Below, piece after piece: positions 1 to 64,000 of a stretch of 64,000 bases of DNA. Where the stretch lies: assembly GCA_019359415.1 (NCBI GenBank), contig JAHHHH010000010.1, positions 1 through 64,000 on the forward strand. The letters run 5' to 3'. Both the position numbers and the translations under genes were made by a program. Source of the DNA: Iphinoe sp. HA4291-MV1 (GTDB lineage: Bacteria > Cyanobacteriota > Cyanobacteriia > Cyanobacteriales > Nostocaceae). The stretch's first letter is position 1; every line of letters starts with the position of its first letter. The notes below the pieces were generated by a model, which saw only the letters and a program-made list of their open reading frames with translations, was not told the origin of the DNA and searched no databases.

Positions 1-78
1 GTCCGAACCCTAAACACAAACAAGTAAATTATCTGTTTTTCACGCCTCTGGTAAATAGCGATCGCTAGTTTTTTTCTG

Positions 79-121
79 AATTCTCCTTACGCACTTTTTG
101 TCTTGATTGTCAATGCGTAAG
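79..121. repeat. Decayed copy of the AGGACTTACGCA inverted repeat
   Basis: CTTACGCA and TGCGTAAG arms face each other across about 23 bases. The same arms occur in a complete copy at 379-479 and a decayed copy at 15006-15051, so this is probably a worn member of that small family. Confidence 0.4.
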
Positions 122-164
122 TTCTATATATGTTAATCTCGACAATGGGGTGGGCAATTCCAGC

Positions 165-262
165 TGCTGCGTGGTGAGACCAGTGCTGCAGGAGGGTTTC
201 CCTCCGTAGGCATCTGGCGTTGGCGCAGCCTCTCCGCAGGAGATACCCGGAGGGCGGCTCGT
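165..262. repeat. Cyanobacterial GC-rich interspersed repeat, copy 1
   Basis: A GC-rich stretch with GCTGCAGGAGGGTTTCCCTC followed by a GGCGTTGGCGCAGCCT core. A close relative lies at 548-662 and shorter pieces at 8250-8285, 10538-10600, 28090-28125 and 57765-57810. No gene is seen here. The pattern is that of non-coding dispersed repeats common in Nostocales. Confidence 0.55.
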
Positions 263-378
263 GGAACAACAACCCGAGGAACTGCCGCTCGGCGAATCGC
301 AATAGGAACCCGCGCGACAACAGGAACGACAATGTCGGCTTTCGGGTTGTCGTGTCGGCGCTCAGCACTCTTCTGCTC

Positions 379-479
379 AGGACTTACGCAAAGAAACCCG
401 GTTTCTACCAAAAATCGTCTGTTTTGCAACGAAAAACGAACAAAGAAACCGGGTTTCTGACAGATTCTGCGTAAGTCCT
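379..479. repeat. Short palindromic element with 12-bp terminal inverted repeats
   Basis: Perfect 12-bp arms AGGACTTACGCA (379-390) and TGCGTAAGTCCT (468-479) bracket about 77 bases. Inside each arm lies an internal palindrome around AGAAACCCGGTTTCT, in two copies. The size and structure fit a non-autonomous MITE-like element. It lies between dispersed repeats and no gene overlaps it. Confidence 0.65.
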
Positions 480-547
480 ACTGCTGTCAGAGCTGATAAG
501 TGGGAATTTATCGGGCGTACCAAAGAAGAGTCCAGACCTACTCCAGT

Positions 548-662
548 GAGGTTGGTGAGTCAGCGCTGCGGGAGGGTTTCCCTCTCCTAAGGGAGACGCT
601 ACGCGTTGGCGCAGCCTGTCCGCAGGACTCACCGCAGGCGACTGCGAACCCGAAGGGTAACA
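548..662. repeat. Cyanobacterial GC-rich interspersed repeat, copy 2
   Basis: Shares GCTGCGGGAGGGTTTCCCTC and the TTGGCGCAGCCTGTCCGCAGG core with the copy at 165-262. It lies directly upstream of the antitoxin-like gene at 750 and probably supplies part of its upstream region. Confidence 0.5.
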
Positions 663-749
663 ACCTCCGAAAATCAAACCGAGTCGGATAGCTTGGTAGA
701 TTGCAAAATCGAACAGTTGTCCGGCTCAACTCATTTGCATTTAAAAGAT

Positions 750-1007
750 ATGGTTATCCCAGAACTCGAACAACAACTCCTTCAGCTTTCACCTAACGAT
801 AAGCTGTATATTATCCAATTACTCGCCCAAAGCCTGAGCACACAGAATAACAACACCCACCTAGAACAAACCACCAAACTCTCAGAGTTTTTCCGTCAAT
901 CTCCCCTGGCTGAACTTACCGAAGAATTAGATCTAAGCCGAGATCGCAGCTGCTCTTTGATGAAGATGATTGGGAGTCCACTCATTTTAGACAAAAACTT
1001 GTTGTGA
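750..1007 (+). CDS. Small antitoxin-like protein, possibly frameshifted near its end
   Basis: An 85-aa protein beginning MVIPELEQQLLQLSPNDKL. The amphipathic start and the later SEFFRQSPLAELTEELDLSRD resemble small cyanobacterial antitoxins whose tails often read FFRxSPL...ELDLxRD. The start at 750 is chosen because residues upstream of it are encoded by dispersed repeat DNA. After LDLSRDRS the frame runs into an unfamiliar tail, while the neighbouring frame stays open to 1027 and reads LLFDEDDWESTHFRQKLVV. That suggests a frameshift or a lost toxin partner; no intact toxin gene follows. The function is inferred from resemblance only. Confidence 0.5.
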   Translation: MVIPELEQQLLQLSPNDKLYIIQLLAQSLSTQNNNTHLEQTTKLSEFFRQSPLAELTEELDLSRDRSCSLMKMIGSPLILDKNLL

Positions 1008-1035
1008 GTGCTGCCTATAGTAACTGAATCTAATA

Positions 1036-1350
1036 TCACATGACTCGGAACGGTTCTGATTTTTCAGTGAAATGAATTGGCAAAACACTTTCTACATTCT
1101 CAGGCGGATTAGGAACAATGTAGTGAGTAATGACCGTACCACCGTTAGATTGACTATTACCAGCTTCTATACCAGCTTCAACTGCTCTTTCTACCTCAGC
1201 AGTGTGTCCCCGAACAGCAACTATCAAGCGAGCGCTTTCCGCTAGTCCATAATAGACAATAGTCACCTCAGCAGCTTTCACCATTGCGTCCGCTGCTGCT
1301 AGCACAGCAGGAAAACCTTGAGTTTCAATGACTCCAACCGCTATTGGCAT
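1036..1350 (-). CDS. ccmK3: Carboxysome shell protein, CcmK3-like (BMC domain)
   Basis: A 104-aa protein covering one whole bacterial microcompartment (BMC) domain. BMC proteins form hexamers that tile the carboxysome shell. The start AVGVIETQGFPAVLAAADAM and the tail YIVPNPPENVESVLPIHF are typical of CcmK. The YYGLAESARLIVAVRG and THYIVPNPPENV stretches match CcmK3 better than CcmK1/K2 (which carry VGYEKIGSGRV) or CcmK4. In many beta-cyanobacteria ccmK3 and ccmK4 form a pair outside the main ccm operon. No ccmK4 is adjacent here: an antitoxin-like gene lies downstream and an unrelated AT-rich gene upstream, so this copy looks orphaned. CcmK3-type subunits are thought to mix with CcmK4 to adjust shell permeability. 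The exact paralogue assignment is less certain than the family. Confidence 0.85.
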   Translation of the reverse strand: MPIAVGVIETQGFPAVLAAADAMVKAAEVTIVYYGLAESARLIVAVRGHTAEVERAVEAGIEAGNSQSNGGTVITHYIVPNPPENVESVLPIHFTEKSEPFRVM

Positions 1351-1480
1351 GGCTTTACACTCTTGAATTTAGGATTGGTGATATTCATTGTACAAGGAAG
1401 CGCTCACAATTGCTGAATTACTAGAACTTATAGAAGTTATATCAGCCAGTTCTTTTGCTAAATCAAAGTATTCAGACCAA

Positions 1481-1828
1481 TCAAACTTCATCAAACTCAA
1501 TATTAATATCTAAATCATTACCAAAAATAAATGAAACATCTAACCACCAAACTTTGTCAAGTATCTTTAATTTATCAAATGCTTCATCTACATCAAGATT
1601 AGTATGAATAGCAATTATTAAATTTTTCCAACCAACATTTTCTGGATCATATAAAACTTTTAAAACCAATTTTTCATTAGCAAATATTTTCCTTATTTTT
1701 TCATGAGCTTCTATTAACACAGAAATTAGATATTTCTTTTCATTTAAATATTTCAACACTTCTACTGGATTTTTTAAACTATATATTGCCTCAATAAGAA
1801 ACTTGTTTTTGAGGTTTTCTAATGTCAT
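1481..1828 (-). CDS. Hypothetical protein, AT-rich gene
   Basis: A 115-aa acidic protein (MTLENLKNKFLIEAIYSLKN...) rich in Leu, Ile, Lys and Asp, with no signal peptide or membrane segment. The gene is clearly more AT-rich than its neighbours and uses many A/T-ending codons, which suggests it was acquired from elsewhere. Two Trp-bearing segments (VGWKNLIIAIHTNLD, KVWWLDVSFIFGNDLD) look like alternating beta strands. No family is recognised. It might be an immunity-type protein or an orphan from a mobile region, but nothing adjacent supports a role. Confidence 0.6.
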   Translation of the reverse strand: MTLENLKNKFLIEAIYSLKNPVEVLKYLNEKKYLISVLIEAHEKIRKIFANEKLVLKVLYDPENVGWKNLIIAIHTNLDVDEAFDKLKILDKVWWLDVSFIFGNDLDINIEFDEV

Positions 1829-1889
1829 ATTTAAGATATTTTGTACTATACAATATCATATCGCAATCCTAAATCATTCGTGAGAAACA

Positions 1890-1919
1890 AGACCCCCGAC
1901 TTCTTGAAGTCGGGGGTCT
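1890..1919. terminator. Perfect 14-bp hairpin, possible terminator
   Basis: Arms at 1890-1903 and 1906-1919 (AGACCCCCGACTTC and its complement) with a 2-base loop form a very strong stem. It lies 36 bp after the stop of the outer-membrane-like gene on the minus strand. There is no U-tract on that side, so it may be a dispersed palindrome rather than a true intrinsic terminator. Confidence 0.5.
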
Positions 1920-1954
1920 GTGGCTTTCAAGAGAAAAACGCCATGACCACTGCT

Positions 1955-2644
1955 TCAAGGTATCCACTCCAAAATCATACCCAAGCGAGTGTCCTTATCC
2001 TGTCTAGTATTTTGCTGCTGAATATCTGTAGATATACGCAAATTGCGAGTTATGGCATAACCGACTGATATCGTCGTGAAACCAACTTCTTCTCCAGTAC
2101 CTGGAGCAACCCAACTCTGTGTCAAAGAAATATCTGCTGCGCCACCGCGAGACAACACTAACAACAGTTTCGCACCTAAATTCACTCCATCTGTAGAGTC
2201 ACTCTTCGTTTCCAAATGCCGATAGCCTACCACAGGCGCAATATTGATATAGCTACCCAAAGGACGTAAATAATAATGCAAGTCTGCACCATAAACCTCG
2301 CGTTGACCATTGAATGCTGCTTGATATTCACCACTCACTGTTAAACCAGTACGACCAATAAACACATCTTGTACACCTACATTCACCCCAAATGCTTGCT
2401 CGGAAGAAAAGTAAAAATACCCGAATCGTACTCTGGTAGGAAAACTGGGGTCATTCTTGATATCTTCCAACACATTCGGCACTTGACGCCGCCAACGTTG
2501 TAAAACAGGACTATTTTTAATCACTTCTGGGCTTAAATCTAAATCCTGAGCACCTTTTGAAGGCGTATTACATAAACCAGGAGCAGTCATCAAAACCAAA
2601 TTCACACCCACTCCTAAGCATAAAGCTAATAACTGCCCTCTCAT
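1955..2644 (-). CDS. Secreted beta-barrel-like cyanobacterial protein
   Basis: A 229-aa protein. Residues 1-25 (MRGQLLALCLGVGVNLVLMTAPGLC...) form a signal peptide, so export is expected. From about residue 70 it is made of alternating short strands rich in Tyr, Phe and Gly (VRFGYFYFSSEQAFGVNVGV, LTVSGEYQAAFNG, YINIAPVVGYRHLETK, LGMILEWIP), and it ends near an aromatic residue as outer-membrane barrels do. About ten strands are visible. No precise family or substrate can be named. Its start codon sits on the edge of a repeat element (2643-2728), so its leader and ribosome-binding region are repeat DNA. Confidence 0.65.
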   Translation of the reverse strand: MRGQLLALCLGVGVNLVLMTAPGLCNTPSKGAQDLDLSPEVIKNSPVLQRWRRQVPNVLEDIKNDPSFPTRVRFGYFYFSSEQAFGVNVGVQDVFIGRTGLTVSGEYQAAFNGQREVYGADLHYYLRPLGSYINIAPVVGYRHLETKSDSTDGVNLGAKLLLVLSRGGAADISLTQSWVAPGTGEEVGFTTISVGYAITRNLRISTDIQQQNTRQDKDTRLGMILEWIP

Positions 2645-2728
2645 ACCGTTTCACTTTAATATTGATATAAATGGAAATTGCCCATTGCCCATTGCCCATT
2701 TGTATCAGACCTGATCGTGAAATGGTAT
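2643..2728. repeat. MITE-like element carrying CCCATTG heptamer repeats
   Basis: ATACCGTTTCAC (2643-2654) and GTGAAATGGTAT (2717-2728) form terminal inverted repeats with one mismatch. The interior holds three CCCATTG-type heptamers. A copy of the left part (ATACCGTTTCACTTTAATAT) recurs at 18748, again leading into heptamer repeats, so the heptamers seem to grow inside this element. Confidence 0.6.
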
Positions 2729-2763
2729 CATTTGTGCCTCTGCGGTTTTTAAAAACAATTCAT

Positions 2764-2796
2764 AAAAAAAGTGGCTCTGCATCATCAGAACCACTT
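2764..2796 (-). terminator. Rho-independent terminator of acsF
   Basis: Read on the minus strand: AAGTGGTTCTG, a 6-base loop, then CAGAGCCACTT (one G-U pair), followed by a run of seven U. It lies about 25 bp after the acsF stop codon. Confidence 0.8.
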
Positions 2797-2819
2797 AAGT
2801 TTTAGCAAAACCTTATGAC

Positions 2820-3896
2820 TTAGCGAGCAGTGGCTTGGGTCGCAGCAGCGTCAATTGGTTTGATGAAGTACAACCGCAAGGTCTGCCAAGCGTTAGAGAT
2901 GTAATAGGGCAGTTTTTGGAAGAATTGTAGGAATTTGGGAGTCTTTGAGTTAACTATTGCTGTTAGCTTCTCGTTATTCTTCACACAAATTTCTAACCGC
3001 TGATAAAACTCCGGATGCTCAACATCCAGCATAACTGGGAACACTCGCCCTGCAGTTTCATTGGTCTTTTTAATCACGTAGACGTCATATTCTCGTGCAT
3101 CTAAACCAATTGATGCATAGAAGTCTTTGCGCTGGACGTCGTTGAGGTACATCGTCGCGAACACCGACAACAGGAAGAACCGACTCCACAACCGCGCCTT
3201 CCAGTCATTTAACATTTGGGGCTGGGATCTCATGATGGCGTCAAAGAAATCCCCGTGGCGGTTTTCATCCTGACACCAGTTCTCAAACCAACGGAAAATT
3301 GGATAAACTCGGTCTTCCGGATGTGCCTCTAGGTGGCGATAAATTGTAATATACCGCCAATAACCAATTTTTTCTGAGAGATAAGTTGCGTAGAAGATGA
3401 ATTTCGGCTTAAAGAAGGTGTATTCGCGACTCTTTGTCAAAAACCCTAAATCCAGCGCCAAATTGAAGTCCGACATCGCTTTGTTCAAGAAGCCAGCATG
3501 ACGCGCTTCATCCCGAGACATGAGGTTGAAACATTCTGCCAAGACGGGACTCTTGCCCTTCAAGCGGCGACCGAGTTCTTTGTACAGCAAAAAGCCAGAA
3601 AACTCTGCCGTACAGGAACGCTCTAGAAATTCAACGAACAATCGGCGAGTGTCCCCGTCAATATGATCCCAGGATTGTTCAAACTCGGCATCCCGAACAA
3701 AGTGATGGCGATTGTAGTCTGCACGAAACTCTTCCAGGATGGCTTTCAACTCGTCTTCGTTTGGCGAGATGTCCATCCGTGCCATTTCATCAAAGTCGGT
3801 TGTGTAGAATCGAGGTGTCAGCAGGGTTTCTTTTGCCGGGACTTTAATCCCGGACCGCATTTCTTCAAAGCCTGGTTTTTTGAGGGAATCTACCAT
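2820..3896 (-). CDS. acsF: Mg-protoporphyrin IX monomethyl ester oxidative cyclase
   Basis: A 358-aa protein, full length for AcsF/ChlA. This di-iron enzyme uses O2 to form the isocyclic E ring of chlorophyll, making divinyl protochlorophyllide at the membrane. Di-iron ligand motifs are visible: Glu near residue 98 (TAEFSGF), DEARH at 129-133 and DENRH at 210-214. The C-terminal part ([17 protein letters not shown]) matches the family. The gene stands alone with its own terminator; a long 540-bp region lies upstream. Cyanobacteria often keep a second, low-oxygen paralogue, and this sequence alone does not say which one this is. The distant H subunit of Mg chelatase at 40 kb serves the same pathway. 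Confidence 0.95.
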
Positions 3897-4434
3897 GTCT
3901 TGATTGCCATGAATGTCTTATTATCTCGAATGCCTGCGAAAGTCAATAGTCATAATTTTCTTTCACAAAGCACAATATGACGACAGTATTTTATTCGTAT
4001 AGTTCAGTCTACCAAGGTGCAGGGCGACAACAGACAGAGGAAACGTTAAGAGTTGCAACAACACTTCAATTTTTTTGGAAATCCTCAATTGAGGATGTGT
4101 AGCCTGTAATAAATGCCCATGCTAAATCAAATTATTTAGTTGAGTCAATCCATTGGGTGAGGTAGGGTAAGCACAAACCAATCATACTGTAAATATATGA
4201 TAGTATTAATTTAATATGTAAAAAATGTAACATTTAATCCAGTAATTTTTCTATAATTTGGTTATCTTAGTAATGAGAACTATCCAATTAAACTCACTAC
4301 TTGCGGCGCTGTTTCTTGCCCAATCGTGGTGGTATGAAAATTCAGAAAACTCTAGCTGCTATCCTGACACGAAAAAAATAAAGTAGAAAAACTGTGATTA
4401 GGAATAAGAGTGAATGAGAGGGGAAGGAAACGAA
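3897..4434. other. Intergenic region between divergent acsF and TM2 genes
   Basis: About 540 bp without a gene. It must hold the promoters of acsF (minus) and the TM2 gene (plus). It is AT-rich from 4180 to 4270. No repeat, hairpin or recognised operator was found. Confidence 0.5.
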
Positions 4435-4944
4435 ATGAATGCTGAAGACAAGAATAATAGAAACCATCAAGATCGTCTTCTTATCTCCTACATCTTAAAT
4501 ACAGTCGGGTTTGTCGGCTTAGTAGGCGGTCTGCATCGTTTATACAATGGCAAAATAGGAACAGGTTTATTGTGGCTGTGTACTGGTGGTTTATTCGGTA
4601 TTGGGCAGTTTGTAGACTTGTTTCTTATCCCTAATATGGTTGACGAGCACGAAATAAAACTCAGGGCAAAAGCAGGTTTATCACCTTTCGGTGTTCCGTT
4701 AAATCAACCTGCTGTTGCTGCTCAAGTTTACCGCTCTCCCCAGGAAAAACTCATGATAAAATTGCTTAAAGCAGCGGAAAATAGGGGCGGTAAACTCACT
4801 GTCACTCAAGCAGTTATGGAAACGGATGCTAGCTTTGCGGAGGTAGAAGCTGTTTTCAGAGAAATGCTGAAAACAGGATATGTCATGATAGACAACGACC
4901 CCGTTACCGGAGCCGTCACTTATCACTTCCATGAACTGAACTAA
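4435..4944 (+). CDS. TM2-domain membrane protein
   Basis: A 169-aa protein. The start at 4435 is preferred over 4414 because GGGGAAGGA sits just upstream at ribosome-binding distance and overlaps the longer alternative. Residues 15-70 form a TM2 domain: a membrane helix (YILNTVGFVGLVGGLHRLYNG), a G-x-LLW turn and a second helix (GLLWLCTGGLFGIGQFVDLF). The C-terminal half (about 105-165) is a soluble helical domain resembling a winged helix (KLTVTQAVMETDASFAEVEAVF), as found in cyanobacterial TM2 proteins. The last 4 bp overlap the convergent DUF2996-type gene. Its role is unknown. Confidence 0.75.
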   Translation: MNAEDKNNRNHQDRLLISYILNTVGFVGLVGGLHRLYNGKIGTGLLWLCTGGLFGIGQFVDLFLIPNMVDEHEIKLRAKAGLSPFGVPLNQPAVAAQVYRSPQEKLMIKLLKAAENRGGKLTVTQAVMETDASFAEVEAVFREMLKTGYVMIDNDPVTGAVTYHFHELN

Positions 4945-5666
4945 TTTCTCCCCAGCCACTTTTGACCGTTTAAGCGCTGCACTAGTCCATAAATCAGTAA
5001 ATCAAGAGTGATTTTGCGTTCATCGATTAAGAATGACTCAAGAGTGCTGGGCTTTTTACCTTCATTACAGGAAAAAGCCTTTTTCCCTTGGATATTTTCT
5101 TCAGGAAAATACAGGTTGAATTGACGCAAACCGTTCTGCCAACTACCGATGATTTGCCAGCATTCCTCAGCTTTGTCAAAACCAACGATGGGAATTTTTT
5201 GCTTAGCAAAATTGAGCGCTAAATCTTGCACTCCTTCTTTAGCGATCGCCTTTTGCACAGCTGGTAAGTAATATTGCTGGATAAACTCTGCAAAGGGCTT
5301 ATCTTCAACAGCTGGTGCTTTCTCTTTTTTTGCTGCAGCTTTGGCGGCTGGTTTCTCCCCTGCGGCTGCAGCTTTGGCGGCGGGCTTTTCTCCTGTAGCA
5401 GCTTTAGCGGCTGGTTTTTCCCCTGTGGAAGCTTTCGCTGCTCCTGCTGGCTTCTCGCGCTTGGGTGGTACAGTCGTTGTTTTTGCTGCATTGGGGTTCG
5501 CTTCTGGGTTCGCCGCTTTAGGATCTGGCGCGTTTGCAGAAGGGATATCTGTCGCTTCGGGTGAGTTTGTACTGGGAGCGTGTTCTTCAGCGACACTGGG
5601 AGCCTGCTTGTCTACAGTGCTGGGAGCAACTTCCCCAGCTTCATTGTGATTTGTTTCTTCTGCCAT
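4941..5666 (-). CDS. DUF2996-type protein with Ala/Lys/Pro-rich N-terminus
   Basis: A 241-aa protein in two parts. Residues 1-115 are low complexity and probably disordered, with three GEKPAAKAA-type repeats between 80 and 110. Residues 120-241 form a compact domain (PFAEFIQQYYLPAVQKAI...KKPSTLESFLIDERKITLDLLIYGLVQRLNGQKWL) matching the cyanobacterial DUF2996 family; the role is unknown. The Lys/Ala repeat resembles histone-like or membrane-tethering linkers. The repeat is GC-rich and gives long open antisense frames that are not genes. It converges on the TM2 gene with a 4-bp overlap. Confidence 0.8.
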   Translation of the reverse strand: MAEETNHNEAGEVAPSTVDKQAPSVAEEHAPSTNSPEATDIPSANAPDPKAANPEANPNAAKTTTVPPKREKPAGAAKASTGEKPAAKAATGEKPAAKAAAAGEKPAAKAAAKKEKAPAVEDKPFAEFIQQYYLPAVQKAIAKEGVQDLALNFAKQKIPIVGFDKAEECWQIIGSWQNGLRQFNLYFPEENIQGKKAFSCNEGKKPSTLESFLIDERKITLDLLIYGLVQRLNGQKWLGRN

Positions 5667-5832
5667 TGCTCAGGTCTATCCTTTGTCTTGCTATGAGAAC
5701 TCACAAGCGTGGTTAAGTCACTTTCATTTTGACACAGCCACGCCTGTCTCCCGAAGTGCGATCGCTTTTTCAAGCTAACGAAGCCTGACATTCAATTTTT
5801 TGAACTTTGAATGAGCGAATGCGTGAATTGTA

Positions 5833-6108
5833 CTAGCCTCCAGCCACAGCGGGGACAATACTCACTTCATCGCCATCTTTCAATGGTGTCTGTGTTTTAT
5901 CCAAAAAACGGATATCTTCACTGTTGACGTAGAAATTCAAAAACCGCCGTGGTTCTCCAGTTTCATCGCACAAGCGTGACTTAATCCCAGGACAGTTTTC
6001 TTCTAAAGAATCAAACAGTTCTGCGATCGTCTCACCTTTACATTCTAGGGTGGCTTGGTTATTGGTGAATTTTTGCAGAGCAGTGGGAACTAAAACTTTT
6101 ACAGTCAT
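5833..6108 (-). CDS. MoaD/ThiS-type sulfur-carrier protein downstream of thrC
   Basis: A 91-aa beta-grasp protein ending AVAGG; the Gly-Gly end is the site that carries a thiocarboxylate in this family. The motif [14 protein letters not shown] and the final [16 protein letters not shown] are typical. The usual roles are sulfur donation to molybdopterin, thiamine or amino-acid synthesis. It lies 100 bp after thrC on the same strand, an order seen in other cyanobacteria, and a second carrier of this family lies at 8314. The context suggests a link to amino-acid or sulfur metabolism rather than to molybdopterin alone, but that is inference. Confidence 0.85.
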
Positions 6109-6150
6109 AAATTCGGAGAGTCGTGAGTTGGGAGTTAAGAGTTGTCATTT

Positions 6151-6209
6151 GTCATGAATTATTTGTCCTTTATTCTTTTACTCATGGCAAATGACTAATA
6201 ATTCATGAC
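6151..6209. repeat. Inverted repeat directly after the thrC stop
   Basis: Perfect 13-bp arms GTCATGAATTATT (6151-6163) and AATAATTCATGAC (6197-6209). The right arm touches the thrC stop codon. The loop contains TCATTTGTC-like repeats. It could fold in the thrC/sulfur-carrier transcript or be a small mobile palindrome. Confidence 0.5.
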
Positions 6210-7513
6210 TAAACTAAGACTTGCTGCCATTCTAGGCGATCTAATGTTTGGGAACGCTCTAGCGCTCGTTCAAAGCTATCGAGTTTTGCCTCAATTGTCA
6301 GAGGTTCGCCAATGTAACCTTGTACCGCTTCTTGGGTTTTCAAGCCGTTTCCGGTAATGTATACCACGGTGGTTTCATCTGGGTTAATCTTACCAGCTTC
6401 TGCCAACTTCTTCAGCACAGCAACAGTTGTCCCACCAGCGGTTTCTGTAAATATACCTTCTGTTTCTGCCAGCAGCTTAATGCCTTCGATAATTTCAGTA
6501 TCCGTAACTGATTCTATATGACCACCAGTTTTCTTGGCTAGTTCTATAGCGTAGACGCCATCTGCTGGGTTACCAATTGCAAGAGACTTGGCAATGGTAT
6601 TGGGTTTGACTGGCTTAATAAAGTCGCGTTCTTCTTTATAAGCTTGGGCGATCGGTGAACATCCTTCTGCTTGTGCGCCGCTGAACTTAACACTCTTGCC
6701 TTCCACCAAACCAACTTCTACAAATTCTTGGAAGCCTTTGTAGATTTTCGTGTACAGTGAACCAGATGCTAAAGGTGCGACAATGTGGTCGGGTAGCTCC
6801 CAGCCTAGTTGTTCTGCAACTTCAAAGCCCAGTGTCTTAGAACCTTCGGAGTAGTAGGGACGCAAGTTAATATTGACAAAACCCCAACCATGTGTATTGG
6901 CAACTTCAGAACAGAGGCGGTTGACCTGATCGTAATTACCCTTGACAGCCATGAGGGTTGGACTGTAAATGAGGCTACCTAAAATTTTTCCAGCTTCTAA
7001 ATCAGCAGGAATGAACACGCAACAGTCTAAACCAGCATGTGCTGCAATAGCAGCAGTAGAATTTGCTAGGTTACCTGTGCTAGCGCAAGAAACTGTCGTG
7101 AAACCTAACTCTCGTGCGCGGGTGAGAGCAACTGATACTACCCTATCTTTGAAACTGAGGGTAGGCATATTGACGGCATCATTCTTGATATAAAGCTTCT
7201 TTAAACCAAGGCGACGTGCCAAGCGATGGGAACGAACCAACGGAGTCATACCAGTTCCCACATCAATGGGGTTGTCACTAGCAATGGGCAAAAACTTACG
7301 ATAGCGCCAGATGGAGTTTGGTCCTGCCTGAATTGTTTCACGGGTTACGGCAGAGCGTAGGGCACTATAGTCGTAGGTTACTTCCAATGGACCGAAGCAG
7401 AACTCGCATACATGAAGAGCCTTGAGTTCATACTCCGCACCACATTCCTTACACTTCAAGGATTTAAAAGTGGCAGTGGTGGCTTGGGTGTTGGTGGTTG
7501 TCGCCTGTGTCAT
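6209..7513 (-). CDS. thrC: Threonine synthase
   Basis: A 434-aa PLP enzyme that converts O-phosphohomoserine to threonine in the cytoplasm. The N-terminus has a zinc-ribbon-like set of cysteines (C21, C24, C36, C39), as in plant and cyanobacterial enzymes. The PLP lysine is K122 in SFKDR, and the Gly/Ser phosphate-binding loop is STGNLANS. Length is normal. Sulfur-carrier genes lie on both sides (5833 and 8314), on the same strand. In some bacteria, thiocarboxylated carrier proteins deliver sulfur to PLP enzymes acting on related substrates; nothing in this sequence proves that here. Confidence 0.93.
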   Translation of the reverse strand: MTQATTTNTQATTATFKSLKCKECGAEYELKALHVCEFCFGPLEVTYDYSALRSAVTRETIQAGPNSIWRYRKFLPIASDNPIDVGTGMTPLVRSHRLARRLGLKKLYIKNDAVNMPTLSFKDRVVSVALTRARELGFTTVSCASTGNLANSTAAIAAHAGLDCCVFIPADLEAGKILGSLIYSPTLMAVKGNYDQVNRLCSEVANTHGWGFVNINLRPYYSEGSKTLGFEVAEQLGWELPDHIVAPLASGSLYTKIYKGFQEFVEVGLVEGKSVKFSGAQAEGCSPIAQAYKEERDFIKPVKPNTIAKSLAIGNPADGVYAIELAKKTGGHIESVTDTEIIEGIKLLAETEGIFTETAGGTTVAVLKKLAEAGKINPDETTVVYITGNGLKTQEAVQGYIGEPLTIEAKLDSFERALERSQTLDRLEWQQVLV

Positions 7514-7579
7514 GAGTCTTCCTGGGTGTCCGTCAACTGTGGATTGATGTTAGCACGAGCAAAAATACTCGTCAAACAT

Positions 7580-7603
7580 ACCCGATAAAAATTGTCGGGT
7601 TTT
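7580..7603. other. Hairpin in the divergent thrC/Uma2 promoter region
   Basis: ACCCGATAA and TTGTCGGGT pair across a 3-base loop (one G-T pair) and are followed by TTT on the plus strand. It lies between two divergent genes, so it may be regulatory rather than a terminator. Confidence 0.35.
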
Positions 7604-7680
7604 GGCTGAGTATGTTTGAGAGACTAAAATCAAACTAAAACTCTTGTCTAAGCTGTAGAGAAAAGGCTAAATAAGGTGTT

Positions 7681-8232
7681 ATGACCGTAACTACCTATAA
7701 ATGGACAATTGAACGCTATCACCGGGCAATAGAAGCAGGCATCTTTGACGATCAGCCCATAGAACTATTGCGTGGAGATCTCATTGTTATGCCCCCAGAA
7801 CGAGAACCTCACGCCTACTACAACACAGAAGCAGCCGATTATCTCCGCACACTGCTTGGTGAACGGGCAAAAATCCGCGATGCCAAACCTGTAACTCTTC
7901 CAAACAACTCAGAACCCGCTCCCGATGTTGCCATTGTCAAACCCTTAGGCAAGGTTTACCTAGAACACCATCCCTACCCCCAAGACATCTTCTGGATTAT
8001 CGAATTCTCCAATGCCACCCTCAACAAAGACTTAGGTGAAAAAAAAGACATCTACGCGGAAGCAGGTATTGCTGAATATTGGGTTGTCAACCTCAAGAAT
8101 TTTCAGTTAAAAGTATTTCGAGATCTAAAAAATAAGCAATACACAACAGAACTGACACTGACTACAGGTAGCATTTCTCCGCTAGCTTTTCTTGATGTAT
8201 CCGTGCACGTTGAGCGCTTAATGAAGCTGTAA
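7681..8232 (+). CDS. Uma2-family (DUF820) PD-(D/E)XK-fold protein
   Basis: A 183-aa protein of the large cyanobacterial Uma2 family, which has a restriction-endonuclease fold. Visible motifs are IELLRGDLIVMPPEREPHAY near the start, the metal-site Asp in EPAPDVAIVK, and FWIIEFSNATLNKDLGEKKDIYAEAGIAEYWVV, where E and K complete the nuclease signature. The biological role is unknown; genomes of this group hold many copies. A second member is at 21456. Confidence 0.88.
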   Translation: MTVTTYKWTIERYHRAIEAGIFDDQPIELLRGDLIVMPPEREPHAYYNTEAADYLRTLLGERAKIRDAKPVTLPNNSEPAPDVAIVKPLGKVYLEHHPYPQDIFWIIEFSNATLNKDLGEKKDIYAEAGIAEYWVVNLKNFQLKVFRDLKNKQYTTELTLTTGSISPLAFLDVSVHVERLMKL

Positions 8233-8313
8233 CCCCAACCCCCTTCTCCTGTCGGAACAGGTGAGCCAACGTGACGCTGCGCGAACAATTTTGAATGAGC
8301 GAATTTTGAATTG

Positions 8314-8568
8314 TTAACCGCCACTCACTGGCGGAATTAACACCACCTCGTCACCATTTTGCAGAATGGTATCTGGTTCAACAAATTGCAGATTGACCCC
8401 AAAGCGAGTAATATCACGCAATTGAGCAAGTTTAGGATGTTCACTGATTAGGCGATCGCGCACTGCGGCAACTGGTGTATTCTGAGGAAATTCCAGTACC
8501 AGTTCTGGAACTCCATAAGCTTCTTGGTAAGCAGCAAATAACTTGACGGTAACGATAATTCTAGACAT
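8314..8568 (-). CDS. MoaD/ThiS-type sulfur-carrier protein
   Basis: An 84-aa beta-grasp protein ending PPVSGG, with the conserved NGDEVVLIPPVSGG tail that is thiocarboxylated in this family. The start KLFAAYQEAYGVPELVLEF is closer to MoaD, the small subunit of molybdopterin synthase, than the carrier at 5833. No moaE is nearby. It lies 0.8 kb upstream of thrC on the same strand, with a divergent Uma2 gene between them. Confidence 0.85.
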   Translation of the reverse strand: MSRIIVTVKLFAAYQEAYGVPELVLEFPQNTPVAAVRDRLISEHPKLAQLRDITRFGVNLQFVEPDTILQNGDEVVLIPPVSGG

Positions 8569-8658
8569 GAAGATAAAATATAAATTGCTAGGATAATTAT
8601 CTTTCCTTAGCTAAGGACTTTATCAAAATACGACTATACGAAAAATCATTAAAGAACC

Positions 8659-9270
8659 TCAAAACATATGTTCTAACGTCTGGAAATCACGCTGTACCTC
8701 ATGCCACAAAGACTTATTATAAGGGTCTGTTTTGAGAGCTTTTTTCAGGTAAATTCTCGCTTTAAGAGGCTGTTTTTCTGCAATCAGCGCTCTTCCCCAA
8801 AGCTGATAGGAAATGGCTTGCCACTGACGCACTTCTACATCTTCTGGTAAACGTTGTGCTAATGCTTCTGCTAAGGATATCGCTTGTGAGAAGCGTCTTT
8901 CTTTCAAAAACTGCTGCAACTGCTGGTAAGTCGCCCACTTCAACCGCTGTTCTATTTCCGAAAAACTGGGCGGCTTTGGTTTCTCTTTTGACTTTTCCCT
9001 TGTTGCTGTTTCTGAACGCGTTACTTGTGTTGGCTGATGTTCAACGACTGGTAAGTGATGAGAAGGCGGTGCTGTCTCTTCTTGCGAGATCTCCTGCAAC
9101 AGCAACTTGTATGCCTCAGTCACGGCAATAAATTTTTCTTTTGCTTTTGTGTCATCTGGATTGATATCAGGATGATATTGCTGCGCCAGTCGGCGATAAG
9201 ACGCTTTAATGTCGGCGAAAGAGGCTCCTGACCTTAAACCTAGTAAACGGTAGCAATCTTCAAGATCCAT
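8659..9270 (-). CDS. J-domain (DnaJ-like) protein with TPR-like tail
   Basis: A 203-aa protein. Residues 5-62 form a J domain with the HPD motif at 33-35, which stimulates Hsp70 ATPase. A charged linker (75-105) follows, then a helical region (about 105-200) that looks like two or three TPR-type helix pairs (RFSQAISLAEALAQRLPEDV, PLKARIYLKKALKTDPYNKS). Zinc-finger and C-terminal DnaJ domains are absent, so this is a type III J protein that probably recruits DnaK to a specific client. Confidence 0.88.
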   Translation of the reverse strand: MDLEDCYRLLGLRSGASFADIKASYRRLAQQYHPDINPDDTKAKEKFIAVTEAYKLLLQEISQEETAPPSHHLPVVEHQPTQVTRSETATREKSKEKPKPPSFSEIEQRLKWATYQQLQQFLKERRFSQAISLAEALAQRLPEDVEVRQWQAISYQLWGRALIAEKQPLKARIYLKKALKTDPYNKSLWHEVQRDFQTLEHMF

Positions 9271-9383
9271 CTTGAGTTATCAGCGATCGCGAGTATTGGC
9301 TATCAGCTATCAGCTTAATGCCTGAAGTTTAAATCATAAAGACCTAAACCCTAATTTAAAGTTCGTACTTCACAGTTTTGTCA

Positions 9384-9484
9384 AATGGGCAATGGGCAAG
9401 GGGCAAGGGGCAATGGACAATGATGTTCCTAGTTCCCAATTCTCAATTCCCAATTCCCAATGCCCGATGCCCATTGCCCAATTC
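9384..9484. repeat. Heptamer tandem repeats (GGGCAAT / CCCAATT types)
   Basis: Two blocks in opposite orientation: GGGCAAT/GGGGCAA units at 9386-9420 and CCCAATT/CCCATTG units at 9436-9484. They abut the stop codon of the SDR gene. Such short tandem repeats are typical between genes of heterocystous cyanobacteria. Confidence 0.75.
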
Positions 9485-9485
9485 C

Positions 9486-10406
9486 CTATTTCCACTCTAG
9501 CCCCTGTGCGCGACTCCGGGGAATGAGCTTACAAAAATTTTTGCGTAAGTCCTGTAATTCTTCTTGTAAAGATAGAGGTTGATAACCTAAAGCAAACGCT
9601 TTGGAACTGTCCAAAGAAACATCAGATGGTCTGGCTGCTGCCATTTTTACATCTTTTTGTCGGCAAGCTTTTAACCCATCGGCAGGGAGTTGAAAAATCT
9701 CTACTAATAAGCAACCAAAATCATAGCGTGAGATTCTTTCTTTTCCTCCTAAGTGAATACGCCAGTTGACTTTTTCTAATGTTAATAAAAGTCCTTTTGC
9801 TGCAGTTTTTCCACTAACCGGAGTCCGAAATTCATCTATGAATAGATTTAACTCTTTTCCTTGTTTAAGAGTTTGGATAAATGATTGTATAAAGCTTGTT
9901 GCTGTAGGTGTTTCCATCCCAAACATTAACGGCATACGGCAAACAGCAGTCATCGGATTACGTTCTAACATTCCTTCCTCAGCCAAGACTTTTTGCTCAC
10001 CATAAATATTGACAGGACATACAGGATCTGTCTCACGATAAGGAGCGTTTAAGCCATCAAAAACCAAGTCTGTTGATGTAAAAGCGCAAGGAATAGAATA
10101 ATCTGCACAAAGTCCAGCAATATTGCAGGAAGCTGTGACATTTATTGCATGTGATTCATCAGGATGGGTTTGACAATAATTTGTTTGGGAGAGTGCGGCA
10201 GTATGAATCACTGCTGCTGGTTGAAAATCACTAAATATTTTTTTAAGCTCTTGAAAATCTGTTAAATCAGCTTTCAGCATTTTTATTCCTGGAATTTCTA
10301 AAGAATGAGAAAAGTAGGTTCCATAGACTTCCCATTCTTGTTTTGCCCTCTGGCAAAGGTGATATCCTAAAAAACCACTTGCACCAGTGATTAGTAATTT
10401 TTTCAT
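9486..10406 (-). CDS. RmlD-like NAD-dependent sugar-nucleotide epimerase/reductase (SDR)
   Basis: A 306-aa extended short-chain dehydrogenase. It has the Rossmann motif GASGFLG at residues 8-14 and the catalytic YGEQK (Y-x3-K), and overall resembles RmlD-type dTDP-4-dehydrorhamnose reductases and related epimerases. Start 10406 ([11 protein letters not shown]) is chosen; nine extra residues upstream do not match the family. The last residues ([10 protein letters not shown]) lie beside the heptamer repeats, and TTGCGTAAGTCCT at 9541 overlaps the coding end, so the C-terminus may have been reshaped by repeats. The substrate is unknown; surface polysaccharide synthesis is plausible. Confidence 0.8.
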
Positions 10407-10475
10407 ATTTGAAATATATAATACTCTCAGCAAATCAGTTAACAGTTAACAATGATAACTGATATAGCAGTCCTA

Positions 10476-10667
10476 AGAGGATGTTTGAAAAGTATTGGGC
10501 GAATATAATTCGCTACTACACAAAACTTAGTCCCTTCGGGGAGAACCTCCGGTTCCGCTGCGCTAACGCAGTCGCCTACGGTTCGCGTAGCGTCTCCGCA
10601 AGGAGAAGCATCTGGCGTGCGACTTCTAGTCGCTTGGGCAATATATTAGACTTTTCAAACAACCTCT
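10476..10667 (+). mobile_element. MITE with 18-bp terminal inverted repeats, copy A
   Basis: The left end AGAGGATGTTTGAAAAGT and the complement of the right end (AGAGGTTGTTTGAAAAGT) differ at one base. It is 192 bp long with no transposase and a GC-rich interior. An inverted relative lies at 61084-61282, sharing the ends and the inner ATTGGGCGAATATAATTCGC block. The interior also contains the dispersed GCGTAGCGTCTCCGCAAGG repeat. Confidence 0.8.
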
Positions 10668-10689
10668 AAAGAATTCATAGATAATTAGA

Positions 10690-11436
10690 TTATTGGATCA
10701 ATTTCTGAAATTGCTTATTACTACGAATTTTGACGAAGTCTGAGTCCACTTTCGCTAACTTTTCGTATTTACTAGGAAAAAGCTTCATTGCCTTTTGCAG
10801 ATTCTCAACAGCTAATTCAGTATTGTTTTGTAAAGCATAGGTACAAGCTTTGTTATAGTAAGCTTCATGCTTGTTCGGTTGAATAGCGATCGCTTGATCA
10901 TAAGATGCTAGTGCTTGTTGATAGCGTTGCAACTTTGTTAGAGCTATACCTCTATTTATCCAAGCTTCATGCTTATCTGGTTTAATGGCAATTGCTTTAT
11001 CGTAGGCGATTACGGAATCTTTGTAGAGTTGCAATTTTGTCAGGACATTACCTCTGTTAAACCAGGCTTCATGCCTGTCTGGTTTAATTTTAATTGCTTT
11101 ATCGTATGATTCTACTGCATCTTGGTAGCGTTGCAGAGCAGTTAATGCATTGCCTCGGTTAATCCATGCTTCTGCATTGGCAGGTTTAATGGATATGGCT
11201 TTGTCGTATGCTGCTATTGCTTCTTTGTAGCGATGCAAATTGAATAAAGTATTACCTTGATTGAAAAAGTCTTCTGCCTTTTGAATATCATTGACTTCTG
11301 TCATTAACTGTGCAACATTAATTTCCTGTATTGCTTGCTTGCTATTTTGTCTAGATAATTTTGCCCAGTTACTACAGCTAGACAGAAATATAGCTGTAAA
11401 ACAGCTTGAGGCAACAAAGCAACGCCAATTGACCAT
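10690..11436 (-). CDS. TPR-repeat lipoprotein
   Basis: A 248-aa protein with a lipoprotein signal: a hydrophobic stretch ending FLSSC, with the lipidated Cys at residue 21. Residues 53-220 hold about five tandem TPRs of the AEAWINRGNALTALQRYQDA type with 34-residue spacing. TPRs bind partner proteins; the partner is unknown. It is expected to be anchored in a membrane facing the periplasm or lumen. It is followed by MITE copy A. Confidence 0.85.
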   Translation of the reverse strand: MVNWRCFVASSCFTAIFLSSCSNWAKLSRQNSKQAIQEINVAQLMTEVNDIQKAEDFFNQGNTLFNLHRYKEAIAAYDKAISIKPANAEAWINRGNALTALQRYQDAVESYDKAIKIKPDRHEAWFNRGNVLTKLQLYKDSVIAYDKAIAIKPDKHEAWINRGIALTKLQRYQQALASYDQAIAIQPNKHEAYYNKACTYALQNNTELAVENLQKAMKLFPSKYEKLAKVDSDFVKIRSNKQFQKLIQ

Positions 11437-11792
11437 GCTTTACTACAGAACTCTCAATATAATCCTAAATCTTTTTCTTCTCTTAAAGAAGTATAAAATA
11501 ACACTGGCATCTTATGAAAACTTTGTTTCAAAAAATGTGTAAAAACTTTTGCTACAGCATAAATTTTTGATGAAGTTTCTATGTTAAACCATACCATACC
11601 TCGTGAAACATAGAACCAAAATTCGAACTACGTATGTTGCCTATTTTCACACTTTCATGGCTACGGGTGTGGTCAAAACCTGTTGGTAAAAGAATGGACA
11701 ATGCCCATTGCCCCTTGCCCATTGCCCATTATTGCCCATGGCTACTATGAGACATCTGTTGAACTGAGGCGTGCTGATGTCACAATAGAATC
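11437..11792. repeat. Intergenic region with heptamer repeats
   Basis: About 350 bp without a gene. Positions 11699-11738 hold CCCATTG/CCCCTTG heptamers, bracketed by a 9-bp direct repeat CATGGCTAC at 11656-11664 and 11737-11745. The rest is AT-rich and shows nothing recognisable. Confidence 0.55.
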
Positions 11793-13148
11793 ATGCCGAT
11801 TGAATCCAATTCCAACTCATCCCAGTCTCAAAAACAAGAACCTGTTCCCGAACACAACTTGCAACCAGATGACTTCGAGGATGCAGGTGAAAATTGCCTT
11901 ATACCAGATGAACTTGCAACTCAACAAGCTCTTTCCACAATTTCAGCCCTACAATCTCCACGCCATACAGCAGCCCTTCAACAAGCACGTTCTACCTTCC
12001 AAGGGCGCACTCAACCTGTAACAGTGAAACCTAGGGCATTGTTGCTTATCTTAGTAGCGATCGCTATCATCTTTATCGGAATTGGCATCAATAACTGGTT
12101 GATTGGTGTCTTGGGAACACTAGTAGCTTTGCTCATCTCGTCAGCTGTGCTGTTACCAGCAATGATAAATGCGATACAAGAGTGGTTTTCGGCTCAAGAA
12201 CGGGCGCTGTTTGTTGCTACCTTAGGAGTCATAGCAAGTCTCATTGGTTTTATAAAGTTCAGTGGTTTAGGCGATCGCATCATCGCTTTTGGACGCCGAG
12301 TTAACTGGGAAGCTGCTGGAACACTCGCAGAATGGTTTGGCGCTTTAGGGCAAATTCTCATCGCCATCATAGCCGTTTATGTTGCTTGGCGACAGTACGT
12401 CATTTCCAAAGACTTGACCATTCAGCAAAATATGCTGACTATCCAGCAAAATATCATTACTCAGCAACAGACAATTGATTCTTATTTCCAAGGCGTTTCT
12501 GACTTAGTATTGGATGAAGAAGGATTATTAGAAGATTGGCCTCAAGAGAGGATGATTGCGGAAGGACGCACAGCAGCAATTTTGAGTAGTGTCGATGGTA
12601 ATGGTAAGGCGAAAATTCTGCGCTTTCTCTCGCGTTCCAAATTGCTGACACCTCTAAAGCGCGATCGCCACCTTGGTCGAGCTATTCTCGATGGTAGTGG
12701 CGGTTATGCAGAAGATAGGGAAGCGGGTTTGCGTGTCATCGATTTAGGAGTGATGCTTGCAGGAGGAGCAGATCTTGCTGGTACTGATTTGCGTTGGACT
12801 GATCTTTCGGAAGCAAATCTTGTCCGCGCTAACCTCACTGGCTGTGACTTGGTAAAAGCTAACCTCTCCCGGACTATCTTATATGAGGCAAAACTTGATG
12901 GTGCTGATTTGAACGGAACTCGCTTATTCTATGGTTCTGCTGAAACCGCCTCGCCTCGCAGCCGCACGGAACCGCCAAACTATGAAACTGGCGAACACAC
13001 AGGGGCTGTTGTAGAAGATGCTGATTTTAGTGATGTTCAGCGAATGTCTGAGTCTGTGCGTTACTATTGCTGCGCTTGGGGAGGTGAAAAAACTAGACGT
13101 ACTATCCCTGGTGGTTGTGAAGAGATTCCTAATAAGTTGGGAAGATGA
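11793..13148 (+). CDS. Membrane protein with C-terminal pentapeptide repeats
   Basis: A 451-aa protein. Residues 1-65 are polar and disordered. Four membrane helices follow between about 78 and 205 (ALLLILVAIAIIFIGIGI, LLISSAVLLPAMI, LFVATLGVIASLIGFI, ILIAIIAVYVAW). A coiled Gln-rich stretch (about 207-230) leads to a soluble region, and residues 320-380 contain pentapeptide repeats (ADLAGTDLRWTDLSEANLV). The C-terminus has two adjacent cysteines (RYYCCAWGG). This architecture is common in cyanobacteria; the role is unknown. Confidence 0.8.
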   Translation: MPIESNSNSSQSQKQEPVPEHNLQPDDFEDAGENCLIPDELATQQALSTISALQSPRHTAALQQARSTFQGRTQPVTVKPRALLLILVAIAIIFIGIGINNWLIGVLGTLVALLISSAVLLPAMINAIQEWFSAQERALFVATLGVIASLIGFIKFSGLGDRIIAFGRRVNWEAAGTLAEWFGALGQILIAIIAVYVAWRQYVISKDLTIQQNMLTIQQNIITQQQTIDSYFQGVSDLVLDEEGLLEDWPQERMIAEGRTAAILSSVDGNGKAKILRFLSRSKLLTPLKRDRHLGRAILDGSGGYAEDREAGLRVIDLGVMLAGGADLAGTDLRWTDLSEANLVRANLTGCDLVKANLSRTILYEAKLDGADLNGTRLFYGSAETASPRSRTEPPNYETGEHTGAVVEDADFSDVQRMSESVRYYCCAWGGEKTRRTIPGGCEEIPNKLGR

Positions 13149-13182
13149 GAGATTGAGTTTATAGCCAACCTAGCTGCTCTCT

Positions 13183-13393
13183 CTACTGACTCATTTTTGA
13201 TTGCTTTACTTTCTGCTGAATGAAATTCTCAACCTCCTCAATCTCAACTTGTGATTGCGGTACAGCAAAAGTTTCCTCAGATGCTTCGGCTGTGGAGCGA
13301 TCGACAAAGGCGTGGAATGCTGCTTTGTCACTGGGATGAGCAACGACATGCCCGTAGTTCAGCTTTAGTCATGGTACTAAAGTTAGGCTTCAT
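13183..13393 (-). pseudogene. Frameshifted small protein gene, DUF6887-like
   Basis: It begins MKPNFSTMTKAELRA and then shifts frame. The neighbouring frame continues HVVAHPSDKAAFHAFVDRST and ends EEVENFIQQKVKQSKMSQ before a stop at 13183. Together they read as one about 70-aa cyanobacterial protein in which ELRAYVxAHPxDKAAF is expected, so about two bases seem lost after GCAT. Its start overlaps (TGATG) the stop of the remnant at 13393-13469, as in intact two-gene modules. Family naming is from memory and should be checked. Confidence 0.6.
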
Positions 13394-13469
13394 CACAAGA
13401 ACCTCCAACGACCATTGCCATAGATTTCTATTTCTATGTTATCGCCAGCCAAAATGAACACGTTTGACG
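13393..13469 (-). pseudogene. C-terminal remnant of a small DUF6888-like gene
   Basis: The minus-strand frame VFILAGDNIEIEIYGNGRW(R)FL ends in a stop overlapping the next ATG. It resembles the C-terminal half of small cyanobacterial proteins paired with DUF6887. The N-terminal half is missing: the region is taken over by the start of the permease gene at 13471. Confidence 0.55.
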
Positions 13470-13470
13470 G

Positions 13471-14973
13471 ATGATAAGCAGTATCAGCAAAAAACCACCC
13501 TCGGATATGACACCTGCTACAAATTCTTCAAACGAACCCCCAAAGCTGCAACGCAATACACTGCAATTGCGCCATGCGATCGTCATGGCAGTTGCTGCGA
13601 TGTCTCCGGTAGGTGCCATCTTTTTTAATTCCATTCCCCAAGCGGGACTCGTCGGTGCAGCGATGCCGTTGTGCTACATCATTGGTTTTGGGGTAGCTTT
13701 GCTCGTTGCTGATCAAATCAGCATACTTGCAGCCGAGTTCCCCACGAGTGGCTCTTTGTATACCTTTGTGACTCAAGGATTAGGAGTGCGCTGGGGCTTT
13801 CTCGCTGGCTGGTTGAGTTTAATTTCCTTTGGCGTGGCTATTGCCTTTGTCTTTCTAGTAATGAGTGCGAATTTTCAACAGCTGTTGCTGCACTGGTTTG
13901 GCGTACACCTAGACTGGACAGTATGGTATTGCTCGTTCGCTTTGATCGTCGGGGCAGTGTGTTATCGCGGCATTCGCTTCTCACTACAATTGGATCTGAC
14001 GCTATTGATGTTTGAACTCGGCGTTTGTCTGTTGCTCGCGCTCATCGTGCTCATGCAAGCTGGCAAAACCGGACAACTGACACTCGTACCCTTCACGCTG
14101 ACGGGATTACCACAGCACAGTAATCTGGTTGCCGGTGTCATTTTGTCCATGCTCAGTTTCGTCGGGTTTGAATCGGCAACCACGTTGGGTGAAGAAGTTC
14201 AAAATCCCCGACAGTCAATTCCTCTAGCGACGGTGATCACCCTAGTTTTAGTCGGCGTGTTCTATGTGCTGATGTCATATGTGGCAACGCTGGGATATGG
14301 CATTCATAACATGGCAGCCTTTGCCCAAGATGCTGCCCCCTTCGATACGATTGCGCGTCACGTTTGGGGCAATGGGTTCGCCTTATTGATTGATTTTGCC
14401 GGAATTATGGCTGCATATGCCAGTGCCGTTGCCTTTCTCAACGCTGCTGCTCGAATTGTCTATGCCATAAGTCGAGAAGAACTATTTCCCCGTTGGTTAG
14501 CGCACATTCATCCCACCTATCGCACACCAACAAATGCCATTCTTGCGTTGAGTGGCAGTTCTGCGTTTGTCGGGCTAGGGTTGGGACTGCTGTGGACACC
14601 GATTCAGGCGTATGCCTTTCTGGGAATAGTCTTAACACTGGCTGCCCTGGTGATCTATGGATTGGTTAGTTTGGCGTGTTTTCGATATTTCTCGACAAAA
14701 CGCCGCGCTCAGTTGGAGCGAAACTCTACGAATCGCTTTGGTTGGTTGCGTCATGCTCTGCTACCTTGGCTCTCGACGATCGCGATTAGTGGTGTTCTAG
14801 TTGGCACCCTTTATCCCCCTCCACCAGCACCGCTTTACTTAGCACCAGTTGTCGTCTTGATTTGGCTCTTGCTGGGCATTGGAGTGTTAAGGTTCCTGCA
14901 AATTCACAAACCTGAAGTTATTCGTCAGGCAGGTAGACTATTTGTCGTTGATGAAACTGAAACCCTCAGTTAG
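13471..14973 (+). CDS. APC-family amino-acid permease
   Basis: A 500-aa inner-membrane transporter with about 12 hydrophobic helices. The first helix carries AAMSPVGAIFFN, in the place of the G-S/A-G substrate-binding turn of the APC superfamily. Helix 6 has SFVGFESATTLGEEVQNPR, the usual signature before the PRxxIP turn. A later start at 13507 (MTPATNSS) is equally possible; neither has a clear ribosome-binding site. The substrate cannot be told. It appears to have landed beside, and destroyed, the small two-gene module on the other strand. Confidence 0.85.
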   Translation: MISSISKKPPSDMTPATNSSNEPPKLQRNTLQLRHAIVMAVAAMSPVGAIFFNSIPQAGLVGAAMPLCYIIGFGVALLVADQISILAAEFPTSGSLYTFVTQGLGVRWGFLAGWLSLISFGVAIAFVFLVMSANFQQLLLHWFGVHLDWTVWYCSFALIVGAVCYRGIRFSLQLDLTLLMFELGVCLLLALIVLMQAGKTGQLTLVPFTLTGLPQHSNLVAGVILSMLSFVGFESATTLGEEVQNPRQSIPLATVITLVLVGVFYVLMSYVATLGYGIHNMAAFAQDAAPFDTIARHVWGNGFALLIDFAGIMAAYASAVAFLNAAARIVYAISREELFPRWLAHIHPTYRTPTNAILALSGSSAFVGLGLGLLWTPIQAYAFLGIVLTLAALVIYGLVSLACFRYFSTKRRAQLERNSTNRFGWLRHALLPWLSTIAISGVLVGTLYPPPPAPLYLAPVVVLIWLLLGIGVLRFLQIHKPEVIRQAGRLFVVDETETLS

Positions 14974-15360
14974 AACAATGTAGTACAGATCCTTAATAGC
15001 AAAGTAGGGACTTAGCCGCATGATTAACTTGTTGTCAATGCGTAAGTCCTAAAGTCTTTTCTTTTGGGAAACGCAGGATAATCTGCTCTTATCTGGTATA
15101 TGGTAAATGATGAAAAATCCCAAGTTATATAGTGGGTGATATCAGCACCACAGTAGACTCACACTCTGTGTCGCATCATCTCATACCTTTGAGCTATAAG
15201 CAAGACCTTGGACAGAGATATCAAAAAATTTTTTTAGCTATAAAGCAAAAGTAGAAAGATTAACACAACTTGCACACCTTGGGGAGGATTTTCCCAAACA
15301 TCTGTATAGAACTGTCAAGCGTGCAAAAATCTCTTCTCTTTATAAATGGAAGTGAATAAT
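14974..15360. other. Gene-free region with a decayed palindromic repeat
   Basis: At 15006-15051 GGGACTTAGCCGCAT faces ATGCGTAAGTCCT, a worn copy of the element at 379-479. The remainder, about 290 bp, shows no gene or clear signal. Confidence 0.45.
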
Positions 15361-15753
15361 ATGCATGAAAATTTTGTTATACTTAATACATCAGTAAATA
15401 ATAGTTTTCATAAAACTAATCTAATAGAAATACAATTGGTCAGGGCAGAACCAGAGGTCACACCATCACATGGGACAAAACAGGAACAAACATCCATGCC
15501 TGATGGAATAATGTTGTGGCTTCCCATTAGTTTAATGACGTTTTGGGTCATTGTTGCTTTTCGGCTTTCAGATGCTTGGAAAGTTACACAACATAGATTG
15601 ATAACCGCCACAATTCTCCATCAAGTTCCTTGTAGGAAATGTCGATATTTTAAAAATAACCCTTATCTCAAATGTGCAGTACACCCTTCGACTGCTCTAA
15701 CCAAAGAAGCCATCAATTGCTCTGACTATCATCCTGAAAAAGAGCCTCATTGA
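15361..15753 (+). CDS. Small single-pass membrane protein with a Cys cluster
   Basis: A 130-aa protein (5 more residues if started at 15346). Start 15361 is preferred because GGAAG lies 8 bases upstream. A membrane helix (IMLWLPISLMTFWVIVAFRL) is followed by a short domain with VPCRKCRYFKNNPYLKCAVHP and INCSDYHPE. The four cysteines and the Asp/His tail resemble a small metal- or cluster-binding module seen in cyanobacterial membrane proteins. No function is known. Confidence 0.65.
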   Translation: MHENFVILNTSVNNSFHKTNLIEIQLVRAEPEVTPSHGTKQEQTSMPDGIMLWLPISLMTFWVIVAFRLSDAWKVTQHRLITATILHQVPCRKCRYFKNNPYLKCAVHPSTALTKEAINCSDYHPEKEPH

Positions 15754-15824
15754 AGACTATTGAGAGTATCCACACCACTGTAACGATTTCTTACTATCGT
15801 TTGGTAACTTCGTATTATTCGGAT

Positions 15825-16035
15825 CTAACGACAGCTTGTGCATTCCTAACGACAACTTATTGTGATCTAACGACAGCTTGTTGTGATCTAACGACAGCTT
15901 GTGCATTCCTAACGACAGCTTGTTGTGATCTAACGACAGCTTGTTGTGATCTAACGACAACTTATTGTGACGTTACGACAGCTTGTGCATTCCTAACGAC
16001 AACTTATTGTGACGTTACGACAGCTTCTTGTGATC
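15825..16035. repeat. 21-bp tandem repeat array
   Basis: About ten units of the type CTAACGACAGCTTGTTGTGAT. Two subtypes alternate, ending TTGTGATCT or GTGCATTCCT. One plus frame is open through the array (heptads LTTACCD/LTTACAF), and so is a minus frame, so no coding claim is made. It continues at 16187-16224 beyond a mobile element that interrupts it, and its last unit reaches into the 3' end of the TnpB-type gene. Confidence 0.85.
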
Positions 16036-16037
16036 TA

Positions 16038-16184
16038 TAGGAATCCGATTTGATTTATGAAAAAATCTAAGTATTTGTAGGGTGTGTTATCGGCGAGAGT
16101 ACAGCACCAAATTCTTCTGATGGTGCGTTAGCCACCAGGCATAACGCACCCTACGTATATTTCAAAAATCAAATATGAGTCCTA
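16038..16184. mobile_element. MITE inserted in the 21-bp repeat array with TA duplication
   Basis: A 147-bp element. Its left end TAGGAATCCGATTTGATTT and the complement of its right end TAGGACTCATATTTGATTT match over about 25 bases with four mismatches. TA flanks it at 16036-16037 and 16185-16186. Removing the element and one TA restores the array as GTGATCTAACAACAACTTGTG, a clean repeat unit. A TA target is typical of IS630/Tc1-type transposition. The interior has GGTGTGTTAT...ATAACGCACC, also an inverted repeat. Confidence 0.85.
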
Positions 16185-16186
16185 TA

Positions 16187-16224
16187 ACAACAACTTGTGC
16201 ATTCCTAACGACAACTTATTGTGA
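16187..16224. repeat. Continuation of the 21-bp tandem array
   Basis: AACAACTTGTGCATTCCTAACGACAACTTATTGTGAT follows directly on the MITE. It completes the array and includes the stop codon and last residues of the minus-strand TnpB-type gene. Confidence 0.8.
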
Positions 16225-17634
16225 TAAGAGAGGGCAGAAGTACGTAAGCGCAGAGCGCCCCTTTCGGGCAGAATGCAGAGCCCACTGACTAGCAGCAAGA
16301 TGCAATAGAAGGTTATCTTCGTCATTAACAAATCTACTCAAATATGCACTAAAAAGATCTCTGTGCATGGCAACGCCTGTCTTGTCGTAGTGAACCCGTT
16401 CTGACAAGGACTTCTTAACTCGTTCACCCGTCAAATGGGTTTGGGACAAGGCTGTTTTATGAGTAGAAAACTTGGTGAATGAACCGTCAGCAATTTCAGC
16501 TTTACGTTTCAATTCAGATTGCACAAATCCTGGTGATTTGGCAAAAATAGCTTTACCGTAGCGTTTCTGCCAGCCTTTTACGGATACCTTTTCGGTTTTA
16601 ATATGTTTGCCGTATCTCAAGATTTCGTTGACTATACAACGATTTTGACTCCGCGCATAAGCAGTTTTACGACGTTCTAATTCACGTTTCCTCTGTGCAT
16701 TTTTACGGTAATTAGCAGACTTTTTCCACTGCCGCTTCCCTTTTTTAACCTTGCCTTGCTTAACAACAGTTTTACGTCCTACTTGCGACCAAAAGTTAGG
16801 TTCGTAGTTATCGGGATTGCTAACACGTTGAGAACGTTGCATCTTGCGTTGCAACACGCTAATCTCTTGCTCCAATGTTGGTACATTTTCAGCAAAAGGT
16901 AGTAGTCCAGCTTTCTTGTCGCCAACAAAAGCAATATTAGAAATGTTTAAGTCAAGCCCAATTAAACCGTCAGAAACATAGTTTTGAGGTTTCTGATATG
17001 GTAAGCCTTCTAAAACAAGTTGTACAAACCACCTGCGTTTACCATTCAAGATTCGTCGAACAAGACGGCAATATTTAACAGGACTCGACAATCCATGTTT
17101 AATAACTTCGTTGTTTGGGTCAATGATTGCTGGTAATTTCAATCCAGTCCAAACAACATGGTTATTTTGCCATTTGATACCTTGCTTGTTGGTTTTACCT
17201 TCAACTGAGCGAAAGCGAGACTCAACTTTAAACCTAACGTCTTTAGCTTTGCCAAATAGAACACGCTCAACTGCTTTAAATGCACGAGTTGCTAACTTTT
17301 GTTGAACTTGAGCGTCTATGTTTTGAGCAATCCACTTTGAATCTTTGGCTGCACGATTGGCATAAGCTTGTAAGTCATAATCGCTGAATCGGTAAGCTTC
17401 ACGTGCTTTGCTGAAAGCATCACTACGTTCTTTCTTTTGGGTACGCGATATCTTTTTGGCTGTTTGATATGCCCCAGAATTACGTACTAGCTCCATCCTC
17501 GTCCTAGATTCTCCAAGTACATTGTTATACAATCTCATGGCTGCATTGAATCTCGCTTGCAGTTCTGAGTCTTGCTTACTATCAATCTTTAATGGCAGTT
17601 CTAAAACAAATGATGGTTTAGTACTTCGTGGCAT
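16216..17634 (-). CDS. TnpB-type RNA-guided nuclease/transposase accessory protein, zinc finger degraded
   Basis: A 472-aa TnpB-like protein. The N-terminal half is Arg/Lys-rich and binds nucleic acid in this family. RuvC-type residues are visible: Asp in GLIGLDLNISNIAFVG, Glu in IKTEKVSVKGW, and Asp in MHRDLFSAYLSRF. Between the last two, where TnpB normally has CxxC...CxxC, this protein has ALSQTHLTGERVKKSL and ERVHYDKTGVAM: the spacing is kept but the cysteines are gone. A strong Shine-Dalgarno (AGGAGGTGAT, 17643-17652) precedes the start. The gene's last codons and stop fall in the tandem array. A small RHH gene lies divergently upstream, a common pairing. No tnpA is present, so this is a solitary copy. 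Confidence 0.85.
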   Translation of the reverse strand: MPRSTKPSFVLELPLKIDSKQDSELQARFNAAMRLYNNVLGESRTRMELVRNSGAYQTAKKISRTQKKERSDAFSKAREAYRFSDYDLQAYANRAAKDSKWIAQNIDAQVQQKLATRAFKAVERVLFGKAKDVRFKVESRFRSVEGKTNKQGIKWQNNHVVWTGLKLPAIIDPNNEVIKHGLSSPVKYCRLVRRILNGKRRWFVQLVLEGLPYQKPQNYVSDGLIGLDLNISNIAFVGDKKAGLLPFAENVPTLEQEISVLQRKMQRSQRVSNPDNYEPNFWSQVGRKTVVKQGKVKKGKRQWKKSANYRKNAQRKRELERRKTAYARSQNRCIVNEILRYGKHIKTEKVSVKGWQKRYGKAIFAKSPGFVQSELKRKAEIADGSFTKFSTHKTALSQTHLTGERVKKSLSERVHYDKTGVAMHRDLFSAYLSRFVNDEDNLLLHLAASQWALHSARKGRSALTYFCPLLSQ

Positions 17635-17694
17635 ATCTTGTAATCACCTCCTGGACTTGTTAGACTATATTTAGTATGTACGGCATATCTATAA

Positions 17695-17880
17695 ATGTCA
17701 ATGTCAAAAGGACAAAAGAGATTAAAAAATATTCCAATACTTCATGATGAAGTGAAGAGAAAAAGAACTATCAATTTGACCGATACAGCTTGGAATAAAA
17801 TCAAATTAATAGCTATTGAACAGAAAACCAGTGTTAGTGAATTAATCGAAAAAATGATTAGAGAATGTCACGGCAGTTAA
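17695..17880 (+). CDS. Ribbon-helix-helix (CopG-like) small protein
   Basis: A 61-aa basic protein. Residues 22-58 (KRTINLTDTAWNKIKLIA...VSELIEKMIRE) have a short strand and two helices, as in CopG/Arc-type DNA-binding proteins. It is divergent from the TnpB-type gene with a 60-bp gap. Such RHH genes accompany solitary tnpB genes in cyanobacteria, and it probably represses the shared promoter. That role is inferred from position. Confidence 0.7.
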   Translation: MSMSKGQKRLKNIPILHDEVKRKRTINLTDTAWNKIKLIAIEQKTSVSELIEKMIRECHGS

Positions 17881-17918
17881 AACTGCTTGAGTCGCCTTTC
17901 CACCCCGATATAAATACC

Positions 17919-17954
17919 GGATGAGGCAGTTTAAGATTTTAAACTGCCTCATCC
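17919..17954. terminator. Strong 16-bp hairpin after the RHH gene
   Basis: Perfect arms GGATGAGGCAGTTTAA (17919-17934) and TTAAACTGCCTCATCC (17939-17954) with a GATT loop. It lies 38 bp after the RHH stop. There is no clear T-run after it. It could end the RHH transcript, or mark the outer end of the TnpB-bearing element, since IS200/IS605 ends form hairpins. Confidence 0.55.
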
Positions 17955-18041
17955 TTCGGGGCTATCAGGCTTCCCAATTTATTTACGTATAAATTTTTCT
18001 TAAATTTCTGCCCTCAGCATAGCTGCCTTTCTTCGGTCACT

Positions 18042-18611
18042 TTATGCTTGTGTTGTAGAATCAGATTGATTCAGAGCAGAACGAGCATTCAATGACAGCA
18101 TGACGCGTGAAATACCAGTAAAGAGAATGCTGACGCCTACTAATGTCCCAATAACCCAAGGAGCATCGAAGGGCCATTGGAACCAAATCATTGCACCCAA
18201 AAGCAGGGTAATAATGCCATTACCCAGCGCCCAAGTCCAATTTTGTTGCGGACGCAGCCGGAATGCCAAAATCAGCTCAAATACGCCTTCTGTCAACAGA
18301 AAACTACCTAACAATAGAGTCAGTGTGAGAATTCCTGTCGAGGGATAAACAAACAGCATCACGCCTGTTGCGAAGTAGAGAATACTGAGTAAGATTTTCC
18401 AAACGAAGCCTCCCTCATTGCGGGTTTGAAATGCATAACCCAGCTTGGCTCCTCCAGAAGAAATAAGAATTAAAGCAATCCAAGTCTCAGCGAAGATTGT
18501 TGAGACAGAAGGCAAAGCAATTGCTACAATCCCTAAGATAGTTAGGAGAATGCCAATTAACAGTGAGTTATTGATACCCTTGTTGATATCACCAGAAACG
18601 TTGGTTGTCAT
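18042..18611 (-). CDS. HdeD-family membrane protein (DUF308)
   Basis: A 189-aa integral membrane protein with six hydrophobic helices in three repeated pairs (SLLIGILLTILGIVAIALP, WIALILISSGGAKLGYAF, ILLSILYFATGVMLFVYP, ILTLTLLLGSFLLTEGVFEL, and two more). This is the HdeD/DUF308 pattern. HdeD is linked to acid resistance in enterobacteria; the cyanobacterial role is unknown. It stands alone. Confidence 0.87.
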   Translation of the reverse strand: MTTNVSGDINKGINNSLLIGILLTILGIVAIALPSVSTIFAETWIALILISSGGAKLGYAFQTRNEGGFVWKILLSILYFATGVMLFVYPSTGILTLTLLLGSFLLTEGVFELILAFRLRPQQNWTWALGNGIITLLLGAMIWFQWPFDAPWVIGTLVGVSILFTGISRVMLSLNARSALNQSDSTTQA

Positions 18612-18747
18612 AAAAATCTTTTCTTTGTAATTAAGTGAACTCTACGATTTAGGCTAGAAAATTTCTCAAGAATTTTGTAGACTCCTAAGATATACGTCTT
18701 ACGAGGCTCTTCTCCCCCTCTAACCAATTAGCTATATCAAAGCGTAA

Positions 18748-18872
18748 TACCGTTTCACTTTAATATTGATACAAATGGGAATTGGGAATTAGTCATTAGT
18801 CATTAGTCATTAGTCATTAGTCATTAGTTTTGTCCCATTGCGAGCTTGCCCCTTGCCCCTTGCCCCTTGCCC
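18748..18872. repeat. Element end plus GTCATTA and CCCCTTG heptamer repeats
   Basis: ATACCGTTTCACTTTAATAT, also at 2643, leads into six GTCATTA units (18789-18829) and then four CCCCTTG units (18845-18872). It lies in the 400-bp gap between the HdeD-like gene and the protease operon. Confidence 0.75.
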
Positions 18873-19016
18873 TATCCCTTCACTTTCCCTACCTAGCCAT
18901 ATTTCTAGGGTGATTTCTCCCCATTCTTCTGATGTCATTTATATAGACAAAACGGCACGATCGCAACATATGGAAAAGTTATTCCTATTTTGTCTATCAA
19001 GAAGCGGAGGAATAAA

Positions 19017-19949
19017 ATGTCTTCATCTGCATTGGATCGGTCTAACGCCTTACTGGCTTTGTCTAACAATTTAGCTGACATTGTAGAGCAAGTTGGCGGT
19101 GCTGTTGTTGCGGTGAACGCCGGTAGGCGTATTTCCCCTAGTGGTATCCACTGGCGCAATGGGATTATCGTCACATCTGACGAGTCACTCCAGCGCTACG
19201 ATGAAATCACAGTTACCCTATCAAATGGTAATACTGTACCTGTGACACTCATAGGACATGACCCTACCACCGATGTCGCTGTCTTCAAAGTAGAAAATCC
19301 AGAAATCCCAATAGCAAAAATAGGCGACGCCAAAACATTAAAAGTTGGTCATCTGGTAATCGGGTTAGGAAGAAGTAACGAAGGTGACATTCGAGCAGCT
19401 ATGGGTGCAGTGAGTGTTGTCAGTGGTGCTTGGCGGAGTATGACAGGCGGGAATATAGACCAGTTCATCCGTCCAGACATCACGCTTTACCCTGGCTTTG
19501 CAGGTGGACCACTCATAGATGCGGCTGGTTCTGTGGTAGGCATGAATACATCGGGACGGCGCGGTACTGCTCTGACTATCCCAGCTTCTACAGTTAATCG
19601 GGTGGTTGACCAACTGTTGTCAAAAGGACATATTGCACGCGGTTACCTGGGTTTAGGGATGCAACCCGTACGCTTACCAAACAACCTGAAAACAGCACTC
19701 AATTTAACTTCGGTTGGTGGAGTCATTGTTGTTAATGTAGAGCCAAACGGACCTGCTGACAACGCTGGTATGTTGATTGGGGATGTGTTGGTCAGTTTTG
19801 ATAACGCTCCTGTCAATGATACAGGTGATGTATTGGCACTTTTGAACAGTAGCGATCGCGTTGGGAAAACTGTCAAAGTGCAGATCATCCGTGCTGGGGT
19901 GTTAGTTGAGTTAGCAATAGTAATTGGCGAACGATCTGCGAAGGAATAA
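19017..19949 (+). CDS. HtrA/DegP-like PDZ protein, catalytically dead
   Basis: A 310-aa protein with a trypsin-like domain (about 15-205) and a C-terminal PDZ domain (about 210-305, GYLGLGMQPV...GVIVVNVEPNGPADNAGMLIGDVLV). The start at 19017 follows GCGGAGGA, an excellent ribosome-binding site. The active site is lost: where HtrA has TNxHV this protein has VTSDESLQRYD, and the nucleophile motif GNSGGP is GFAGGP. Only the Asp (DPTTDVAVFKV) remains. There is no signal peptide. It is followed by an intact protease of the same fold 23 bp downstream, so it probably regulates or scaffolds that partner. Confidence 0.85.
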   Translation: MSSSALDRSNALLALSNNLADIVEQVGGAVVAVNAGRRISPSGIHWRNGIIVTSDESLQRYDEITVTLSNGNTVPVTLIGHDPTTDVAVFKVENPEIPIAKIGDAKTLKVGHLVIGLGRSNEGDIRAAMGAVSVVSGAWRSMTGGNIDQFIRPDITLYPGFAGGPLIDAAGSVVGMNTSGRRGTALTIPASTVNRVVDQLLSKGHIARGYLGLGMQPVRLPNNLKTALNLTSVGGVIVVNVEPNGPADNAGMLIGDVLVSFDNAPVNDTGDVLALLNSSDRVGKTVKVQIIRAGVLVELAIVIGERSAKE

Positions 19950-19972
19950 TAATTCCAATTCAAAAGCGAAAC

Positions 19973-20806
19973 ATGAGTATCACAACAATGACACGCTTGA
20001 CTGATGAATTAGCATCGGTGGCTGAAAATTTGCGCAAAATGACTGTGAAAGTGCGTAGTAGTTCTTTTGGAAGTGGTTCCGGTGTTATCTGGCGATCGAC
20101 AGAGGAAAGTAGTTTAATTATCACAAATGCCCATGTCGCTACTAACAACAAAGCGACTGTGGAACTGTGTGATGGACGGATTTTTGAAGCTGTACGTACC
20201 AATATAGACCCCACAAAGGATTTAGCTGCTCTCAAAATTGACGAGACTGATTTACCCATTGCAACCATCGATAATTCGGATGCTTTACGAGTAGGTGAAT
20301 TTGTCTTAGCAGTTGGTAATCCTTTTGGTGATAAGGGTACTGTGACAAGCGGGATTATTCACGCTTGTCATCAACGTATAATCATGGCTGATATTCGGCT
20401 GTTTCCTGGCAATTCTGGTGGTCCACTTGCTGACTGTCTTGGACGAGTTATCGGGATTAATACTATGATTGTCAATGGTTTTGCGGTAGCAATACCAAGT
20501 CTTACCGTAGAACGTTTTTTGCGTGGAAATCGTCAAAAGCTTGGTGTGACTCTGCAACCTGTGCTGGTGGATGCAACTAACAATCGCACTTTAGGTTTAT
20601 TAGTGTTGTTAGTCAATTCTGGAAGTGCTGCTGAAGCTGCTGGTGTACTTGTTGGTGATATCCTCATTGGAGTCTCAGGACAACTGTTTACCAAACCTAA
20701 TGATTTAAGCAACTATCTTGAGCATACTAACAGCAGCGAACCACTACCGTTACAAATTTTGCGCGGCGGACAGCAATTGGTTTGTCAGGTGGCGGAGGTG
20801 ATATGA
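19973..20806 (+). CDS. HtrA-like serine protease with PDZ domain
   Basis: A 277-aa protein with a full trypsin-like triad: H54 in TNAHV, D83 in TKDLAALKI, S148 in GNSGGPL. A PDZ domain follows (about 185-275). There is no signal peptide or membrane helix, so it should act in the cytoplasm, unlike classical DegP. It is the second gene of a three-gene operon: the dead homologue lies 23 bp upstream and the response-regulator gene overlaps its stop by 4 bp (ATGA). Confidence 0.88.
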   Translation: MSITTMTRLTDELASVAENLRKMTVKVRSSSFGSGSGVIWRSTEESSLIITNAHVATNNKATVELCDGRIFEAVRTNIDPTKDLAALKIDETDLPIATIDNSDALRVGEFVLAVGNPFGDKGTVTSGIIHACHQRIIMADIRLFPGNSGGPLADCLGRVIGINTMIVNGFAVAIPSLTVERFLRGNRQKLGVTLQPVLVDATNNRTLGLLVLLVNSGSAAEAAGVLVGDILIGVSGQLFTKPNDLSNYLEHTNSSEPLPLQILRGGQQLVCQVAEVI

Positions 20807-21453
20807 TTCGGGTGTTTGTAGTTGCTGCTTCCCCAGTGGTGCGAGCTGGATTGTCAACTGTTGTGGCGACTAGTTCCAAACTTACAGTCGTAGGTAGTGC
20901 ATCAAATTTGGATGTATTTGCAAGGGAATTTGAGCAACTACAACCTGATGTTCTGCTGTTGGATGTGAGTGGTAACTTTCAAGAATTAGTCTGGGAAAAA
21001 TTGCTCTCTTCACAACAGCAGCCATACGCGTTCGCAATTATTGTTCTGACTGATGAACTCGATAGTATAGACTTGGAAGCAGCCCTGCGTGCTGGTGTAC
21101 GGGGTATATTGCCAAGTAGCAGTACAGAGTCGGAAATTGTCGCTGCTGTTGAAGCGATCGCTTTTGGGTTGGTGGTGCTGCATTCTGATACTATCGAGTC
21201 TCTGCTTTCTCCTCAAGAGTCGGGTATGCGGGAGAAAGAAACTGCACATCCTGTACAAGCATTGACGCCACGAGAAATAGAAGTTTTGGAGATGCTTGGT
21301 TCTGGACTGAGTAATAAAGCGATCGCTAAACGTTTAAATATCTCCGAGCATACTGTTAAGTTTCATGTCTCATCTATTTTTCAAAAGCTGAGTGTCTCAA
21401 CGCGCACAGAGGCTGTAACTGTTGGTGTGAGGTTGGGTTTGATTCTGCTGTGA
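20803..21453 (+). CDS. NarL/LuxR-type response regulator with atypical receiver
   Basis: A 216-aa protein whose ATG overlaps the protease stop (ATGA), so translation is probably coupled. Residues 1-120 form a receiver domain with D54 (LLLDVSG), but the acidic pair that normally binds Mg near residues 8-10 is VVAAS, and the conserved Lys is replaced in LPSSSTESE. Phosphorylation by a kinase is therefore doubtful. Residues 150-216 form a LuxR-type helix-turn-helix (LTPREIEVLEMLGSGLSNKAIAKRLNISEHTVKFHV). No histidine kinase is nearby. It may be controlled by the two protease-fold partners; that is inference. Confidence 0.88.
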   Translation: MIRVFVVAASPVVRAGLSTVVATSSKLTVVGSASNLDVFAREFEQLQPDVLLLDVSGNFQELVWEKLLSSQQQPYAFAIIVLTDELDSIDLEAALRAGVRGILPSSSTESEIVAAVEAIAFGLVVLHSDTIESLLSPQESGMREKETAHPVQALTPREIEVLEMLGSGLSNKAIAKRLNISEHTVKFHVSSIFQKLSVSTRTEAVTVGVRLGLILL

Positions 21454-21455
21454 GA

Positions 21456-22022
21456 TTATTTTAATCCTAACCTAAGCCAAGAAAACACTTGCTCAACTGT
21501 CAACCGCAAGTTTAAAAATTCTGGCACTGGTAGGATATCATCTGGTTTACGCTTAATTCCAGGTAATTGATTGGGTTGGAAGCAGATGATAGCTTTCTCT
21601 TCTGGGTCAATTAGCCATCCTAAACTTGTCTGATGCCTAATACAGAACAAAATATTATCCGTCACCTTAGTCTGTGATTGGTCTGGTGAGAGAATTTCTA
21701 TCGTCCAGTCTGGAGATAGTTCAAATGTATTTGCGACTTCTCCATCAGTATCAAAGGGAATTCTTTCCCATTTAAAAACTGCTATATCAGGTACAATAGA
21801 GCGTCCGCCAAAGGTACAACGCAGTTCTGGGAAAGCATAAGCAATTTGCCCAGGAAATCCTACTTCGTTAATCGTATCAGCTAGTCTTATTTGCAGGGTA
21901 CTATGCTTTCCTTGGGGCATGGGTTTTTGATAAATTTGACCATCAATAAACTCACCAGCTGGTTTTGTTTCTGGTAATTGTAAGAATTTAGCTAGGGTCA
22001 TGGGTCTAGTTGTTGCGGTCAT
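21456..22022 (-). CDS. Uma2-family (DUF820) PD-(D/E)XK-fold protein
   Basis: A 188-aa protein started at ATG 22022; a TTG five codons upstream is less likely. Motifs: FLQLPETKPAGEFIDGQIYQK, RSIVPDIAVFKW with the metal-site Asp, DWTIEILSPDQSQTKVTDNI with the E...Q/K signature, and LGWLIDPEEKAII. It converges on the regulator gene with a 2-bp gap. The role is unknown, as for the paralogue at 7681. Confidence 0.87.
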   Translation of the reverse strand: MTATTRPMTLAKFLQLPETKPAGEFIDGQIYQKPMPQGKHSTLQIRLADTINEVGFPGQIAYAFPELRCTFGGRSIVPDIAVFKWERIPFDTDGEVANTFELSPDWTIEILSPDQSQTKVTDNILFCIRHQTSLGWLIDPEEKAIICFQPNQLPGIKRKPDDILPVPEFLNLRLTVEQVFSWLRLGLK

Positions 22023-22233
22023 ACAACAGAGGCTCAATAGTATTCGTTATAACAAGCCTTTCATTGATTTTAGCTTGGTTTCTTGGGGCTTTCAGCTGTT
22101 TAATCCCCAATTACGCACGTCTTATGGGGGATAAGCAACAGATTTTCATCATGTATATTATTCATTTAAAGTTAACATAAGGTTATAAATACATCGGTAT
22201 TCATTGAGGTTAGTTCATTTTTGAAAGTTATGG

Positions 22234-22449
22234 TTGAGGAGTGCCATTGCCCCCAAAGTCGGAGATAAAGTGCTGATTCTACGTCCAGCATACATAGCTG
22301 GACGAGTTGGGAAAGTCTTTGCCAAAGAAGCATCATCAGGCGCTCACCCTAGTGAACGCTGGCTCATTCGAGTAGATTCAGAAGACATTGTCGTGTCTTT
22401 GAACGCAAAAGAGTTTGAGGTAGTCAACGATGATTTTGAGATATTTTAG
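22234..22449 (+). CDS. Small conserved cyanobacterial protein, SH3-like
   Basis: A 71-aa protein reading PKVGDKVLILRPAYIAGRVGKVFAKE...RWLIRVDSEDIVVSLNAKEFEVV, a short all-beta fold like KOW/SH3 barrels. No ATG is in frame; TTG at 22234 opens the frame. A GAGGAG sequence at 22235-22240 sits upstream of an in-frame ATT (22246), so the true start is uncertain. It overlaps the convergent gene by 4 bp. Confidence 0.65.
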   Translation: MRSAIAPKVGDKVLILRPAYIAGRVGKVFAKEASSGAHPSERWLIRVDSEDIVVSLNAKEFEVVNDDFEIF

Positions 22450-22709
22450 GTTATGTTTGATGATGATTCGTTACCAATTCCTAATTCTTTTTTGCTGCGT
22501 TTAAGCTGTTTCCAAAGTGCCTTAATCTTTTGATAAGCTTCTTCTGGTGCTAGTTTACCTGATGTCTCCAAACTACTGATGTAGCTAACTTTGTGAGAAA
22601 ATTCTTGGAGATTGGCGTTAAACACCAGACTTTCTGGCTTTATTTGACCGTAGTAGCGAGCGTGAGGGTAGAGAAGTTTTTCCTTGTCTCTGTGTAAGAA
22701 GTGTTCCAT
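22446..22709 (-). CDS. Conserved cyanobacterial protein, DUF7219-like
   Basis: An 87-aa protein containing LLYPHARYYGQIKPESLVFNANLQEF, then KVSYISSLETSGKLAPEEAYQKIKALWKQL, a helical hairpin found in a widely conserved cyanobacterial family of unknown function. It has no membrane segment. It converges with the 22234 gene. Confidence 0.7.
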   Translation of the reverse strand: MEHFLHRDKEKLLYPHARYYGQIKPESLVFNANLQEFSHKVSYISSLETSGKLAPEEAYQKIKALWKQLKRSKKELGIGNESSSNIT

Positions 22710-23120
22710 GAGTCTACCTCCGATTCATTATTTACTTTGATAGTATTTAATCTAAAATTAACCAATGTCCTTTTTAAAACAAAATAAATCAGTAATTTTT
22801 ACATAAAATTTTCTAAAATATACTTTGCCAACTAAGTAAATAAATTAAGCTAAAAACTTAGAGCTTGTTGTCTTGATTAATTTATACGCTAAATTGATCT
22901 TTTATTCATAAGTTTTTTCAAAAGTTCTATCAAAGATTCGTTTCTTAACCTAAACTTAATACTTAAGTACTATAAATCGAGTGAATAACCGTATTTAATC
23001 AAGGTTCTTAAGACTATAACATGGCAGCGTCAAACACAATCTAACTACCTTTAGCTTGTTTCCACTCAAGACGCTGATGATGCTTGGGATATCTGTTCTG
23101 GTTTTGCTGGTGGGTGCGTA
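22710..23120. other. AT-rich gene-free region
   Basis: About 410 bp. The last 75 bp (23046-23120) hold an open frame ending PLKTLMMLGISVLVLLVGA with a stop that overlaps the next ATG (TAATG). It looks like the C-terminal membrane helix of a lost gene that once preceded the MgtC fragment. The rest shows nothing recognisable. Confidence 0.45.
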
Positions 23121-23356
23121 ATGAGTGATATGTTTTTCAGTCCAAGCGATTGGCAGAGCGTAGTTTTCCGGCTAACTATAGCTCTACTAGTTGGTGTTGT
23201 AATTGGCTTCAACCGCGAGCGAACTGGAAGACCTGCTGGGATGAGAACTTTTACAGTGGTGAGTCTGGGTTCTGCTCTATTCGTAATGATTCCCTTGCAG
23301 GTACTACCTGATGGTAGTTTTGCTGAGAATACCCATACTTAGCTCGAACTGTATGA
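23121..23356 (+). pseudogene. Truncated and frameshifted MgtC/SapB family gene
   Basis: The first 73 residues (LTIALLVGVVIGFNRERTGRPAGMRTFTVVSLGSALFVMI) are the N-terminal membrane part of an MgtC/SapB protein. After FAENTHT the frame stops, but the next frame continues LARTV, which is the expected family sequence, before stopping again. The remaining C-terminal part is missing. A short frame [13 protein letters not shown] just before fni may be another remnant. MgtC proteins are linked to Mg or phosphate stress in other bacteria. Confidence 0.7.
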
Positions 23357-23435
23357 GATGAACACCACCCGATGCAGAGAATGCCTGAGGCTGAGAAAAT
23401 AATGATTGTAACAGCTTTAGGTTAGTACCCAACCC

Positions 23436-24482
23436 GTGAATCCTACAAGTCTTTCAGATGCAACCCAGTCACGCAAAGCCGACCACATCCGTATCTGCTT
23501 AGAAGAAGATGTGCAATTCCATCAAACCACGAATGGACTGGAACGCTATCGTTTTACTCATTGTTGCTTACCCGAACTCAACCTTGATGAGATTGACATT
23601 AGTACGAAGTTTTTGGGAAAACATCTCGGCGCACCATTGCTGATTTCTTCTATGACTGGAGGAACCGAACAAGCAGGAATCATTAACCATCGTCTAGCGG
23701 AAGTTGCTCAACATTATAAAATAGCGATGGGTGTTGGTTCGCAGCGTGTGGCGGTGGAAAAACCCCAAGTTGCTGATACCTTTGCTGTTCGCAAGTACGC
23801 CCCTGATATTCTGTTGTTTGCCAATTTGGGTGCAGTTCAATTGAATTACAATTATGGTTTGGATGAGTGTCTAAAAATCATTGATATCCTAGAAGCTGAT
23901 GCTTTGATTTTGCACCTCAACCCGTTACAAGAATGTATTCAACCTAGAGGTGATAAAAATTTTAAAGGCTTGCTTGACAAAATTACAATTTTATGCAGTA
24001 AATTGACAGTACCCGTCATTGCCAAAGAAGTGGGCAATGGTATCTGTGCAGCAATGGCAGAGAAACTCATTGCTGCTGGAGTCAAGGCGATTGACGTAGC
24101 TGGTGCAGGTGGTACGTCTTGGGCAAAGGTAGAAAGTGAACGGGCAGAAAATGCTCTGCAACGCCGTTTGGGAAGGACATTTGCAGACTGGGGTTTGCCA
24201 ACGGCAGAGTGTATTACCAGTATTCGTGCGGTAGCTCCTGATGTGCCTTTGATTGCCTCGGGCGGATTACGTCATGGATTAGAAGTTGCAAAAGCGCTGT
24301 CACTAGGAGCAGACATTGCTGGGTTAGCAATGCCTTTTTTGCAAGCTGCTGCTCTTTGTGAGGCTGCTGTTTACGACTTAGCTGAGATGTTAATTGCCGA
24401 AATCACTACTGTACTATTTTGTACTGGCAACGCTACACTAGAACAATTAAAGTGTTCAAAAAGTTTACAACAAATAAATTGA
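23436..24482 (+). CDS. fni: Type 2 isopentenyl-diphosphate isomerase (FMN-dependent)
   Basis: A 348-aa TIM-barrel enzyme that interconverts IPP and DMAPP for carotenoids, phytol and quinones. Motifs: [16 protein letters not shown] at the start, [58 protein letters not shown], and the flavin-phosphate loops VAGAGGTSW and IASGGLRHG. It starts at GTG 23436. Length is normal. Type 2 enzymes are the usual form in cyanobacteria. Confidence 0.95.
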
Positions 24483-24544
24483 TACTCCCCTGGCTGCCCA
24501 AATTTCGCGCAATAAGGATGGGTATAGTGTGGGTATTTGACATT

Positions 24545-25315
24545 TTACTGCGATTGAATGTGACCATGCAAAATCACAAGAGTTTCTGCTAGTTGAGTGA
24601 GACGGGTTTCTAGATATTGTTTTCGTCCCAAGAGTTGGCGCAACTTTTGGTAACGCGCAATTGCCATACTCACGCTAGCAACCTGCTCAGGTGGACATGG
24701 ACGCGACCACACTTTACCAGAAGCATCTAAACCACACAGACGATACCCAGTACGAGGTGATTGGCAAGAAACTTTGCTATCAGTGCAAATTTCTTCTACG
24801 TAGTCCATGAGGCGGTCAACTTCTGCATGGCGCAGTGTTGCGGTTCCTCCTGGTTGGAGTTCGCGTTCATGCGACTCTAGCCAACCATTGACAATCGGTC
24901 CTTCTAAATAAATATCTTGAATCTGCCGGACAATTTTTTGTAGTTCTTTTTGCCAAGAAGTGACACTTTCCTGAATTTCTTGCAACAAATTTATTGCCAA
25001 AGCAGGATTTGCTCCGTTTCGATGGCTAGTAAAGCTAGGAGTTTTGAACTTCGGTAGGATTGGTGTTTTGCCATCGCTATCTTGTGCTGGAAAAGTCTGC
25101 ACAGAGGTATCGTGGGTAGGTGAGTTTTGTTCCGATCGCGTAGAAGACTCGTCCTCGGAAGGCGCAGGATCACTCGTTGAGTGTTCTGATCCCCCAACGC
25201 TGATCCGAAACGATAGAGACTGCTTTATCAAACCATCTGCTTCGGCAGATCCAGCAGTGTTGCGAGTCCCCATATCGTGTAGAGTTGCCTCTATGCGTTT
25301 TATGCCTGCTTTCAT
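24545..25315 (-). CDS. Conserved cyanobacterial protein, unknown function
   Basis: A 256-aa protein started at 25315 (MKAGIKRIEATLHDMGTRN); the longer frame upstream is encoded by non-conserved, AT-rich DNA. Residues 30-100 are Ser/Pro/Asp-rich and probably disordered. Residues 105-255 form a helical region with charged coiled segments (SWQKELQKIVRQIQDIYLEGPIVNGWLES, ARYQKLRQLLGRKQYLETRL) and four scattered Cys (VEEICTDSKVSC, YRLCGLDASG, RPCPPEQ). No family is recognised. Confidence 0.65.
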   Translation of the reverse strand: MKAGIKRIEATLHDMGTRNTAGSAEADGLIKQSLSFRISVGGSEHSTSDPAPSEDESSTRSEQNSPTHDTSVQTFPAQDSDGKTPILPKFKTPSFTSHRNGANPALAINLLQEIQESVTSWQKELQKIVRQIQDIYLEGPIVNGWLESHERELQPGGTATLRHAEVDRLMDYVEEICTDSKVSCQSPRTGYRLCGLDASGKVWSRPCPPEQVASVSMAIARYQKLRQLLGRKQYLETRLTQLAETLVILHGHIQSQ

Positions 25316-25617
25316 AACGGATATCTCGAAAGTGTGCTGTGCCTTGTGATGCTCAACAATGAAGGCAGAAGGCAGAAGAATAAAGGATGAAAAATAATCA
25401 CACTGAATAACTTCATACTTCATACTTCTTAAATTTAGACTTACTTTATATGTCACACTTCAGCCTTCAAATGATGCTGATGCTAGTCTTACTATTAAAA
25501 GTTATTTTGGCGACAAGTTGCCAGTCTTATAGTGAAAATTAGTGAAAAATTTTCGGAAAAAGTTATTGTGCACTCAGCGCTTAGCTCTTCTCAATTCAAC
25601 ATACTAGGTAAACAGCT

Positions 25618-26166
25618 TTGAGTAAAGTGATATTAGTGACGGGACCAGCACGCTCTGGCAAAAGTGAATGGGCAGAAATTCTGGCAATGCAATCACAAAA
25701 AGCGGTTATCTATGTGGCAACAGCAATAGAAAACTCTGATGATGAAGAATGGCAGCAACGCATTCAACAACATAAACAACGTCGTTCTCAAAATTGGATG
25801 ACATTGGAAGTACCATATGAACTATCTGCTGCTCTCGCTAACGCGAAACCAAACATCTGCCTTTTGGTAGATTCTTTAGGCACCTGGGTAGCAAATCTCT
25901 TGGAACAAGACGAGTTGATTTGGGAAAACATTGTTGAAGAATTTTTAGAAACAGTGCAGTTAGTTGCTGCTGATATGATTTTTGTAGCAGAGGAAACAGG
26001 TTGGGGTGTCGTGCCAGCTTATCCTATAGGTCGAACCTTCCGCGATCGCCTAGGTGATCTGGTGCGTCAGTTGGGAGGAATCAGCCAAGAAGTTTATTTG
26101 GTGACTGGGGGTCATATTCTGAATCTGAGCGTGCTAGGTTCCCCTTTGCCTAGTAGAAGGGAGTAG
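25618..26166 (+). CDS. cobU: Adenosylcobinamide kinase / phosphate guanylyltransferase
   Basis: A 182-aa protein that phosphorylates adenosylcobinamide and adds GMP in cobalamin synthesis. It has the P-loop GPARSGKS (residues 9-16), the segment YVATAIENSDDEEWQQRIQQHKQRR with the guanylylated His, and the Walker B-like LLVDSLGTWVAN. VAEETGWGVVP and FRDRLGDL complete the family pattern. It starts at TTG 25618. It stands alone, as often in cyanobacteria. Confidence 0.93.
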   Translation: MSKVILVTGPARSGKSEWAEILAMQSQKAVIYVATAIENSDDEEWQQRIQQHKQRRSQNWMTLEVPYELSAALANAKPNICLLVDSLGTWVANLLEQDELIWENIVEEFLETVQLVAADMIFVAEETGWGVVPAYPIGRTFRDRLGDLVRQLGGISQEVYLVTGGHILNLSVLGSPLPSRRE

Positions 26167-26272
26167 AGAGAAATGAAAAAGTAACTAATAGTTAACAACT
26201 CAGTAACTCTTCTTAAGAGTTTATTCAAAATTCCTCATTCAAAAACTAGAATATACAGTCTAGAATTTTAGT

Positions 26273-26704
26273 ATGGCATCACAACAAGACGTAAAAAAAT
26301 ATTTAGCTTATTGGTTCCAGCTAGGCAAAAAAGTTGTCATAGACAACGGTGCGGCAACCTTACAGCCGCAAAAAGTCATTGCTGGTGACCGCTATAGCGA
26401 TGAGTTTGAAGAGTGCTGGCAAAGGATTATTTCACCTGAGTCGGGCGACTGCTACATAGAAGGTACACACGAAACCATCGCAGCATTACTGACACCTGCT
26501 TGGGATGTATTTCCTTGCGTTCGTTGCAGTATGCCGGTACCTGTGAAAAACGTGGGTATGCCCCCGTTGCTATGTCCCTGCTTTGATTTAAACACCTGGC
26601 CTAATACAGAATTACCGCCGCCGCGCTCACCTGTCAACAACCAAGAGCAACTCATGGCAATTCGCGATCGGCTTTTGAATCATCGGTCATCGACAAGGAC
26701 TTGA
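26273..26704 (+). CDS. Conserved cyanobacterial protein, unknown function
   Basis: A 143-aa protein beginning QQDVKKYLAYWFQLGKKVVIDNG and containing FPCVRCSMPVPVKNVGMPPLLCPCFDLNTWPNTELPPPRSP. The CxxC...CxC set suggests a small metal site. It is found widely in cyanobacteria but has no known role. Its stop lies 40 bp before a MITE. Confidence 0.7.
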   Translation: MASQQDVKKYLAYWFQLGKKVVIDNGAATLQPQKVIAGDRYSDEFEECWQRIISPESGDCYIEGTHETIAALLTPAWDVFPCVRCSMPVPVKNVGMPPLLCPCFDLNTWPNTELPPPRSPVNNQEQLMAIRDRLLNHRSSTRT

Positions 26705-26742
26705 GGAAGACTTTGCGATTTACTAAAATGGCTTGCTACCTA

Positions 26743-26969
26743 GGGCAGCCCTCTCAATATTGACAAATAGCATATTGTATGGTTTGATTTCACGGGATAG
26801 CATCAAGGGTTGTTTTGTATTGCTTGAGCTTTCGAGCAGTGGAACAGTGGGCTGGCTTCTACAAATGCATCAAATACGGGAGATAGCATAAGCGCTTAAG
26901 TGTAGTTTCAGTCTTACCTCCTTAGAAAAATCACATAGTGTACTATTTGTCAATATTGAGAGGGCTGGC
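26743..26969. mobile_element. MITE with 25-bp perfect inverted ends and TA flanks
   Basis: Perfect inverted repeats at 26746-26770 and 26943-26967 contain CTCTCAATATTGACAAATAG. TA lies on both sides (26741-26742 and 26970-26971), giving a 227-bp element with an IS630/Tc1-like target. There is no open frame inside, so it is non-autonomous. Confidence 0.85.
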
Positions 26970-27236
26970 TAATACACCTAAAAAATAATGGAATTATGAT
27001 AATTTAGTGACATGCACCAGAGTATGGTGACGTGCTGAGTGTGCTGTGTTGTGAACTGCAGGATAAGTGGAGAAGAACACTGTCATCGTCTGCTTAAATA
27101 CAGAGTTACTATTATAAAGTCTTTTGGGTTGGTTGCATTTTGTCCCTTAATTTGTTTGACTCGTATACAATAATCGTAATCGGGAATACTTCTGTGCAAA
27201 TCTACCTCGTATTTCTAGCACGGAGAAAGTCAAGCC

Positions 27237-27914
27237 ATGAACTACATTCATAAAACAATTGTAATCCTGGGAATAACGAGTGTAGTAGGTGGATTGCCTG
27301 CTGCTATCTCTGCACAAGTACCACAAAGTCGCACCCAGCAAATGAATTTTCAGGGATACTATAGCCAAGGGGTGCAAAAGTTAAATCAAGGCAACTTCAA
27401 TGGAGCTATTGAGGATTTCAACTCTGTAGTACAGTTGAATCCTAGATATTATGAAGGTTATTGCCTGCGCGGACTAGCAGAATTTCATTTAGGAAACTTG
27501 AAAGCAGCGCTGAGCGATTTTAACTCGACGCTACAGCTAAATCCTAACCATGCCGATGCTTACAGAGGTCGGGGAACTGCTTATGCTCAACTGGGAGATT
27601 TCCAAAAAGCGATCGCCGACTTTAACCAGACAATAAAAATTGAGCCAACCTCACCAGATGGCTACTACAATCTAGGACTTGCCAATTATAAACAGGGAAA
27701 TCACAAACAAGCTGTCGCAAACTTTAACTCTGCCCTAAACAGAAATCCTAATTTAGCTGATGCCTATGGTAACCGGGGACTTGCTCAACATGCTTTGGGA
27801 GACAACAAGAGCGCTATTGCTGATTTAAAGCAAGCTGCAAATTTATTTCAACAGCAAGGAAATACTCAAGGGTATCAGCAAACACAAGCCCTCCTTCAGC
27901 AGCTTCAGCAGTAA
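27237..27914 (+). CDS. Secreted TPR-repeat protein
   Basis: A 225-aa protein with a signal peptide (residues 1-26, IVILGITSVVGGLPAAISAQ). About four TPRs follow between 38 and 190, with repeats such as GYYSQGVQKLNQGNFNGAIEDF at 34-residue spacing, and a Gln-rich tail. It is probably periplasmic or lumenal; the partner is unknown. The gene before it is separated by a MITE. Confidence 0.85.
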   Translation: MNYIHKTIVILGITSVVGGLPAAISAQVPQSRTQQMNFQGYYSQGVQKLNQGNFNGAIEDFNSVVQLNPRYYEGYCLRGLAEFHLGNLKAALSDFNSTLQLNPNHADAYRGRGTAYAQLGDFQKAIADFNQTIKIEPTSPDGYYNLGLANYKQGNHKQAVANFNSALNRNPNLADAYGNRGLAQHALGDNKSAIADLKQAANLFQQQGNTQGYQQTQALLQQLQQ

Positions 27915-28259
27915 GCAATCCAAAATTCAACATTGTCACGGGGGTCGAGGGAAAAACCTGCCCCGAAAGTGCCAACCCTTTACGGGTACTCGTTGTGCGC
28001 TCCACGATTAATCGTGAAGTGCCCCAAATCAAGCAGTTTATTAGAAGTAATTCTCAATTAATACTAAAAATCCTGCTTGATTTGGTGAGTCCAGTCCTGC
28101 AGGAGGGTGCGAACCCGAAGGGGGAGGGTTGCGCGTTTTGTGTCGATTAATGCGTCGTCTTACACGTAAAAATTTGGGCTGGCTTGGTTTTGTTGATCTG
28201 GAAGCCCCCTCGTTTACGCATGGTAATAAGCCTGCCCAAATTTTAGGGGACAATGCGTC
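27915..28259. other. Gene-free region with a dispersed repeat fragment
   Basis: About 345 bp. Positions 28088-28130 contain GTCCTGCAGGAGGGTGCGAACCCGAAGG pieces related to the repeats near the window start. No gene is recognised. Confidence 0.45.
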
Positions 28260-28412
28260 ATATCATGTCCGGTTAATTGCTTATAAATCCCGCACAACCC
28301 CACCCCGGTTTTGTCTTGCGCCAAAACCGCCCCTCCCCTTACTAACGGGAGGGGATTAAGGGGTAGGGTGCAGATATTGCGGGAATCACAACTAATCAAC
28401 CGGACATGATAT
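28260..28412. mobile_element. MITE with ATATCATGTCCGGTT inverted ends
   Basis: A 153-bp element. ATATCATGTCCGGTT at the left (28260-28274) faces its exact complement at the right (28398-28412), and similarity continues inward to TCCCGCA. The interior has a CCCCTCCCC...GGGAGGGG palindrome. It ends 150 bp before the secreted-protein gene. Confidence 0.75.
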
Positions 28413-28561
28413 CACCCTCATTTTTAACACAAATCAGTCCAGACGGAAACAAAGTTGTAGTGCCCATTGTCAAATTAGATTATTTCAGGAAAAAAGTCAC
28501 TTGCTCTTTTGACAGTGAATGGAATAACCTGAGCCGTCAGGCACGTTCTTCAAGGAAACTC

Positions 28562-28939
28562 ATGAACAGAAAACTTATACTGAATTTGCTTTCTAGTTCC
28601 TCCATTTTTGTATCGCTGATGTCTACAGTGGGAATTATTAATCCTGCTCACGCTGCTGGTATGACTCAGCGATTATCGCATACCAGCGATGGTCGTACCT
28701 GCATCACACATCCCCACGGTGGTTACACTCTTGTGTGCATTAAAGATTCTGAAAGAAATCCAAAGGCTCCGCCTGTACGTTCAACAACTGTTACTACAAA
28801 CAAATCAGATCAGAACGTCGCCATGCTGAACTTTACTGAAGAGGAAAGCAATGCCGCGATGCGGTTATTTAGCTGCGACTGTCCGTATTGTATAAATTCT
28901 TTGCGTCAGCTGCGCGGTACTGGGAATTTGGTGTACTAG
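28562..28939 (+). CDS. Small secreted protein with a CxCxxC motif
   Basis: A 125-aa protein started at 28562 (MNRKLILNLLSSSS), preceded by AAGGAAAC. A signal peptide ends at AHA (about residue 32). The mature part includes RTCITHPHGGYTLVCIKDS and ends FSCDCPYCINSLRQLRG. The two Cys groups may form disulfides or a metal site. An upstream extension of the frame runs into MITE DNA and was rejected. The function is unknown. Confidence 0.65.
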   Translation: MNRKLILNLLSSSSIFVSLMSTVGIINPAHAAGMTQRLSHTSDGRTCITHPHGGYTLVCIKDSERNPKAPPVRSTTVTTNKSDQNVAMLNFTEEESNAAMRLFSCDCPYCINSLRQLRGTGNLVY

Positions 28940-29056
28940 AGGGCGAGAAAGTAGCGAACGTGATATGAGCCGCCATGCAACGGCTGAAAACTTTGTCCTG
29001 AGCAAGTTTCATCAAAATTTTTCAACTGGACTCTAAAAATGAGATTTTGACAGCTG

Positions 29057-29299
29057 TTTTGGCTGTACCATTTAAACCCTAGAACACCGATTCAGTAATA
29101 AAATGTGAGACTGATAAACCCGATTTCTACCTCCTTTCAAATCAAAATTTCCTTGTTGCGACTCAAAGAAACCTAGTTTTTTCGTCATAACTCTGAATAC
29201 TGAATCGGTGTTCTAGACTATTTGGCACAACATTTTGCAACGTAACCATAAGGATTTCAGGTTACAAAAATTGGTGGACTTCAATTGGTACAGCCAAAA
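29057..29299. mobile_element. Inverted-repeat element interrupted by a second MITE
   Basis: TTTTGGCTGTACCA (29057-29070) and TGGTACAGCCAAAA (29286-29299) are exact complements, and similarity extends outward (AGCTGTTTT / AACAAGCT). Between them lies the 29082-29213 element, so one MITE seems to have entered another. The remaining interior is about 100 bp. Confidence 0.65.
29082..29213. mobile_element. Inner MITE with 19-bp inverted ends and TA flanks
   Basis: CTAGAACACCGATTCAGTA (29079-29097) and its exact complement at 29198-29216 include a TA on each side, consistent with a TA-target MITE of about 132 bp. The interior contains two AAACC(C/T) segments but no open frame. Confidence 0.75.
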
Positions 29300-29336
29300 C
29301 AAGCTGAGTCTCCGTTTTTTGGAAAAAAGAACAATT

Positions 29337-29495
29337 TTATTTCTGTAGCTCTTTTACAACAAGGATTTCCGCAGGTGCATGGCGGCGAAATGTGCCTTCG
29401 CTACTCTTACGCCATACTGTAGTACATTCGCCAACAGTATCCGTATCTTGGGTCAATACTGTGTTGGGGTTGAGTTTTTCAGTTTTGCCAACAAT
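29337..29495 (-). pseudogene. Small open frame beside the transposon end, no standard start
   Basis: Up to 52 codons reading VGKTEKLNPNTVLTQDTDTV, GECTTVWRKSSEGTF and RRHAPAEILVVKELQK before TAA at 29337. The composition looks protein-like but no ATG, GTG or TTG is in frame at its head; the frame opens with ATT-GTT. It sits just inside the Tn7-like end. No family is recognised. It may be a remnant cargo gene. Confidence 0.4.
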
Positions 29496-29512
29496 GGGTC
29501 AATTGTTGGTAT

Positions 29513-29564
29513 TTGAGTGACGACACTTATCTGTCACTAATGACAAATAATCTGTCACTGTACA
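29513..29564 (-). mobile_element. Terminal sequence of a Tn7-like / type V-K CAST element
   Basis: Read on the minus strand from 29564 the sequence begins TGTACAGTGACAGATTATTT, continues GTCATTAGTGACAGATAAGT, then GTCGTCAC. This closely matches the left end of the Scytonema type V-K CRISPR-associated transposon (TGTACAGTGACAAATTATCT, then further GTGACA/TGTC repeats that bind TnsB). No second end, transposition gene or Cas12k gene is in the window, so this is a solitary end or remnant. It touches the stop codon of an IS110 remnant. Confidence 0.7.
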
Positions 29565-29846
29565 TCAACGCTCATCCAAATAAGATACCCCCGGGTCATA
29601 ACAGGGTTGTTGCTGACTGAGCATATGATAAACAGCGCTCAAGATACGAGCTTGCACGGCAATAATTGCTTGATCGCGACCACGACATACTACTAAACAA
29701 TGGTAAATTGCTGATAAATAAGTGTTTTTGCACCTGGCAGCGGCATTGGCTGCTTGAAACAAAGCACTTCGTAACCAATTATTTCCCGCTCCTGTAGAAC
29801 CGGAGTCATTTTTCCATGCCACTATAGAGAGTAGAGAGCCAAATTC
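29565..29846 (-). pseudogene. IS110-family transposase, C-terminal remnant
   Basis: The frame reads [20 protein letters not shown], then RCKNTYLSAIYHCLVVCRG, then ILSAVYHMLSQQQPCYDPG, ending YLDER. This is the transposase_20 C-terminal domain of IS110 elements, whose usual ending is Y(F/L)DER. Everything upstream, including the DEDD nuclease domain, is missing; it is cut where rnz begins. Its stop codon is adjacent to the Tn7-like end at 29564. Confidence 0.8.
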
Positions 29847-29871
29847 AGTAAGAGGAAGGCAAAATAGGGCT

Positions 29872-30837
29872 GTGCAGATAACATTTCTAGGGACGAGTTC
29901 CGGTGTACCTACGCGATCGCGCAACGTTTCCAGTGTCGCCCTAAGATTACCACAACGCGCTCAGATGTGGTTATTCGACTGTGGCGAAGGAACTCAGCAT
30001 CAAATTTTGCGAAGTGACCTAAAAATCAGCCAACTCTCTCGAATTTTTATCACCCATATGCACGGCGACCATATTTTTGGCTTAATGGGTCTTTTAGCTA
30101 GTTGCGGCTTAGCAGGAAATGTACAACGCGTTGATATCTATGGTCCACCCGGATTAAATGACTATCTGCAAGTTGCCTCGCGCTACTCCCATACCCACTT
30201 TTCCTACCCCATGAAAGTTCACGCTGTACGTCCAGGGGTGATTTACGAAGATGATGAATTCATCGTGATCTGTGGTCTTTTGCATCATCGTGTTACCACC
30301 TTTGGCTACCGTCTCGTAGAGAAAGACCGACCAGGACGTTTTGATGTAGAGAAAGCCAAAGAGTTGCAAATTCCTCCCGGTCGCATTTATGGTCAACTCA
30401 AACGTGGTGAGGTTGTGACCCTTGCTGATGGGCGAGTGATTGAAGGTAAGGATCTGTGTGGACCTACGGAAATTGGACGCAAAATTGCTTATTGTACAGA
30501 CACAATTTATTGTGATGGTGCAGTGGAATTGGCACAGGATGCAGATGTTTTAATTCACGAGGCGACTTTCGCTCATCAAGATGCAGAGATGGCTTTTCAG
30601 CGGTTGCATTCTACAACCACAATGGCAGCGCAAACCGCTTTAACTGCTGGGGTACATCGACTTATTATGACACATTTCAGTCCCCGCTACGCTCCCGGAA
30701 ATGAAATAGAGTTAAAAGATTTACTTGAAGAAGCTCGTGCGATTTTTCCTAAAACTGACATAGCATATGATTTTATGAATTATGAAGTTCCTAGACGACG
30801 GAATAAACAGTTAAATCAGGCGGAGGCTGTAGCTTAA
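29872..30837 (+). CDS. rnz: Ribonuclease Z
   Basis: A 321-aa metallo-beta-lactamase-fold enzyme that cuts the 3' trailer from tRNA precursors. The zinc motif HMHGDH is present, with LGTSSGVPT at the start, GLLHH and TDT, and the final H in MTHFSPRY. The start is GTG 29872, which gives the conserved [21 protein letters not shown]. The promoter region is IS110 remnant DNA, so the gene's expression signals may have changed. Confidence 0.95.
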
Positions 30838-30989
30838 ACTGTTCAACTTTTTATATCCTACAGTCAAGCTGTTCTTGTCGTTTTGAGATGGAGTCCGAAT
30901 GCTGAGAAAGCCAGATTTGAATTAATCAGGTTCCAAAAGAGCATCGCCCTTCGGGTACTGGCGTTCGCTTAGCTTTCCTCTAAGAAAAA

Positions 30990-31298
30990 CTACCCTTCTT
31001 CTCCTGGTTTGTATTCCAGCATTCCCCCGACTTCTGAAGGAGTCATGCGCTGCGCTTTACCGCTGAGAATGGAGAGCCACATTTCATCAAAGGAAATTCC
31101 ACGCTTTTTAGCCAAATACTCAACACGCTCCTTAATCTTAGCTTCTCGCTCCTGAAGCTCGGTACAAAGTAAGTTTTGCCCCTGCACTACTTTAGAGCGG
31201 TTGTTCACCCAAGCATCGACATGAAGCAAATCATCATAATACTCACCGAGGGCTGGGAGGGCTAGCCTATCATCCTTCTTAGAATTCGTCATAAACAT
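30990..31298 (-). CDS. Conserved hypothetical protein
   Basis: A 102-aa charged protein (start 31298, or 31292 at MTNSKK). A central helical stretch (VVQGQNLLCTELQEREAKIKERVEYLAKKRG) leads to ISFDEMWLSILSGKAQRMTPSEVGGML. No motif of known function. It is divergent from the 55-aa gene at 31518, with a pair of direct repeats between them. Confidence 0.6.
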   Translation of the reverse strand: MFMTNSKKDDRLALPALGEYYDDLLHVDAWVNNRSKVVQGQNLLCTELQEREAKIKERVEYLAKKRGISFDEMWLSILSGKAQRMTPSEVGGMLEYKPGEEG

Positions 31299-31376
31299 AT
31301 TCTTTTAATTTAGACGCTTTCTATTGTTCTAAATTTGCCCTAGATTTGGCACAGACTTACAAATATTTACAAAAAC

Positions 31377-31412
31377 ATGTCCCAAATTTGGATCAAAGAT
31401 GTCCCAAATTTG
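31377..31412. promoter_or_regulatory. Two 14-bp direct repeats, possible operator
   Basis: ATGTCCCAAATTTG occurs at 31377-31390 and again at 31399-31412, exactly 22 bp apart, two helical turns. A weaker AAATTTGCCC precedes them at 31331. They lie between divergent genes and just before TTGATAGGAT, a possible -10. A dimeric regulator could bind here; none is identified. Confidence 0.5.
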
Positions 31413-31439
31413 TAAAAGTTTGATAGGATTCAAATGGGA

Positions 31440-31517
31440 GCAAATGTTGCCCCCGGTGCTGGCACACCGGAGGACTTCCTAACCCACAGATACAGCCTGT
31501 AGGAGGCCAATTACATT
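31440..31517 (+). promoter_or_regulatory. Structured leader of the 55-aa gene
   Basis: CCGGTG and CACCGG pair across CTGGCA (about 31456-31473), followed by an AGGAGG at 31500-31505, 12 bases before the ATG. It may fold in the mRNA leader and control translation. Confidence 0.45.
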
Positions 31518-31685
31518 ATGTCAGTGAACAGTCAAAAAATACTTGTTCCAGAAGTAGTGAATTTAAGAAACTTAGAGGATCGGTCTTCTGGAAGGATAAT
31601 CAAGCTTTTATTAGCAGGAAAGAGAGTGGCGAGCTTGCTGCACTCTCGATTACCCATGATGCCGGAAAGCGCTGAGTCTAGTTAA
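31518..31685 (+). CDS. 55-aa protein with own leader and terminator
   Basis: ATG at 31518 opens 55 codons: QKILVPEVVNLRNLEDRSSG, then RIIKLLLAGKRVASLLHSRL, ending PMMPESAESS. It has a ribosome-binding site (AGGAGG, 31500-31505) and a strong terminator right after the stop, so it forms a complete single-gene unit. The middle is a basic amphipathic helix. No family is recognised. Confidence 0.6.
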   Translation: MSVNSQKILVPEVVNLRNLEDRSSGRIIKLLLAGKRVASLLHSRLPMMPESAESS

Positions 31686-31718
31686 CTCAGCATACGTTTC
31701 TTGCACAGTGAAGCGTTT

Positions 31719-31749
31719 GTGGTAGCAAGTTATGTGCTACCACTTTTTT
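31719..31749 (+). terminator. Rho-independent terminator
   Basis: GTGGTAGCA (31719-31727), a 7-base loop, TGCTACCAC (31735-31743), then six T. It closes the 55-aa transcription unit. Confidence 0.9.
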
Positions 31750-32795
31750 GTCCCAACAGTCGTAATAAGAACTCAACATGAGTAGTAGACACCAAAGTGG
31801 AAATTATGAGAAATTCCGCTCCACAAATGGCATCTCTTGATTTTCCGCTCATTTACGCTTATATTCACAAAATCTTTAATTATTATCATCGAAGAAATCA
31901 AAAAAAGTCAGTGTTTTATTTATTTTGAAGTCAATTTAAACACATATCTATAAATTGGAATATATAAATATTAATCTTTTAAGCTACTTGCTAGTAAACA
32001 TATTGTATACAATTGTTTTTTTAACAAACTGTTACTAACACAAATATATCAAAAGATTTGCTTGTTACTATTGAACCACTAGTTTGATTTTTATAAAATT
32101 CAAAAAAATCAAATTTTCGCTTTACTTATGTTGTTCTAATCAGCATTTAGAGTTAATAGTGTAATAGAAAGACATAAATATATCACTCTACTCTTGAGTA
32201 TCCTTAAATACGAAATTATTTATAGTAAGAAACAAAAATGAGTAAGTTCCTGTTCTACAACCGTAGTAAAATTTATTACTAAATTAACAATAGTCAACAA
32301 ATTGTGTAAAAAACCTACTCAATAACTACAAAGTAAAAAAACTGAACTAGTAACGATATGGTAAAGATAGACAAAGAGGGTTGACTATTTCAAGAGTGTT
32401 CACTTAGGTTGAAATAAAATGAAAAAGTTTTGGTAGAGGTGACATCTTGTAAAGATTTTGGTTTTGAAAAATGACTTGCTAATGCTTGATAGATATCATT
32501 CTAAATCAGAGTCATTAGCTATCTATGTCTGACTTTTTAAAGCATTTTAAAAATTAAGCTGAATGTGCTCGCTAAGTTGGAATAGTGTATGGTGTAGGAA
32601 TAAAAGAGGAAGTTTATCAAATCACAGAAATTAAGAGTAAATGTCTTGTGAGGGGAGCATCCCAAATGCTCGCACTACTTTTACAAAAATGGGATGCTCC
32701 CCTTGTGAGGAACTTCTACCTACACTTATTTAAACTCCTCAAGGAATTTTCTCACAATCTTACAGAAAAAGTAATTCGATATCATTAAGAGGACT
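31750..32795. other. Long AT-rich region upstream of the exopolysaccharide gene
   Basis: About 1 kb with no convincing gene. It is strongly AT-rich between 31850 and 32350. At 32652-32664 and 32690-32702, GGGGAGCATCCCA and its complement form a 13-bp stem about 95 bp before the next gene. The stem may regulate it or be a repeat. Confidence 0.5.
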
Positions 32796-32801
32796 TTGAT
32801 T

Positions 32802-35075
32802 GTGGCTGACATGAGTCTAGAGCATAAACAAATAGTTATTGCTTCCCCACAAAGCAAGGTTAAAGGCAGAAAAATCTCTACAATTCTGCTTCGCCGACGC
32901 TTACGAATTTTGGGGTTTTCTGGCGTAGTCATATCAGTTGCTAGCCTTCTGGCTTTCACTGCAAAACCTACCTATCAAAGTACTATACAGATAGTAATAA
33001 GTTCCAAGCTGAATGAAGGGGTACGGTTAAGTCATATCCAAGAGGGAGCACAAGGCAATTTTACTGATTCTAATGTTGACATTATTGACTACACGACTCA
33101 GGAGAAGCTCCTGCAGAGTTCCAAGTTAATTCAAAAGGTAGTTAATTTGCTTCATTCTGAGTATCCATATTTGACAGTAGAACATATCAAAGGAAAGAAG
33201 GGTCAACAAGAACCTTTAGTTATTACTCCATTAGAGCGACAGATAGCAGAGAATAAAGTCATCAATCAAGTCTTTGAAGTTTCCTTCAAAGACAACGATC
33301 CAGTAAGAGCACAAAAAGTTCTTCAATCTCTACAAAAAGTCTATCAGGAACATAACATAGAGCAACGAAAACAGAGTCTTTCCAGAGGGCTTACTTTCAT
33401 CAACGAAAGACTGCCCGAAATTAAAGACAAAATGATTCAAGCTGAGAAAAATTTAGAACAGTTTCGCAAAAAACATCATTTACTCGACCCACAGGTACAA
33501 GGTAAAATTCTTCTGGAATCTTTTGCTGACATTGAAAAACAGCTCAGAACCACTCGTGCACAGCTTAAAGACTTACAAGCTCGTTACGACAACTTAAAAC
33601 AAAAATTGTCGTCCTTATCTAAGAATGCAATTGTCTCCTTTCGTCTGAGTCAGTCAACACATTACCAAACACTACTCAATGAGATTCAAAAGACTGATCT
33701 AGCTCTAGCTCAGGAGCGATTACGTTATACAGATGACTATCCAGAAGTGCAAAAGCTGATACAGCAGCGACGAACTCAAGTGGCTCTGCTACAAGAAGAG
33801 ATTGAACGAGCGCTGGGAGACAAAGCTGTACAAGCAATATCGGATACTTTATTTAAAGAGAAGCCATTGAGTGCAGAAATATTCTCTGCTACAGGAGAAC
33901 CACTACAGACAAGGCAAGTTGCAGAGGTTGATTTGAAACTCGTGGAAGAGTTCATTCAGGTGCAGACAGCAGTTTTGGGACTGCGTGCCAATGAAAAGAG
34001 CCTCGCTAACTCAGAAGCGCAAGTCCGCGCCGAGCTGATCAAATACCCAAGTTTGATAGCAGAATACAATCATCTGTTGCCAGAGGTGGAAACAAATCGT
34101 AAAATACTTGAGCAACTCATGGCAGTGCAACAGTCTCTAGGATTGATGATTGCTCAAGGAGAGTTTAATTTCCAAGTCTTGGAAGAACCCCAAGTGGGAA
34201 CCTATTTAGGTAGCAGCAAGCTATTTATATTACTTGGAGGAGTACTATTGGGACCGATTTTAGGTGTTGCTGCAGCCCTGATGTCGAAATCCAACAATGT
34301 TATCTCTTCTCCAGAAGAGTTACAGAGTCTGATAAACCTCCGTTTATTAGGGACAATCCCAGAACTATCGCAGCTTAGTACGAAAAAGAAGTTATTTTGC
34401 CTACCCTTGCGGCGAGTCATGGCTGGTTTCTCATCACAAGCCATATCTCATGAAAAACAGTTCAGCGTCTACGGCTTGTTGCCCTCCCATGAAACGCTGG
34501 ATATGGCGTACCAAAACATTAGAATATCAAAGTCTTCCGTCCCCCACAAGTCTGTAATGTTCACTTCAGCACTCACGGGAGAAGGGAAGTCAACCTTAGC
34601 GCTGGGATTTGCGGTGAGCGCTGCCCGTATGCATCAACGAGTTCTATTGATTGATGCCAATCTACGACAGCCTAACCTGCATAAAATCTTGGGATTAACC
34701 AATGATTGGGGATTATCCCTGTTGTTAGTCGAGGAAACAAATTCCTCAGTTAAGGAATACATCCAACCTATTCATCCCTCCATTGATGTTTTGACTGCTG
34801 GACCGACACCTGAAGATATAGTTAAGCTATTAAGTTCTGCACGAATGAAAAAATTGCTTGAATTTTTCGAGCAAACTTATGACATCGTGCTAATAGATAC
34901 TTCTCCTATTCTCGGCACGGTTGATGCCAGGATTCTGGCACCTCTTTGCAATGGGATTGTCATGGTAGGGCGGATGGAGCAGGTAACCTGCAAAGAACTG
35001 ATTCAAGCTACAGAAATCTTAAGTAACTTGAATCTAATTGGGATTATTGCTAATGGAACGAACCGTTCCCTTTAA
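32802..35075 (+). CDS. Wzz/Wzc-type polysaccharide co-polymerase with BY-kinase-like domain
   Basis: A protein of about 757 aa (GTG 32802; TTG 32796 or ATG 32811 are alternatives) that controls export and chain length of surface polysaccharide at the inner membrane. An N-terminal membrane helix (LGFSGVVISVASLLAFTAKP) and a Wzz domain come first, then long coiled coils (about 170-410), a second helix (LFILLGGVLLGPILGVAAALM, about 475), and a CpsD-type ATPase domain (about 560-757). That domain has Walker A SALTGEGKST (near 590), Walker A' LLIDANLRQP and Walker B DIVLIDTSP. The C-terminus (IIANGTNRSL) lacks the usual Tyr cluster, so autophosphorylation as in Wzc is doubtful. Confidence 0.88.
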   Translation: MADMSLEHKQIVIASPQSKVKGRKISTILLRRRLRILGFSGVVISVASLLAFTAKPTYQSTIQIVISSKLNEGVRLSHIQEGAQGNFTDSNVDIIDYTTQEKLLQSSKLIQKVVNLLHSEYPYLTVEHIKGKKGQQEPLVITPLERQIAENKVINQVFEVSFKDNDPVRAQKVLQSLQKVYQEHNIEQRKQSLSRGLTFINERLPEIKDKMIQAEKNLEQFRKKHHLLDPQVQGKILLESFADIEKQLRTTRAQLKDLQARYDNLKQKLSSLSKNAIVSFRLSQSTHYQTLLNEIQKTDLALAQERLRYTDDYPEVQKLIQQRRTQVALLQEEIERALGDKAVQAISDTLFKEKPLSAEIFSATGEPLQTRQVAEVDLKLVEEFIQVQTAVLGLRANEKSLANSEAQVRAELIKYPSLIAEYNHLLPEVETNRKILEQLMAVQQSLGLMIAQGEFNFQVLEEPQVGTYLGSSKLFILLGGVLLGPILGVAAALMSKSNNVISSPEELQSLINLRLLGTIPELSQLSTKKKLFCLPLRRVMAGFSSQAISHEKQFSVYGLLPSHETLDMAYQNIRISKSSVPHKSVMFTSALTGEGKSTLALGFAVSAARMHQRVLLIDANLRQPNLHKILGLTNDWGLSLLLVEETNSSVKEYIQPIHPSIDVLTAGPTPEDIVKLLSSARMKKLLEFFEQTYDIVLIDTSPILGTVDARILAPLCNGIVMVGRMEQVTCKELIQATEILSNLNLIGIIANGTNRSL

Positions 35076-35671
35076 CTTTTTACTTCTGCTGATGCCCTTG
35101 CCAAATTCTGCTGAATCAGTTGCTCTAATCTTGCCTCAGACACGCAACGACGCTCTGAGCAATAGGTCATCATATATACGCCATTCATTGTCCGCACGGT
35201 GCTAACACGCACACGAAAGTCATCGGTAATGAACCAGCACCGTTCTTGTCCTTGGTTTATATCATATTCCGTGTCAATTGTCAATATACCATCTTTGCCA
35301 AACCAGTACCGACTGATGACGGGCATCTTTTCCACGTAGCCGCGATCGCGGATGAGTTTTCCAGACAATAGACTCTCATCATCGGGTACATCAACTAGCA
35401 CCGCAGCTTGATCTGGATTGGGTTCTTGCTCGTCTTGATTATCTTGCCATAGAAAACCAGCTCCCCCCATTCCCCTGGCAGGATCAATTCCTTGTTGCTC
35501 ACAAATCGCTTTGACTCTTGGATCTTCTCGTTCAACGACTTGAACAATCAAATTTGACTCCCCAGACTGATCCGCCGCTAAATCAAAATGGTGGACAGTC
35601 CGTTGGGTAAACCACGTGCCTTGACTCTTACGAAAGAAGTCCATCATGGTCATGGGTGGAATCAGGCGCAT
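35072..35671 (-). CDS. cpcS: CpcS/CpeS-type phycobilin lyase
   Basis: A 199-aa lipocalin-fold lyase that attaches bilins to a cysteine of phycobiliproteins. Family motifs: MMDFFRKSQGTWFTQRTVHHFD, DPRVKAICEQQGIDP, YWFGKDGILTIDTEYD, QERCWFITDDFRVRVSTVRT and YCSERRCVS. The start at 35671 follows TGAGGTT, a fair ribosome-binding site; MTMMDFF (35653) is also possible. Its end overlaps the convergent exopolysaccharide gene by 4 bp. Which phycobiliprotein it serves cannot be told. Confidence 0.9.
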   Translation of the reverse strand: MRLIPPMTMMDFFRKSQGTWFTQRTVHHFDLAADQSGESNLIVQVVEREDPRVKAICEQQGIDPARGMGGAGFLWQDNQDEQEPNPDQAAVLVDVPDDESLLSGKLIRDRGYVEKMPVISRYWFGKDGILTIDTEYDINQGQERCWFITDDFRVRVSTVRTMNGVYMMTYCSERRCVSEARLEQLIQQNLARASAEVKS

Positions 35672-35805
35672 TTCTAACCTCAACATTAGGGAAAGCGTAA
35701 AGGGATATAACAAGAATTTATCTGATGCCCTACATTGTACACTGTTGAAATATCAGTCAAAATTTCAATTGTTTATTCAGTAGTCTAAGTTTTGAGTAGC
35801 ACCAA

Positions 35806-36663
35806 ATGGAGGTCAATGGAGTGGATAATTCTCTAACAGGAACTCAGAGTGAGCGCATCAATCCTCTCATACTCCCCAACCTTCCACCAAACCTTTTGAC
35901 AGCCCTCAAAGCAGGAGAGGCTCTCAATCATGAAGATTTGTATCAGTTTGACCTCAGAGGACTCGATTTACAACGAGCAAATCTGCGCGACTCAAATCTG
36001 CTTGGAGCCAATCTTAGTGGGGCAATACTGAGTGAGGCAGATCTGCGTGGTGCGGATCTGCGTAGAGTTGACTTGCAAGGTGCTGATTTGAGGAATGCAA
36101 ATTTACAAGGAGCCTTTTTGCACCGGGCATATCTTCAGAAGGCAAATCTGGGCGGAGCGGATTTGGAAGGAGCTAAGCTACAAGCTGCTCGATATGATCA
36201 ACAAACAATTTGGGCAGAAGGGTTTGCTGCCCATACCTCTGGTGCAATTGGTCCTGGTGCCAATCTAAGTGGTGCTCATCTCAACACAGCAAATTTGAGA
36301 GATGCTGATTTACAAGGTGCTAATCTCTTGGGAGCATACCTCTGTGGCGCAGATTTAACTGGAGCAAATTTAGAGAATGCACGCCTCAGTGGTGCAGATT
36401 TACGGTTAGCATATTTGACCGGAGCTTACTTACGGAATGCGCGGCTGAACAATGTCGATTTACAAGGAGCAGATTTGCGAGGTGCTGACTTTAGTGGTGT
36501 GGAAATCGAATACCTTCAGAGCATTGCTGGGGCAGATTTTACTCTTGTTCAAGGACTGAGTGAGGCGATAAGAGCGATATTACTGAGTCGTCCAGCTTCA
36601 GAATTGGATGCTTGGAATTCCTTTACTCGCAAAACAACGCGTCAAAGTTTAGCGAACCAGTGA
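35806..36663 (+). CDS. Pentapeptide-repeat protein
   Basis: A 285-aa protein. A short N-terminal region (1-45) precedes two blocks of A(D/N)LxG repeats (about 50-120 and 145-225), broken by KLQAARYDQQTIWAEGF, a common interruption in cyanobacterial members. Such repeats fold as a right-handed quadrilateral beta helix. No membrane segment is seen. The role is unknown. Confidence 0.88.
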   Translation: MEVNGVDNSLTGTQSERINPLILPNLPPNLLTALKAGEALNHEDLYQFDLRGLDLQRANLRDSNLLGANLSGAILSEADLRGADLRRVDLQGADLRNANLQGAFLHRAYLQKANLGGADLEGAKLQAARYDQQTIWAEGFAAHTSGAIGPGANLSGAHLNTANLRDADLQGANLLGAYLCGADLTGANLENARLSGADLRLAYLTGAYLRNARLNNVDLQGADLRGADFSGVEIEYLQSIAGADFTLVQGLSEAIRAILLSRPASELDAWNSFTRKTTRQSLANQ

Positions 36664-36697
36664 ACGGTCAATTTTCTTTAGGGGGATATTATTCTCT

Positions 36698-37297
36698 TTA
36701 CTGGGATACAAAACTCACCAAAATACCAAGAATTTTTTCTACAGGAGGAATTGTATATTCCAACAATCCGATGGTGACAGTTTGCCCTTCTAATTTGAGA
36801 AATTTCCAACGATCGCCTGTCGTTACTGTACCATAGATAATAGCGATCGCTTGCTGATTTTGTTCGTTAAAACGTTGGACTGCAATCATCTCGGCAATGC
36901 ATTGACCTAATCCACTATTGAGGTCTTCACGTTTGGCTTCAACGACGACTACCGCAGGTGCTTCGATAAATAACTGTTCTGGAGAAAGACTGATCAAAAA
37001 GTCGCAAACACCACTGAGTCCAACGGAAGGATCTATAGTAAAGTCGTTACCAGAAAATAGGCTAATTTGTTGCTGTAGAATATCTTTTACTTCAAGCAGA
37101 ATAGGGCAAAGCAGCATTTCCGAGCGAGCTTTTTCGGTGTTAATCGCTAAAGCTAAGGGTAAGTATTTTTCCAGAAATGATGCCAAAAAGGTACTAGGTG
37201 AAATAGGCTGATGATTGTCTAGAAAAGTTGGCTGCTCTCGTATAGTCAGGTTAAAATCTTGTTTGATGCGACGGAGTGTAAAGTCACTGTAAGGCAT
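36698..37297 (-). CDS. PD-(D/E)XK-like protein, cyanobacterial family
   Basis: A 199-aa protein. The stretch [10 protein letters not shown]...[22 protein letters not shown] contains an Asp and an E-x-K typical of the restriction-endonuclease fold. It is followed by [17 protein letters not shown] paralogue at 54759 shares LDYYIQS...VVEAKQADL...YGAVTTGDIWQF. The function is unknown. It is preceded by a tiny coupled frame at 37301-37348. Confidence 0.75.
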
Positions 37298-37300
37298 ATT

Positions 37301-37348
37301 TTAGACCTCCAGGCGATCGCCTTTAGCTTTGTGCTCCAACACCAGCAC
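37301..37348 (-). CDS. Possible 15-aa leader peptide
   Basis: The sequence AAGGAGGTGAT (37353-37363) is a near-perfect ribosome-binding site, followed by GTG and 15 codons (VLVLEHKAKGDRLEV) ending in TAA 3 bp before the ATG of the PD-(D/E)XK-like gene. It may serve to load ribosomes for that gene rather than make a useful peptide. Confidence 0.4.
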   Translation of the reverse strand: MLVLEHKAKGDRLEV

Positions 37349-37386
37349 GTTTATCACCTCCTTATAGCTGCCTTGCTTGAAGGATA

Positions 37387-37587
37387 TCAAACCGTTTGCC
37401 ACTTCTTTTTCAGGAGTGCAACAAATGTGGCGTACCCCTCGGAAAAATGGGGTGGATCAGGCAGAACATACTCTGGAAATTCCTTATAGTACCGCCAAGG
37501 TTCTGAGGAACTGTGTCGTAGGTGCAATACACAATCTATTGTTCCTGGGGGTTTCCAGGTCATTTGACCGGGGAGGGTGTCAGACAT
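37387..37587 (-). CDS. Small conserved cyanobacterial protein
   Basis: A 66-aa protein started at 37587 (MSDTLPGQMTWKPPG). It continues TIDCVLHLRHSSSEPWRYYKEFPEYVLPDPPHFSEG. It is aromatic- and Pro-rich with no membrane segment. The pattern looks conserved, but no function is known. It lies just upstream of the 37301/36698 unit on the same strand and may be co-transcribed. Confidence 0.6.
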   Translation of the reverse strand: MSDTLPGQMTWKPPGTIDCVLHLRHSSSEPWRYYKEFPEYVLPDPPHFSEGYATFVALLKKKWQTV

Positions 37588-37790
37588 AAATAACCTCTTT
37601 TGAATATGTAGCTCAACAACCATAGTTAGTAAAAGATATTGGTGTCTTTATCTTTATGAGTTTTGACAGACATACCAAACTATAATTTATTTTACAAATT
37701 TAGAAAAGTTGTACATTTATATGATAGCATTTAGCCTCCTTAGAGACAGTATCCAAGGAGGGAAATCCTTTTTACATGAAAAAGCAGAGA

Positions 37791-38453
37791 TTACTGCTGA
37801 AGCAAGTTTTCCAATGCAGCAGCGACGACTTGATGATCTGGGTCTTGTCGGAGTTGCCTCAGGGCTTGGTGTGCTTGTGGATCATCAAACCGCTTCAGCG
37901 CATGAGCAACATGTATGCGAATCTGTTTCGACTCTGAACTAACCAGTGCCAACAGATGAGACAGGGCGCGTTCCTGCTGACTGGTTAGAGCAAATGTACC
38001 AAGCGCATCTACAGCCGCTGCTTGTACGGAGAAATCTTCGCCTGCTAAAGCTTCGATGCAGACTTCAAACAACTCGTTGGGACACTCCAGGTCAATCAGA
38101 ACTGCCAGAATGCTGCGCCGCACCAACCAGTGATCGTCCTGGAAAAAAGTCAAAACCAGATGAGACGCTGCAGTTCTGCCAAACAGAGAAAGAGAATTTG
38201 CTGCTTCTGCCCGCACATTGGGAGTATTGTCCAATTTCATCAACTCTAACAACGCGGCGAAGGATTCAGCAGTTTGCTGCTTACCCAGTCCCATAGCAAC
38301 GAACGATCGCACCAGAAATTCGGAATCACGGAGTTTGCTTGTGAGTAGGGGAACGGCTATCTCAGGGGTATAATCTTTGAGGGCAGCGATCGCTTTGAGC
38401 CGATATTGAAAATCAGAATTGTTTAAAGCAGTTTCGATTTCGTGAATATCCAT
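37791..38453 (-). CDS. HEAT-repeat protein (PBS-lyase-like repeats)
   Basis: A 220-aa all-helical protein with about six HEAT/PBS-lyase-type repeats (RLKAIAALKDYTPEIAVPLLTSKL, VRSFVAMGLGKQQTAESFAALLELM, VRAEAANSLSLFGRTAASHLVL). Cyanobacteria use such scaffolds in bilin lyases and in protein docking. Catalytic assignment is not possible; it lacks a partner E/F-type gene nearby. Confidence 0.8.
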   Translation of the reverse strand: MDIHEIETALNNSDFQYRLKAIAALKDYTPEIAVPLLTSKLRDSEFLVRSFVAMGLGKQQTAESFAALLELMKLDNTPNVRAEAANSLSLFGRTAASHLVLTFFQDDHWLVRRSILAVLIDLECPNELFEVCIEALAGEDFSVQAAAVDALGTFALTSQQERALSHLLALVSSESKQIRIHVAHALKRFDDPQAHQALRQLRQDPDHQVVAAALENLLQQ

Positions 38454-38516
38454 GAGCTAATCCGGCACAACTTTATTCTCACTGTAATATTTTGCAACAT
38501 CTGGTGAGATAGTCAA

Positions 38517-38912
38517 TGGCTCATTCTAGCGTTGTTGTTGGCAGCATTGGGTTATGTGCCTGGATTTGTGATTGCGATAAGCCGGAGGCTTTACGCTCCG
38601 CGTATCACACTCTACCAATTGACACACGCAGCAACTCTGCTGCCGATAGCTATGACATTTACCCGTGCGATCGCCCGCGCCCTCATTAGTCAGCCAAAAA
38701 TAGTTCTAGCAGATGAACCCACTGCTGCACTTGATAAGAAATCTGGGCGTGATGTCGTGGAATTGATGCAGAAGCTAGCGAAAGAACAAGGCTGTACAAT
38801 TTTGCTGGTGACTCACGATAACCGCATTCTTGATATAGCCGATCGCATCATTTATATGGAAGATGGTCGTCTCATCAGTGATGGCGTAGATGCTGCTGCG
38901 AAAGTGAGTTAA
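38517..38912 (+). pseudogene. devC-devA chimera: exporter permease end fused to ATPase end
   Basis: The first part (LAALGYVPGFVIAI...LYQLTHAATLLPIAMTFTRA) is the C-terminal region of a DevC-type permease of heterocyst ABC exporters. It joins directly to AIARALISQPKIVLADEPTAALDKKSGRDVVELM, the signature-to-Walker-B half of a DevA-type ATPase. The devC end, the gap and the first half of devA are gone. SRRLYAPRI inside the permease part is encoded by repeat-like DNA (GCCGGAGGCTTTACGCTCCG). The product cannot be functional. Confidence 0.75.
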
Positions 38913-39343
38913 TCAAAATAACTCTCTTGATAAACTAGCTTCCACATACTAGCCACAACGATTTCTCCAAGATTATTTGATAAAGTCAGCAGTGGCTTTT
39001 GCAGTCCCCATTGATTAACTTTACTCGGTGAAAGCGCACCATGAGCAGTCGCATTCCGAATCGCTTTAGCAAGTCTTACTGCATCAACCCAGCTAGATAC
39101 GGGAGTAGATTTCACGATCCATTCTTCGATGATTGTTTTATCTCCATTTTCCAGACTGAGAAAATCAGCGATCGCACTCTTTTTTTCACAAGATGGTTTA
39201 TTGAGCCATTTTTCAAGATTCACCCTTGTCGTCTCTGGCGGATTTAATGAACTGTAGTCTGGTAAGTGACATTTATTTGTAAAATCTTTGATAGTTTCTG
39301 GGGTGAGATATTTTTCGTTATTGATGGTAAGGTATGGGTGCAA
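38909..39343 (-). CDS. HEPN-like hypothetical protein, N-terminus probably lost
   Basis: A 144-aa frame. AVRLAKAIRNATAHGALSPSKVNQWGL contains R-x4-H (RNATAH), the motif of HEPN-type RNases, but this is a weak resemblance. Its first residues (MHPYLTINNEKYL) are the antisense of the xisI remnant, so the original start is probably missing and the gene may be broken. It overlaps the devA remnant by 4 bp at its end. Confidence 0.45.
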   Translation of the reverse strand: MHPYLTINNEKYLTPETIKDFTNKCHLPDYSSLNPPETTRVNLEKWLNKPSCEKKSAIADFLSLENGDKTIIEEWIVKSTPVSSWVDAVRLAKAIRNATAHGALSPSKVNQWGLQKPLLTLSNNLGEIVVASMWKLVYQESYFD

Positions 39344-39457
39344 CGGGACGATACAGAGGATGGCGTTACCTATGAATTAGTAGCTGCAGGAATTCCAAAA
39401 GATAAGATTGTATTAGGATTTCATCCAGCTAATGTTCGTCCCCATACAGGAGACTGA
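39317..39457 (+). pseudogene. xisI: xisI, C-terminal remnant
   Basis: The frame VIDGKVWVQRDDTEDGVTYELVAAGIPKDKIVLGFHPANVRPHTG is the C-terminal half of XisI, a small protein linked to fdxN element excision in Nostoc-type genomes and usually paired with xisH. The first half is missing, the usual ending (YTGFAVA) is cut off, and xisH is absent. It joins directly to a GUN4 fragment. Confidence 0.75.
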
Positions 39458-39665
39458 TGCTGAAAGTAGTTGGTCGAAAAAAGGATGGCTGGCTTGATGT
39501 TGAATCTATTAACAACTTTCCCTGCACAGACTTAAGCACCATTGACCAACTTTGGGTAAAATACAGCAATGCACATTTCGGCTTTAGCGTACAAAAGCGC
39601 ATTTGGCAGGAAGTTGGTGGTAAACCTGATATTGATATGAAAATTTACATCAATTTTTGTAAGTG
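39457..39665 (+). pseudogene. GUN4-domain fragment
   Basis: MLKVVGRKKDGWLDVESINNFPCTDL(S)TIDQLWVKYSNAHFGF and SVQKRIWQEVGGKPD match the first half of a GUN4 domain, which binds porphyrins and stimulates Mg chelatase in its stand-alone form. Both ends are missing. The cut lies near 39665, where hicA begins on the other strand. Many GUN4 domains in filamentous cyanobacteria belong to signalling proteins, so this need not come from the chlorophyll gene. Confidence 0.75.
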
Positions 39666-39672
39666 CGTCGGA

Positions 39673-39795
39673 TGGTATGGAAGCTGCTGATGTTCTATTG
39701 TTTGATGGATTGTAGTAAATAGTGTGTTTTCCACCCTCTCGAAGCAAAAGACAACCGTTAGCTTCTAAATGGCGAATTAGTTCTCGTCTCTTCAC
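39673..39795 (-). pseudogene. hicA: hicA toxin, truncated
   Basis: MKRRELIRHLEANGCLLLREGGKHTIYYNP is a HicA mRNA-interferase start with the GGKH catalytic His. After SAASIP the family sequence (expected R-H-x-E-I) ends and the frame continues into antisense GUN4 DNA to 39532. About one third of the toxin is lost. It overlaps hicB by 4 bp. Confidence 0.75.
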
Positions 39796-40016
39796 GATAT
39801 TTTGACCGTAATCTTTTCACGTACAACATCTTTACCAGAGAGTTTTTGCTCTGCCAATTCCCGATTTGAGATTAAAATGAGCTCAATGACTTCCCGCAGG
39901 CTTTCCCTTGCTTCTTCCAAAGTTCTTTCTTGGACATTTGCGCCAGATAACTCTTGGACATAGCCAATATACCAGTCATCGACTTTTTCAAATATTGCAG
40001 TGAAAGAGTTTTCCAT
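39792..40016 (-). CDS. hicB: HicB-type antitoxin
   Basis: A 74-aa protein (start 40016, MENSFTAIFEKVDDWYIGYVQELSGANVQ) with the partial RNase-H-like fold of HicB: a strand with WYIGYVQELSGANVQ, then a helix TLEEARESLREVIELIL. It appears intact while its hicA partner is truncated, leaving an antitoxin without a working toxin. Confidence 0.8.
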   Translation of the reverse strand: MENSFTAIFEKVDDWYIGYVQELSGANVQERTLEEARESLREVIELILISNRELAEQKLSGKDVVREKITVKIS

Positions 40017-40123
40017 ATAATTTCCGAGATGAATCAAAGAAATGCTAAGAAATTAAGACTATGGCATCAATAAGTATCAATTTGGGTGTGGTGCGTTAGC
40101 GATCGCGTAACGCATCCTACACT

Positions 40124-43100
40124 TTAAACCGTCACTCCCTCCAATTCCTCATCCGTCAACTCATACAACTCGCGTAACTTCTGCAACTTCTCCTCACCAG
40201 CTTGCCAAAAACCACGCCCATGCGCCTCTAACATCCTCCCCACGAGATTACGAAAAGCTTCCGGATTCGCCTTCCGCAATTTCTCCGCCATTTCTGCATC
40301 TAACGCATAAGTATCAGCAGCTTGGTCATATACCCAATTATCAGTAAAATCCGCAGTACCGCCCCAACCAATCAACGCCGTCATGCGTTGAGAAATCTCA
40401 TAAGCACCACCCGAACCTTGATTTGCCATTGCTTCCGCCCATTTAGGATTTAACAATTTGCTGCGATATTCCATCCGCAACAAATCATCTAAATTGCGGG
40501 GAGTCGTATCCTTCGAGAAACTTTCCACGAAGCTGGTGGTAACTTTTTTACCCCTTTGCTTTTCCGCCGCTTTTTTCAAACCACCAGTATTGGCATAATA
40601 TTCTTGAATATCAGTCAAACCGTATTCCACAGAATCAATTTCTTGGACAATACGACCGGTACTTTGCAAAAGTTGAGTAAGCACCTCTGGTCTAGCTTGA
40701 CCTTTATCTTGTCTACCATAACTAAACACATTGCGACCTTGCCAAGTATCACCCAACTCATCCCCAGATTCCCAGTTCCTATCAACCACGCGATCGTTTA
40801 CCAAAGAACCAAAATCACCCGCAGGATTAGAAAACAACCTCGCCGAGACATTCTCCACCCCTTGCGCCTTCAAAGCCAAAGCGTGTTTTCTAATAAAATT
40901 CTGATCTTCGGGTTCATCAGCCTCAGCCGCCCGTTGAAATAAATCATCCAGCAACTCGATAATATTCACAAAACTATCGCGGAAAATTCCAGACAAATTC
41001 CCCAACACATCAATCCGGGGATGTTCCACCTCAGCTAGGGGCTTGAGTTCATACCGGACAATTCGTCCCGTACCCTCTTTCACTGGTTCCGCACCAACCA
41101 ATTCCAACAGAATACCAAGAGATTCCCCCTTAGTTTTAATCGCATCCAAACCCCATAACATCACCGCCACAGTCTCCGGATACGTCGCATTCTCTTGCAA
41201 ATGCTGCGCAATAATTTTTTGACCAATTTCCCGTCCTCGTTCATACGCCGCAGGCGAAGGCATACGATAAGGATCTAAAGCATGAATATTTCTCCCCGTA
41301 GGTAAAACACCCACACCATCCCTTAACAAATCACCACCAGGCGCAGGTGGAATATACTCCCCATTCAAACCCCGCATCAGATTCGTCAACTCATCAGTAG
41401 TTTGCATTAATAACTCTCGAACCAGATTCTCCTCTTCCTCCTCCTCTGTGTGTTCTCTGTGCCTCTCTTGTTCGTTTCCAAAATAAGCCTCTAAATACCC
41501 CGCCATCTCCTCCTCACTAGGAACTTCCCCCAAAACATGCAACCCAGAAGAAAACAGACGACTTTCCAAAACCTGCAAATACTCGTACAACTTCACGAGA
41601 TAATTATCAAAAGCATGAGCGCTGAACATCCGGATATTCTCAGGTGTAAACGAAATTCCCAGCCGCTTCGCATCCTCAAACGGACAATCAGCATCCAGAC
41701 CTGTATCTACAATCTTCTTACAAATTGCTTCCTTGAGGGCATAATTCTTCTGCGGATCTTCTCGATACTCCGAAATCAAATCCCGCAGCGCCACCAACTC
41801 CTTATACAAACCTGCACGCCCATAAGGCGGTACATTGTGAGAAATCAACACCCCATAACCGCGACGCTTTGCCAAAATCGATTCCGAAGGATTATTCGCC
41901 GCATATATATATAGATTAGGCAAATCTCCCAACAAAATATCAGACCAAGAATAACCCGTATTCCCCAAAGGGGAACCAGGCAACCATTCTACAGTACCGT
42001 GCATTCCAAAGTGAACCACAGCATCAGCTTGAAACTCATTTTGCAGCCACTTGTAAAAAGCAGCGTATTGGGGATGAGGAGTTAAATCCCGTTCAAACAT
42101 CAACCGCATCGGATCACCTTGTAATCCCAACGGTGGTTGTACACCTATCCAAACATTCCCAAGCTGAACACCGCCAATATGAAATTCATCGCCATAAGTC
42201 TTAATTCCAGTACCCGTCAAAGACTTCCATTGTTTTTCAATGCGGGATGTGCGGAGATATCCCAGCCATTTTTCTAGGGTGCGGACGTTGACAGATAGGG
42301 GGGATGAGGGGGATATTACTCCCTTATCTTCCCATTTCAACTCGTCCGCTTCTTTGACTTGGCGAATTAATTCTTCTCCATCTTCAGGCAAATCCCCAAC
42401 AATGTATCCCTGGTTTTTAAGCGCGTGGAGGAATTCAAGTAAACTTCTTGGTACATTTAACAACGCAGCTGTTCCCACAGCACCGTAACCAGGTGGGAAC
42501 CCATACAGAATAATTGCAATCTTCCGTTCAGAGACAGGTTTTTGCCGCAAAGCAACCCAATTTTTTACTCTACCAATTAATCGCTGCACCCGTTCGGGAA
42601 CGAGATAAATCTTTTCTCCTACCAAACCACCAAGGGGAACGGTGTCGATCGCTCCATCTAGTTCTGGTAAAGCATATAAAACGACACTTTGCAATCCTCC
42701 AATACCTTGGCGTGTCCAAGAGTAAATATCTTGAATCAGCAATGGTGCGGCAACAATATATGGTATATTCTTGGCAGTGAGAATACCTTTTGCTACATCA
42801 ACCTGCCTTCCCGCTTCCATTGAACCAGCAGGACCACCTACCAGAGGAAAGCCAATGGTTGAGACAATGGCGTCAACTTTGACTGCTTCTGGAGAAAGAG
42901 AAGCAATTTCTACATTTCCAAGTTGTCTTTGCTGAGTTTCATAGTCAGTTGTCATCCAATCCCGCACTGCAACATGACCTTCTACACCATTAATAAAGAT
43001 GGGTAATGGTATCAAACCAGCTTCTTCAAAATGACGAATGAGTTGGGGTATGTAAGGTTGTTTGGTGATAACGTGCTTGCGATAGAGGAGAATTCCTACT

Positions 43101-43921
43101 ACTGGGCATTGGGCAATGGGCAATGGGCAATGGGCAAAAATTATTCTTCTCCCCTGCTCCTGTGCTCCCCTGCTCCTGTGCTCCCCTGCTCCTGTGCTCC
43201 CCTGCTCCTGTGCTCCCCTGCTCCTGTGCTTCTTTCCCCTTGTCCTTTCCTGCTGATACCATTCCAGGTATGCTCGCGGTGATTCAAAAAACCCTTGATA
43301 GTCGGGATGTAATAGCCCCATATTCGGGGTTTCGACTGGCGGGGGAATGTCGCCGACTTTCAAACCTAAATATTTTTCTGCTAATGTCCAGAATAAAGCG
43401 GCAACGTTTTCTGGTCCACCAGCATTCCAGTAACCATAGATAATCAGCCAGTTGCGTAAGTCTTGCACCTTTTGCACTGGCACAAATTTCAATAGCTTTG
43501 GTCCTATTTTTAAAAAGCTAATATAACCGGCGAGTTTATCTTCCTCGCGTCCGTTGCTAAACTTGTCTAGGATAAATTTAACTGGTTTGGGCATTCCTTT
43601 CGGTCTATCGCCAATGGCAAAAGCACCCAGCTTGGTTAAACTCATCAATTCCAAAGCTGACTCGAACACGAGGCGGATGGGGATATGAGAAATGCGATCG
43701 CGCAACCACAACACTTGATCATAGTCAAACAGCAAGCTACCAAAAAACACATCCGCATCTTTCAGTGCTGCTTCTACCTCAGTACGTTTGGTGGTGATGT
43801 CGCGATCGCTAAAGGTGCGAATATCCAACTCACTGGTACGAGAAGTTGCCAAAAAAGCTGCCTTCCGATACAAGTCAGCATTGAATGATTCAAACCCAGC
43901 AATCAAGACGATATGTTTCAT
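40124..43921 (-). CDS. chlH: Magnesium chelatase subunit H (ChlH/BchH paralogue) with in-frame repeat insertion
   Basis: A 1265-aa protein of the CobN/ChlH family, which binds protoporphyrin IX and inserts Mg with ChlI and ChlD. The start MKHIVLIAGFESFNADLYRKAA is that of the shorter cyanobacterial paralogue, not of the about 1330-aa main ChlH. Conserved stretches include DADVFFGSLLFDYDQVLWL, FGMHGTVEWLPG, LPNLYIYAANNPSES and, at the end, ALIGWGGTADFTDNWVYDQA. Between EWYQQERTRGK and VVGILLYRKHV lie about 45 extra residues from five 16-bp repeats (43151-43230) and five heptamers (43104-43138); the frame stays open. A second low-complexity stretch (ERHREHTEEEEEE) occurs near residue 820. Confidence 0.9.
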   Translation of the reverse strand: MKHIVLIAGFESFNADLYRKAAFLATSRTSELDIRTFSDRDITTKRTEVEAALKDADVFFGSLLFDYDQVLWLRDRISHIPIRLVFESALELMSLTKLGAFAIGDRPKGMPKPVKFILDKFSNGREEDKLAGYISFLKIGPKLLKFVPVQKVQDLRNWLIIYGYWNAGGPENVAALFWTLAEKYLGLKVGDIPPPVETPNMGLLHPDYQGFFESPRAYLEWYQQERTRGKKHRSRGAQEQGSTGAGEHRSRGAQEQGRRIIFAHCPLPIAQCPVVGILLYRKHVITKQPYIPQLIRHFEEAGLIPLPIFINGVEGHVAVRDWMTTDYETQQRQLGNVEIASLSPEAVKVDAIVSTIGFPLVGGPAGSMEAGRQVDVAKGILTAKNIPYIVAAPLLIQDIYSWTRQGIGGLQSVVLYALPELDGAIDTVPLGGLVGEKIYLVPERVQRLIGRVKNWVALRQKPVSERKIAIILYGFPPGYGAVGTAALLNVPRSLLEFLHALKNQGYIVGDLPEDGEELIRQVKEADELKWEDKGVISPSSPLSVNVRTLEKWLGYLRTSRIEKQWKSLTGTGIKTYGDEFHIGGVQLGNVWIGVQPPLGLQGDPMRLMFERDLTPHPQYAAFYKWLQNEFQADAVVHFGMHGTVEWLPGSPLGNTGYSWSDILLGDLPNLYIYAANNPSESILAKRRGYGVLISHNVPPYGRAGLYKELVALRDLISEYREDPQKNYALKEAICKKIVDTGLDADCPFEDAKRLGISFTPENIRMFSAHAFDNYLVKLYEYLQVLESRLFSSGLHVLGEVPSEEEMAGYLEAYFGNEQERHREHTEEEEEENLVRELLMQTTDELTNLMRGLNGEYIPPAPGGDLLRDGVGVLPTGRNIHALDPYRMPSPAAYERGREIGQKIIAQHLQENATYPETVAVMLWGLDAIKTKGESLGILLELVGAEPVKEGTGRIVRYELKPLAEVEHPRIDVLGNLSGIFRDSFVNIIELLDDLFQRAAEADEPEDQNFIRKHALALKAQGVENVSARLFSNPAGDFGSLVNDRVVDRNWESGDELGDTWQGRNVFSYGRQDKGQARPEVLTQLLQSTGRIVQEIDSVEYGLTDIQEYYANTGGLKKAAEKQRGKKVTTSFVESFSKDTTPRNLDDLLRMEYRSKLLNPKWAEAMANQGSGGAYEISQRMTALIGWGGTADFTDNWVYDQAADTYALDAEMAEKLRKANPEAFRNLVGRMLEAHGRGFWQAGEEKLQKLRELYELTDEELEGVTV
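43104..43230. repeat. Two tandem repeats inside chlH coding sequence
   Basis: Five heptamers GGGCAAT/GGGCATT at 43104-43138, and exactly five copies of the 16-mer CCCCTGCTCCTGTGCT at 43151-43230. As 16 is not divisible by three, the protein repeats every 48 bp as HRSRGAQEQGSTGAGE. The repeat unit has no stop in any of the three minus-strand frames, so copy number can change without nonsense codons inside the array. Confidence 0.9.
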
Positions 43922-44201
43922 GCCCTGAGATTGAAAGCTTAACTTACGGTTTTCTATCTCTTATTGTGACACTCCTCAACTTGTTTGCCAGCCATAACAA
44001 CTTACCAGAACTATTAAAACTATTAAAACAGTGAACAGTTATCAAATGGGTAACACTCAATGATAACTGCTGAGACTAGATATGGACAATCGCCAAGAAC
44101 TCTTCACTAATAGAAGAGGAAAAATTATCAGCTAAAATTCATTGACAGTTTTGACTATCACTTGTTAAAACGAAGTAACAAAATTATCTGAGGTGCATAC
44201 C

Positions 44202-44708
44202 ATGAAATTTGGAATTGATATTGGGCATAATTGTCCTCCTGATATCGGAGCTAAAGGCATAAAGTTTGAAGATAATTTAAACTTAGATGTCGGAAATAAA
44301 GTTATAGCCAAATTAAAAGCTTTGGGGCATCAAGTTGTACCATGTAAACCGACAAAGGCTGATACAGTAGAGGATTCTTTAGCAAAGAGATGCGCTACAG
44401 CTAATTCAGCTAACGTTGATATTTTTGTTTCCATCCATTTCAATATCTTTAATGCTCAGGCAAATGGGACAGAAGTATATGCAATGAGCGAAATAGGAAA
44501 AAAGATAGCTAAATCTGTATTAGATGAAATTACCAAGTTAGGATTTAGTAATCGTGGTATCAAAGATGGTAGCAAGTTATTTGTCATCAAACATACAATT
44601 ATGCCCGCAATTCTTATAGAGAGTTGTTTTATTGACTCGCAAAAAGACATGAATTTATATAATGCAGAGGCAATAGCAAATGCAATAGTCAAAGGCTTAA
44701 CCCTTTAA
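44202..44708 (+). CDS. N-acetylmuramoyl-L-alanine amidase (Amidase_3)
   Basis: A 168-aa zinc amidase that cleaves the stem peptide from muramic acid. Start 44202 follows GAGGTG. Zinc-site residues are visible: H9 (DIGHN), E23 (KFEDNLN) and the His of FVSIHFN; the catalytic Glu is in ILIESCFID. There is no signal peptide or binding domain, so it is the bare catalytic domain; such short forms occur in phages and cargo. The gene is AT-rich relative to its neighbours. Confidence 0.88.
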   Translation: MKFGIDIGHNCPPDIGAKGIKFEDNLNLDVGNKVIAKLKALGHQVVPCKPTKADTVEDSLAKRCATANSANVDIFVSIHFNIFNAQANGTEVYAMSEIGKKIAKSVLDEITKLGFSNRGIKDGSKLFVIKHTIMPAILIESCFIDSQKDMNLYNAEAIANAIVKGLTL

Positions 44709-44792
44709 TAACCAACTGCTCCTGCTCACCTCATACCCCTTTGGAGAATTCACGCATCCGGTAATGCGTGAATGCGTGAATGTTTGAGAAGT

Positions 44793-45761
44793 TCACACTG
44801 GGTGTAGTATTGTTAAATGAAATCCATGTCTTGTCTGGTCTTCCAGATACTGTTGCTGTAAGGGTTGCCATTGCTGCCATAACTTGTAACGATTTTGGGC
44901 TAACAAAGAAGCAAGAGTAGGAAGTTGAGAATGTATTTCTGATTTGAAGACATCTGCAAGCCACTCAGCTAAAACGACACTATCTTGCATTGCTCCCAAT
45001 ATCTCTTGGACACTTTTGACTTCTGCAATACAAGCTGTATAAGACTCGCCATATAAGTCAGTAAATAACTCCATCTGGTAGCGCAAGCGTTTGGCTTGTT
45101 TCCGTAAATCGTGAAGAATATCCCCATTTGTTGCTAATTCTTGCTCTAACCTCTGGGTTTCCCAGTCTCTAGCAATAATAATCTCAGCTTTCTCTACTTG
45201 CGTTCCAATAAGCCAACCTGGATGTAGCAAGAAACTACTCACCTCTGGTAAAAGTAAATCTGGTAGCACCTGCTGAATTGGCAAATATGCCAGCAGTTGA
45301 TAGAATGGTTCCTCTAACCACTCTTTCAATGTCTGTTTTAAAGATTTATAACGATCATCCTTTAATGTTGACTTGACATCTGCCAAAGCCTCTTCACGTT
45401 GTTTACCCAAAGCATCCAAAGCTGTTTGCATCAACTTCTGTTCTTTGTGAGGTAAATGTGATTGCTCAAGGTTTTTCAAAGTTTCTTTTAGCACGTCTAA
45501 ATCCCGGAGGTTACCCAAATGACGCGCAATTTTGCCGATATTTTTATCACTAGCCGGCTTTGGCAAATTTACAGCCAAGGCGAACCTAGTTACGGCTGTG
45601 CGTAAGCGACGCATCCCCACTCGCATTTGATGCAGTGCTTCTGGGTCTTTATCTTTCTTCACATCTGTTTCCCACTTTAAAGTTTTCTTAAAGTGTTTTT
45701 GAATTGCTGAGTAAGCGTAGTTTCCTAGAGCTTTGACTTCTGGTTGTATAGCTAATATCAT
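44793..45761 (-). CDS. CHAD-domain protein
   Basis: A 322-aa helical protein. KDPEALHQMRVGMRRLRTAVTRF, near residue 42, and DILHDLRKQAKRLRYQMELF, near residue 215, are the paired HxxR...R motifs of CHAD domains, which bind polyphosphate. There is no CYTH domain fused. A role in polyphosphate granules is known for some members. It is convergent with the amidase. Confidence 0.9.
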   Translation of the reverse strand: MILAIQPEVKALGNYAYSAIQKHFKKTLKWETDVKKDKDPEALHQMRVGMRRLRTAVTRFALAVNLPKPASDKNIGKIARHLGNLRDLDVLKETLKNLEQSHLPHKEQKLMQTALDALGKQREEALADVKSTLKDDRYKSLKQTLKEWLEEPFYQLLAYLPIQQVLPDLLLPEVSSFLLHPGWLIGTQVEKAEIIIARDWETQRLEQELATNGDILHDLRKQAKRLRYQMELFTDLYGESYTACIAEVKSVQEILGAMQDSVVLAEWLADVFKSEIHSQLPTLASLLAQNRYKLWQQWQPLQQQYLEDQTRHGFHLTILHPV

Positions 45762-45991
45762 ACTACTTGATACACACTTTAGATGGTAGCACCTAATTGA
45801 ATGAAGTTATTGAATGGTAGCACTATTTTAAAAATTTCATCTGTGTTTTGTGATTTTTTGTATTCTCTAGTTTTTGAGAAGATGGTTTTTGCAAGTCATT
45901 TGCACTGTTTTTTCTTCGTAGTAAATACTGAAGTTAAAGTTTTATAATTAACAATTATATAAATAATAAATTACCATTAGGGCTATTTAGA

Positions 45992-47065
45992 ATGCACAAC
46001 TCACATCGAATTAATCAAGTTTTACTGACCTTTACTGATAGCTTTAAAGAACATCGTAACGACCTATCAGCAATTATGCTAACCCCTGAGAAGCACCTGT
46101 GGTTGGGGTCAGATGAAACATCAACTATTGAAAGGCTATCTTTTGTAGATGCAAGAAACTTTGCAGAACAGAAACAATTTCACGTAGCAGAATTTATCGG
46201 TTTACCTGCACCAGAAGAAGAGGAAATTGATATTGAAGGTTTAGCATACGCTGACTATTACCTATGGTTAATTGGTTCTCACAGCTATAAACGTAAAAAA
46301 CCCAAATCTAAACACTCTGATGAGAAAAACATTAAAAGACTAGCAAACATCGTATCAGAACCAAATCGTTATATCATCGGACGTATTCCACTGGTAGATG
46401 GTGAATTATTACCATCATGCCAACATCCAAAACATCCTGATATACAATTAACTGCTGCTAAACTTGAGGTCACAAAACAGGGTAACTTGCTCATGGAAGC
46501 TTTAGCAGATGACCCACATTTGGGCTTTTTTGTGAAAGCGGCAATTCCAGGTAAAGATAATGGTTTTGACGTAGAGGGAATAGCCGTTTATCAAAACCGA
46601 GTTTTTCTGGGTTTGCGTGGACCTGTGTTACGAGGTTGGGCTATGATTCTGGAAATAGAGCTAGAAAATTCTAGTCCAGGATTGCTGAAATTGAAGAACA
46701 TTGGAGATGATGGAAAGAGATACAAGAAGCATTTTCTCTTCTTGAGTGGTTTGGGAATTCGGGATTTATTTTTAAATGGTGAAGACTTGTTGATTTTAGC
46801 AGGACCCACAATGGATTTAGATGGTCCCGTGCAAGTTTATTGTGTGAAGAATGGCGTGAATTTACGAGAAAATGTTCTCAATTATCCAAAGCCTGTGCTT
46901 GATATCCCATATGGAAATAGAGACGACCATGCTGAGGGAATGACTTTATTTCGTGATATAGCTGGAGTACCTTCACTACTGGCAGTTTATGATTCTCCGG
47001 CAAAGGATAGGCTGGTAGGAGATGCTGGTGTACTGGCAGATGTCTTTAAGCTTAAGCTGAAGTGA
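45992..47065 (+). CDS. DUF3616 protein
   Basis: A 357-aa protein with repeated beta strands such as HLWLGSDETSTIERLSFVD, DIEGLAYADYYLWLIGSHSYKR, FDVEGIAVYQNRVFLGLRGPVLRGWAMILEI and DHAEGMTLF. These resemble the blades of a propeller-like DUF3616 fold. No signal peptide. The function is unknown. It stands alone, 230 bp after the CHAD gene. Confidence 0.8.
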   Translation: MHNSHRINQVLLTFTDSFKEHRNDLSAIMLTPEKHLWLGSDETSTIERLSFVDARNFAEQKQFHVAEFIGLPAPEEEEIDIEGLAYADYYLWLIGSHSYKRKKPKSKHSDEKNIKRLANIVSEPNRYIIGRIPLVDGELLPSCQHPKHPDIQLTAAKLEVTKQGNLLMEALADDPHLGFFVKAAIPGKDNGFDVEGIAVYQNRVFLGLRGPVLRGWAMILEIELENSSPGLLKLKNIGDDGKRYKKHFLFLSGLGIRDLFLNGEDLLILAGPTMDLDGPVQVYCVKNGVNLRENVLNYPKPVLDIPYGNRDDHAEGMTLFRDIAGVPSLLAVYDSPAKDRLVGDAGVLADVFKLKLK

Positions 47066-47096
47066 ACAACACAGTACATTGCCCATTGCCCATATT

Positions 47097-47501
47097 TTAA
47101 AGATTGGTCGAAATTGCCTGCACAGGACAAGTAGGAATACACTGTTCGCAGACAATACAGCGCGATCGCGTAAATATGAGCTTATCACTTTGGGGATCGA
47201 GATTGAGGGCTTCTGTGGGGCAAACTCCTGTACACAAGCCACAGTGAACGCACAAGTCTTCGTCAATGACGATTTCCCCTAAAGCTTGGGAGACAGTAAT
47301 GTTTTGCGATCGCATCCACTCAATCGCTGCATCCAATTCATCAATATCTCCCGAAAGCTCCACCACCAGTTTACCGATTTGATTTGGCGCAACCTGAGCA
47401 CGGATAATATTTGCAGCAACGTTGAAATCTCTTGCCAATCGGTAAGTGACAGGCATTTGAACGACACGTTTAGGGAAAGAAAGGGTGACTCGTTTTTTCA
47501 C
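47097..47501 (-). CDS. NIL-domain 4Fe-4S ferredoxin
   Basis: A 134-aa protein. The N-terminal NIL domain (1-75, [23 protein letters not shown]), related to ligand-binding domains of methionine importers, is joined to two 4Fe-4S sites: [16 protein letters not shown] and [16 protein letters not shown]. In some organisms such proteins act in sulfur or homocysteine metabolism; here the role is uncertain. Confidence 0.9.
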
Positions 47502-47519
47502 TTTTCACGGTATGTGGGT

Positions 47520-47583
47520 AATGGGAATTGGGAATTGGGAATTGGGCAATGGGCAATGGGCAATGGGCAATGGGCAATGGGAA
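47520..47583. repeat. GGGAATT/GGGCAAT heptamer repeats
   Basis: About nine units in a row: GGGAATT first, then GGGCAAT. They lie in the upstream region of the NIL-ferredoxin gene, before the thioredoxin gene. Confidence 0.85.
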
Positions 47584-47798
47584 ATGGATTCTTAATTTTG
47601 AATTTTGTTAGCGCAGCGGGACGCAGTCCATTTTGAATTGTTTAGTCCCCTACTCCCTGCTCTCCCATTTTTACAAGGATTTTAGGACTTTCCGTGAAAA
47701 GTCAGATTTTAGATCTGTGGTTTCGCGAACCGCCAAGAGAGATAGGGAGGACGTTAAACTGAAGAGAGTAGTACGTAATAAGTTTTAATAAATCTGTT

Positions 47799-48410
47799 AT
47801 GAGTACCAATTCACCTGTTCATTCTCCAGAAAAATCTGAATCCAAGGTTGGGGCGCGGGTGAGAAATTTCTTAATCGCAATAGTGGCGATCGCCCTCAGC
47901 ATTGCTTTAGTATTGGGACTGAGAACTGAGACAACCTCGGCAACTCTGTCTCAGTTAGATGAGCAGTCTACACCATTAGAAGTTGCTTTAACCAATACTA
48001 AGCCATCGTTCATTGAGTTTTATGCTAATTGGTGTAGCGTCTGCCAAAAAATGGCACCAGATATCGCGCAACTGGAACAACAGTATGCTGACAAAGTGAA
48101 TTTTGTCATGCTGAATGTGGATAATACCAAATGGCTACCAGAGATGTTGAGATATCGGGTAGATGGCATTCCCCATTTCGTATACCTTAATAAAGATGGA
48201 GAAGCGATCGCGCAGGCTATTGGTGATCAACCCCGCACAATTATGTCTAGTAACCTAGAAGCTTTGGTTGCTGATTCGCCTTTACCTTATGCTCAAGCAA
48301 GCGGGAGAGTTTCCCAATTTAATGCACCAGTTGCACCAACCAGTACTCAAGATGACCCCCGCAGTCATGGTAGAGTTGTTTCAAAAGAAAATTCCTTAGA
48401 AGAAAGTTGA
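47799..48410 (+). CDS. txlA: Membrane-anchored thioredoxin, TxlA/HCF164 type
   Basis: A 203-aa protein with one membrane helix (FLIAIVAIALSIALVLGL, about 25-44) and a thioredoxin domain with the active site WCSVC near residue 87. HCF164/TxlA sits in the thylakoid membrane with its domain on the lumen side and passes electrons toward cytochrome b6f maturation. DGIPHFVYLNKDGEA contains the conserved cis-Pro. The C-terminal 35 residues are disordered. Confidence 0.92.
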   Translation: MSTNSPVHSPEKSESKVGARVRNFLIAIVAIALSIALVLGLRTETTSATLSQLDEQSTPLEVALTNTKPSFIEFYANWCSVCQKMAPDIAQLEQQYADKVNFVMLNVDNTKWLPEMLRYRVDGIPHFVYLNKDGEAIAQAIGDQPRTIMSSNLEALVADSPLPYAQASGRVSQFNAPVAPTSTQDDPRSHGRVVSKENSLEES

Positions 48411-48415
48411 TTTGG

Positions 48416-48476
48416 GGCAATGGGCAATGGGCAATGGGCAATGGGCAATGGGCAATGGGCAAGGGGCAATGGGCAA
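48416..48476. repeat. GGGCAAT heptamer repeats
   Basis: About eight GGGCAAT units directly after the txlA stop codon. Confidence 0.85.
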
Positions 48477-48540
48477 GTCATCATCAACAATATTAAGGGT
48501 TTGACCACCAAACAAAGCAGAACTCCTGCATCGCACAGGA

Positions 48541-48801
48541 TCATAGCTCTAGCCCTTGTTGCCGATACTTGTTGAGCAGGAGTTGTTGATAGTTGCTGGC
48601 TGGCTCAGGTGGAGTTACTTCTAAGTGCTCCACTACCTCAAACCATTGTGACCATGATTTGACAAGCGTTTCATGAGGCTGACTATCAGAAATTTCGGCT
48701 TGGTGTTTGTGAATAACAAAATCAATGAAGTCGCTCACTTTCTGCAAAAGTGGCTCAGACAGCTGTTGTAATTTAGCGATTGTGATATCACGAATAGTCA
48801 T
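48541..48801 (-). CDS. DUF2281-like antitoxin-type protein
   Basis: An 86-aa protein started at 48801 (MTIRDITIAKLQQLSEPLLQKVSDFIDFVIHKHQ). This start resembles small proteins of toxin-antitoxin modules (DUF2281). The tail SWSQWFEVVEHLEVTPPEP fits. A second small gene follows upstream on the same strand. No toxin is recognised. Confidence 0.65.
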   Translation of the reverse strand: MTIRDITIAKLQQLSEPLLQKVSDFIDFVIHKHQAEISDSQPHETLVKSWSQWFEVVEHLEVTPPEPASNYQQLLLNKYRQQGLEL

Positions 48802-48907
48802 GAAATATTGCCATCTATTACACACCAGATCCTAACAGTTTTGTCTATTGTGTGAATCGGGCAATTTGCCTTTTATTCCGTTGCAACAATTTGTTGGGCT
48901 GTTGGTG

Positions 48908-49156
48908 CTAACTCAGACCAAGTTGGCGTTTGACTTCATCAAGCCCAATAGTTTGAGTTTGTTTGGCTCGTTGCTCCAGAAACGCCATTAACTTCTCATT
49001 TCGGCGGGTTTGAACAATTTCAATATCGAAGTCATCAACTGCACTTAGTATAAATTGCCGACCGTCAGCCAACTGCACAATCACGTCTTCATCGTAAGCT
49101 TGCTCAAATACTGAGTGGATTTCAGTAAGGTCTTCTGGGAGTGTAATGGTTTTCAT
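48908..49156 (-). CDS. Small antitoxin-like protein
   Basis: An 82-aa protein (MKTITLPEDLTEIHSVFEQAYDEDVIVQLADGRQFILSAVDDFD...). The DEDVIVQLADGRQFILSAV segment is like Phd/YefM-type antitoxins. It starts within the stop of a 29-codon frame (49153-49242). No toxin partner is recognised. Confidence 0.6.
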   Translation of the reverse strand: MKTITLPEDLTEIHSVFEQAYDEDVIVQLADGRQFILSAVDDFDIEIVQTRRNEKLMAFLEQRAKQTQTIGLDEVKRQLGLS

Positions 49157-49242
49157 AATTCGTACTCCTCGTCGTGGATAAAGAGCGTGTTTCCTTCCTT
49201 GTAACCGATCGCTTCGATTTTGACGACTGATTCTATTTCCAA
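49153..49242 (-). CDS. 29-aa coupled small frame
   Basis: A TTG-started frame (MEIESVVKIEAIGYKEGNTL then FIHDEEYEL) whose stop overlaps the ATG of the 48908 gene (ATGA) and whose start overlaps the end of the membrane-protein gene. The sequence is protein-like and the coupling suggests it is translated. It may be a remnant of a partner protein. Confidence 0.4.
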   Translation of the reverse strand: MEIESVVKIEAIGYKEGNTLFIHDEEYEL

Positions 49243-49727
49243 AGACTAGGTGCTACAGCAGCAAGTAGTAACAAAAAGATTATTTCTAAAACATAAGTGA
49301 CAAACACACTGGGATTTAAAAAACCATCCCACAGATAACCATTACGTTTAATAGTAGAAGTACGTTTGAAAGCACGATTCCATCCGCCATAGATGCAAGG
49401 ACAGCGTAATCCGCTACTGGCGAGAATCGACTCAATTTCCGCAACACGGGGATAAAAACCGCGTTGAAAATGCTTCCATTGACTTTCCAAAATCCAGAAA
49501 AATACAGGAATCGCACAACCAACAACGGCTATAGTACCAACTTTCTGCTGTAGCATCAAAGCCAAAACCGCTCCTGTTCCCGTAATACCGAGAGCTTTGA
49601 TAACCCAAATTTGTTTGTTGTAATCTTCAATAGTACTTTGTAAAAAAAAGTATTCCTTCTCTAGTAAATTGCGTTCAAATTCCGTCAGAGACTGAGACTC
49701 AGCACTTGCAGGTGATTGATTTGACAT
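49233..49727 (-). CDS. Multi-TM protein, possible conflict-system effector
   Basis: A 164-aa protein. A helical cytoplasmic start (FERNLLEKEYFFLQSTIEDYNKQIW) leads to two close helices (ALGITGTGAVLALMLQ, VGTIAVVGCAIPVFFWIL), a loop, and a last helix (FVTYVLEIIFLLLLAAVAP). The layout resembles the 2TM/4TM effectors that accompany nucleotide- or NTPase-based conflict systems. It is divergent from the inactive-STAND operon, with a 187-bp gap. No catalytic motif is seen; a membrane-disrupting role is speculation. Confidence 0.55.
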   Translation of the reverse strand: MSNQSPASAESQSLTEFERNLLEKEYFFLQSTIEDYNKQIWVIKALGITGTGAVLALMLQQKVGTIAVVGCAIPVFFWILESQWKHFQRGFYPRVAEIESILASSGLRCPCIYGGWNRAFKRTSTIKRNGYLWDGFLNPSVFVTYVLEIIFLLLLAAVAPSLWK

Positions 49728-49914
49728 GAGACATTTTTGATGCTGGTATTAAAATAAATCATAAAATATAACTATAGGAAGATGACCACTAACCATCTGC
49801 GCCTCTGCGCGAACTTAATCCATACTGTCAACGAGCAACGCTGATAATCTGTAATAGTGCATCTTGGTATTGTAGCTATAAAAAATTGAGTCATGCTCTC
49901 TGTTCAATCTATAC

Positions 49915-50886
49915 ATGAAGCAACGTGAAGAACTAGAAAACTTACTGAATTTACTAGAAGAGAAGATACTGTTTTTACAGACAGCAAAAGTAACTGCAAT
50001 AGACGCCGTAGCTCTTTTCAGTCTTCACAAGCAGATTGAAGAAGCTGAGAGTGAACGCTATAAAATCATACAGCAGATTGATAATTTAGAATCAGTCGCT
50101 TGCAGTGAAGAGTTATACCGTGCTTTATTGAAATTAGGGTATCGCGACCAAGTGCGCTCATTCCTCAAATTCCTTAAAGCACAATCAATAGGAGCTTTTC
50201 TCATTCACGGTTTGCTAGATCATGGACAACGTTGGTTACTGAATCGGTTAATCACACAGCATATTCGTTTCGGTACAATGGGCAAGATGGTGCGAATTGA
50301 ACTTGATCGTATCGGACGCAGAAGAGATATTTCTGCCTTGTGGCGCGAACTTGGTGGTTGTGTTGGCTTGGGAAGACAACACTCATCTACAGAAATTGCA
50401 GAACGAGTGTTTCACTGGTGGAAGACACAGAATGTCATCCTTGTCTTTCATGATGTAGATTGTATGCCAGCAGAGTACTTGCAAGAGCTACTTGACGAAT
50501 TTTGGTTACCATTGGCGAGTCAAGTACGAGAGATATCCCAAACAAAATACCAGTTACTGATGTTTTTGGTGGATTATGAAGGTTGTGTAGGTTGTCAGGA
50601 TACCATGTTCGTTGAGCAAGTAGAGCCAACTTGGGAACCGAGAGTTCCGATTAAACTGCCAACCATTGATCCGTTTTGCGATCGCACTCTCACTGACTGG
50701 ATTGAGATGGTTGAGACAGAGTTCGATACATTACCTCTGGTTGAAGTCATCTATCAAATAGAAGATTTAGTCAAAGAAATTTTGGAAAATAGTGATAACG
50801 GAGTTCCAGAACTCGCATTTTCTGAAATTTGTCATCGCTGCGGCTGCAATTGGTATGAAGAAAGGGAAAGATGGTTAAAGATTTGA
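49915..50886 (+). CDS. EAD plus inactive-STAND-like protein
   Basis: A 323-aa protein. Residues 1-65 form a coiled adaptor (LLEEKILFLQTAKVTAIDAV) that matches the N-terminus of the phosphoesterase at 58272. Residues 75-320 resemble a STAND NTPase that has lost its Walker A: GAFLIHGLLDHGQRWLLNRL stands where GxxGxGKS is expected, while NVILVFHDVDCMP keeps a Walker-B-like Asp. VRIELDRIGRRRDISALWREL and the ending YEERERWLKI complete the pattern. It overlaps the MoxR gene by 16 bp. It probably acts as a sensor or scaffold in a conflict system; family names follow published descriptions of EAD/iSTAND proteins. Confidence 0.8.
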   Translation: MKQREELENLLNLLEEKILFLQTAKVTAIDAVALFSLHKQIEEAESERYKIIQQIDNLESVACSEELYRALLKLGYRDQVRSFLKFLKAQSIGAFLIHGLLDHGQRWLLNRLITQHIRFGTMGKMVRIELDRIGRRRDISALWRELGGCVGLGRQHSSTEIAERVFHWWKTQNVILVFHDVDCMPAEYLQELLDEFWLPLASQVREISQTKYQLLMFLVDYEGCVGCQDTMFVEQVEPTWEPRVPIKLPTIDPFCDRTLTDWIEMVETEFDTLPLVEVIYQIEDLVKEILENSDNGVPELAFSEICHRCGCNWYEERERWLKI

Positions 50887-51809
50887 CTCACAAACAACTA
50901 GAGTACACTGGCAAAGTGCAGCCGCAGTTGGGAGAACGAGATGCAACTGGACATCTGTTGTATCCTTATTTGCCGAATGAGGAATTAATAGAAGCTGTTA
51001 ACCTGGCAATTTACCTTGAACGACCACTTTTGCTCAAGGGGGAACCGGGATGTGGTAAAACAAGATTGGCTCGTGCTGTCGCTTACGAACTTGATTTGCC
51101 GTTAGAAGCTTGGTACATCAAATCTACCACTCGCGCCAAAGATGGTCTTTATAATTATGATGCAGTCACTCGCTTACGCGATGCTCAACTAGCAGCGACA
51201 GGTCGTATCATCAAAGATGAGGATATCCCACGGATTAGCGATCCAGCTACTTATGTGAAGTGGGGACCATTGGGACTTGCTTTTCAAAACGAACAGCGGA
51301 CGGTGGTATTGATAGACGAAATTGATAAAGCTGACATTGACTTTCCCAACGACTTGTTATTAGAACTTGATGAGCAACGGTTTATTGTTGAGGAAACAGG
51401 ACAGGAAATTCAAGCAAAAGCACCGCCAATCGTTTTTATCACAAGCAACGATGAGAAAGATTTACCAGATGCTTTCTTACGACGGTGTTTGTTTCACTAC
51501 GTAGAATTTCCCAGCCCCGAAAGATTAGTAGAAATTGTGAATAACCACTTTCCTGATTCATCTAAAGCATTGGTAGATAAAGCTGTCGTTCGCTTCTTAT
51601 TGCTGCGGGAGGAAATGCGGAAAGATAAAGGGGAAGGTGGTAAGAAAGTGAGTACGAGTGAATTGATTGATTGGTTTCGAGTGCTGCGCCGTTATCCTCA
51701 AGACGAAATTCTGGCAAAATTGGATGGTAAGCTGCCATTCGCTGGCGTGTTGCTGAAAAGTTGGGATGATCATATTCGTCATTTGAGGCAAAACCGTGGA
51801 CGTGAATGA
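50871..51809 (+). CDS. MoxR-type AAA+ ATPase
   Basis: A 312-aa AAA+ protein with Walker A GEPGCGKT, Walker B VVLIDEIDKAD, sensor-1 FITSNDEKDLPDAFLRRC with the arginine finger, and an N-terminal (P)YLPNEELIEAVNLAIYLERPLLL. MoxR ATPases load or remodel vWA partners as chaperones; such a partner follows with a 14-bp overlap. All four operon genes overlap, which implies coupled translation. Confidence 0.92.
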   Translation: MVKDLTHKQLEYTGKVQPQLGERDATGHLLYPYLPNEELIEAVNLAIYLERPLLLKGEPGCGKTRLARAVAYELDLPLEAWYIKSTTRAKDGLYNYDAVTRLRDAQLAATGRIIKDEDIPRISDPATYVKWGPLGLAFQNEQRTVVLIDEIDKADIDFPNDLLLELDEQRFIVEETGQEIQAKAPPIVFITSNDEKDLPDAFLRRCLFHYVEFPSPERLVEIVNNHFPDSSKALVDKAVVRFLLLREEMRKDKGEGGKKVSTSELIDWFRVLRRYPQDEILAKLDGKLPFAGVLLKSWDDHIRHLRQNRGRE

Positions 51810-53172
51810 ATTACCACTTCAAGAACTTTTCACTCGTCTACGGGAAGCAGGCTTACCACTGGGGATTGATGAGTATCAGTTGGTTTTGCGATCGATGCAA
51901 GCTGGTTTTGGGATGAGTGATAAAGGGGCTTTGAAGCGGTTGTGTCAGACTCTGTGGATTAAATCTGCGGAGGAAAAGCAGTTATTTGAGTATCAGTTTG
52001 AACGAGTGATGAGTAGTGAGGGCGTCATCTTAAACTCGAAAACTCAATCTGAGCAGCGTAAGATTTTTCATGTCGTTCGCTACGGGATTATGGGGATTTT
52101 AAGTGTTGGAATCATCTTAAGTGTTGTAAGTAGTTCAAAAGAGTTAAATCAGACAGAAAATCAGAAATTACAGTTACCGAGATTACTTAATGCTGAGAAA
52201 GAGGTCGCACAGATAGAACAGTCAAACACAAACAGAAACCAAACAAATTGGATTTTTTGGAGTTGGCTATCAGTCATAACCTTAAGTAGTGGGTATGGTG
52301 GGTATATACTTTTCCGGCAGGTATTTCAGCAGAAAGCTCGACCGCGCATTGGTCACACAACCTCCGTTCCCGAACCAACTCCGAGTTCGTCTGCTTCTAA
52401 TGTACCTTCAAAATTGACACAGACAATAAAAGATGAGGTACAAGTCGCTCAAGCATTGCTGCAAACTACCAGCAGACAAGAGGAAATTGCTGACAGTCGC
52501 TTCATCCTAACAAACGAGTATTTTCCCGTTACCGAGCGGCAAATGAAACAGATTTGGCGCTACTTGCGGCGTCCAGTACGTGAGGGAGCAGCGACAGAGT
52601 TGGATGTGGAAGCAACCGTCAATCAGATTGGACGTAAAGGTCTACTGCTTGAGCCTGTGTTAGTTCCACGTCGGGTGAACCAAGCGGATTTGCTGTTACT
52701 TATTGATCAAGATGGCTCAATGGTACCTTTTCACACTTTATCGCATCGGTTAGCAGAAACCGCTTTGCGCGGAGGTCGTTTGGGCAAAGCTGGTATTTAC
52801 TACTTTCACAATTGCCCTTTAGATTATCTCTACCACGACTCCAATCATCAGGAAGCGGAGTTCGTCAGTGATGTTGTTACCTATGCTTGCTCTGAACGGA
52901 CAGCTGTGTTAATTTTCAGTGATGCTGGTGCTGCTCGTGGTGGTTATAATGAGGAACGCTACGAATTAACTAAAGAATTTCTTGCCCAGTTAAGACAGCG
53001 AGTGCGTTACATCACTTGGCTGAATCCAATGCCAAAAAAGCGTTGGCAGAAAACAACAGCCGGTGAAATTGCACATTTAGTACCGATGTTTGAACTCAGC
53101 CGCCGAGGTATGCAGGATGTTATTGGTGTACTGCGCGGACGCCCTACTAAGTTTGAGGGGCAGAAAAAATGA
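51796..53172 (+). CDS. Membrane-anchored vWA protein (MoxR partner)
   Basis: A 458-aa protein from GTG 51796. Residues 1-80 form a helical CoxE-like domain (LPLGIDEYQLVLRSMQAGF). Two hydrophobic helices (about 95-110 and 155-172) follow, so it is probably membrane-bound. Residues 270-445 form a von Willebrand A domain with a modified MIDAS, LLLIDQDGSMVPFH, and a second acidic loop LIFSDAGAARGG. Such proteins are remodelled by MoxR ATPases. It overlaps the next gene by 4 bp (ATGA). Confidence 0.85.
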   Translation: MDVNELPLQELFTRLREAGLPLGIDEYQLVLRSMQAGFGMSDKGALKRLCQTLWIKSAEEKQLFEYQFERVMSSEGVILNSKTQSEQRKIFHVVRYGIMGILSVGIILSVVSSSKELNQTENQKLQLPRLLNAEKEVAQIEQSNTNRNQTNWIFWSWLSVITLSSGYGGYILFRQVFQQKARPRIGHTTSVPEPTPSSSASNVPSKLTQTIKDEVQVAQALLQTTSRQEEIADSRFILTNEYFPVTERQMKQIWRYLRRPVREGAATELDVEATVNQIGRKGLLLEPVLVPRRVNQADLLLLIDQDGSMVPFHTLSHRLAETALRGGRLGKAGIYYFHNCPLDYLYHDSNHQEAEFVSDVVTYACSERTAVLIFSDAGAARGGYNEERYELTKEFLAQLRQRVRYITWLNPMPKKRWQKTTAGEIAHLVPMFELSRRGMQDVIGVLRGRPTKFEGQKK

Positions 53173-54602
53173 GTAAGATAAGACCTGAAGTTGCTAAGCG
53201 ACGCATTGAGTCTTTTGAAAAACGCTTTGGAAAAGCTCACCTGTATTTGGCGTATCATGCTGCTTTTCCGTTATCACTCACACCTGATTTGTTATATCGT
53301 TTGTGGGCTAACTTTCAGAGAGATATTCATGGTGAAGTGCTAGGCATTCCTTGGGTAGCTGTTGCTGATTTGCTACTTTCTAGCCTGTGTGATGAAGTTG
53401 GGCATGAACTCTACGAGATGGATTTAACAGTGCGAAATGGGCTGCTAAGTCGATTGCAGGAAGATGAAAAATTTGGTCAACAGCGGATTCATGAACTGTC
53501 AGACTTCTTACTTGAGTATGTACAGCAGCAGCTTTTGAGTGATGATCCCGACATTCGCGACTTTGCCCAGGCTCAACGGTGGACAGCTTTAGCATACACG
53601 CAACCTAGTAAGGTAGCTCGTGAATTGGAATTGATATTTCAGAATTTGGATCAGAAAGATAAAGCAGAATTGCTCCGAATAGCTTCATTGACGGAAACAT
53701 TTGCACAGCCATTGGCTGAGTTCCAACCGCTACTTATTTATGCTCGTGGAATAGCAAACTTTGCTCGTGGCAATTTAGACGCTGCAACATCTAAGCTTGG
53801 TGAAGTCTTTGAAGAAAGAAAGCAGATAAGCGTTGCTGGAGTTAGTCTGCCTGTTCCAGAAGAAATCAAGGCAAATTTTCCACCGCCTCAAGTTCCACCC
53901 TCTAAGAAGCAAAAATCATCTTTGCTTTCGCTGTTCACACAATGGCTAATTCCACTAAATGTTGTATCTCTGACTCTTATCTTAGGAGTTCCGACTCTTG
54001 TCTTAGGAGTGTTTCACTCCTTTGAAACTGCTTTTTTCTCTTCTGATAAAAATACTTCATCTCCTACTCCTCAATCACTAGCATCTGCATCTCCTACGCC
54101 AGCACCTACTGCTTCAGTTAAAAAGGATGGCAATTTAGTAGAAAATTCAAGCAATAGCAATAGCAATTTAGTAGAAAATTCAAGCTATATAAATTCGCTC
54201 TCCATCACAGAGATACCTATTACACAAGAGGATGCAGTAAAATTAATTAAGACGTGGTTACGAGCCAAGCAACAAATACTTGCTCCCCCTTACAATTCTC
54301 AACTTGCTACAGAATTGACAACGGGACAACAATATGGAAAAGTCAATGATTCAATCGATTGGCTCAGGAAAAACAATGCATACTACCAATATGGTCTACA
54401 GAGGATTGACAACGTAAACGAGCTTGCTGTCGAAGGCGAGCAAGCGACAATTCAAGTACAACTTACTGAAGAAATCACGCTTTTTGAAAAAAATAGAAAT
54501 ATTAATTCCAACGCGACTGATTTCAAAACTAGAACCGTTCGCTACACTCTCCAATTTGTAGATGGGCGTTGGAAAATAGCTTCATCTCAAGTAGTGGAGT
54601 GA
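53169..54602 (+). CDS. MoxR/vWA-associated membrane protein with IMS (ARC6-type) domain
   Basis: A 477-aa protein. Residues 1-240 form the helical domain found next to MoxR/vWA genes in cyanobacteria (KIRPEVAKRRIESFEKRFGKAHLYLAYHAAFPLSLTPDLLYRLW). A membrane helix near 265-282 (LNVVSLTLILGVPTLVLGVF) follows, then a Ser/Asn/Thr-rich linker. Residues 350-477 resemble the IMS/DUF4101 domain of ARC6-type proteins (EDAVKLIKTWLRAKQQILAPPY ... FVDGRWKIASSQVVE). In other cyanobacteria the same N-terminal domain is often joined to enzymes, so the IMS domain is likely the variable output part. Confidence 0.75.
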   Translation: MSKIRPEVAKRRIESFEKRFGKAHLYLAYHAAFPLSLTPDLLYRLWANFQRDIHGEVLGIPWVAVADLLLSSLCDEVGHELYEMDLTVRNGLLSRLQEDEKFGQQRIHELSDFLLEYVQQQLLSDDPDIRDFAQAQRWTALAYTQPSKVARELELIFQNLDQKDKAELLRIASLTETFAQPLAEFQPLLIYARGIANFARGNLDAATSKLGEVFEERKQISVAGVSLPVPEEIKANFPPPQVPPSKKQKSSLLSLFTQWLIPLNVVSLTLILGVPTLVLGVFHSFETAFFSSDKNTSSPTPQSLASASPTPAPTASVKKDGNLVENSSNSNSNLVENSSYINSLSITEIPITQEDAVKLIKTWLRAKQQILAPPYNSQLATELTTGQQYGKVNDSIDWLRKNNAYYQYGLQRIDNVNELAVEGEQATIQVQLTEEITLFEKNRNINSNATDFKTRTVRYTLQFVDGRWKIASSQVVE

Positions 54603-54758
54603 ACACTAAATTAATTATCATATCCATATACTATGTTAGCACTATATGACGCACCAAATATTCACTAAAAAAACAATCTAAAATTAATTCGCGCCCCTCT
54701 TTTCGAGACGAAACGCAGCAATAAAAATTACGCCTCTCATTGTAGTGCGATCGCCCCT

Positions 54759-55391
54759 CTAACCCTCCATCAAAATCCCCACTAAAATCTGCATCAATAC
54801 TTCCAAATCCGTAGGAACTCGATACAGCATCAAATGCTGAGTGACTACCCGTGAAGAACGATGAAAACTCCCAAACTGCCAAATATCGCCTGTTGTCACC
54901 GCACCATAAAGAATCGAATCTTCCGACTCCACCCAACTATCAAGAGCAATCAACTCAGCCGCTAATTGAGTAAATCCCCGTGTTAAATCTGCCTGCTTTG
55001 CTTCCACAACCAGCACATTGTGTTTTGATTGTATATAGTAGTCCAACTCTCCTCTGAGAAACTGATCCACCTCAATTGGATACTCAATATTTACTGTAGC
55101 CTCTGTGATATGCGCCACTTCCAAAACAATAGGCGCAATTAGCACTTCACGTCGCGCCGCCTCACTAGTTAAACTCACACGAGCAATTCCTTCTTCTAAC
55201 CGCTGGCGCAAATCTGGGAGTCTAGTAAATTGACTTGAGGAAGCCATTGGTAAATGGATTGTCTCCCGAATCAAACTGACTCCCAACTCCCGCAGAATAT
55301 CCGCTGGCGCAAACTTCATCAGAAAGTAACTGCGGAAAGTATAGGTTTCATTAGGTTTCAGAATCAGGGGACGTGGCGTGCGCTTAGTCAT
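54759..55391 (-). CDS. PD-(D/E)XK-like protein, paralogue of the 36698 gene
   Basis: A 210-aa protein. ELDYYIQSKHNVLVVEAKQADLTRGFTQLAAELI has the Asp and E-x-K of the nuclease fold, and ILYGAVTTGDIWQFGSF matches the paralogue at 36698. The function is unknown. About 45 bp of its 3' end recur at 55467-55515, a footprint of a lost tandem copy. Confidence 0.75.
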   Translation of the reverse strand: MTKRTPRPLILKPNETYTFRSYFLMKFAPADILRELGVSLIRETIHLPMASSSQFTRLPDLRQRLEEGIARVSLTSEAARREVLIAPIVLEVAHITEATVNIEYPIEVDQFLRGELDYYIQSKHNVLVVEAKQADLTRGFTQLAAELIALDSWVESEDSILYGAVTTGDIWQFGSFHRSSRVVTQHLMLYRVPTDLEVLMQILVGILMEG

Positions 55392-55466
55392 TGCATATGC
55401 TTCCCATACATATCATATATATATTGATGGCAGCTATCACTTCTGAGTGTAGTGCGATTGGAAAGA

Positions 55467-55515
55467 GCGATCGCCCCCTCCTAACCCTGCATCAAAATCC
55501 CCACTAAAAACCAGG
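55467..55515. repeat. Duplicate of the 3' end of the 54759 gene
   Basis: CGATCGCCCCCTCCTAACCC and CATCAAAATCCCCACTAAAA match 54748-54790 with a few differences. It lies just upstream of the intact gene, as would remain after a tandem duplicate was deleted. Confidence 0.65.
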
Positions 55516-55564
55516 TATCAGTAAGTCCATACTGTAGGCGATGGTTCTTAGTTTTTCTTGTTTG

Positions 55565-55831
55565 TCAACTTTCATCTTTATAAACTTCACTACGATGTCC
55601 TACTCTAATCACAGTCACTAACAAAATATCATCTTGTATTTCATAAATAACTCGGTAGTCTCCTACTCGAACACGATATGAATTGTCATCACCTTGTAAC
55701 TTTTTAACCCCGTTTGGACGGGGTTCTATTGCTAATTCTTGAACTTTTATCTCAATTCGTTCTTTAATATTTGCTGGTAATTTCTTGAGTTGTTTTATTA
55801 CACCTTTGGTAAATTCAATTTGATAAGTCAC
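55565..55831 (-). CDS. RelE/ParE-type toxin
   Basis: An 88-aa protein (MTYQIEFTKGVIKQLKKLPANIKERIEIKV...NSYRVRVGDYRVIYEI) with the RelE fold and the YRVRVGDYRVIYEI core. RelE toxins cut mRNA on the ribosome. It overlaps its antitoxin by 4 bp and appears intact. Confidence 0.9.
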   Translation of the reverse strand: MTYQIEFTKGVIKQLKKLPANIKERIEIKVQELAIEPRPNGVKKLQGDDNSYRVRVGDYRVIYEIQDDILLVTVIRVGHRSEVYKDES

Positions 55832-56043
55832 GCAGATTCTCTCTTATATTCGTCCCAAGATACTGTACCGTTAATTCTGATATCTTCCCTAGCTTCTTTA
55901 ATGGCTTTAAGGTCGTCTTCTTCCTCTTCTTCATCTATACGTTTTAATAATGCGAGTATTTCATCTAAAGTGCTATCGTAAGCTTGGTTAAGCAATACGT
56001 TGATAGCTTTGATAATTTCTTCTCTTTCACGTTCGGTTTTCAT
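55828..56043 (-). CDS. Antitoxin of the RelE-type pair
   Basis: A 71-aa acidic helical protein (MKTEREREEIIKAINVLLNQAYDSTLDEIL then ALLKRIDEEEEEDDLKAI) upstream of and overlapping the RelE toxin, the usual order. The acidic tail would bind the basic toxin. No DNA-binding motif is certain. Confidence 0.75.
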   Translation of the reverse strand: MKTEREREEIIKAINVLLNQAYDSTLDEILALLKRIDEEEEEDDLKAIKEAREDIRINGTVSWDEYKRESA

Positions 56044-56045
56044 GT

Positions 56046-56185
56046 TCAGACTTCTTCTTTACTTAACCATTCTTTAAATATTACTTCAGCCAGTGTACTA
56101 AGGCTTAAATCATGCACTACTGCTTTAAACGTTCTGGTTGGGCGAACCACCATAACCAGCACTGCGTATCCAGCAAAAGTTTCAC
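56046..56185 (-). pseudogene. vapC: Truncated VapC (PIN) toxin joined to another remnant
   Basis: From GTG 56185, overlapping the antitoxin stop, the frame reads MKLLLDTQCWLWWFAQPERL and stops after KQ at 56117. This is the first 22 residues of a PIN toxin, including its first catalytic Asp. Another frame then ends VHDLSLSTLAEVIFKEWLSK(EEV) with a stop at 56046, the C-terminus of a different small protein. So the toxin is lost and its antitoxin is orphaned. Confidence 0.7.
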
Positions 56186-56427
56186 TCCTGCCTACCCTCA
56201 AATGCTGCTAAGATATCTTCTGGCAAGTGAGCATTGAAGTCTTCTGGCACTACGAAACGCCCTCGATCCTGTCCTAAACTACTCCGTCGATTGGATGAGG
56301 CTCGAAACGGAACTAACTTAGCGATCGGAATACCTCGGTTTGAAATAATGATTTCTTCTCCAAGTTCTACCCGCGACAAAAGCCGTGAGAGATTCGTTTT
56401 AGCTTGGTGGACATTGACTGTTTCCAT
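56182..56427 (-). CDS. Phd/YefM-type antitoxin
   Basis: An 81-aa protein starting METVNVHQAKTNLSRLLSRVELGEEIIISNRGIPIAKLVPF, the classic Phd/YefM fold that binds DNA and neutralises a PIN or RelE toxin. Its toxin downstream is truncated. Confidence 0.85.
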   Translation of the reverse strand: METVNVHQAKTNLSRLLSRVELGEEIIISNRGIPIAKLVPFRASSNRRSSLGQDRGRFVVPEDFNAHLPEDILAAFEGRQE

Positions 56428-56486
56428 CTTTTTTGTAAACTAAGTCTAGAAACTAAGTTGATTATAAGTTTATTTTTACTTAATTT

Positions 56487-57371
56487 GTGAAAACTGACAG
56501 CATTTTCTATCGCCTATTTCAAGAATTTCCCAGCATCTTCTTTGAACTCATCGGTGAATCACCACAAGAAGCTAACGCTTATCAATTTTCATCAGTTGAA
56601 GTCAAACAAACAGCCTTTAGGATTGATGGCGTCTTTCTTCCTGCCAAAAAAAGCGACAACCCAATTTATTTTGTGGAAGTCCAATTTCAGTGCGACTCAG
56701 AAATTTATGCGCGACTGTTTGCAGAAATCTTTTTGTACCTGAGACACAATCAACCAGAAAATGACTGGCGTGCTGTCGTGATATATCCTACCAGAAATAT
56801 AGATACAGCAGAGAGAAAACATTATCGTGAATTCTTTACCACTCAGCGTGTGAGCCGTATCTACCTTGATGAATTAGGTGAAGCTGTCTCCCTACCAATT
56901 GGTGTTGCAACTGTCAAGTTAGTGATTGAGAATGAAGATACAGCAATCGAGCAAGCAAGGGAGTTGATAGATAGAACTCAACAGGAGATAAGTGTACAAC
57001 AGCAACAGCAGCAATTACTACAATTAATAGAGACGATTTTAATTTACAAGTTTCCGACAATGAGTCGAGAGGAGATAGAGGCGATGTTTGGATTGAGTGA
57101 GTTAAAGCAGACAAGATTTTATCAAGAAGCATTCGAGGAAGGCAAGCAAGAAGGTAAGCAAGAAGGTAAGCAAGAAGGTAAGCAAGAAGGTAAGCAAGAA
57201 GGTAAGCAAGAAGGTAAGCAAGAGGGACGTTTGGAAGCTCAACTAGAAGCAGTACCCCGTTTATTAGCATTAGGGTTGACTGTAGAGCAGATAGCACAGG
57301 CGTTAGGCTTAAGCGTACAGGAAGTGCCGCAATCAGCGCAACAACAACCTTTCAATGAAAGTAATAGTTGA
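56487..57371 (+). CDS. Rpn/DUF2887-type PD-(D/E)XK protein with GKQE repeats
   Basis: A 294-aa protein from GTG 56487. Residues 1-130 fit the Rpn (PDDEXK transposase-like) family: FFELIGESPQEANAYQF, then FRIDGVFLPAKKSDNPIYFVEVQFQ with the Asp and E-x-Q, and DWRAVVIYPTRNID. Residues 215-245 are seven GKQE units, then a helix-turn-helix-like tail (LGLTVEQIAQALGLSVQEV). The 3' part was duplicated: a second copy of the last 100 codons lies at 57368. Related proteins are linked to DNA cutting and recombination. Confidence 0.85.
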   Translation: MKTDSIFYRLFQEFPSIFFELIGESPQEANAYQFSSVEVKQTAFRIDGVFLPAKKSDNPIYFVEVQFQCDSEIYARLFAEIFLYLRHNQPENDWRAVVIYPTRNIDTAERKHYREFFTTQRVSRIYLDELGEAVSLPIGVATVKLVIENEDTAIEQARELIDRTQQEISVQQQQQQLLQLIETILIYKFPTMSREEIEAMFGLSELKQTRFYQEAFEEGKQEGKQEGKQEGKQEGKQEGKQEGKQEGRLEAQLEAVPRLLALGLTVEQIAQALGLSVQEVPQSAQQQPFNESNS

Positions 57372-57676
57372 AAAAGGTTGACAAAGAATCAATAGCTATT
57401 TTAATTTACAAGTTTCCGACAATGAGTCGAGAGGAGATAGAGGCGATGTTTGGATTGAGTGAGTTAAAGCAAACAAGATTTTATCAGGAAGCATTCGAGG
57501 AAGGCAAGCAAGAAGGTAAGCAAGAAGGTAAGCAAGAGGGACGTTTGGAAGCTCAACTAGAAGCAGTACCCCGTTTATTAGCATTAGGGTTGACTGTAGA
57601 GCAGATAGCACAGGCGTTAGGCTTGAGTGTACAAGAAGTGCAAAAAGCAGCGCAACAACAACTTTCCAATGAGTAG
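57368..57676 (+). pseudogene. Tandem duplicate of the 3' end of the Rpn/DUF2887 gene
   Basis: A TTG-started frame of 102 codons identical in most positions to codons 185-290 of the gene before it (LIYKFPTMSREEIEAMFGLSELKQTRFYQEAFEEGKQEG), but with three GKQE units instead of seven. The flank GAAAAAGGTTGACAAAGAAT occurs at both 57370 and 57682, so a unit of about 310-360 bp was copied in tandem. It lacks the catalytic part. Confidence 0.8.
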
Positions 57677-57915
57677 TCGCTGAAAAAGGTTGACAAAGAA
57701 TCAATAGCTATCAGAAGATAGTAACCCAAGTTGCTAGTCATGCGATTGGCTTTGCCACTGCCCCTTCTCCTGACGGAGACGCCTTCGCGCAGCGTGTCGC
57801 AGACAAGGGCGAAGGGCAATCACATACAGCAGTTTTCTTTTAGGTAGGCATTGCTCACCAATATCTCAAATGTCTATTAAATAAGCTTTTATGCACAATA
57901 CCCACCCTACCATTT

Positions 57916-58251
57916 GTGGTCTTAGAACTCCTAGACGAGTATCAGCATTTCACTGATGAGTCTTTGGAACTCGTACACGAGTATCAGCACTTCACTAATG
58001 AGTCTTTGGAACTCGTACACGAGTATCAACACCTCATGAATGAGTCTTTGGAACTCGTACATGAGTATCAGCACTTCACTAATGAGTCTTTGGAACTCGT
58101 ACACGAGTATCAACACCTCACGAATGAGTTTTTGGAACTCGTACATGAGTATCAACACCTCACGAATGAGTCTTTGGAACTCCTAGAGGAGTATCAGTAC
58201 TTCACTAATGAGTCTTTGGAACTCGTACACGCAATCTTCCAATCAAAATAA
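57916..58251. repeat. 42-bp tandem repeat, open on both strands
   Basis: About eight units built on GAACTCGTACACGAGTATCA and CTTCACTAATGAGTCTTTG. The plus frame (GTG 57916) reads 14-residue repeats ELVHEYQHFTNESL for 111 codons and stops 20 bp before the phosphoesterase gene. The minus frame is also open (FQRLISEVLILVYE). ACTCGTACACGAGT in each unit is nearly palindromic. It might be coding or be a minisatellite. Confidence 0.8.
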
Positions 58252-58271
58252 TAGCGGAAAAGGATTGACTG

Positions 58272-59546
58272 ATGACCAATAGCCAAGACCTACGCCAGCA
58301 ACTTCAAGAAAATTGTGAACTGTTGCAAACCAAGATTCTATACTTAGAAAAAGAAAAGATTGTTAACGCAGATCCCATCAGAGGTTTCCAGCTAGAGCAG
58401 GAGATTAAAAAACTTAGGGTACAACTTAAAGAACTCAAACAGCAAATTGAGGAACTAGAGCAAGCATCAGCAACAGTCAGCCAGAGAGAGGTTACTGGAG
58501 AAAACTTAAATTCTGCACTAACACCTGGTATTGCTATACCCCTAATGCACATTCTCCACCTCTCTGACTTACATTTTGGCACTACCGATGAAGCTTACAA
58601 TTGGTATGACCAAATTGCACAAGATTTATACTCTGAACTCAACTGCGAAAAGCTTGATGCTTTGATACTCTCTGGTGATATTGCAAATAAATCAATTCCG
58701 CAAGAATACGAAGCTGCCAAACACTTTCTCAACAATCTTTGCCAGGAATTTCAACTACAGCCTGAGAATATAGTAATGGTTCCTGGTAACCATGACCTCA
58801 ACTGGAAAATAGCTGAAGCAGCTTATACACTTGTACGACGTAAAGATTATACTGAATCCTTAGATGAAAATTATATTATTGATAAAGGCGAATATATTGA
58901 AGTTGTTGACCAAGAAAAGTACAAGCAACGATTCACTCACTTCAGCAAGTTTTACCAAGATATCAAAGGAGAACCTTATCCTTTAGAATACGACCAACAA
59001 GCTACCCTACACCACTTTCCCAAACAAAACCTACTCATTTTAGGACTCAATTCGGCTTGGCAACTCGACCATCATTATAGATCCCGTGCTGGTATCAATG
59101 CTTGCGCTCTTACCAAAGTACTAACCCAGATTCGCCGAAATCAAGACTATAAAAACTGTGTCAAAATAGCAGTTTGGCATCATCCCCTTAACAGCGCTTT
59201 TGAAGACCGCATTAAAGATGCTGGCTTTATGGAAAGGTTAGCACAAGCGGGTTTCCGCTTTGCTCTTCACGGACACATTCACAAAGCTGAGAACAGCCTT
59301 TACAGCTACGATGTCACTACAAGTGGACGCAAACTCAACATTATCTGTGCTGGAACATTTGGCGCACCAATTCGCGAATGGGTTCCCGGCTATCCACTGC
59401 AATACAACTTACTGAAATTAGAAGGAAATAAGCTGACAGTCAATACCCGCCGTCGCGAAGAACTCAATGGTGCTTGGAAACCTGATGCACGATGGCTTAT
59501 GGGTGCGGGGCGGAACCCGTTACCATACTATGAGATGGAATTGTGA
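58272..59546 (+). CDS. EAD plus calcineurin-like metallophosphoesterase
   Basis: A 424-aa protein. Residues 1-70 form a coiled adaptor (NCELLQTKILYLEKEKIVNA) that matches the N-terminus of the inactive-STAND protein at 49915. Residues 97-400 form a metallophosphoesterase with all metal motifs: HLSDLHFG, LILSGDIAN, VPGNHDLNW, WHHPL and LHGHIHKAE. In EAD systems a shared adaptor brings such an enzyme to its sensor, so this is the likely effector; nucleotides or nucleic acids are possible substrates. Confidence 0.85.
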   Translation: MTNSQDLRQQLQENCELLQTKILYLEKEKIVNADPIRGFQLEQEIKKLRVQLKELKQQIEELEQASATVSQREVTGENLNSALTPGIAIPLMHILHLSDLHFGTTDEAYNWYDQIAQDLYSELNCEKLDALILSGDIANKSIPQEYEAAKHFLNNLCQEFQLQPENIVMVPGNHDLNWKIAEAAYTLVRRKDYTESLDENYIIDKGEYIEVVDQEKYKQRFTHFSKFYQDIKGEPYPLEYDQQATLHHFPKQNLLILGLNSAWQLDHHYRSRAGINACALTKVLTQIRRNQDYKNCVKIAVWHHPLNSAFEDRIKDAGFMERLAQAGFRFALHGHIHKAENSLYSYDVTTSGRKLNIICAGTFGAPIREWVPGYPLQYNLLKLEGNKLTVNTRRREELNGAWKPDARWLMGAGRNPLPYYEMEL

Positions 59547-59826
59547 AGTGACATTCTCCACACACGCTCACGGAGTATCGTGATAGGTTAAGAAAATTGC
59601 GCAGTTGTCAAGGGGGGTAGAGGAAAAAGTGATAAATCCGTAAAGGTTCAGGTTCTAGAGTGATAATGGGAACAGGGATAGAATTTTGAACCGCACCCTC
59701 GACGCGGATACACGCAGATAGAAGAGACAAATATCTGCGTTCATCTGCGGTTCCAATTGTCTGTTCATCCCTAACAAAAAGCGACAATTATCTTGCTCAT
59801 ATCCATAACTTCCACAAAAAGCAACC
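59547..59826. other. Gene-free region with a dispersed repeat fragment
   Basis: About 280 bp. Around 59685-59755 pieces such as GAACCGCACCCTCGACGCGG and TCTGCGTTCATCTGCGGTTC match a common cyanobacterial dispersed repeat. No gene is seen. Confidence 0.4.
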
Positions 59827-60876
59827 ATGAAATTCAGTACAATTTTAGAAAAACTTGGTAACGTCTCCTCCAGTAGTTTCTCCTCAAATAAGGAGCACGA
59901 TCCAGAAATTACAGGAGTTGCAGCAGTTGATGAAGCAACAACGGGTACTCTCAGCTACATTGAAGGAGCAAAATTTGCCTCTATGGTTAGCAAAACGAGT
60001 GCCAGTGCTTTGATTTTACCACCAGATGAAACATTGCAGACACAAGCACAAGAACGAGGTATCGTTTGGATCGCAACACCAGAACCGCGACTGTTATTTG
60101 CCAAAGCGATCGCATTATTTTACCAACCCTGGCGTCCCACTCCAGAAATTCATCCTAGCGCTGTTATTCACCCTACAGCAAAAATTGGCAAACAGGTGTA
60201 TGTTGGTCCTCATGTCGTGATTCAGCAGGGAGTAGAAATTGGCAATGATGTCTGTATTCATCCCAATGTGGTGATTTATCCCGATGTTAAGATAGGCGAT
60301 CGCACAACTTTGCACGCTAATTGCACCATCCACGAACGAGCTCGTATTGGTGCAGATTGTATGATTCACAGTGGCGTTGTGATTGGTGCAGAAGGTTTTG
60401 GCTTTGTTCCCAGTTCCACTGGGTGGGTAAAAATGGAACAATCCGGCTACACTGTTTTAGAAGATGGTGTAGAAGTGGGCTGTAATAGTGCCATTGACCG
60501 TCCAGCGGTGGGAGAAACACGGATAGGTCGCTATACCAAAATTGACAACTTGGTGCAAATTGGTCACGGTTGCCAGATTGGTTATGGATGTGCTATAGCA
60601 GGTCAATCTGGTTTGGCGGGAGGCGTGAAACTTGGTAATGGTGTGATTCTGGCTGGGCAGTCGGGAATTACCAATCAGGTGGAGGTTGGTGATAGAGCGA
60701 TCGCATCTGCAAAAGCTGGAATTCATAATGATATAGCACCAGGAGAAATTGTCTCAGGAAGTCCAGCAATACCTCACAGACAGTACTTGAAGGTGTCAAT
60801 TCTTCTCGCTCGCTTACCGGAAATGTATCAAACATTGAAACAGTTACAACGTAAGCTTAATAATGGTAATGGTTAG
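59827..60876 (+). CDS. lpxD: UDP-3-O-acylglucosamine N-acyltransferase
   Basis: A 349-aa enzyme of lipid A synthesis. Residues 1-100 form the N-terminal uridine-binding domain (MKFSTILEKLGNV). Residues 105-320 are hexapeptide repeats forming a left-handed beta helix (IGKQVYVGPHVVIQQGVEIG, IHPNVVIYPDVKIG). The catalytic His lies in IDNLVQIGHGCQIGYG. The C-terminus has the usual helix. Cyanobacteria often lack some later lipid A genes. It is not next to other lpx genes here. Confidence 0.93.
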   Translation: MKFSTILEKLGNVSSSSFSSNKEHDPEITGVAAVDEATTGTLSYIEGAKFASMVSKTSASALILPPDETLQTQAQERGIVWIATPEPRLLFAKAIALFYQPWRPTPEIHPSAVIHPTAKIGKQVYVGPHVVIQQGVEIGNDVCIHPNVVIYPDVKIGDRTTLHANCTIHERARIGADCMIHSGVVIGAEGFGFVPSSTGWVKMEQSGYTVLEDGVEVGCNSAIDRPAVGETRIGRYTKIDNLVQIGHGCQIGYGCAIAGQSGLAGGVKLGNGVILAGQSGITNQVEVGDRAIASAKAGIHNDIAPGEIVSGSPAIPHRQYLKVSILLARLPEMYQTLKQLQRKLNNGNG

Positions 60877-60883
60877 CTGTAGG

Positions 60884-60941
60884 GTGGGCACTGCTTACCA
60901 TTCGCTGAAACTCTTATTTTTATATAGTAAGCAGTGCCCAC
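60884..60941. repeat. Inverted repeat after lpxD
   Basis: Perfect 15-bp arms GTGGGCACTGCTTAC (60884-60898) and its complement (60927-60941) with a 28-base loop. It lies 7 bp after the lpxD stop and could end its transcript or be a small mobile palindrome. A GCGCAGCGTCTCCCTTAGG repeat fragment follows. Confidence 0.6.
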
Positions 60942-61083
60942 CTGTTCGCGCAGCGTCTCCCTTAGGAGAAGGGTTTTGAGAATAGTGCAAGATCTCAAGA
61001 AGTTTGAAAAAGTTCTAGCTACTTGTGCCAAATCCTTAGATACGTTTACCTTGCGTCTTAGTGCCGTAGATTGAGAACTCATA

Positions 61084-61282
61084 AGAGGATGTTTGTAAAG
61101 TCTAATTTATTACTTGCCTAGGCGACTAGAAGTCGCGGCTACACGAGACTTTACCTGCCTTTCCTACGGAACGCTACGCGAACGCAGGTTCGCAAACCCT
61201 TGATTTTGCATTAGTCCACGGAGGTGGACTTTGCTTGTGTAGTAGCGAATTATATTCGCCCAATACTTTTAAAACATCCTCT
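61084..61282 (-). mobile_element. MITE with 18-bp terminal inverted repeats, copy B
   Basis: A 199-bp relative of 10476-10667 in reverse orientation. Its ends AGAGGATGTTTGTAAAGT and (complement) AGAGGATGTTTTAAAAGT match the family, and 61234-61262 repeats the inner ATTGGGCGAATATAATTCGC block. No transposase is present. Confidence 0.8.
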
Positions 61283-61379
61283 AAATTAACTCATAACAAA
61301 ATCCGTACAACTCTAAATTTGAAATCTTTTATAATCTAAAAAGAAGAGGAATCAAGAAAGTTCACCTTTAACTCTACTA

Positions 61380-61408
61380 TTGACATCTTGATTGTATCTT
61401 GATAGAAA
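61380..61408 (+). promoter_or_regulatory. Candidate promoter of hsp20
   Basis: TTGACA (61380-61385), a 17-base spacer and TAGAAA (61403-61408). It lies 60 bp before the start codon. No CIRCE element is seen. Confidence 0.5.
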
Positions 61409-61467
61409 ATTCTTGAGTAAATCTTTAGTTCAGTAATAACACTGGTACAAAGAAGGGTAATGAAATT

Positions 61468-61968
61468 ATGTCATTAATACGTTGGCGACCATTCCAAGAA
61501 ATTGAAATCCTGAACCGTCAAATGGATAGATTTTTTGACGATTTTTTCACTTCATCCAGCGAAGTGACAGCAGGTTGGACACCAGCAGTTGAACTGAAAG
61601 ATACAAATGAAAATTTAATATTACGTGCTGAACTTCCTGGTGTGGAAGGCAAAGATTTAGAGGTTCAAGTAGCACGACAAGCACTTTACATTGCTGGTGA
61701 AACTCGGTATGAAAACAGAACTGATGAGCGTGGTTATTTCCGCTCTGAGTTGCGGTATGGAAAGTTTAAACGGACAATTTCTCTACCTGTTCCAGTCAAA
61801 AATGAGGAAGTAAAAGCAGAGTTCAAGAATGGTATTTTGACATTAACACTACCTAAAGTAGAAGAAGCCAGATACAAAGTTGTGAAACTTAATTTCACTG
61901 AGGACAATAAGGTATTAACTGATTCAACATCTGGGACAATAGTTGATGTCCCAGTTCAAAAAGCCTAA
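61468..61968 (+). CDS. hspA: Small heat-shock protein (Hsp20)
   Basis: A 166-aa alpha-crystallin-type chaperone that binds unfolding proteins and, in cyanobacteria, thylakoids. It has the N-terminal LIRWRPFQEIEILNRQMDRFFDDFF, the alpha-crystallin domain (about 40-140) with RAELPGVEGKDLEVQV and the conserved FKNGILTLTLPK, and the C-terminal IVDVPVQ tail. A terminator follows. Confidence 0.94.
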   Translation: MSLIRWRPFQEIEILNRQMDRFFDDFFTSSSEVTAGWTPAVELKDTNENLILRAELPGVEGKDLEVQVARQALYIAGETRYENRTDERGYFRSELRYGKFKRTISLPVPVKNEEVKAEFKNGILTLTLPKVEEARYKVVKLNFTEDNKVLTDSTSGTIVDVPVQKA

Positions 61969-62000
61969 GTTAACTTAGATAAGTGATATTAAATAACTAA

Positions 62001-62048
62001 TCCCCATAAAATCTGTCCTGATACACGCATTTCATGGGGAATATTTTT
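62001..62048 (+). terminator. Probable terminator of hsp20
   Basis: TCCCCAT and ATGGGGA pair (with a further AAAT/ATTT) across about 20 bases, followed by ATATTTTT. Confidence 0.65.
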
Positions 62049-62377
62049 AATATAGTATCCGGCTTTTGAGATCCTTGGTTCTGTAGTCCGTTTATGTGGG
62101 ATTTATTCATCTAGCCTCAAGTCTTCTAACTAAGACAGAAGCAGGTTTTTAACTAAATATAGTAAGCGTCTACCTGTCTCTTTTACTGTTGAGTTTCGCG
62201 CTTCGCTTTATTTGTTGACTAAGTTATGGAAGCAAAACAATAATTCTCTCTTGAATTAAGTATTTATACTGATATTTTTCCGGGATGAAAAAATGTATGT
62301 AAAATGCATATTATTAATGATAACTATATTGCGATTAATAGGGAAAAATTAATTTAGAGCTGGTTAAATAAAAATTT
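62049..62377. other. AT-rich gene-free region
   Basis: About 330 bp between hsp20 and the STAND gene. No repeat or gene recognised; it should hold the promoter of the STAND gene. Confidence 0.5.
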
Positions 62378-64000
62378 ATGACTCAAAACAGCATCGCAAC
62401 AAACATCCTGGAGGAAATGAGTGGTCAACTGGTAGTTGGAAATTGGATCATAAACATGAATTCGCCTCACGGTGCTAGCGTGAAGATAGCAACCGAGGAA
62501 GAAAAACCGACTTTGCGATTGGCTGAGTCTCTTTCGGGACATACTGGGTGCTGGCGTTCCACCCCATTCATACTTCAGCAACCCGATTATAATTTGCTGG
62601 ATCGACAAGAATCTGTCAAAGAAGCTATTACTGCCTTTCAAGCTGGACAATCGGTAGAATTTTACAGTCCATCTGGTTTGGGAAAAACAGTTTTATTGCG
62701 TTACTTAGTACACGACCATCAAGTAAAATCACTTTTCGGTGATGGTATCGTTAGCTTATCTCCTCTCCATCCAAATGTAGAAGATTTACTTCAGTCGATA
62801 TGGGATGTTTTTTATGAAAGTAACATTCCCTATAAACCAACTTATCATCAAATCTGTCAACAACTTCACCAAAAACAGGCTCTTATTGTACTGGATGATG
62901 ATGGACTCATCCAAGAGGAATTGCAAGAGTTGATGAATGCAGCGCTCAAGTGCACCTTTCTTATTGCTTCGTCAACTAGCCGTGTGCAGAAAAATGGGCG
63001 CTCATTAACGCTTTCTGGACTTTCCATCAATGATGCTCTAGCTTTGATGGAAAGGGAATTGCAACGTCCTTTGAACACAGAAGAACAACCTGCGGCAAAA
63101 TTGCTGTGGACTCTTTTGAATGGACACCCAATACACCTGGTGATAGCAATGGCAAGCATACTGGAAGAAGGACGCTCCCTTGGCGAAGTTGTCAGTCAAT
63201 TGCCAACCTCTGGTGCGGGCAACTATCTGCTCCAACAAGTAGTGGCGTCGTTATCAACATCAGAAAGAACTATTCTGGAGCTATTAACAATTATGGGTAG
63301 TGTCGGGCTTGAAAGTGAACAGGTTACCGATATCACACAAACTTCTGATGCTTTTGATACGCTTGAGAAATTACGTAGGCGTTATCTTGTGCAGCTTGAT
63401 GGTTCTCGATATAAGGTCAGTAAGACTATATTAGAAATTCTAGCACCAGAATGGAAGTTGACAGTAGCTCTGGAAAAAGCGATCGCCTACTTTGTGGATT
63501 GGGCTGAACGTCACCAACAGCAACCCAACATTTTGTTAACAGAAATGGATGCGATAGCGAAGCGCTGCTGCGAAGCGCAGATCGCGCAAATCTTGGAGGT
63601 GGCAGTTAAAGATAGTCGTTGGAAAGATGTCTTGCGCTTGGTAAAAGCAGTGGAAGGTACACTCGCTTTAAGTAAGCGATGGGGTTTGTGGGGACAAGTG
63701 CTCCAAAGGGGACTACAAGCATCTCAAGCCGAAAGAGATAAAGCCACGCAAGCTTGGGTGTTGCATCAACTAGGAACTCGTGCTCTTTGTTTGGAAGAAA
63801 ACAGCACAGCTAAGAATTACCTTACTAAAGCAATACAGTTACGAGAATCCCTTGATGATGGGATGGGAGTTGCAGCAACTCGCCACAATCTTAATTTGTT
63901 GGACAATTCTCCATCTTCACAAACTCACAGCAGTCAGCAAAAAAATTTGGAAGACTCAGCAAAAGAGGATGACTACTCCCAGCCATACCCAGTTCAGCGC
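62378..64000 (+). CDS. STAND-type NTPase, cut by the window edge
   Basis: An open frame of at least 541 codons from ATG 62378 to the window end, without a stop. Residues 1-75 are a beta-rich start (LVVGNWIINMNSPHGASVKI). The NTPase part has Walker A FYSPSGLGKTVLLRYL (near 110) and a Walker-B-like ALIVLDDDGLI, followed by winged-helix-like segments (LSTSERTILELLTIMGSVGL). The last part (from about 440) looks helical and TPR-like (KATQAWVLHQLGTRALCLEE). This is the order of STAND signalling ATPases such as NB-ARC proteins. Its C-terminal sensor lies beyond the window. Confidence 0.75.
   Translation, partial: MTQNSIATNILEEMSGQLVVGNWIINMNSPHGASVKIATEEEKPTLRLAESLSGHTGCWRSTPFILQQPDYNLLDRQESVKEAITAFQAGQSVEFYSPSGLGKTVLLRYLVHDHQVKSLFGDGIVSLSPLHPNVEDLLQSIWDVFYESNIPYKPTYHQICQQLHQKQALIVLDDDGLIQEELQELMNAALKCTFLIASSTSRVQKNGRSLTLSGLSINDALALMERELQRPLNTEEQPAAKLLWTLLNGHPIHLVIAMASILEEGRSLGEVVSQLPTSGAGNYLLQQVVASLSTSERTILELLTIMGSVGLESEQVTDITQTSDAFDTLEKLRRRYLVQLDGSRYKVSKTILEILAPEWKLTVALEKAIAYFVDWAERHQQQPNILLTEMDAIAKRCCEAQIAQILEVAVKDSRWKDVLRLVKAVEGTLALSKRWGLWGQVLQRGLQASQAERDKATQAWVLHQLGTRALCLEENSTAKNYLTKAIQLRESLDDGMGVAATRHNLNLLDNSPSSQTHSSQQKNLEDSAKEDDYSQPYPVQR

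Follow-up and report, generated by a model that had tools for sequence, protein, structure and literature searches.

A MoxR-vWA-iSTAND operon and a nearby phosphoesterase with a related adaptor in Iphinoe sp. HA4291-MV1

Closest described systems and layout of the locus

The closest described systems are built around an inactive STAND (iSTAND) protein, a MoxR ATPase and a vWA protein. As set out in parts of PMC7159879, they carry an adaptor or an enzyme at the iSTAND N-terminus and variable membrane- or wall-associated modules at the C-terminus, all of which the present locus shares, and they occur in multicellular cyanobacteria. A separate fourth gene for vWA-L and a variable domain is also in print (parts of PMC7159879 and PMC8195603), and in a minority of the iSTAND systems of PMC8195603 it stands beside vWA, as here; the iSTAND2 systems of that paper also belong among the closest. 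The variable vWA-side module has been taken for an effector (PMC7159879, in part) and, in VMAP-type systems, has been proposed as a sensor (PMC10907252, in part). Calcineurin-type phosphoesterases serve as effector or signalling domains in related systems, namely VMAP and GAP1-N1 (parts of PMC7159879 and PMC8195603).

The DNA analysed is a 64,000-nucleotide stretch of the filamentous cyanobacterium Iphinoe sp. HA4291-MV1, hereafter the window. Four plus-strand genes at 49,915-54,602 overlap by 16, 14 and 4 bp, just as an earlier note made from the letters alone had claimed. They encode an iSTAND core protein (49,915-50,886; 323 aa), a MoxR-type AAA+ ATPase (50,871-51,809; 312 aa), a vWA protein (51,796-53,172; 458 aa) and a fourth protein with a vWA-L-like part and an ARC6-like IMS domain (53,169-54,602). 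On the same strand, 3.7 kb downstream, lies a gene for an EAD9-like hairpin joined to a metallophosphoesterase (58,272-59,546); other genes, a toxin-antitoxin-like cluster among them, fill the interval. Because the iSTAND, MoxR and vWA proteins and their order agree with the published class, the region 49,915-54,602 is assigned as a MoxR-vWA-iSTAND ternary system of a kind already in print (parts of PMC7159879 and PMC8195603). It differs from the systems in those parts of PMC7159879 in the IMS domain of the fourth slot, in an EAD9-like adaptor that falls below the Pfam cut-off and in a phosphoesterase partner 3.7 kb away; compared with PMC8195603, the identity of vWA-L rests here on position and conservation.

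Pfam recognises all three core families, in keeping with the system type named in the earlier note. The iSTAND protein comprises an EAD9-like helical hairpin (residues 1-60) and an inactive STAND domain (residues 71-219; PF19995, 116.6 bits against a cut-off of 24, E 1.9e-33). Its Walker A motif is lost: the two glycines are kept in all 17 aligned rows, but every row has a glutamine (Q105) at the lysine position, which bears out the STAND-like domain without Walker A that had been claimed. Foldseek matched it to chains of ORC/Cdc6 and plant NLR proteins (4.9e-5 at best), with low TM-scores of 0.27-0.39 among the 20 best matches. The MoxR protein contains an AAA domain at 52-205 of 312 aa (AAA_5, 1.3e-13) with both Walker A (GEPGCGKT) and Walker B (VVLIDE), and in PADLOC it matches IetA and mad8 fragments (best 7e-8), whereas the iSTAND, vWA and fourth proteins match nothing there. 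The vWA protein (VWA_CoxE, 1.4e-12) has a hydrophobic segment at residues 93-111, as expected of the membrane protein proposed earlier, and a MIDAS-like DQDGS at residue 304. The ATPase and vWA protein were also compared with the MadB/MadC-type pair and fell below the NCBIfam cut-offs (MadB 94.6/475 bits, MadC 23.6/600 bits). The gene order, apparent from sequence, was found whole in 12 of 20 fetched regions, with an IscB gene inserted in one, so that the four-gene arrangement is kept in other genomes. No separate adaptor gene stands in the stretch examined for 4 of the 12 whole operons (L200, L208, L209 and L212).

Two neighbours are candidate members. A DUF2887 gene (56,487-57,371, plus strand; PF11103, 1e-88) stands beside the adaptor gene in relatives: DNA similarity to its region occurs in L199, L201, L203, L206, L207, L210 and L211, and the gene lies upstream of the adaptor-phosphoesterase in all four genomes found with the N-terminal fusion (the window, G327, G213 and G205) and, in the matching place, upstream of a short adaptor-only ORF in L206, L207, L210 and L211. 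The other neighbour is a divergent gene for a small hydrophobic protein (49,233-49,727, minus strand), which has iSTAND genes as neighbours in two further genomes; tblastn finds it in L203 (69%), L252 (70%) and L253 (76%). It has no Pfam or NCBIfam match, either to SLATT or to another known family.

A fourth protein with a swapped C-terminus

The fourth protein begins with a vWA-L-like part (residues 1 to ~236), followed by a hydrophobic segment (263-281), a Ser/Pro-rich linker and an IMS domain at 356-471 (PF13355, 92.2 bits against a cut-off of 22.8, E 4.2e-26), which fits the earlier description of a membrane protein ending in an IMS-like domain. In relatives the N-terminus (residues 1 to ~236) is constant and the C-terminus is exchanged, and this module swapping is plain from the sequences. 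Position and conservation together suggest that the constant part is vWA-L.

We scanned 34 of 36 distinct C-termini, leaving out one truncated and one weak match, and found 52 Pfam families in total; the counts that follow are among the matches listed, which cover 25 of the 52. FGE-sulfatase-like modules are the commonest (12/34), followed by CHASE2 (3/34), with PG-binding, periplasmic-binding and IMS domains in 1/34 each. Enzymes occupy the slot as well, with TIR, CHAT, kinase and GH25 in 1/34 each among the matches listed. TPR modules are also seen among the gene-4 modules of relatives.

Within the C-termini scanned, the window alone has IMS in this slot, and the word 'ims' occurs 0 times in the main texts of PMC7159879 and PMC8195603. 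Elsewhere in the genome, a Ser/Thr kinase-like protein on contig C112 ends in IMS (Pkinase 7.8e-18, IMS 4.3e-25); there the domain stands behind a hydrophobic stretch, in a receptor-like place. A second copy is a 123-aa ORF on contig C30 with no kinase attached. The earlier note was right to count IMS as the last operon product, but an effector role for the domain is doubtful and a sensor role fits better.

The shared adaptor and its enzymes

The phosphoesterase consists of an EAD9-like hairpin (residues 1-64) and a calcineurin-like metallophosphoesterase domain (residues 92-338; PF00149, 50 bits against a cut-off of 21.5, E 6.4e-13) in which all five metal-site motifs are found (SDLH, SGD, PGNHD, WHH and HGHIH). 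Its best Foldseek match is 9a6c_B (4.5e-16), followed by Rv0805 (4.7e-11) and GpdQ (2.9e-10), the last two of which we take to be class III phosphodiesterase-like metallophosphoesterases. PADLOC matches it to an 'Effector, endonuclease' model (2.8e-23) and PDC-S60 (3.4e-23). The model for the anti-phage phosphoesterase DS9_1 (NF053862) matches at 3.4e-27, at 95.4 bits far short of the NCBIfam cut-off of 420.

The N-termini of the iSTAND protein and the phosphoesterase align without gaps with 18 of 56 residues identical, and each contains D-x4-F-x-L and QQI-x2-LE with the spacing reported earlier. A 12-row profile that includes the iSTAND copy and leaves out the phosphoesterase adaptors finds the phosphoesterase adaptor at 1.1e-8 (30.4 bits, after a composition correction of 12.0 bits); the next-best of 634 window reading frames has E 1.4. 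Searching the 7.36-Mb genome with the phosphoesterase N-terminus (maximum E 1) returned itself, the iSTAND N-terminus (E 0.0019) and nothing else. The two copies, the only ones at E ≤ 0.001, lie 8.4 kb apart. Both are modelled as helical hairpins (predicted helices 2-27 and 31-89 in iSTAND, 2-31 and 35-72 in the phosphoesterase) with the turn at the same position and conserved residues in common. We conclude from these comparisons that the kinship of the two adaptors, asserted in the earlier note, is real.

We settled on the term EAD9-like for this domain. As in an EAD, a small non-enzymatic domain sits on the core and further copies, often adjacent, sit on effector or signalling enzymes, so the earlier label holds for its behaviour, but neither window copy reaches the Pfam cut-off for EAD9 (PF19962), which has 0 matches in the genome. 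Both domains span about 60 residues. Of 13 adaptors, 7 match Pfam EAD9 at E ≤ 1 (best 1.7e-4), and some places found with the adaptor profile pass its cut-off (41.1 bits in G243:C138, 29.1 bits in G327:C263). Profile-profile alignment is gapless over 56 columns at 16% identity (score 30.1, P 3.3e-6), compared with 18.1 for the reversed profile and 16.4 for the best of 100 column shuffles; heptad-block shuffles reach 30.1 in 0 of 100 cases (best 28.4), and rotating by 7 columns, so that most of the alignment is retained, gives 29.0. At E 0.001, the profile of 13 adaptors missed 30 loci fetched with PF19962.

Of the 193 genomes sampled from the family, 79 carry the adaptor. An iSTAND match accompanies it in 55 of the 79, versus 43 of the 114 others (Fisher P 1.9e-5, kinship ignored); 24 of the 79 have none, so either the adaptor can work with other systems too or cores were missed. 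The 55 partner ORFs were collected at E 1e-5 from selected loci, an uneven survey whose weakest entries (~1e-5 to 1e-7) may be false members. Scanning 46 of them (3 fragmentary or truncated and 6 under 100 aa were dropped) gave CHAT 18, caspase 9, phosphoesterase 5, TIR 2, trypsin 2 and phosphorylase 1, among matches listed for 25 of 28 Pfam families, where one protein may match both CHAT and caspase. In G330, an adaptor identical at 53 of 66 positions to that of the G213 phosphoesterase is fused to CHAT, 50 bp after the fourth gene, so that the enzyme is exchanged on one adaptor. The G330 and G213 adaptors are thus 80% identical with different enzymes attached. In G205, the adaptor-phosphoesterase and DUF2887 pair adjoins a decayed iSTAND operon.

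Cognate core and partner adaptors are closer than shuffled ones (121.5 versus 102.4, 0 of 5000 shuffles, 19 pairs thinned from 26), with genome relatedness left in the test. The rule that neighbouring adaptors are closest kin holds on average and fails for the window, whose pair, at 31-32% identity, takes rank 8 among 18 cores. On a tree, adaptors sort by role, core or partner, with 6 changes versus 30.9 when shuffled (67 columns, 91 rows, 35 open forks of 88, roles set by simple patterns, and long branches meeting at the window's phosphoesterase adaptors). Because of this sorting, pairing between core and partner may be heterotypic.

Direction of signalling

It is quite probable that the locus encodes a MoxR-vWA-iSTAND conflict system, presumably directed against invaders, with an adaptor-coupled phosphoesterase supplied in trans. 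Given such a system, the chance of an outside-in direction is about even. The IMS domain would then lie outside the cytoplasmic membrane, where it would bind or monitor something; remodelling by the MoxR ATPase and the vWA-L/vWA pair would relay the signal, and the iSTAND core would change state. Its EAD9-like hairpin could bundle with that of the phosphoesterase and so concentrate the enzyme or switch it on, and hydrolysis of a nucleotide or nucleic-acid phosphodiester would harm or arrest the infected cell. Taken as a whole, an outside-in immune receptor, with a polar (core-type to partner-type) docking of the enzyme in trans and with receptor and enzyme independently exchangeable on a fixed relay, is a tentative proposal.

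The same system may possibly run the opposite way, at odds we would put well short of even: iSTAND would sense the invader in the cytoplasm, IMS would be an effector or a wall or membrane anchor released or activated via vWA and MoxR, and the phosphoesterase would make or remove an activating nucleotide signal. This is the model of Kaur in PMC7159879, parts of which also count EAD9 among the adaptors that bring in signalling components, and it is compatible with the conflict system itself. Parts of PMC12839542 describe iSTAND domains as fast-evolving and propose them as sensors in BREX too. The enzymes in the gene-4 slot (TIR, CHAT, kinase and GH25) point the same way, whereas the commonest listed modules, FGE-sulfatase-like and CHASE2, are not toxin-like, and nor are the PG-binding, periplasmic-binding and IMS domains. 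We know of no catalytic role for IMS, and the dominance of enzymes in the adaptor slot also argues against IMS as the effector.

The coupling itself may be questioned. It is unlikely, in our judgement, that the adaptors are kin by descent and the phosphoesterase no longer works with the operon, being a passenger or serving another partner. In other genomes its enzyme domain does occur within large HEAT, TPR, NACHT or NB-ARC proteins (7 scanned), and the middling rank of the window pair and the adaptor genomes lacking iSTAND would also suit a lost partnership; yet the association recurs in G205, and since the 7.36-Mb genome (95% complete) holds no third adaptor at E ≤ 0.001, no other partner of the adaptor family is visible. 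Very improbable is convergence between generic coiled coils, for which the heptad-like composition, the 12-bit correction and the near approach of the heptad-block shuffles (28.4 against 30.1) could speak. The held-out profile, under which no other window frame falls below E 1, led us to reject it, and against it stand also the equal turn and common conserved residues, the repeated fusion of the adaptor to one effector set and an own-genome search that at E ≤ 1 listed no unrelated coiled coil.

The kind of system is known, whereas this combination of parts may be new: the earlier suggestion of an undescribed set stands for IMS in the fourth slot, as far as the main texts of PMC7159879 and PMC8195603 go, and falls for phosphoesterase effectors and the separate fourth gene, which are in print. 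For MoxR-vWA systems the literature offers two proposals that run in opposite directions, and this locus is a compact place to ask which applies. With IMS as its single candidate receptor, the phosphoesterase as its single candidate enzyme and one adaptor pair at E 0.001, it would need few deletions to tell the two directions apart. Its relatives offer natural swaps at both ends, with IMS, FGE-like, CHASE2 or TPR modules at one and CHAT, caspase, TIR or phosphoesterase enzymes at the other.

Composition and conservation of the operon

The five open reading frames lie where the earlier note had placed them: four genes at 49915-54602 (+), overlapping by 16, 14 and 4 bp, and a phosphoesterase gene at 58272-59546 (+). 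The first protein matches Pfam iSTAND (1.9e-33) and, as had been read from the sequence, lacks a Walker A motif: a P-loop remnant G-x(4)-G is retained, and the lysine position is occupied by a glutamine invariant across 17 aligned rows. It is followed by a MoxR protein (Pfam AAA_5) with both Walker A and Walker B motifs, a vWA protein (51796-53172; Pfam VWA_CoxE) and a fourth protein ending in an ARC6-like_IMS domain (4.2e-26). The phosphoesterase matches Metallophos (6.4e-13) and keeps five metal-site motifs. The usual MIDAS form is D-x-S-x-S; the vWA protein carries a MIDAS-like DQDGS at residue 304, and the 15 variants gathered with the pattern D-x-x-G-S-M have D, K or R, never Ser, in third position. 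Divergent from the iSTAND gene is a gene for a small hydrophobic protein (49233-49727, (-)), for which family searches gave no matches; it also adjoins the iSTAND gene in two fetched loci (L203, L252) and lies near a phosphoesterase gene in a third (L253).

The order iSTAND-MoxR-vWA-fourth gene is kept in other genomes, being complete in 12 of 20 fetched regions, including one with an inserted IscB gene and one whose fourth gene runs off the contig. The remaining eight comprise regions retrieved because of stray adaptors, decayed loci, and the locus of the host genome's second iSTAND. A separate adaptor gene lies within the fetched stretch in eight of the 12 complete operons. The IscB gene (NF040563, 1.1e-135) lies between MoxR and vWA at L042:6355-7602, on the same contig as locus L200 (G327:C190), from a close relative.

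In the fourth protein the N-terminal ~236 residues are constant and the C-terminus changes. The 34 C-termini scanned comprise FGE-sulfatase-like (12), CHASE2 (3) and AAA_35 (3) domains, with IMS, PG-binding, periplasmic-binding, macro, TIR, kinase, GH25, CHAT and others once each. No second protein combining this N-terminus with IMS was found among the matches listed from 193 family and 195 order genomes (overlapping samples). The suggestion that the set might be undescribed holds in part: earlier publications already describe the MoxR-vWA-iSTAND class, a fourth gene that stands separately and, for related systems, phosphoesterase domains, and IMS in the fourth-gene slot was not found in the main texts of PMC7159879 and PMC8195603.

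A common adaptor and its family

The adaptor common to the iSTAND protein and the phosphoesterase is real, as the earlier note had claimed, judging from sequence comparison. The two N-termini align without gaps at 18/56 identities, and a genome search with the phosphoesterase adaptor returned only itself and the iSTAND copy. A held-out profile, built from 12 other adaptors with phosphoesterase-borne ones excluded, scored the phosphoesterase copy at 1.1e-8, against 1.4 for the next-best reading frame of the window. AlphaFold2, from alignments of 17 and 13 rows, predicts helical hairpins for the iSTAND adaptor (helices 2-27/31-89, break 28-30) and the phosphoesterase adaptor (2-31/35-72, break 32-34), with the predicted breaks coinciding in the alignment; confidence per ten-residue block is 72-94 (residues 1-60) and 62-88 (residues 1-70), respectively.

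Pfam EAD models gave no match to the window proteins at E 1. EAD9 is the Pfam family matched by most adaptors (7/13, best 1.7e-4). Across whole genomes, EAD9 and the adaptor profile hit some of the same places, a few of them over the Pfam cut-off (G243:C138, 41.1 bits; G327:C263, 29.1 bits), and typical EAD9 loci are missed by the adaptor profile. Profile-profile comparison aligns 56 columns (P 3.3e-6), a score reached by 0/100 heptad-block shuffles, the best shuffle coming close. We call the family EAD9-like. A literature search on EAD9-type adaptors found nothing beyond PMC7159879, other results being judged unrelated by title; passages of that paper list EAD9 with EADs that recruit signalling components.

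At E 0.001 the adaptor occurs in 79/193 family-sample and 19/195 order-sample genomes. iSTAND, found in 98/193 family-sample genomes, is present in 55/79 adaptor genomes versus 43/114 others (P 1.9e-5, a statistic that ignores kinship). The remaining 24/79, for example G094, G243 and G317, have no iSTAND match and may use the same adaptor with another kind of core. Of the host genome's two iSTAND proteins one bears the adaptor, and the two adaptor copies of this genome lie 8.4 kb apart. Its second iSTAND gene (L217:6401-8511 (-), contig C30), accompanied by a MoxR gene (53% identical), has no adaptor match and no vWA match within the 18 kb examined. In locus L045 the iSTAND domain is 91% identical to that of the window gene at 49915 and the adaptor 60%, suggesting either adaptor exchange or fast change.

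Partner enzymes and their probable tie to the core

A Pfam scan of 46 of the 55 adaptor-bearing partner ORFs gave CHAT (18), caspase (9), Metallophos (5), TIR (2), trypsin (2) and phosphorylase (1); an adaptor on the core and on assorted partner enzymes is the EAD pattern described in passages of PMC7159879. The phosphoesterase domain occurs in 34/193 genomes at 1e-20 (41 matches, 30 retrieved as loci). An adaptor was found at its N-terminus in the window, G327 (85%), G213 (68%) and G205 (67%) and at its C-terminus in G273; in G094 a 1510-aa ORF (L216:6522-11054) has the phosphoesterase match split in two, with the adaptor in the middle. Elsewhere (seven scanned) the domain accompanies HEAT repeats (4), TPR (1), a Ras/Roc-type GTPase with NACHT (1) or CHAT with NB-ARC (1). 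Since the phosphoesterase label needs four changes on the adaptor tree, of which starred branches force three (branches are long), and the adaptor takes three different positions, the sequences fit repeated fusion, with gains and losses indistinguishable on this long-branched tree.

A DUF2887 gene lies upstream in all four N-terminal cases, directly adjoining the phosphoesterase gene in G327, G213 and G205. In the window (56487-57371 (+)) the distance is 0.9 kb and two small ORFs intervene. The 3' part of the window's DUF2887 gene is present a second time at 57368-57676, followed, just before the phosphoesterase gene, by a short-tandem-repeat ORF (57916-58251). ParE-like toxin and Phd/YefM-like antitoxin genes (55565-56427, (-)) also separate operon and phosphoesterase gene. 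In four related loci the phosphoesterase gene's matching place holds the adaptor alone as a 66-98 aa ORF (L206:9206-9427, L207:14693-14914, L211:9864-10064, L210:9560-9856), possibly a decoy, inhibitor or remnant. In G205 the DUF2887-phosphoesterase pair follows a decayed iSTAND operon with no MoxR match.

The strongest individual indication that the adaptor, rather than the enzyme, would tie partner genes to the core comes from G330, where a CHAT-bearing adaptor lies 50 bp downstream of the fourth gene, because this adaptor and that of the G213 phosphoesterase share 53/66 residues and 155/198 nucleotides and carry different enzymes. Counting against the proposed coupling, adaptors group by role, not locus (6 tree changes versus 30.9 in shuffles), and core-partner pairing may be heterotypic. 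Cognate pairs resemble each other more than shuffled pairs do (0/5000 shuffles; 19 pairs thinned from 26, shared genome ancestry left in), but the window's own pair ranks only 8/18. Fold comparison of the phosphoesterase ranks 9a6c_B (a crosslinking-based model) first, then Rv0805 and GpdQ, and these matches make a nucleotide or phosphodiester substrate plausible.

Direction of signalling

Two directions have been put forward. Passages of PMC7159879 have the iSTAND/VMAP side sense and the vWA side execute; passages of PMC10907252 on VMAP-type systems propose the vWA-side module as sensor and the VMAP N-terminus as executor. In the loci compared here the adaptor slot is crowded with enzymes, and most modules found in the vWA-side slot are not toxin-like. 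IMS also ends a kinase-domain protein of the host genome (Pfam), behind a hydrophobic stretch, a layout that by eye recurs in a G291 protein; a further IMS ORF of the host genome has no kinase. Because enzymes crowd the adaptor slot, vWA-side modules are mostly not toxin-like and IMS ends a kinase protein, we favour an outside-in direction for the window system, in which a signal would pass from IMS through vWA-L/vWA, MoxR and iSTAND to the adaptor and the phosphoesterase.
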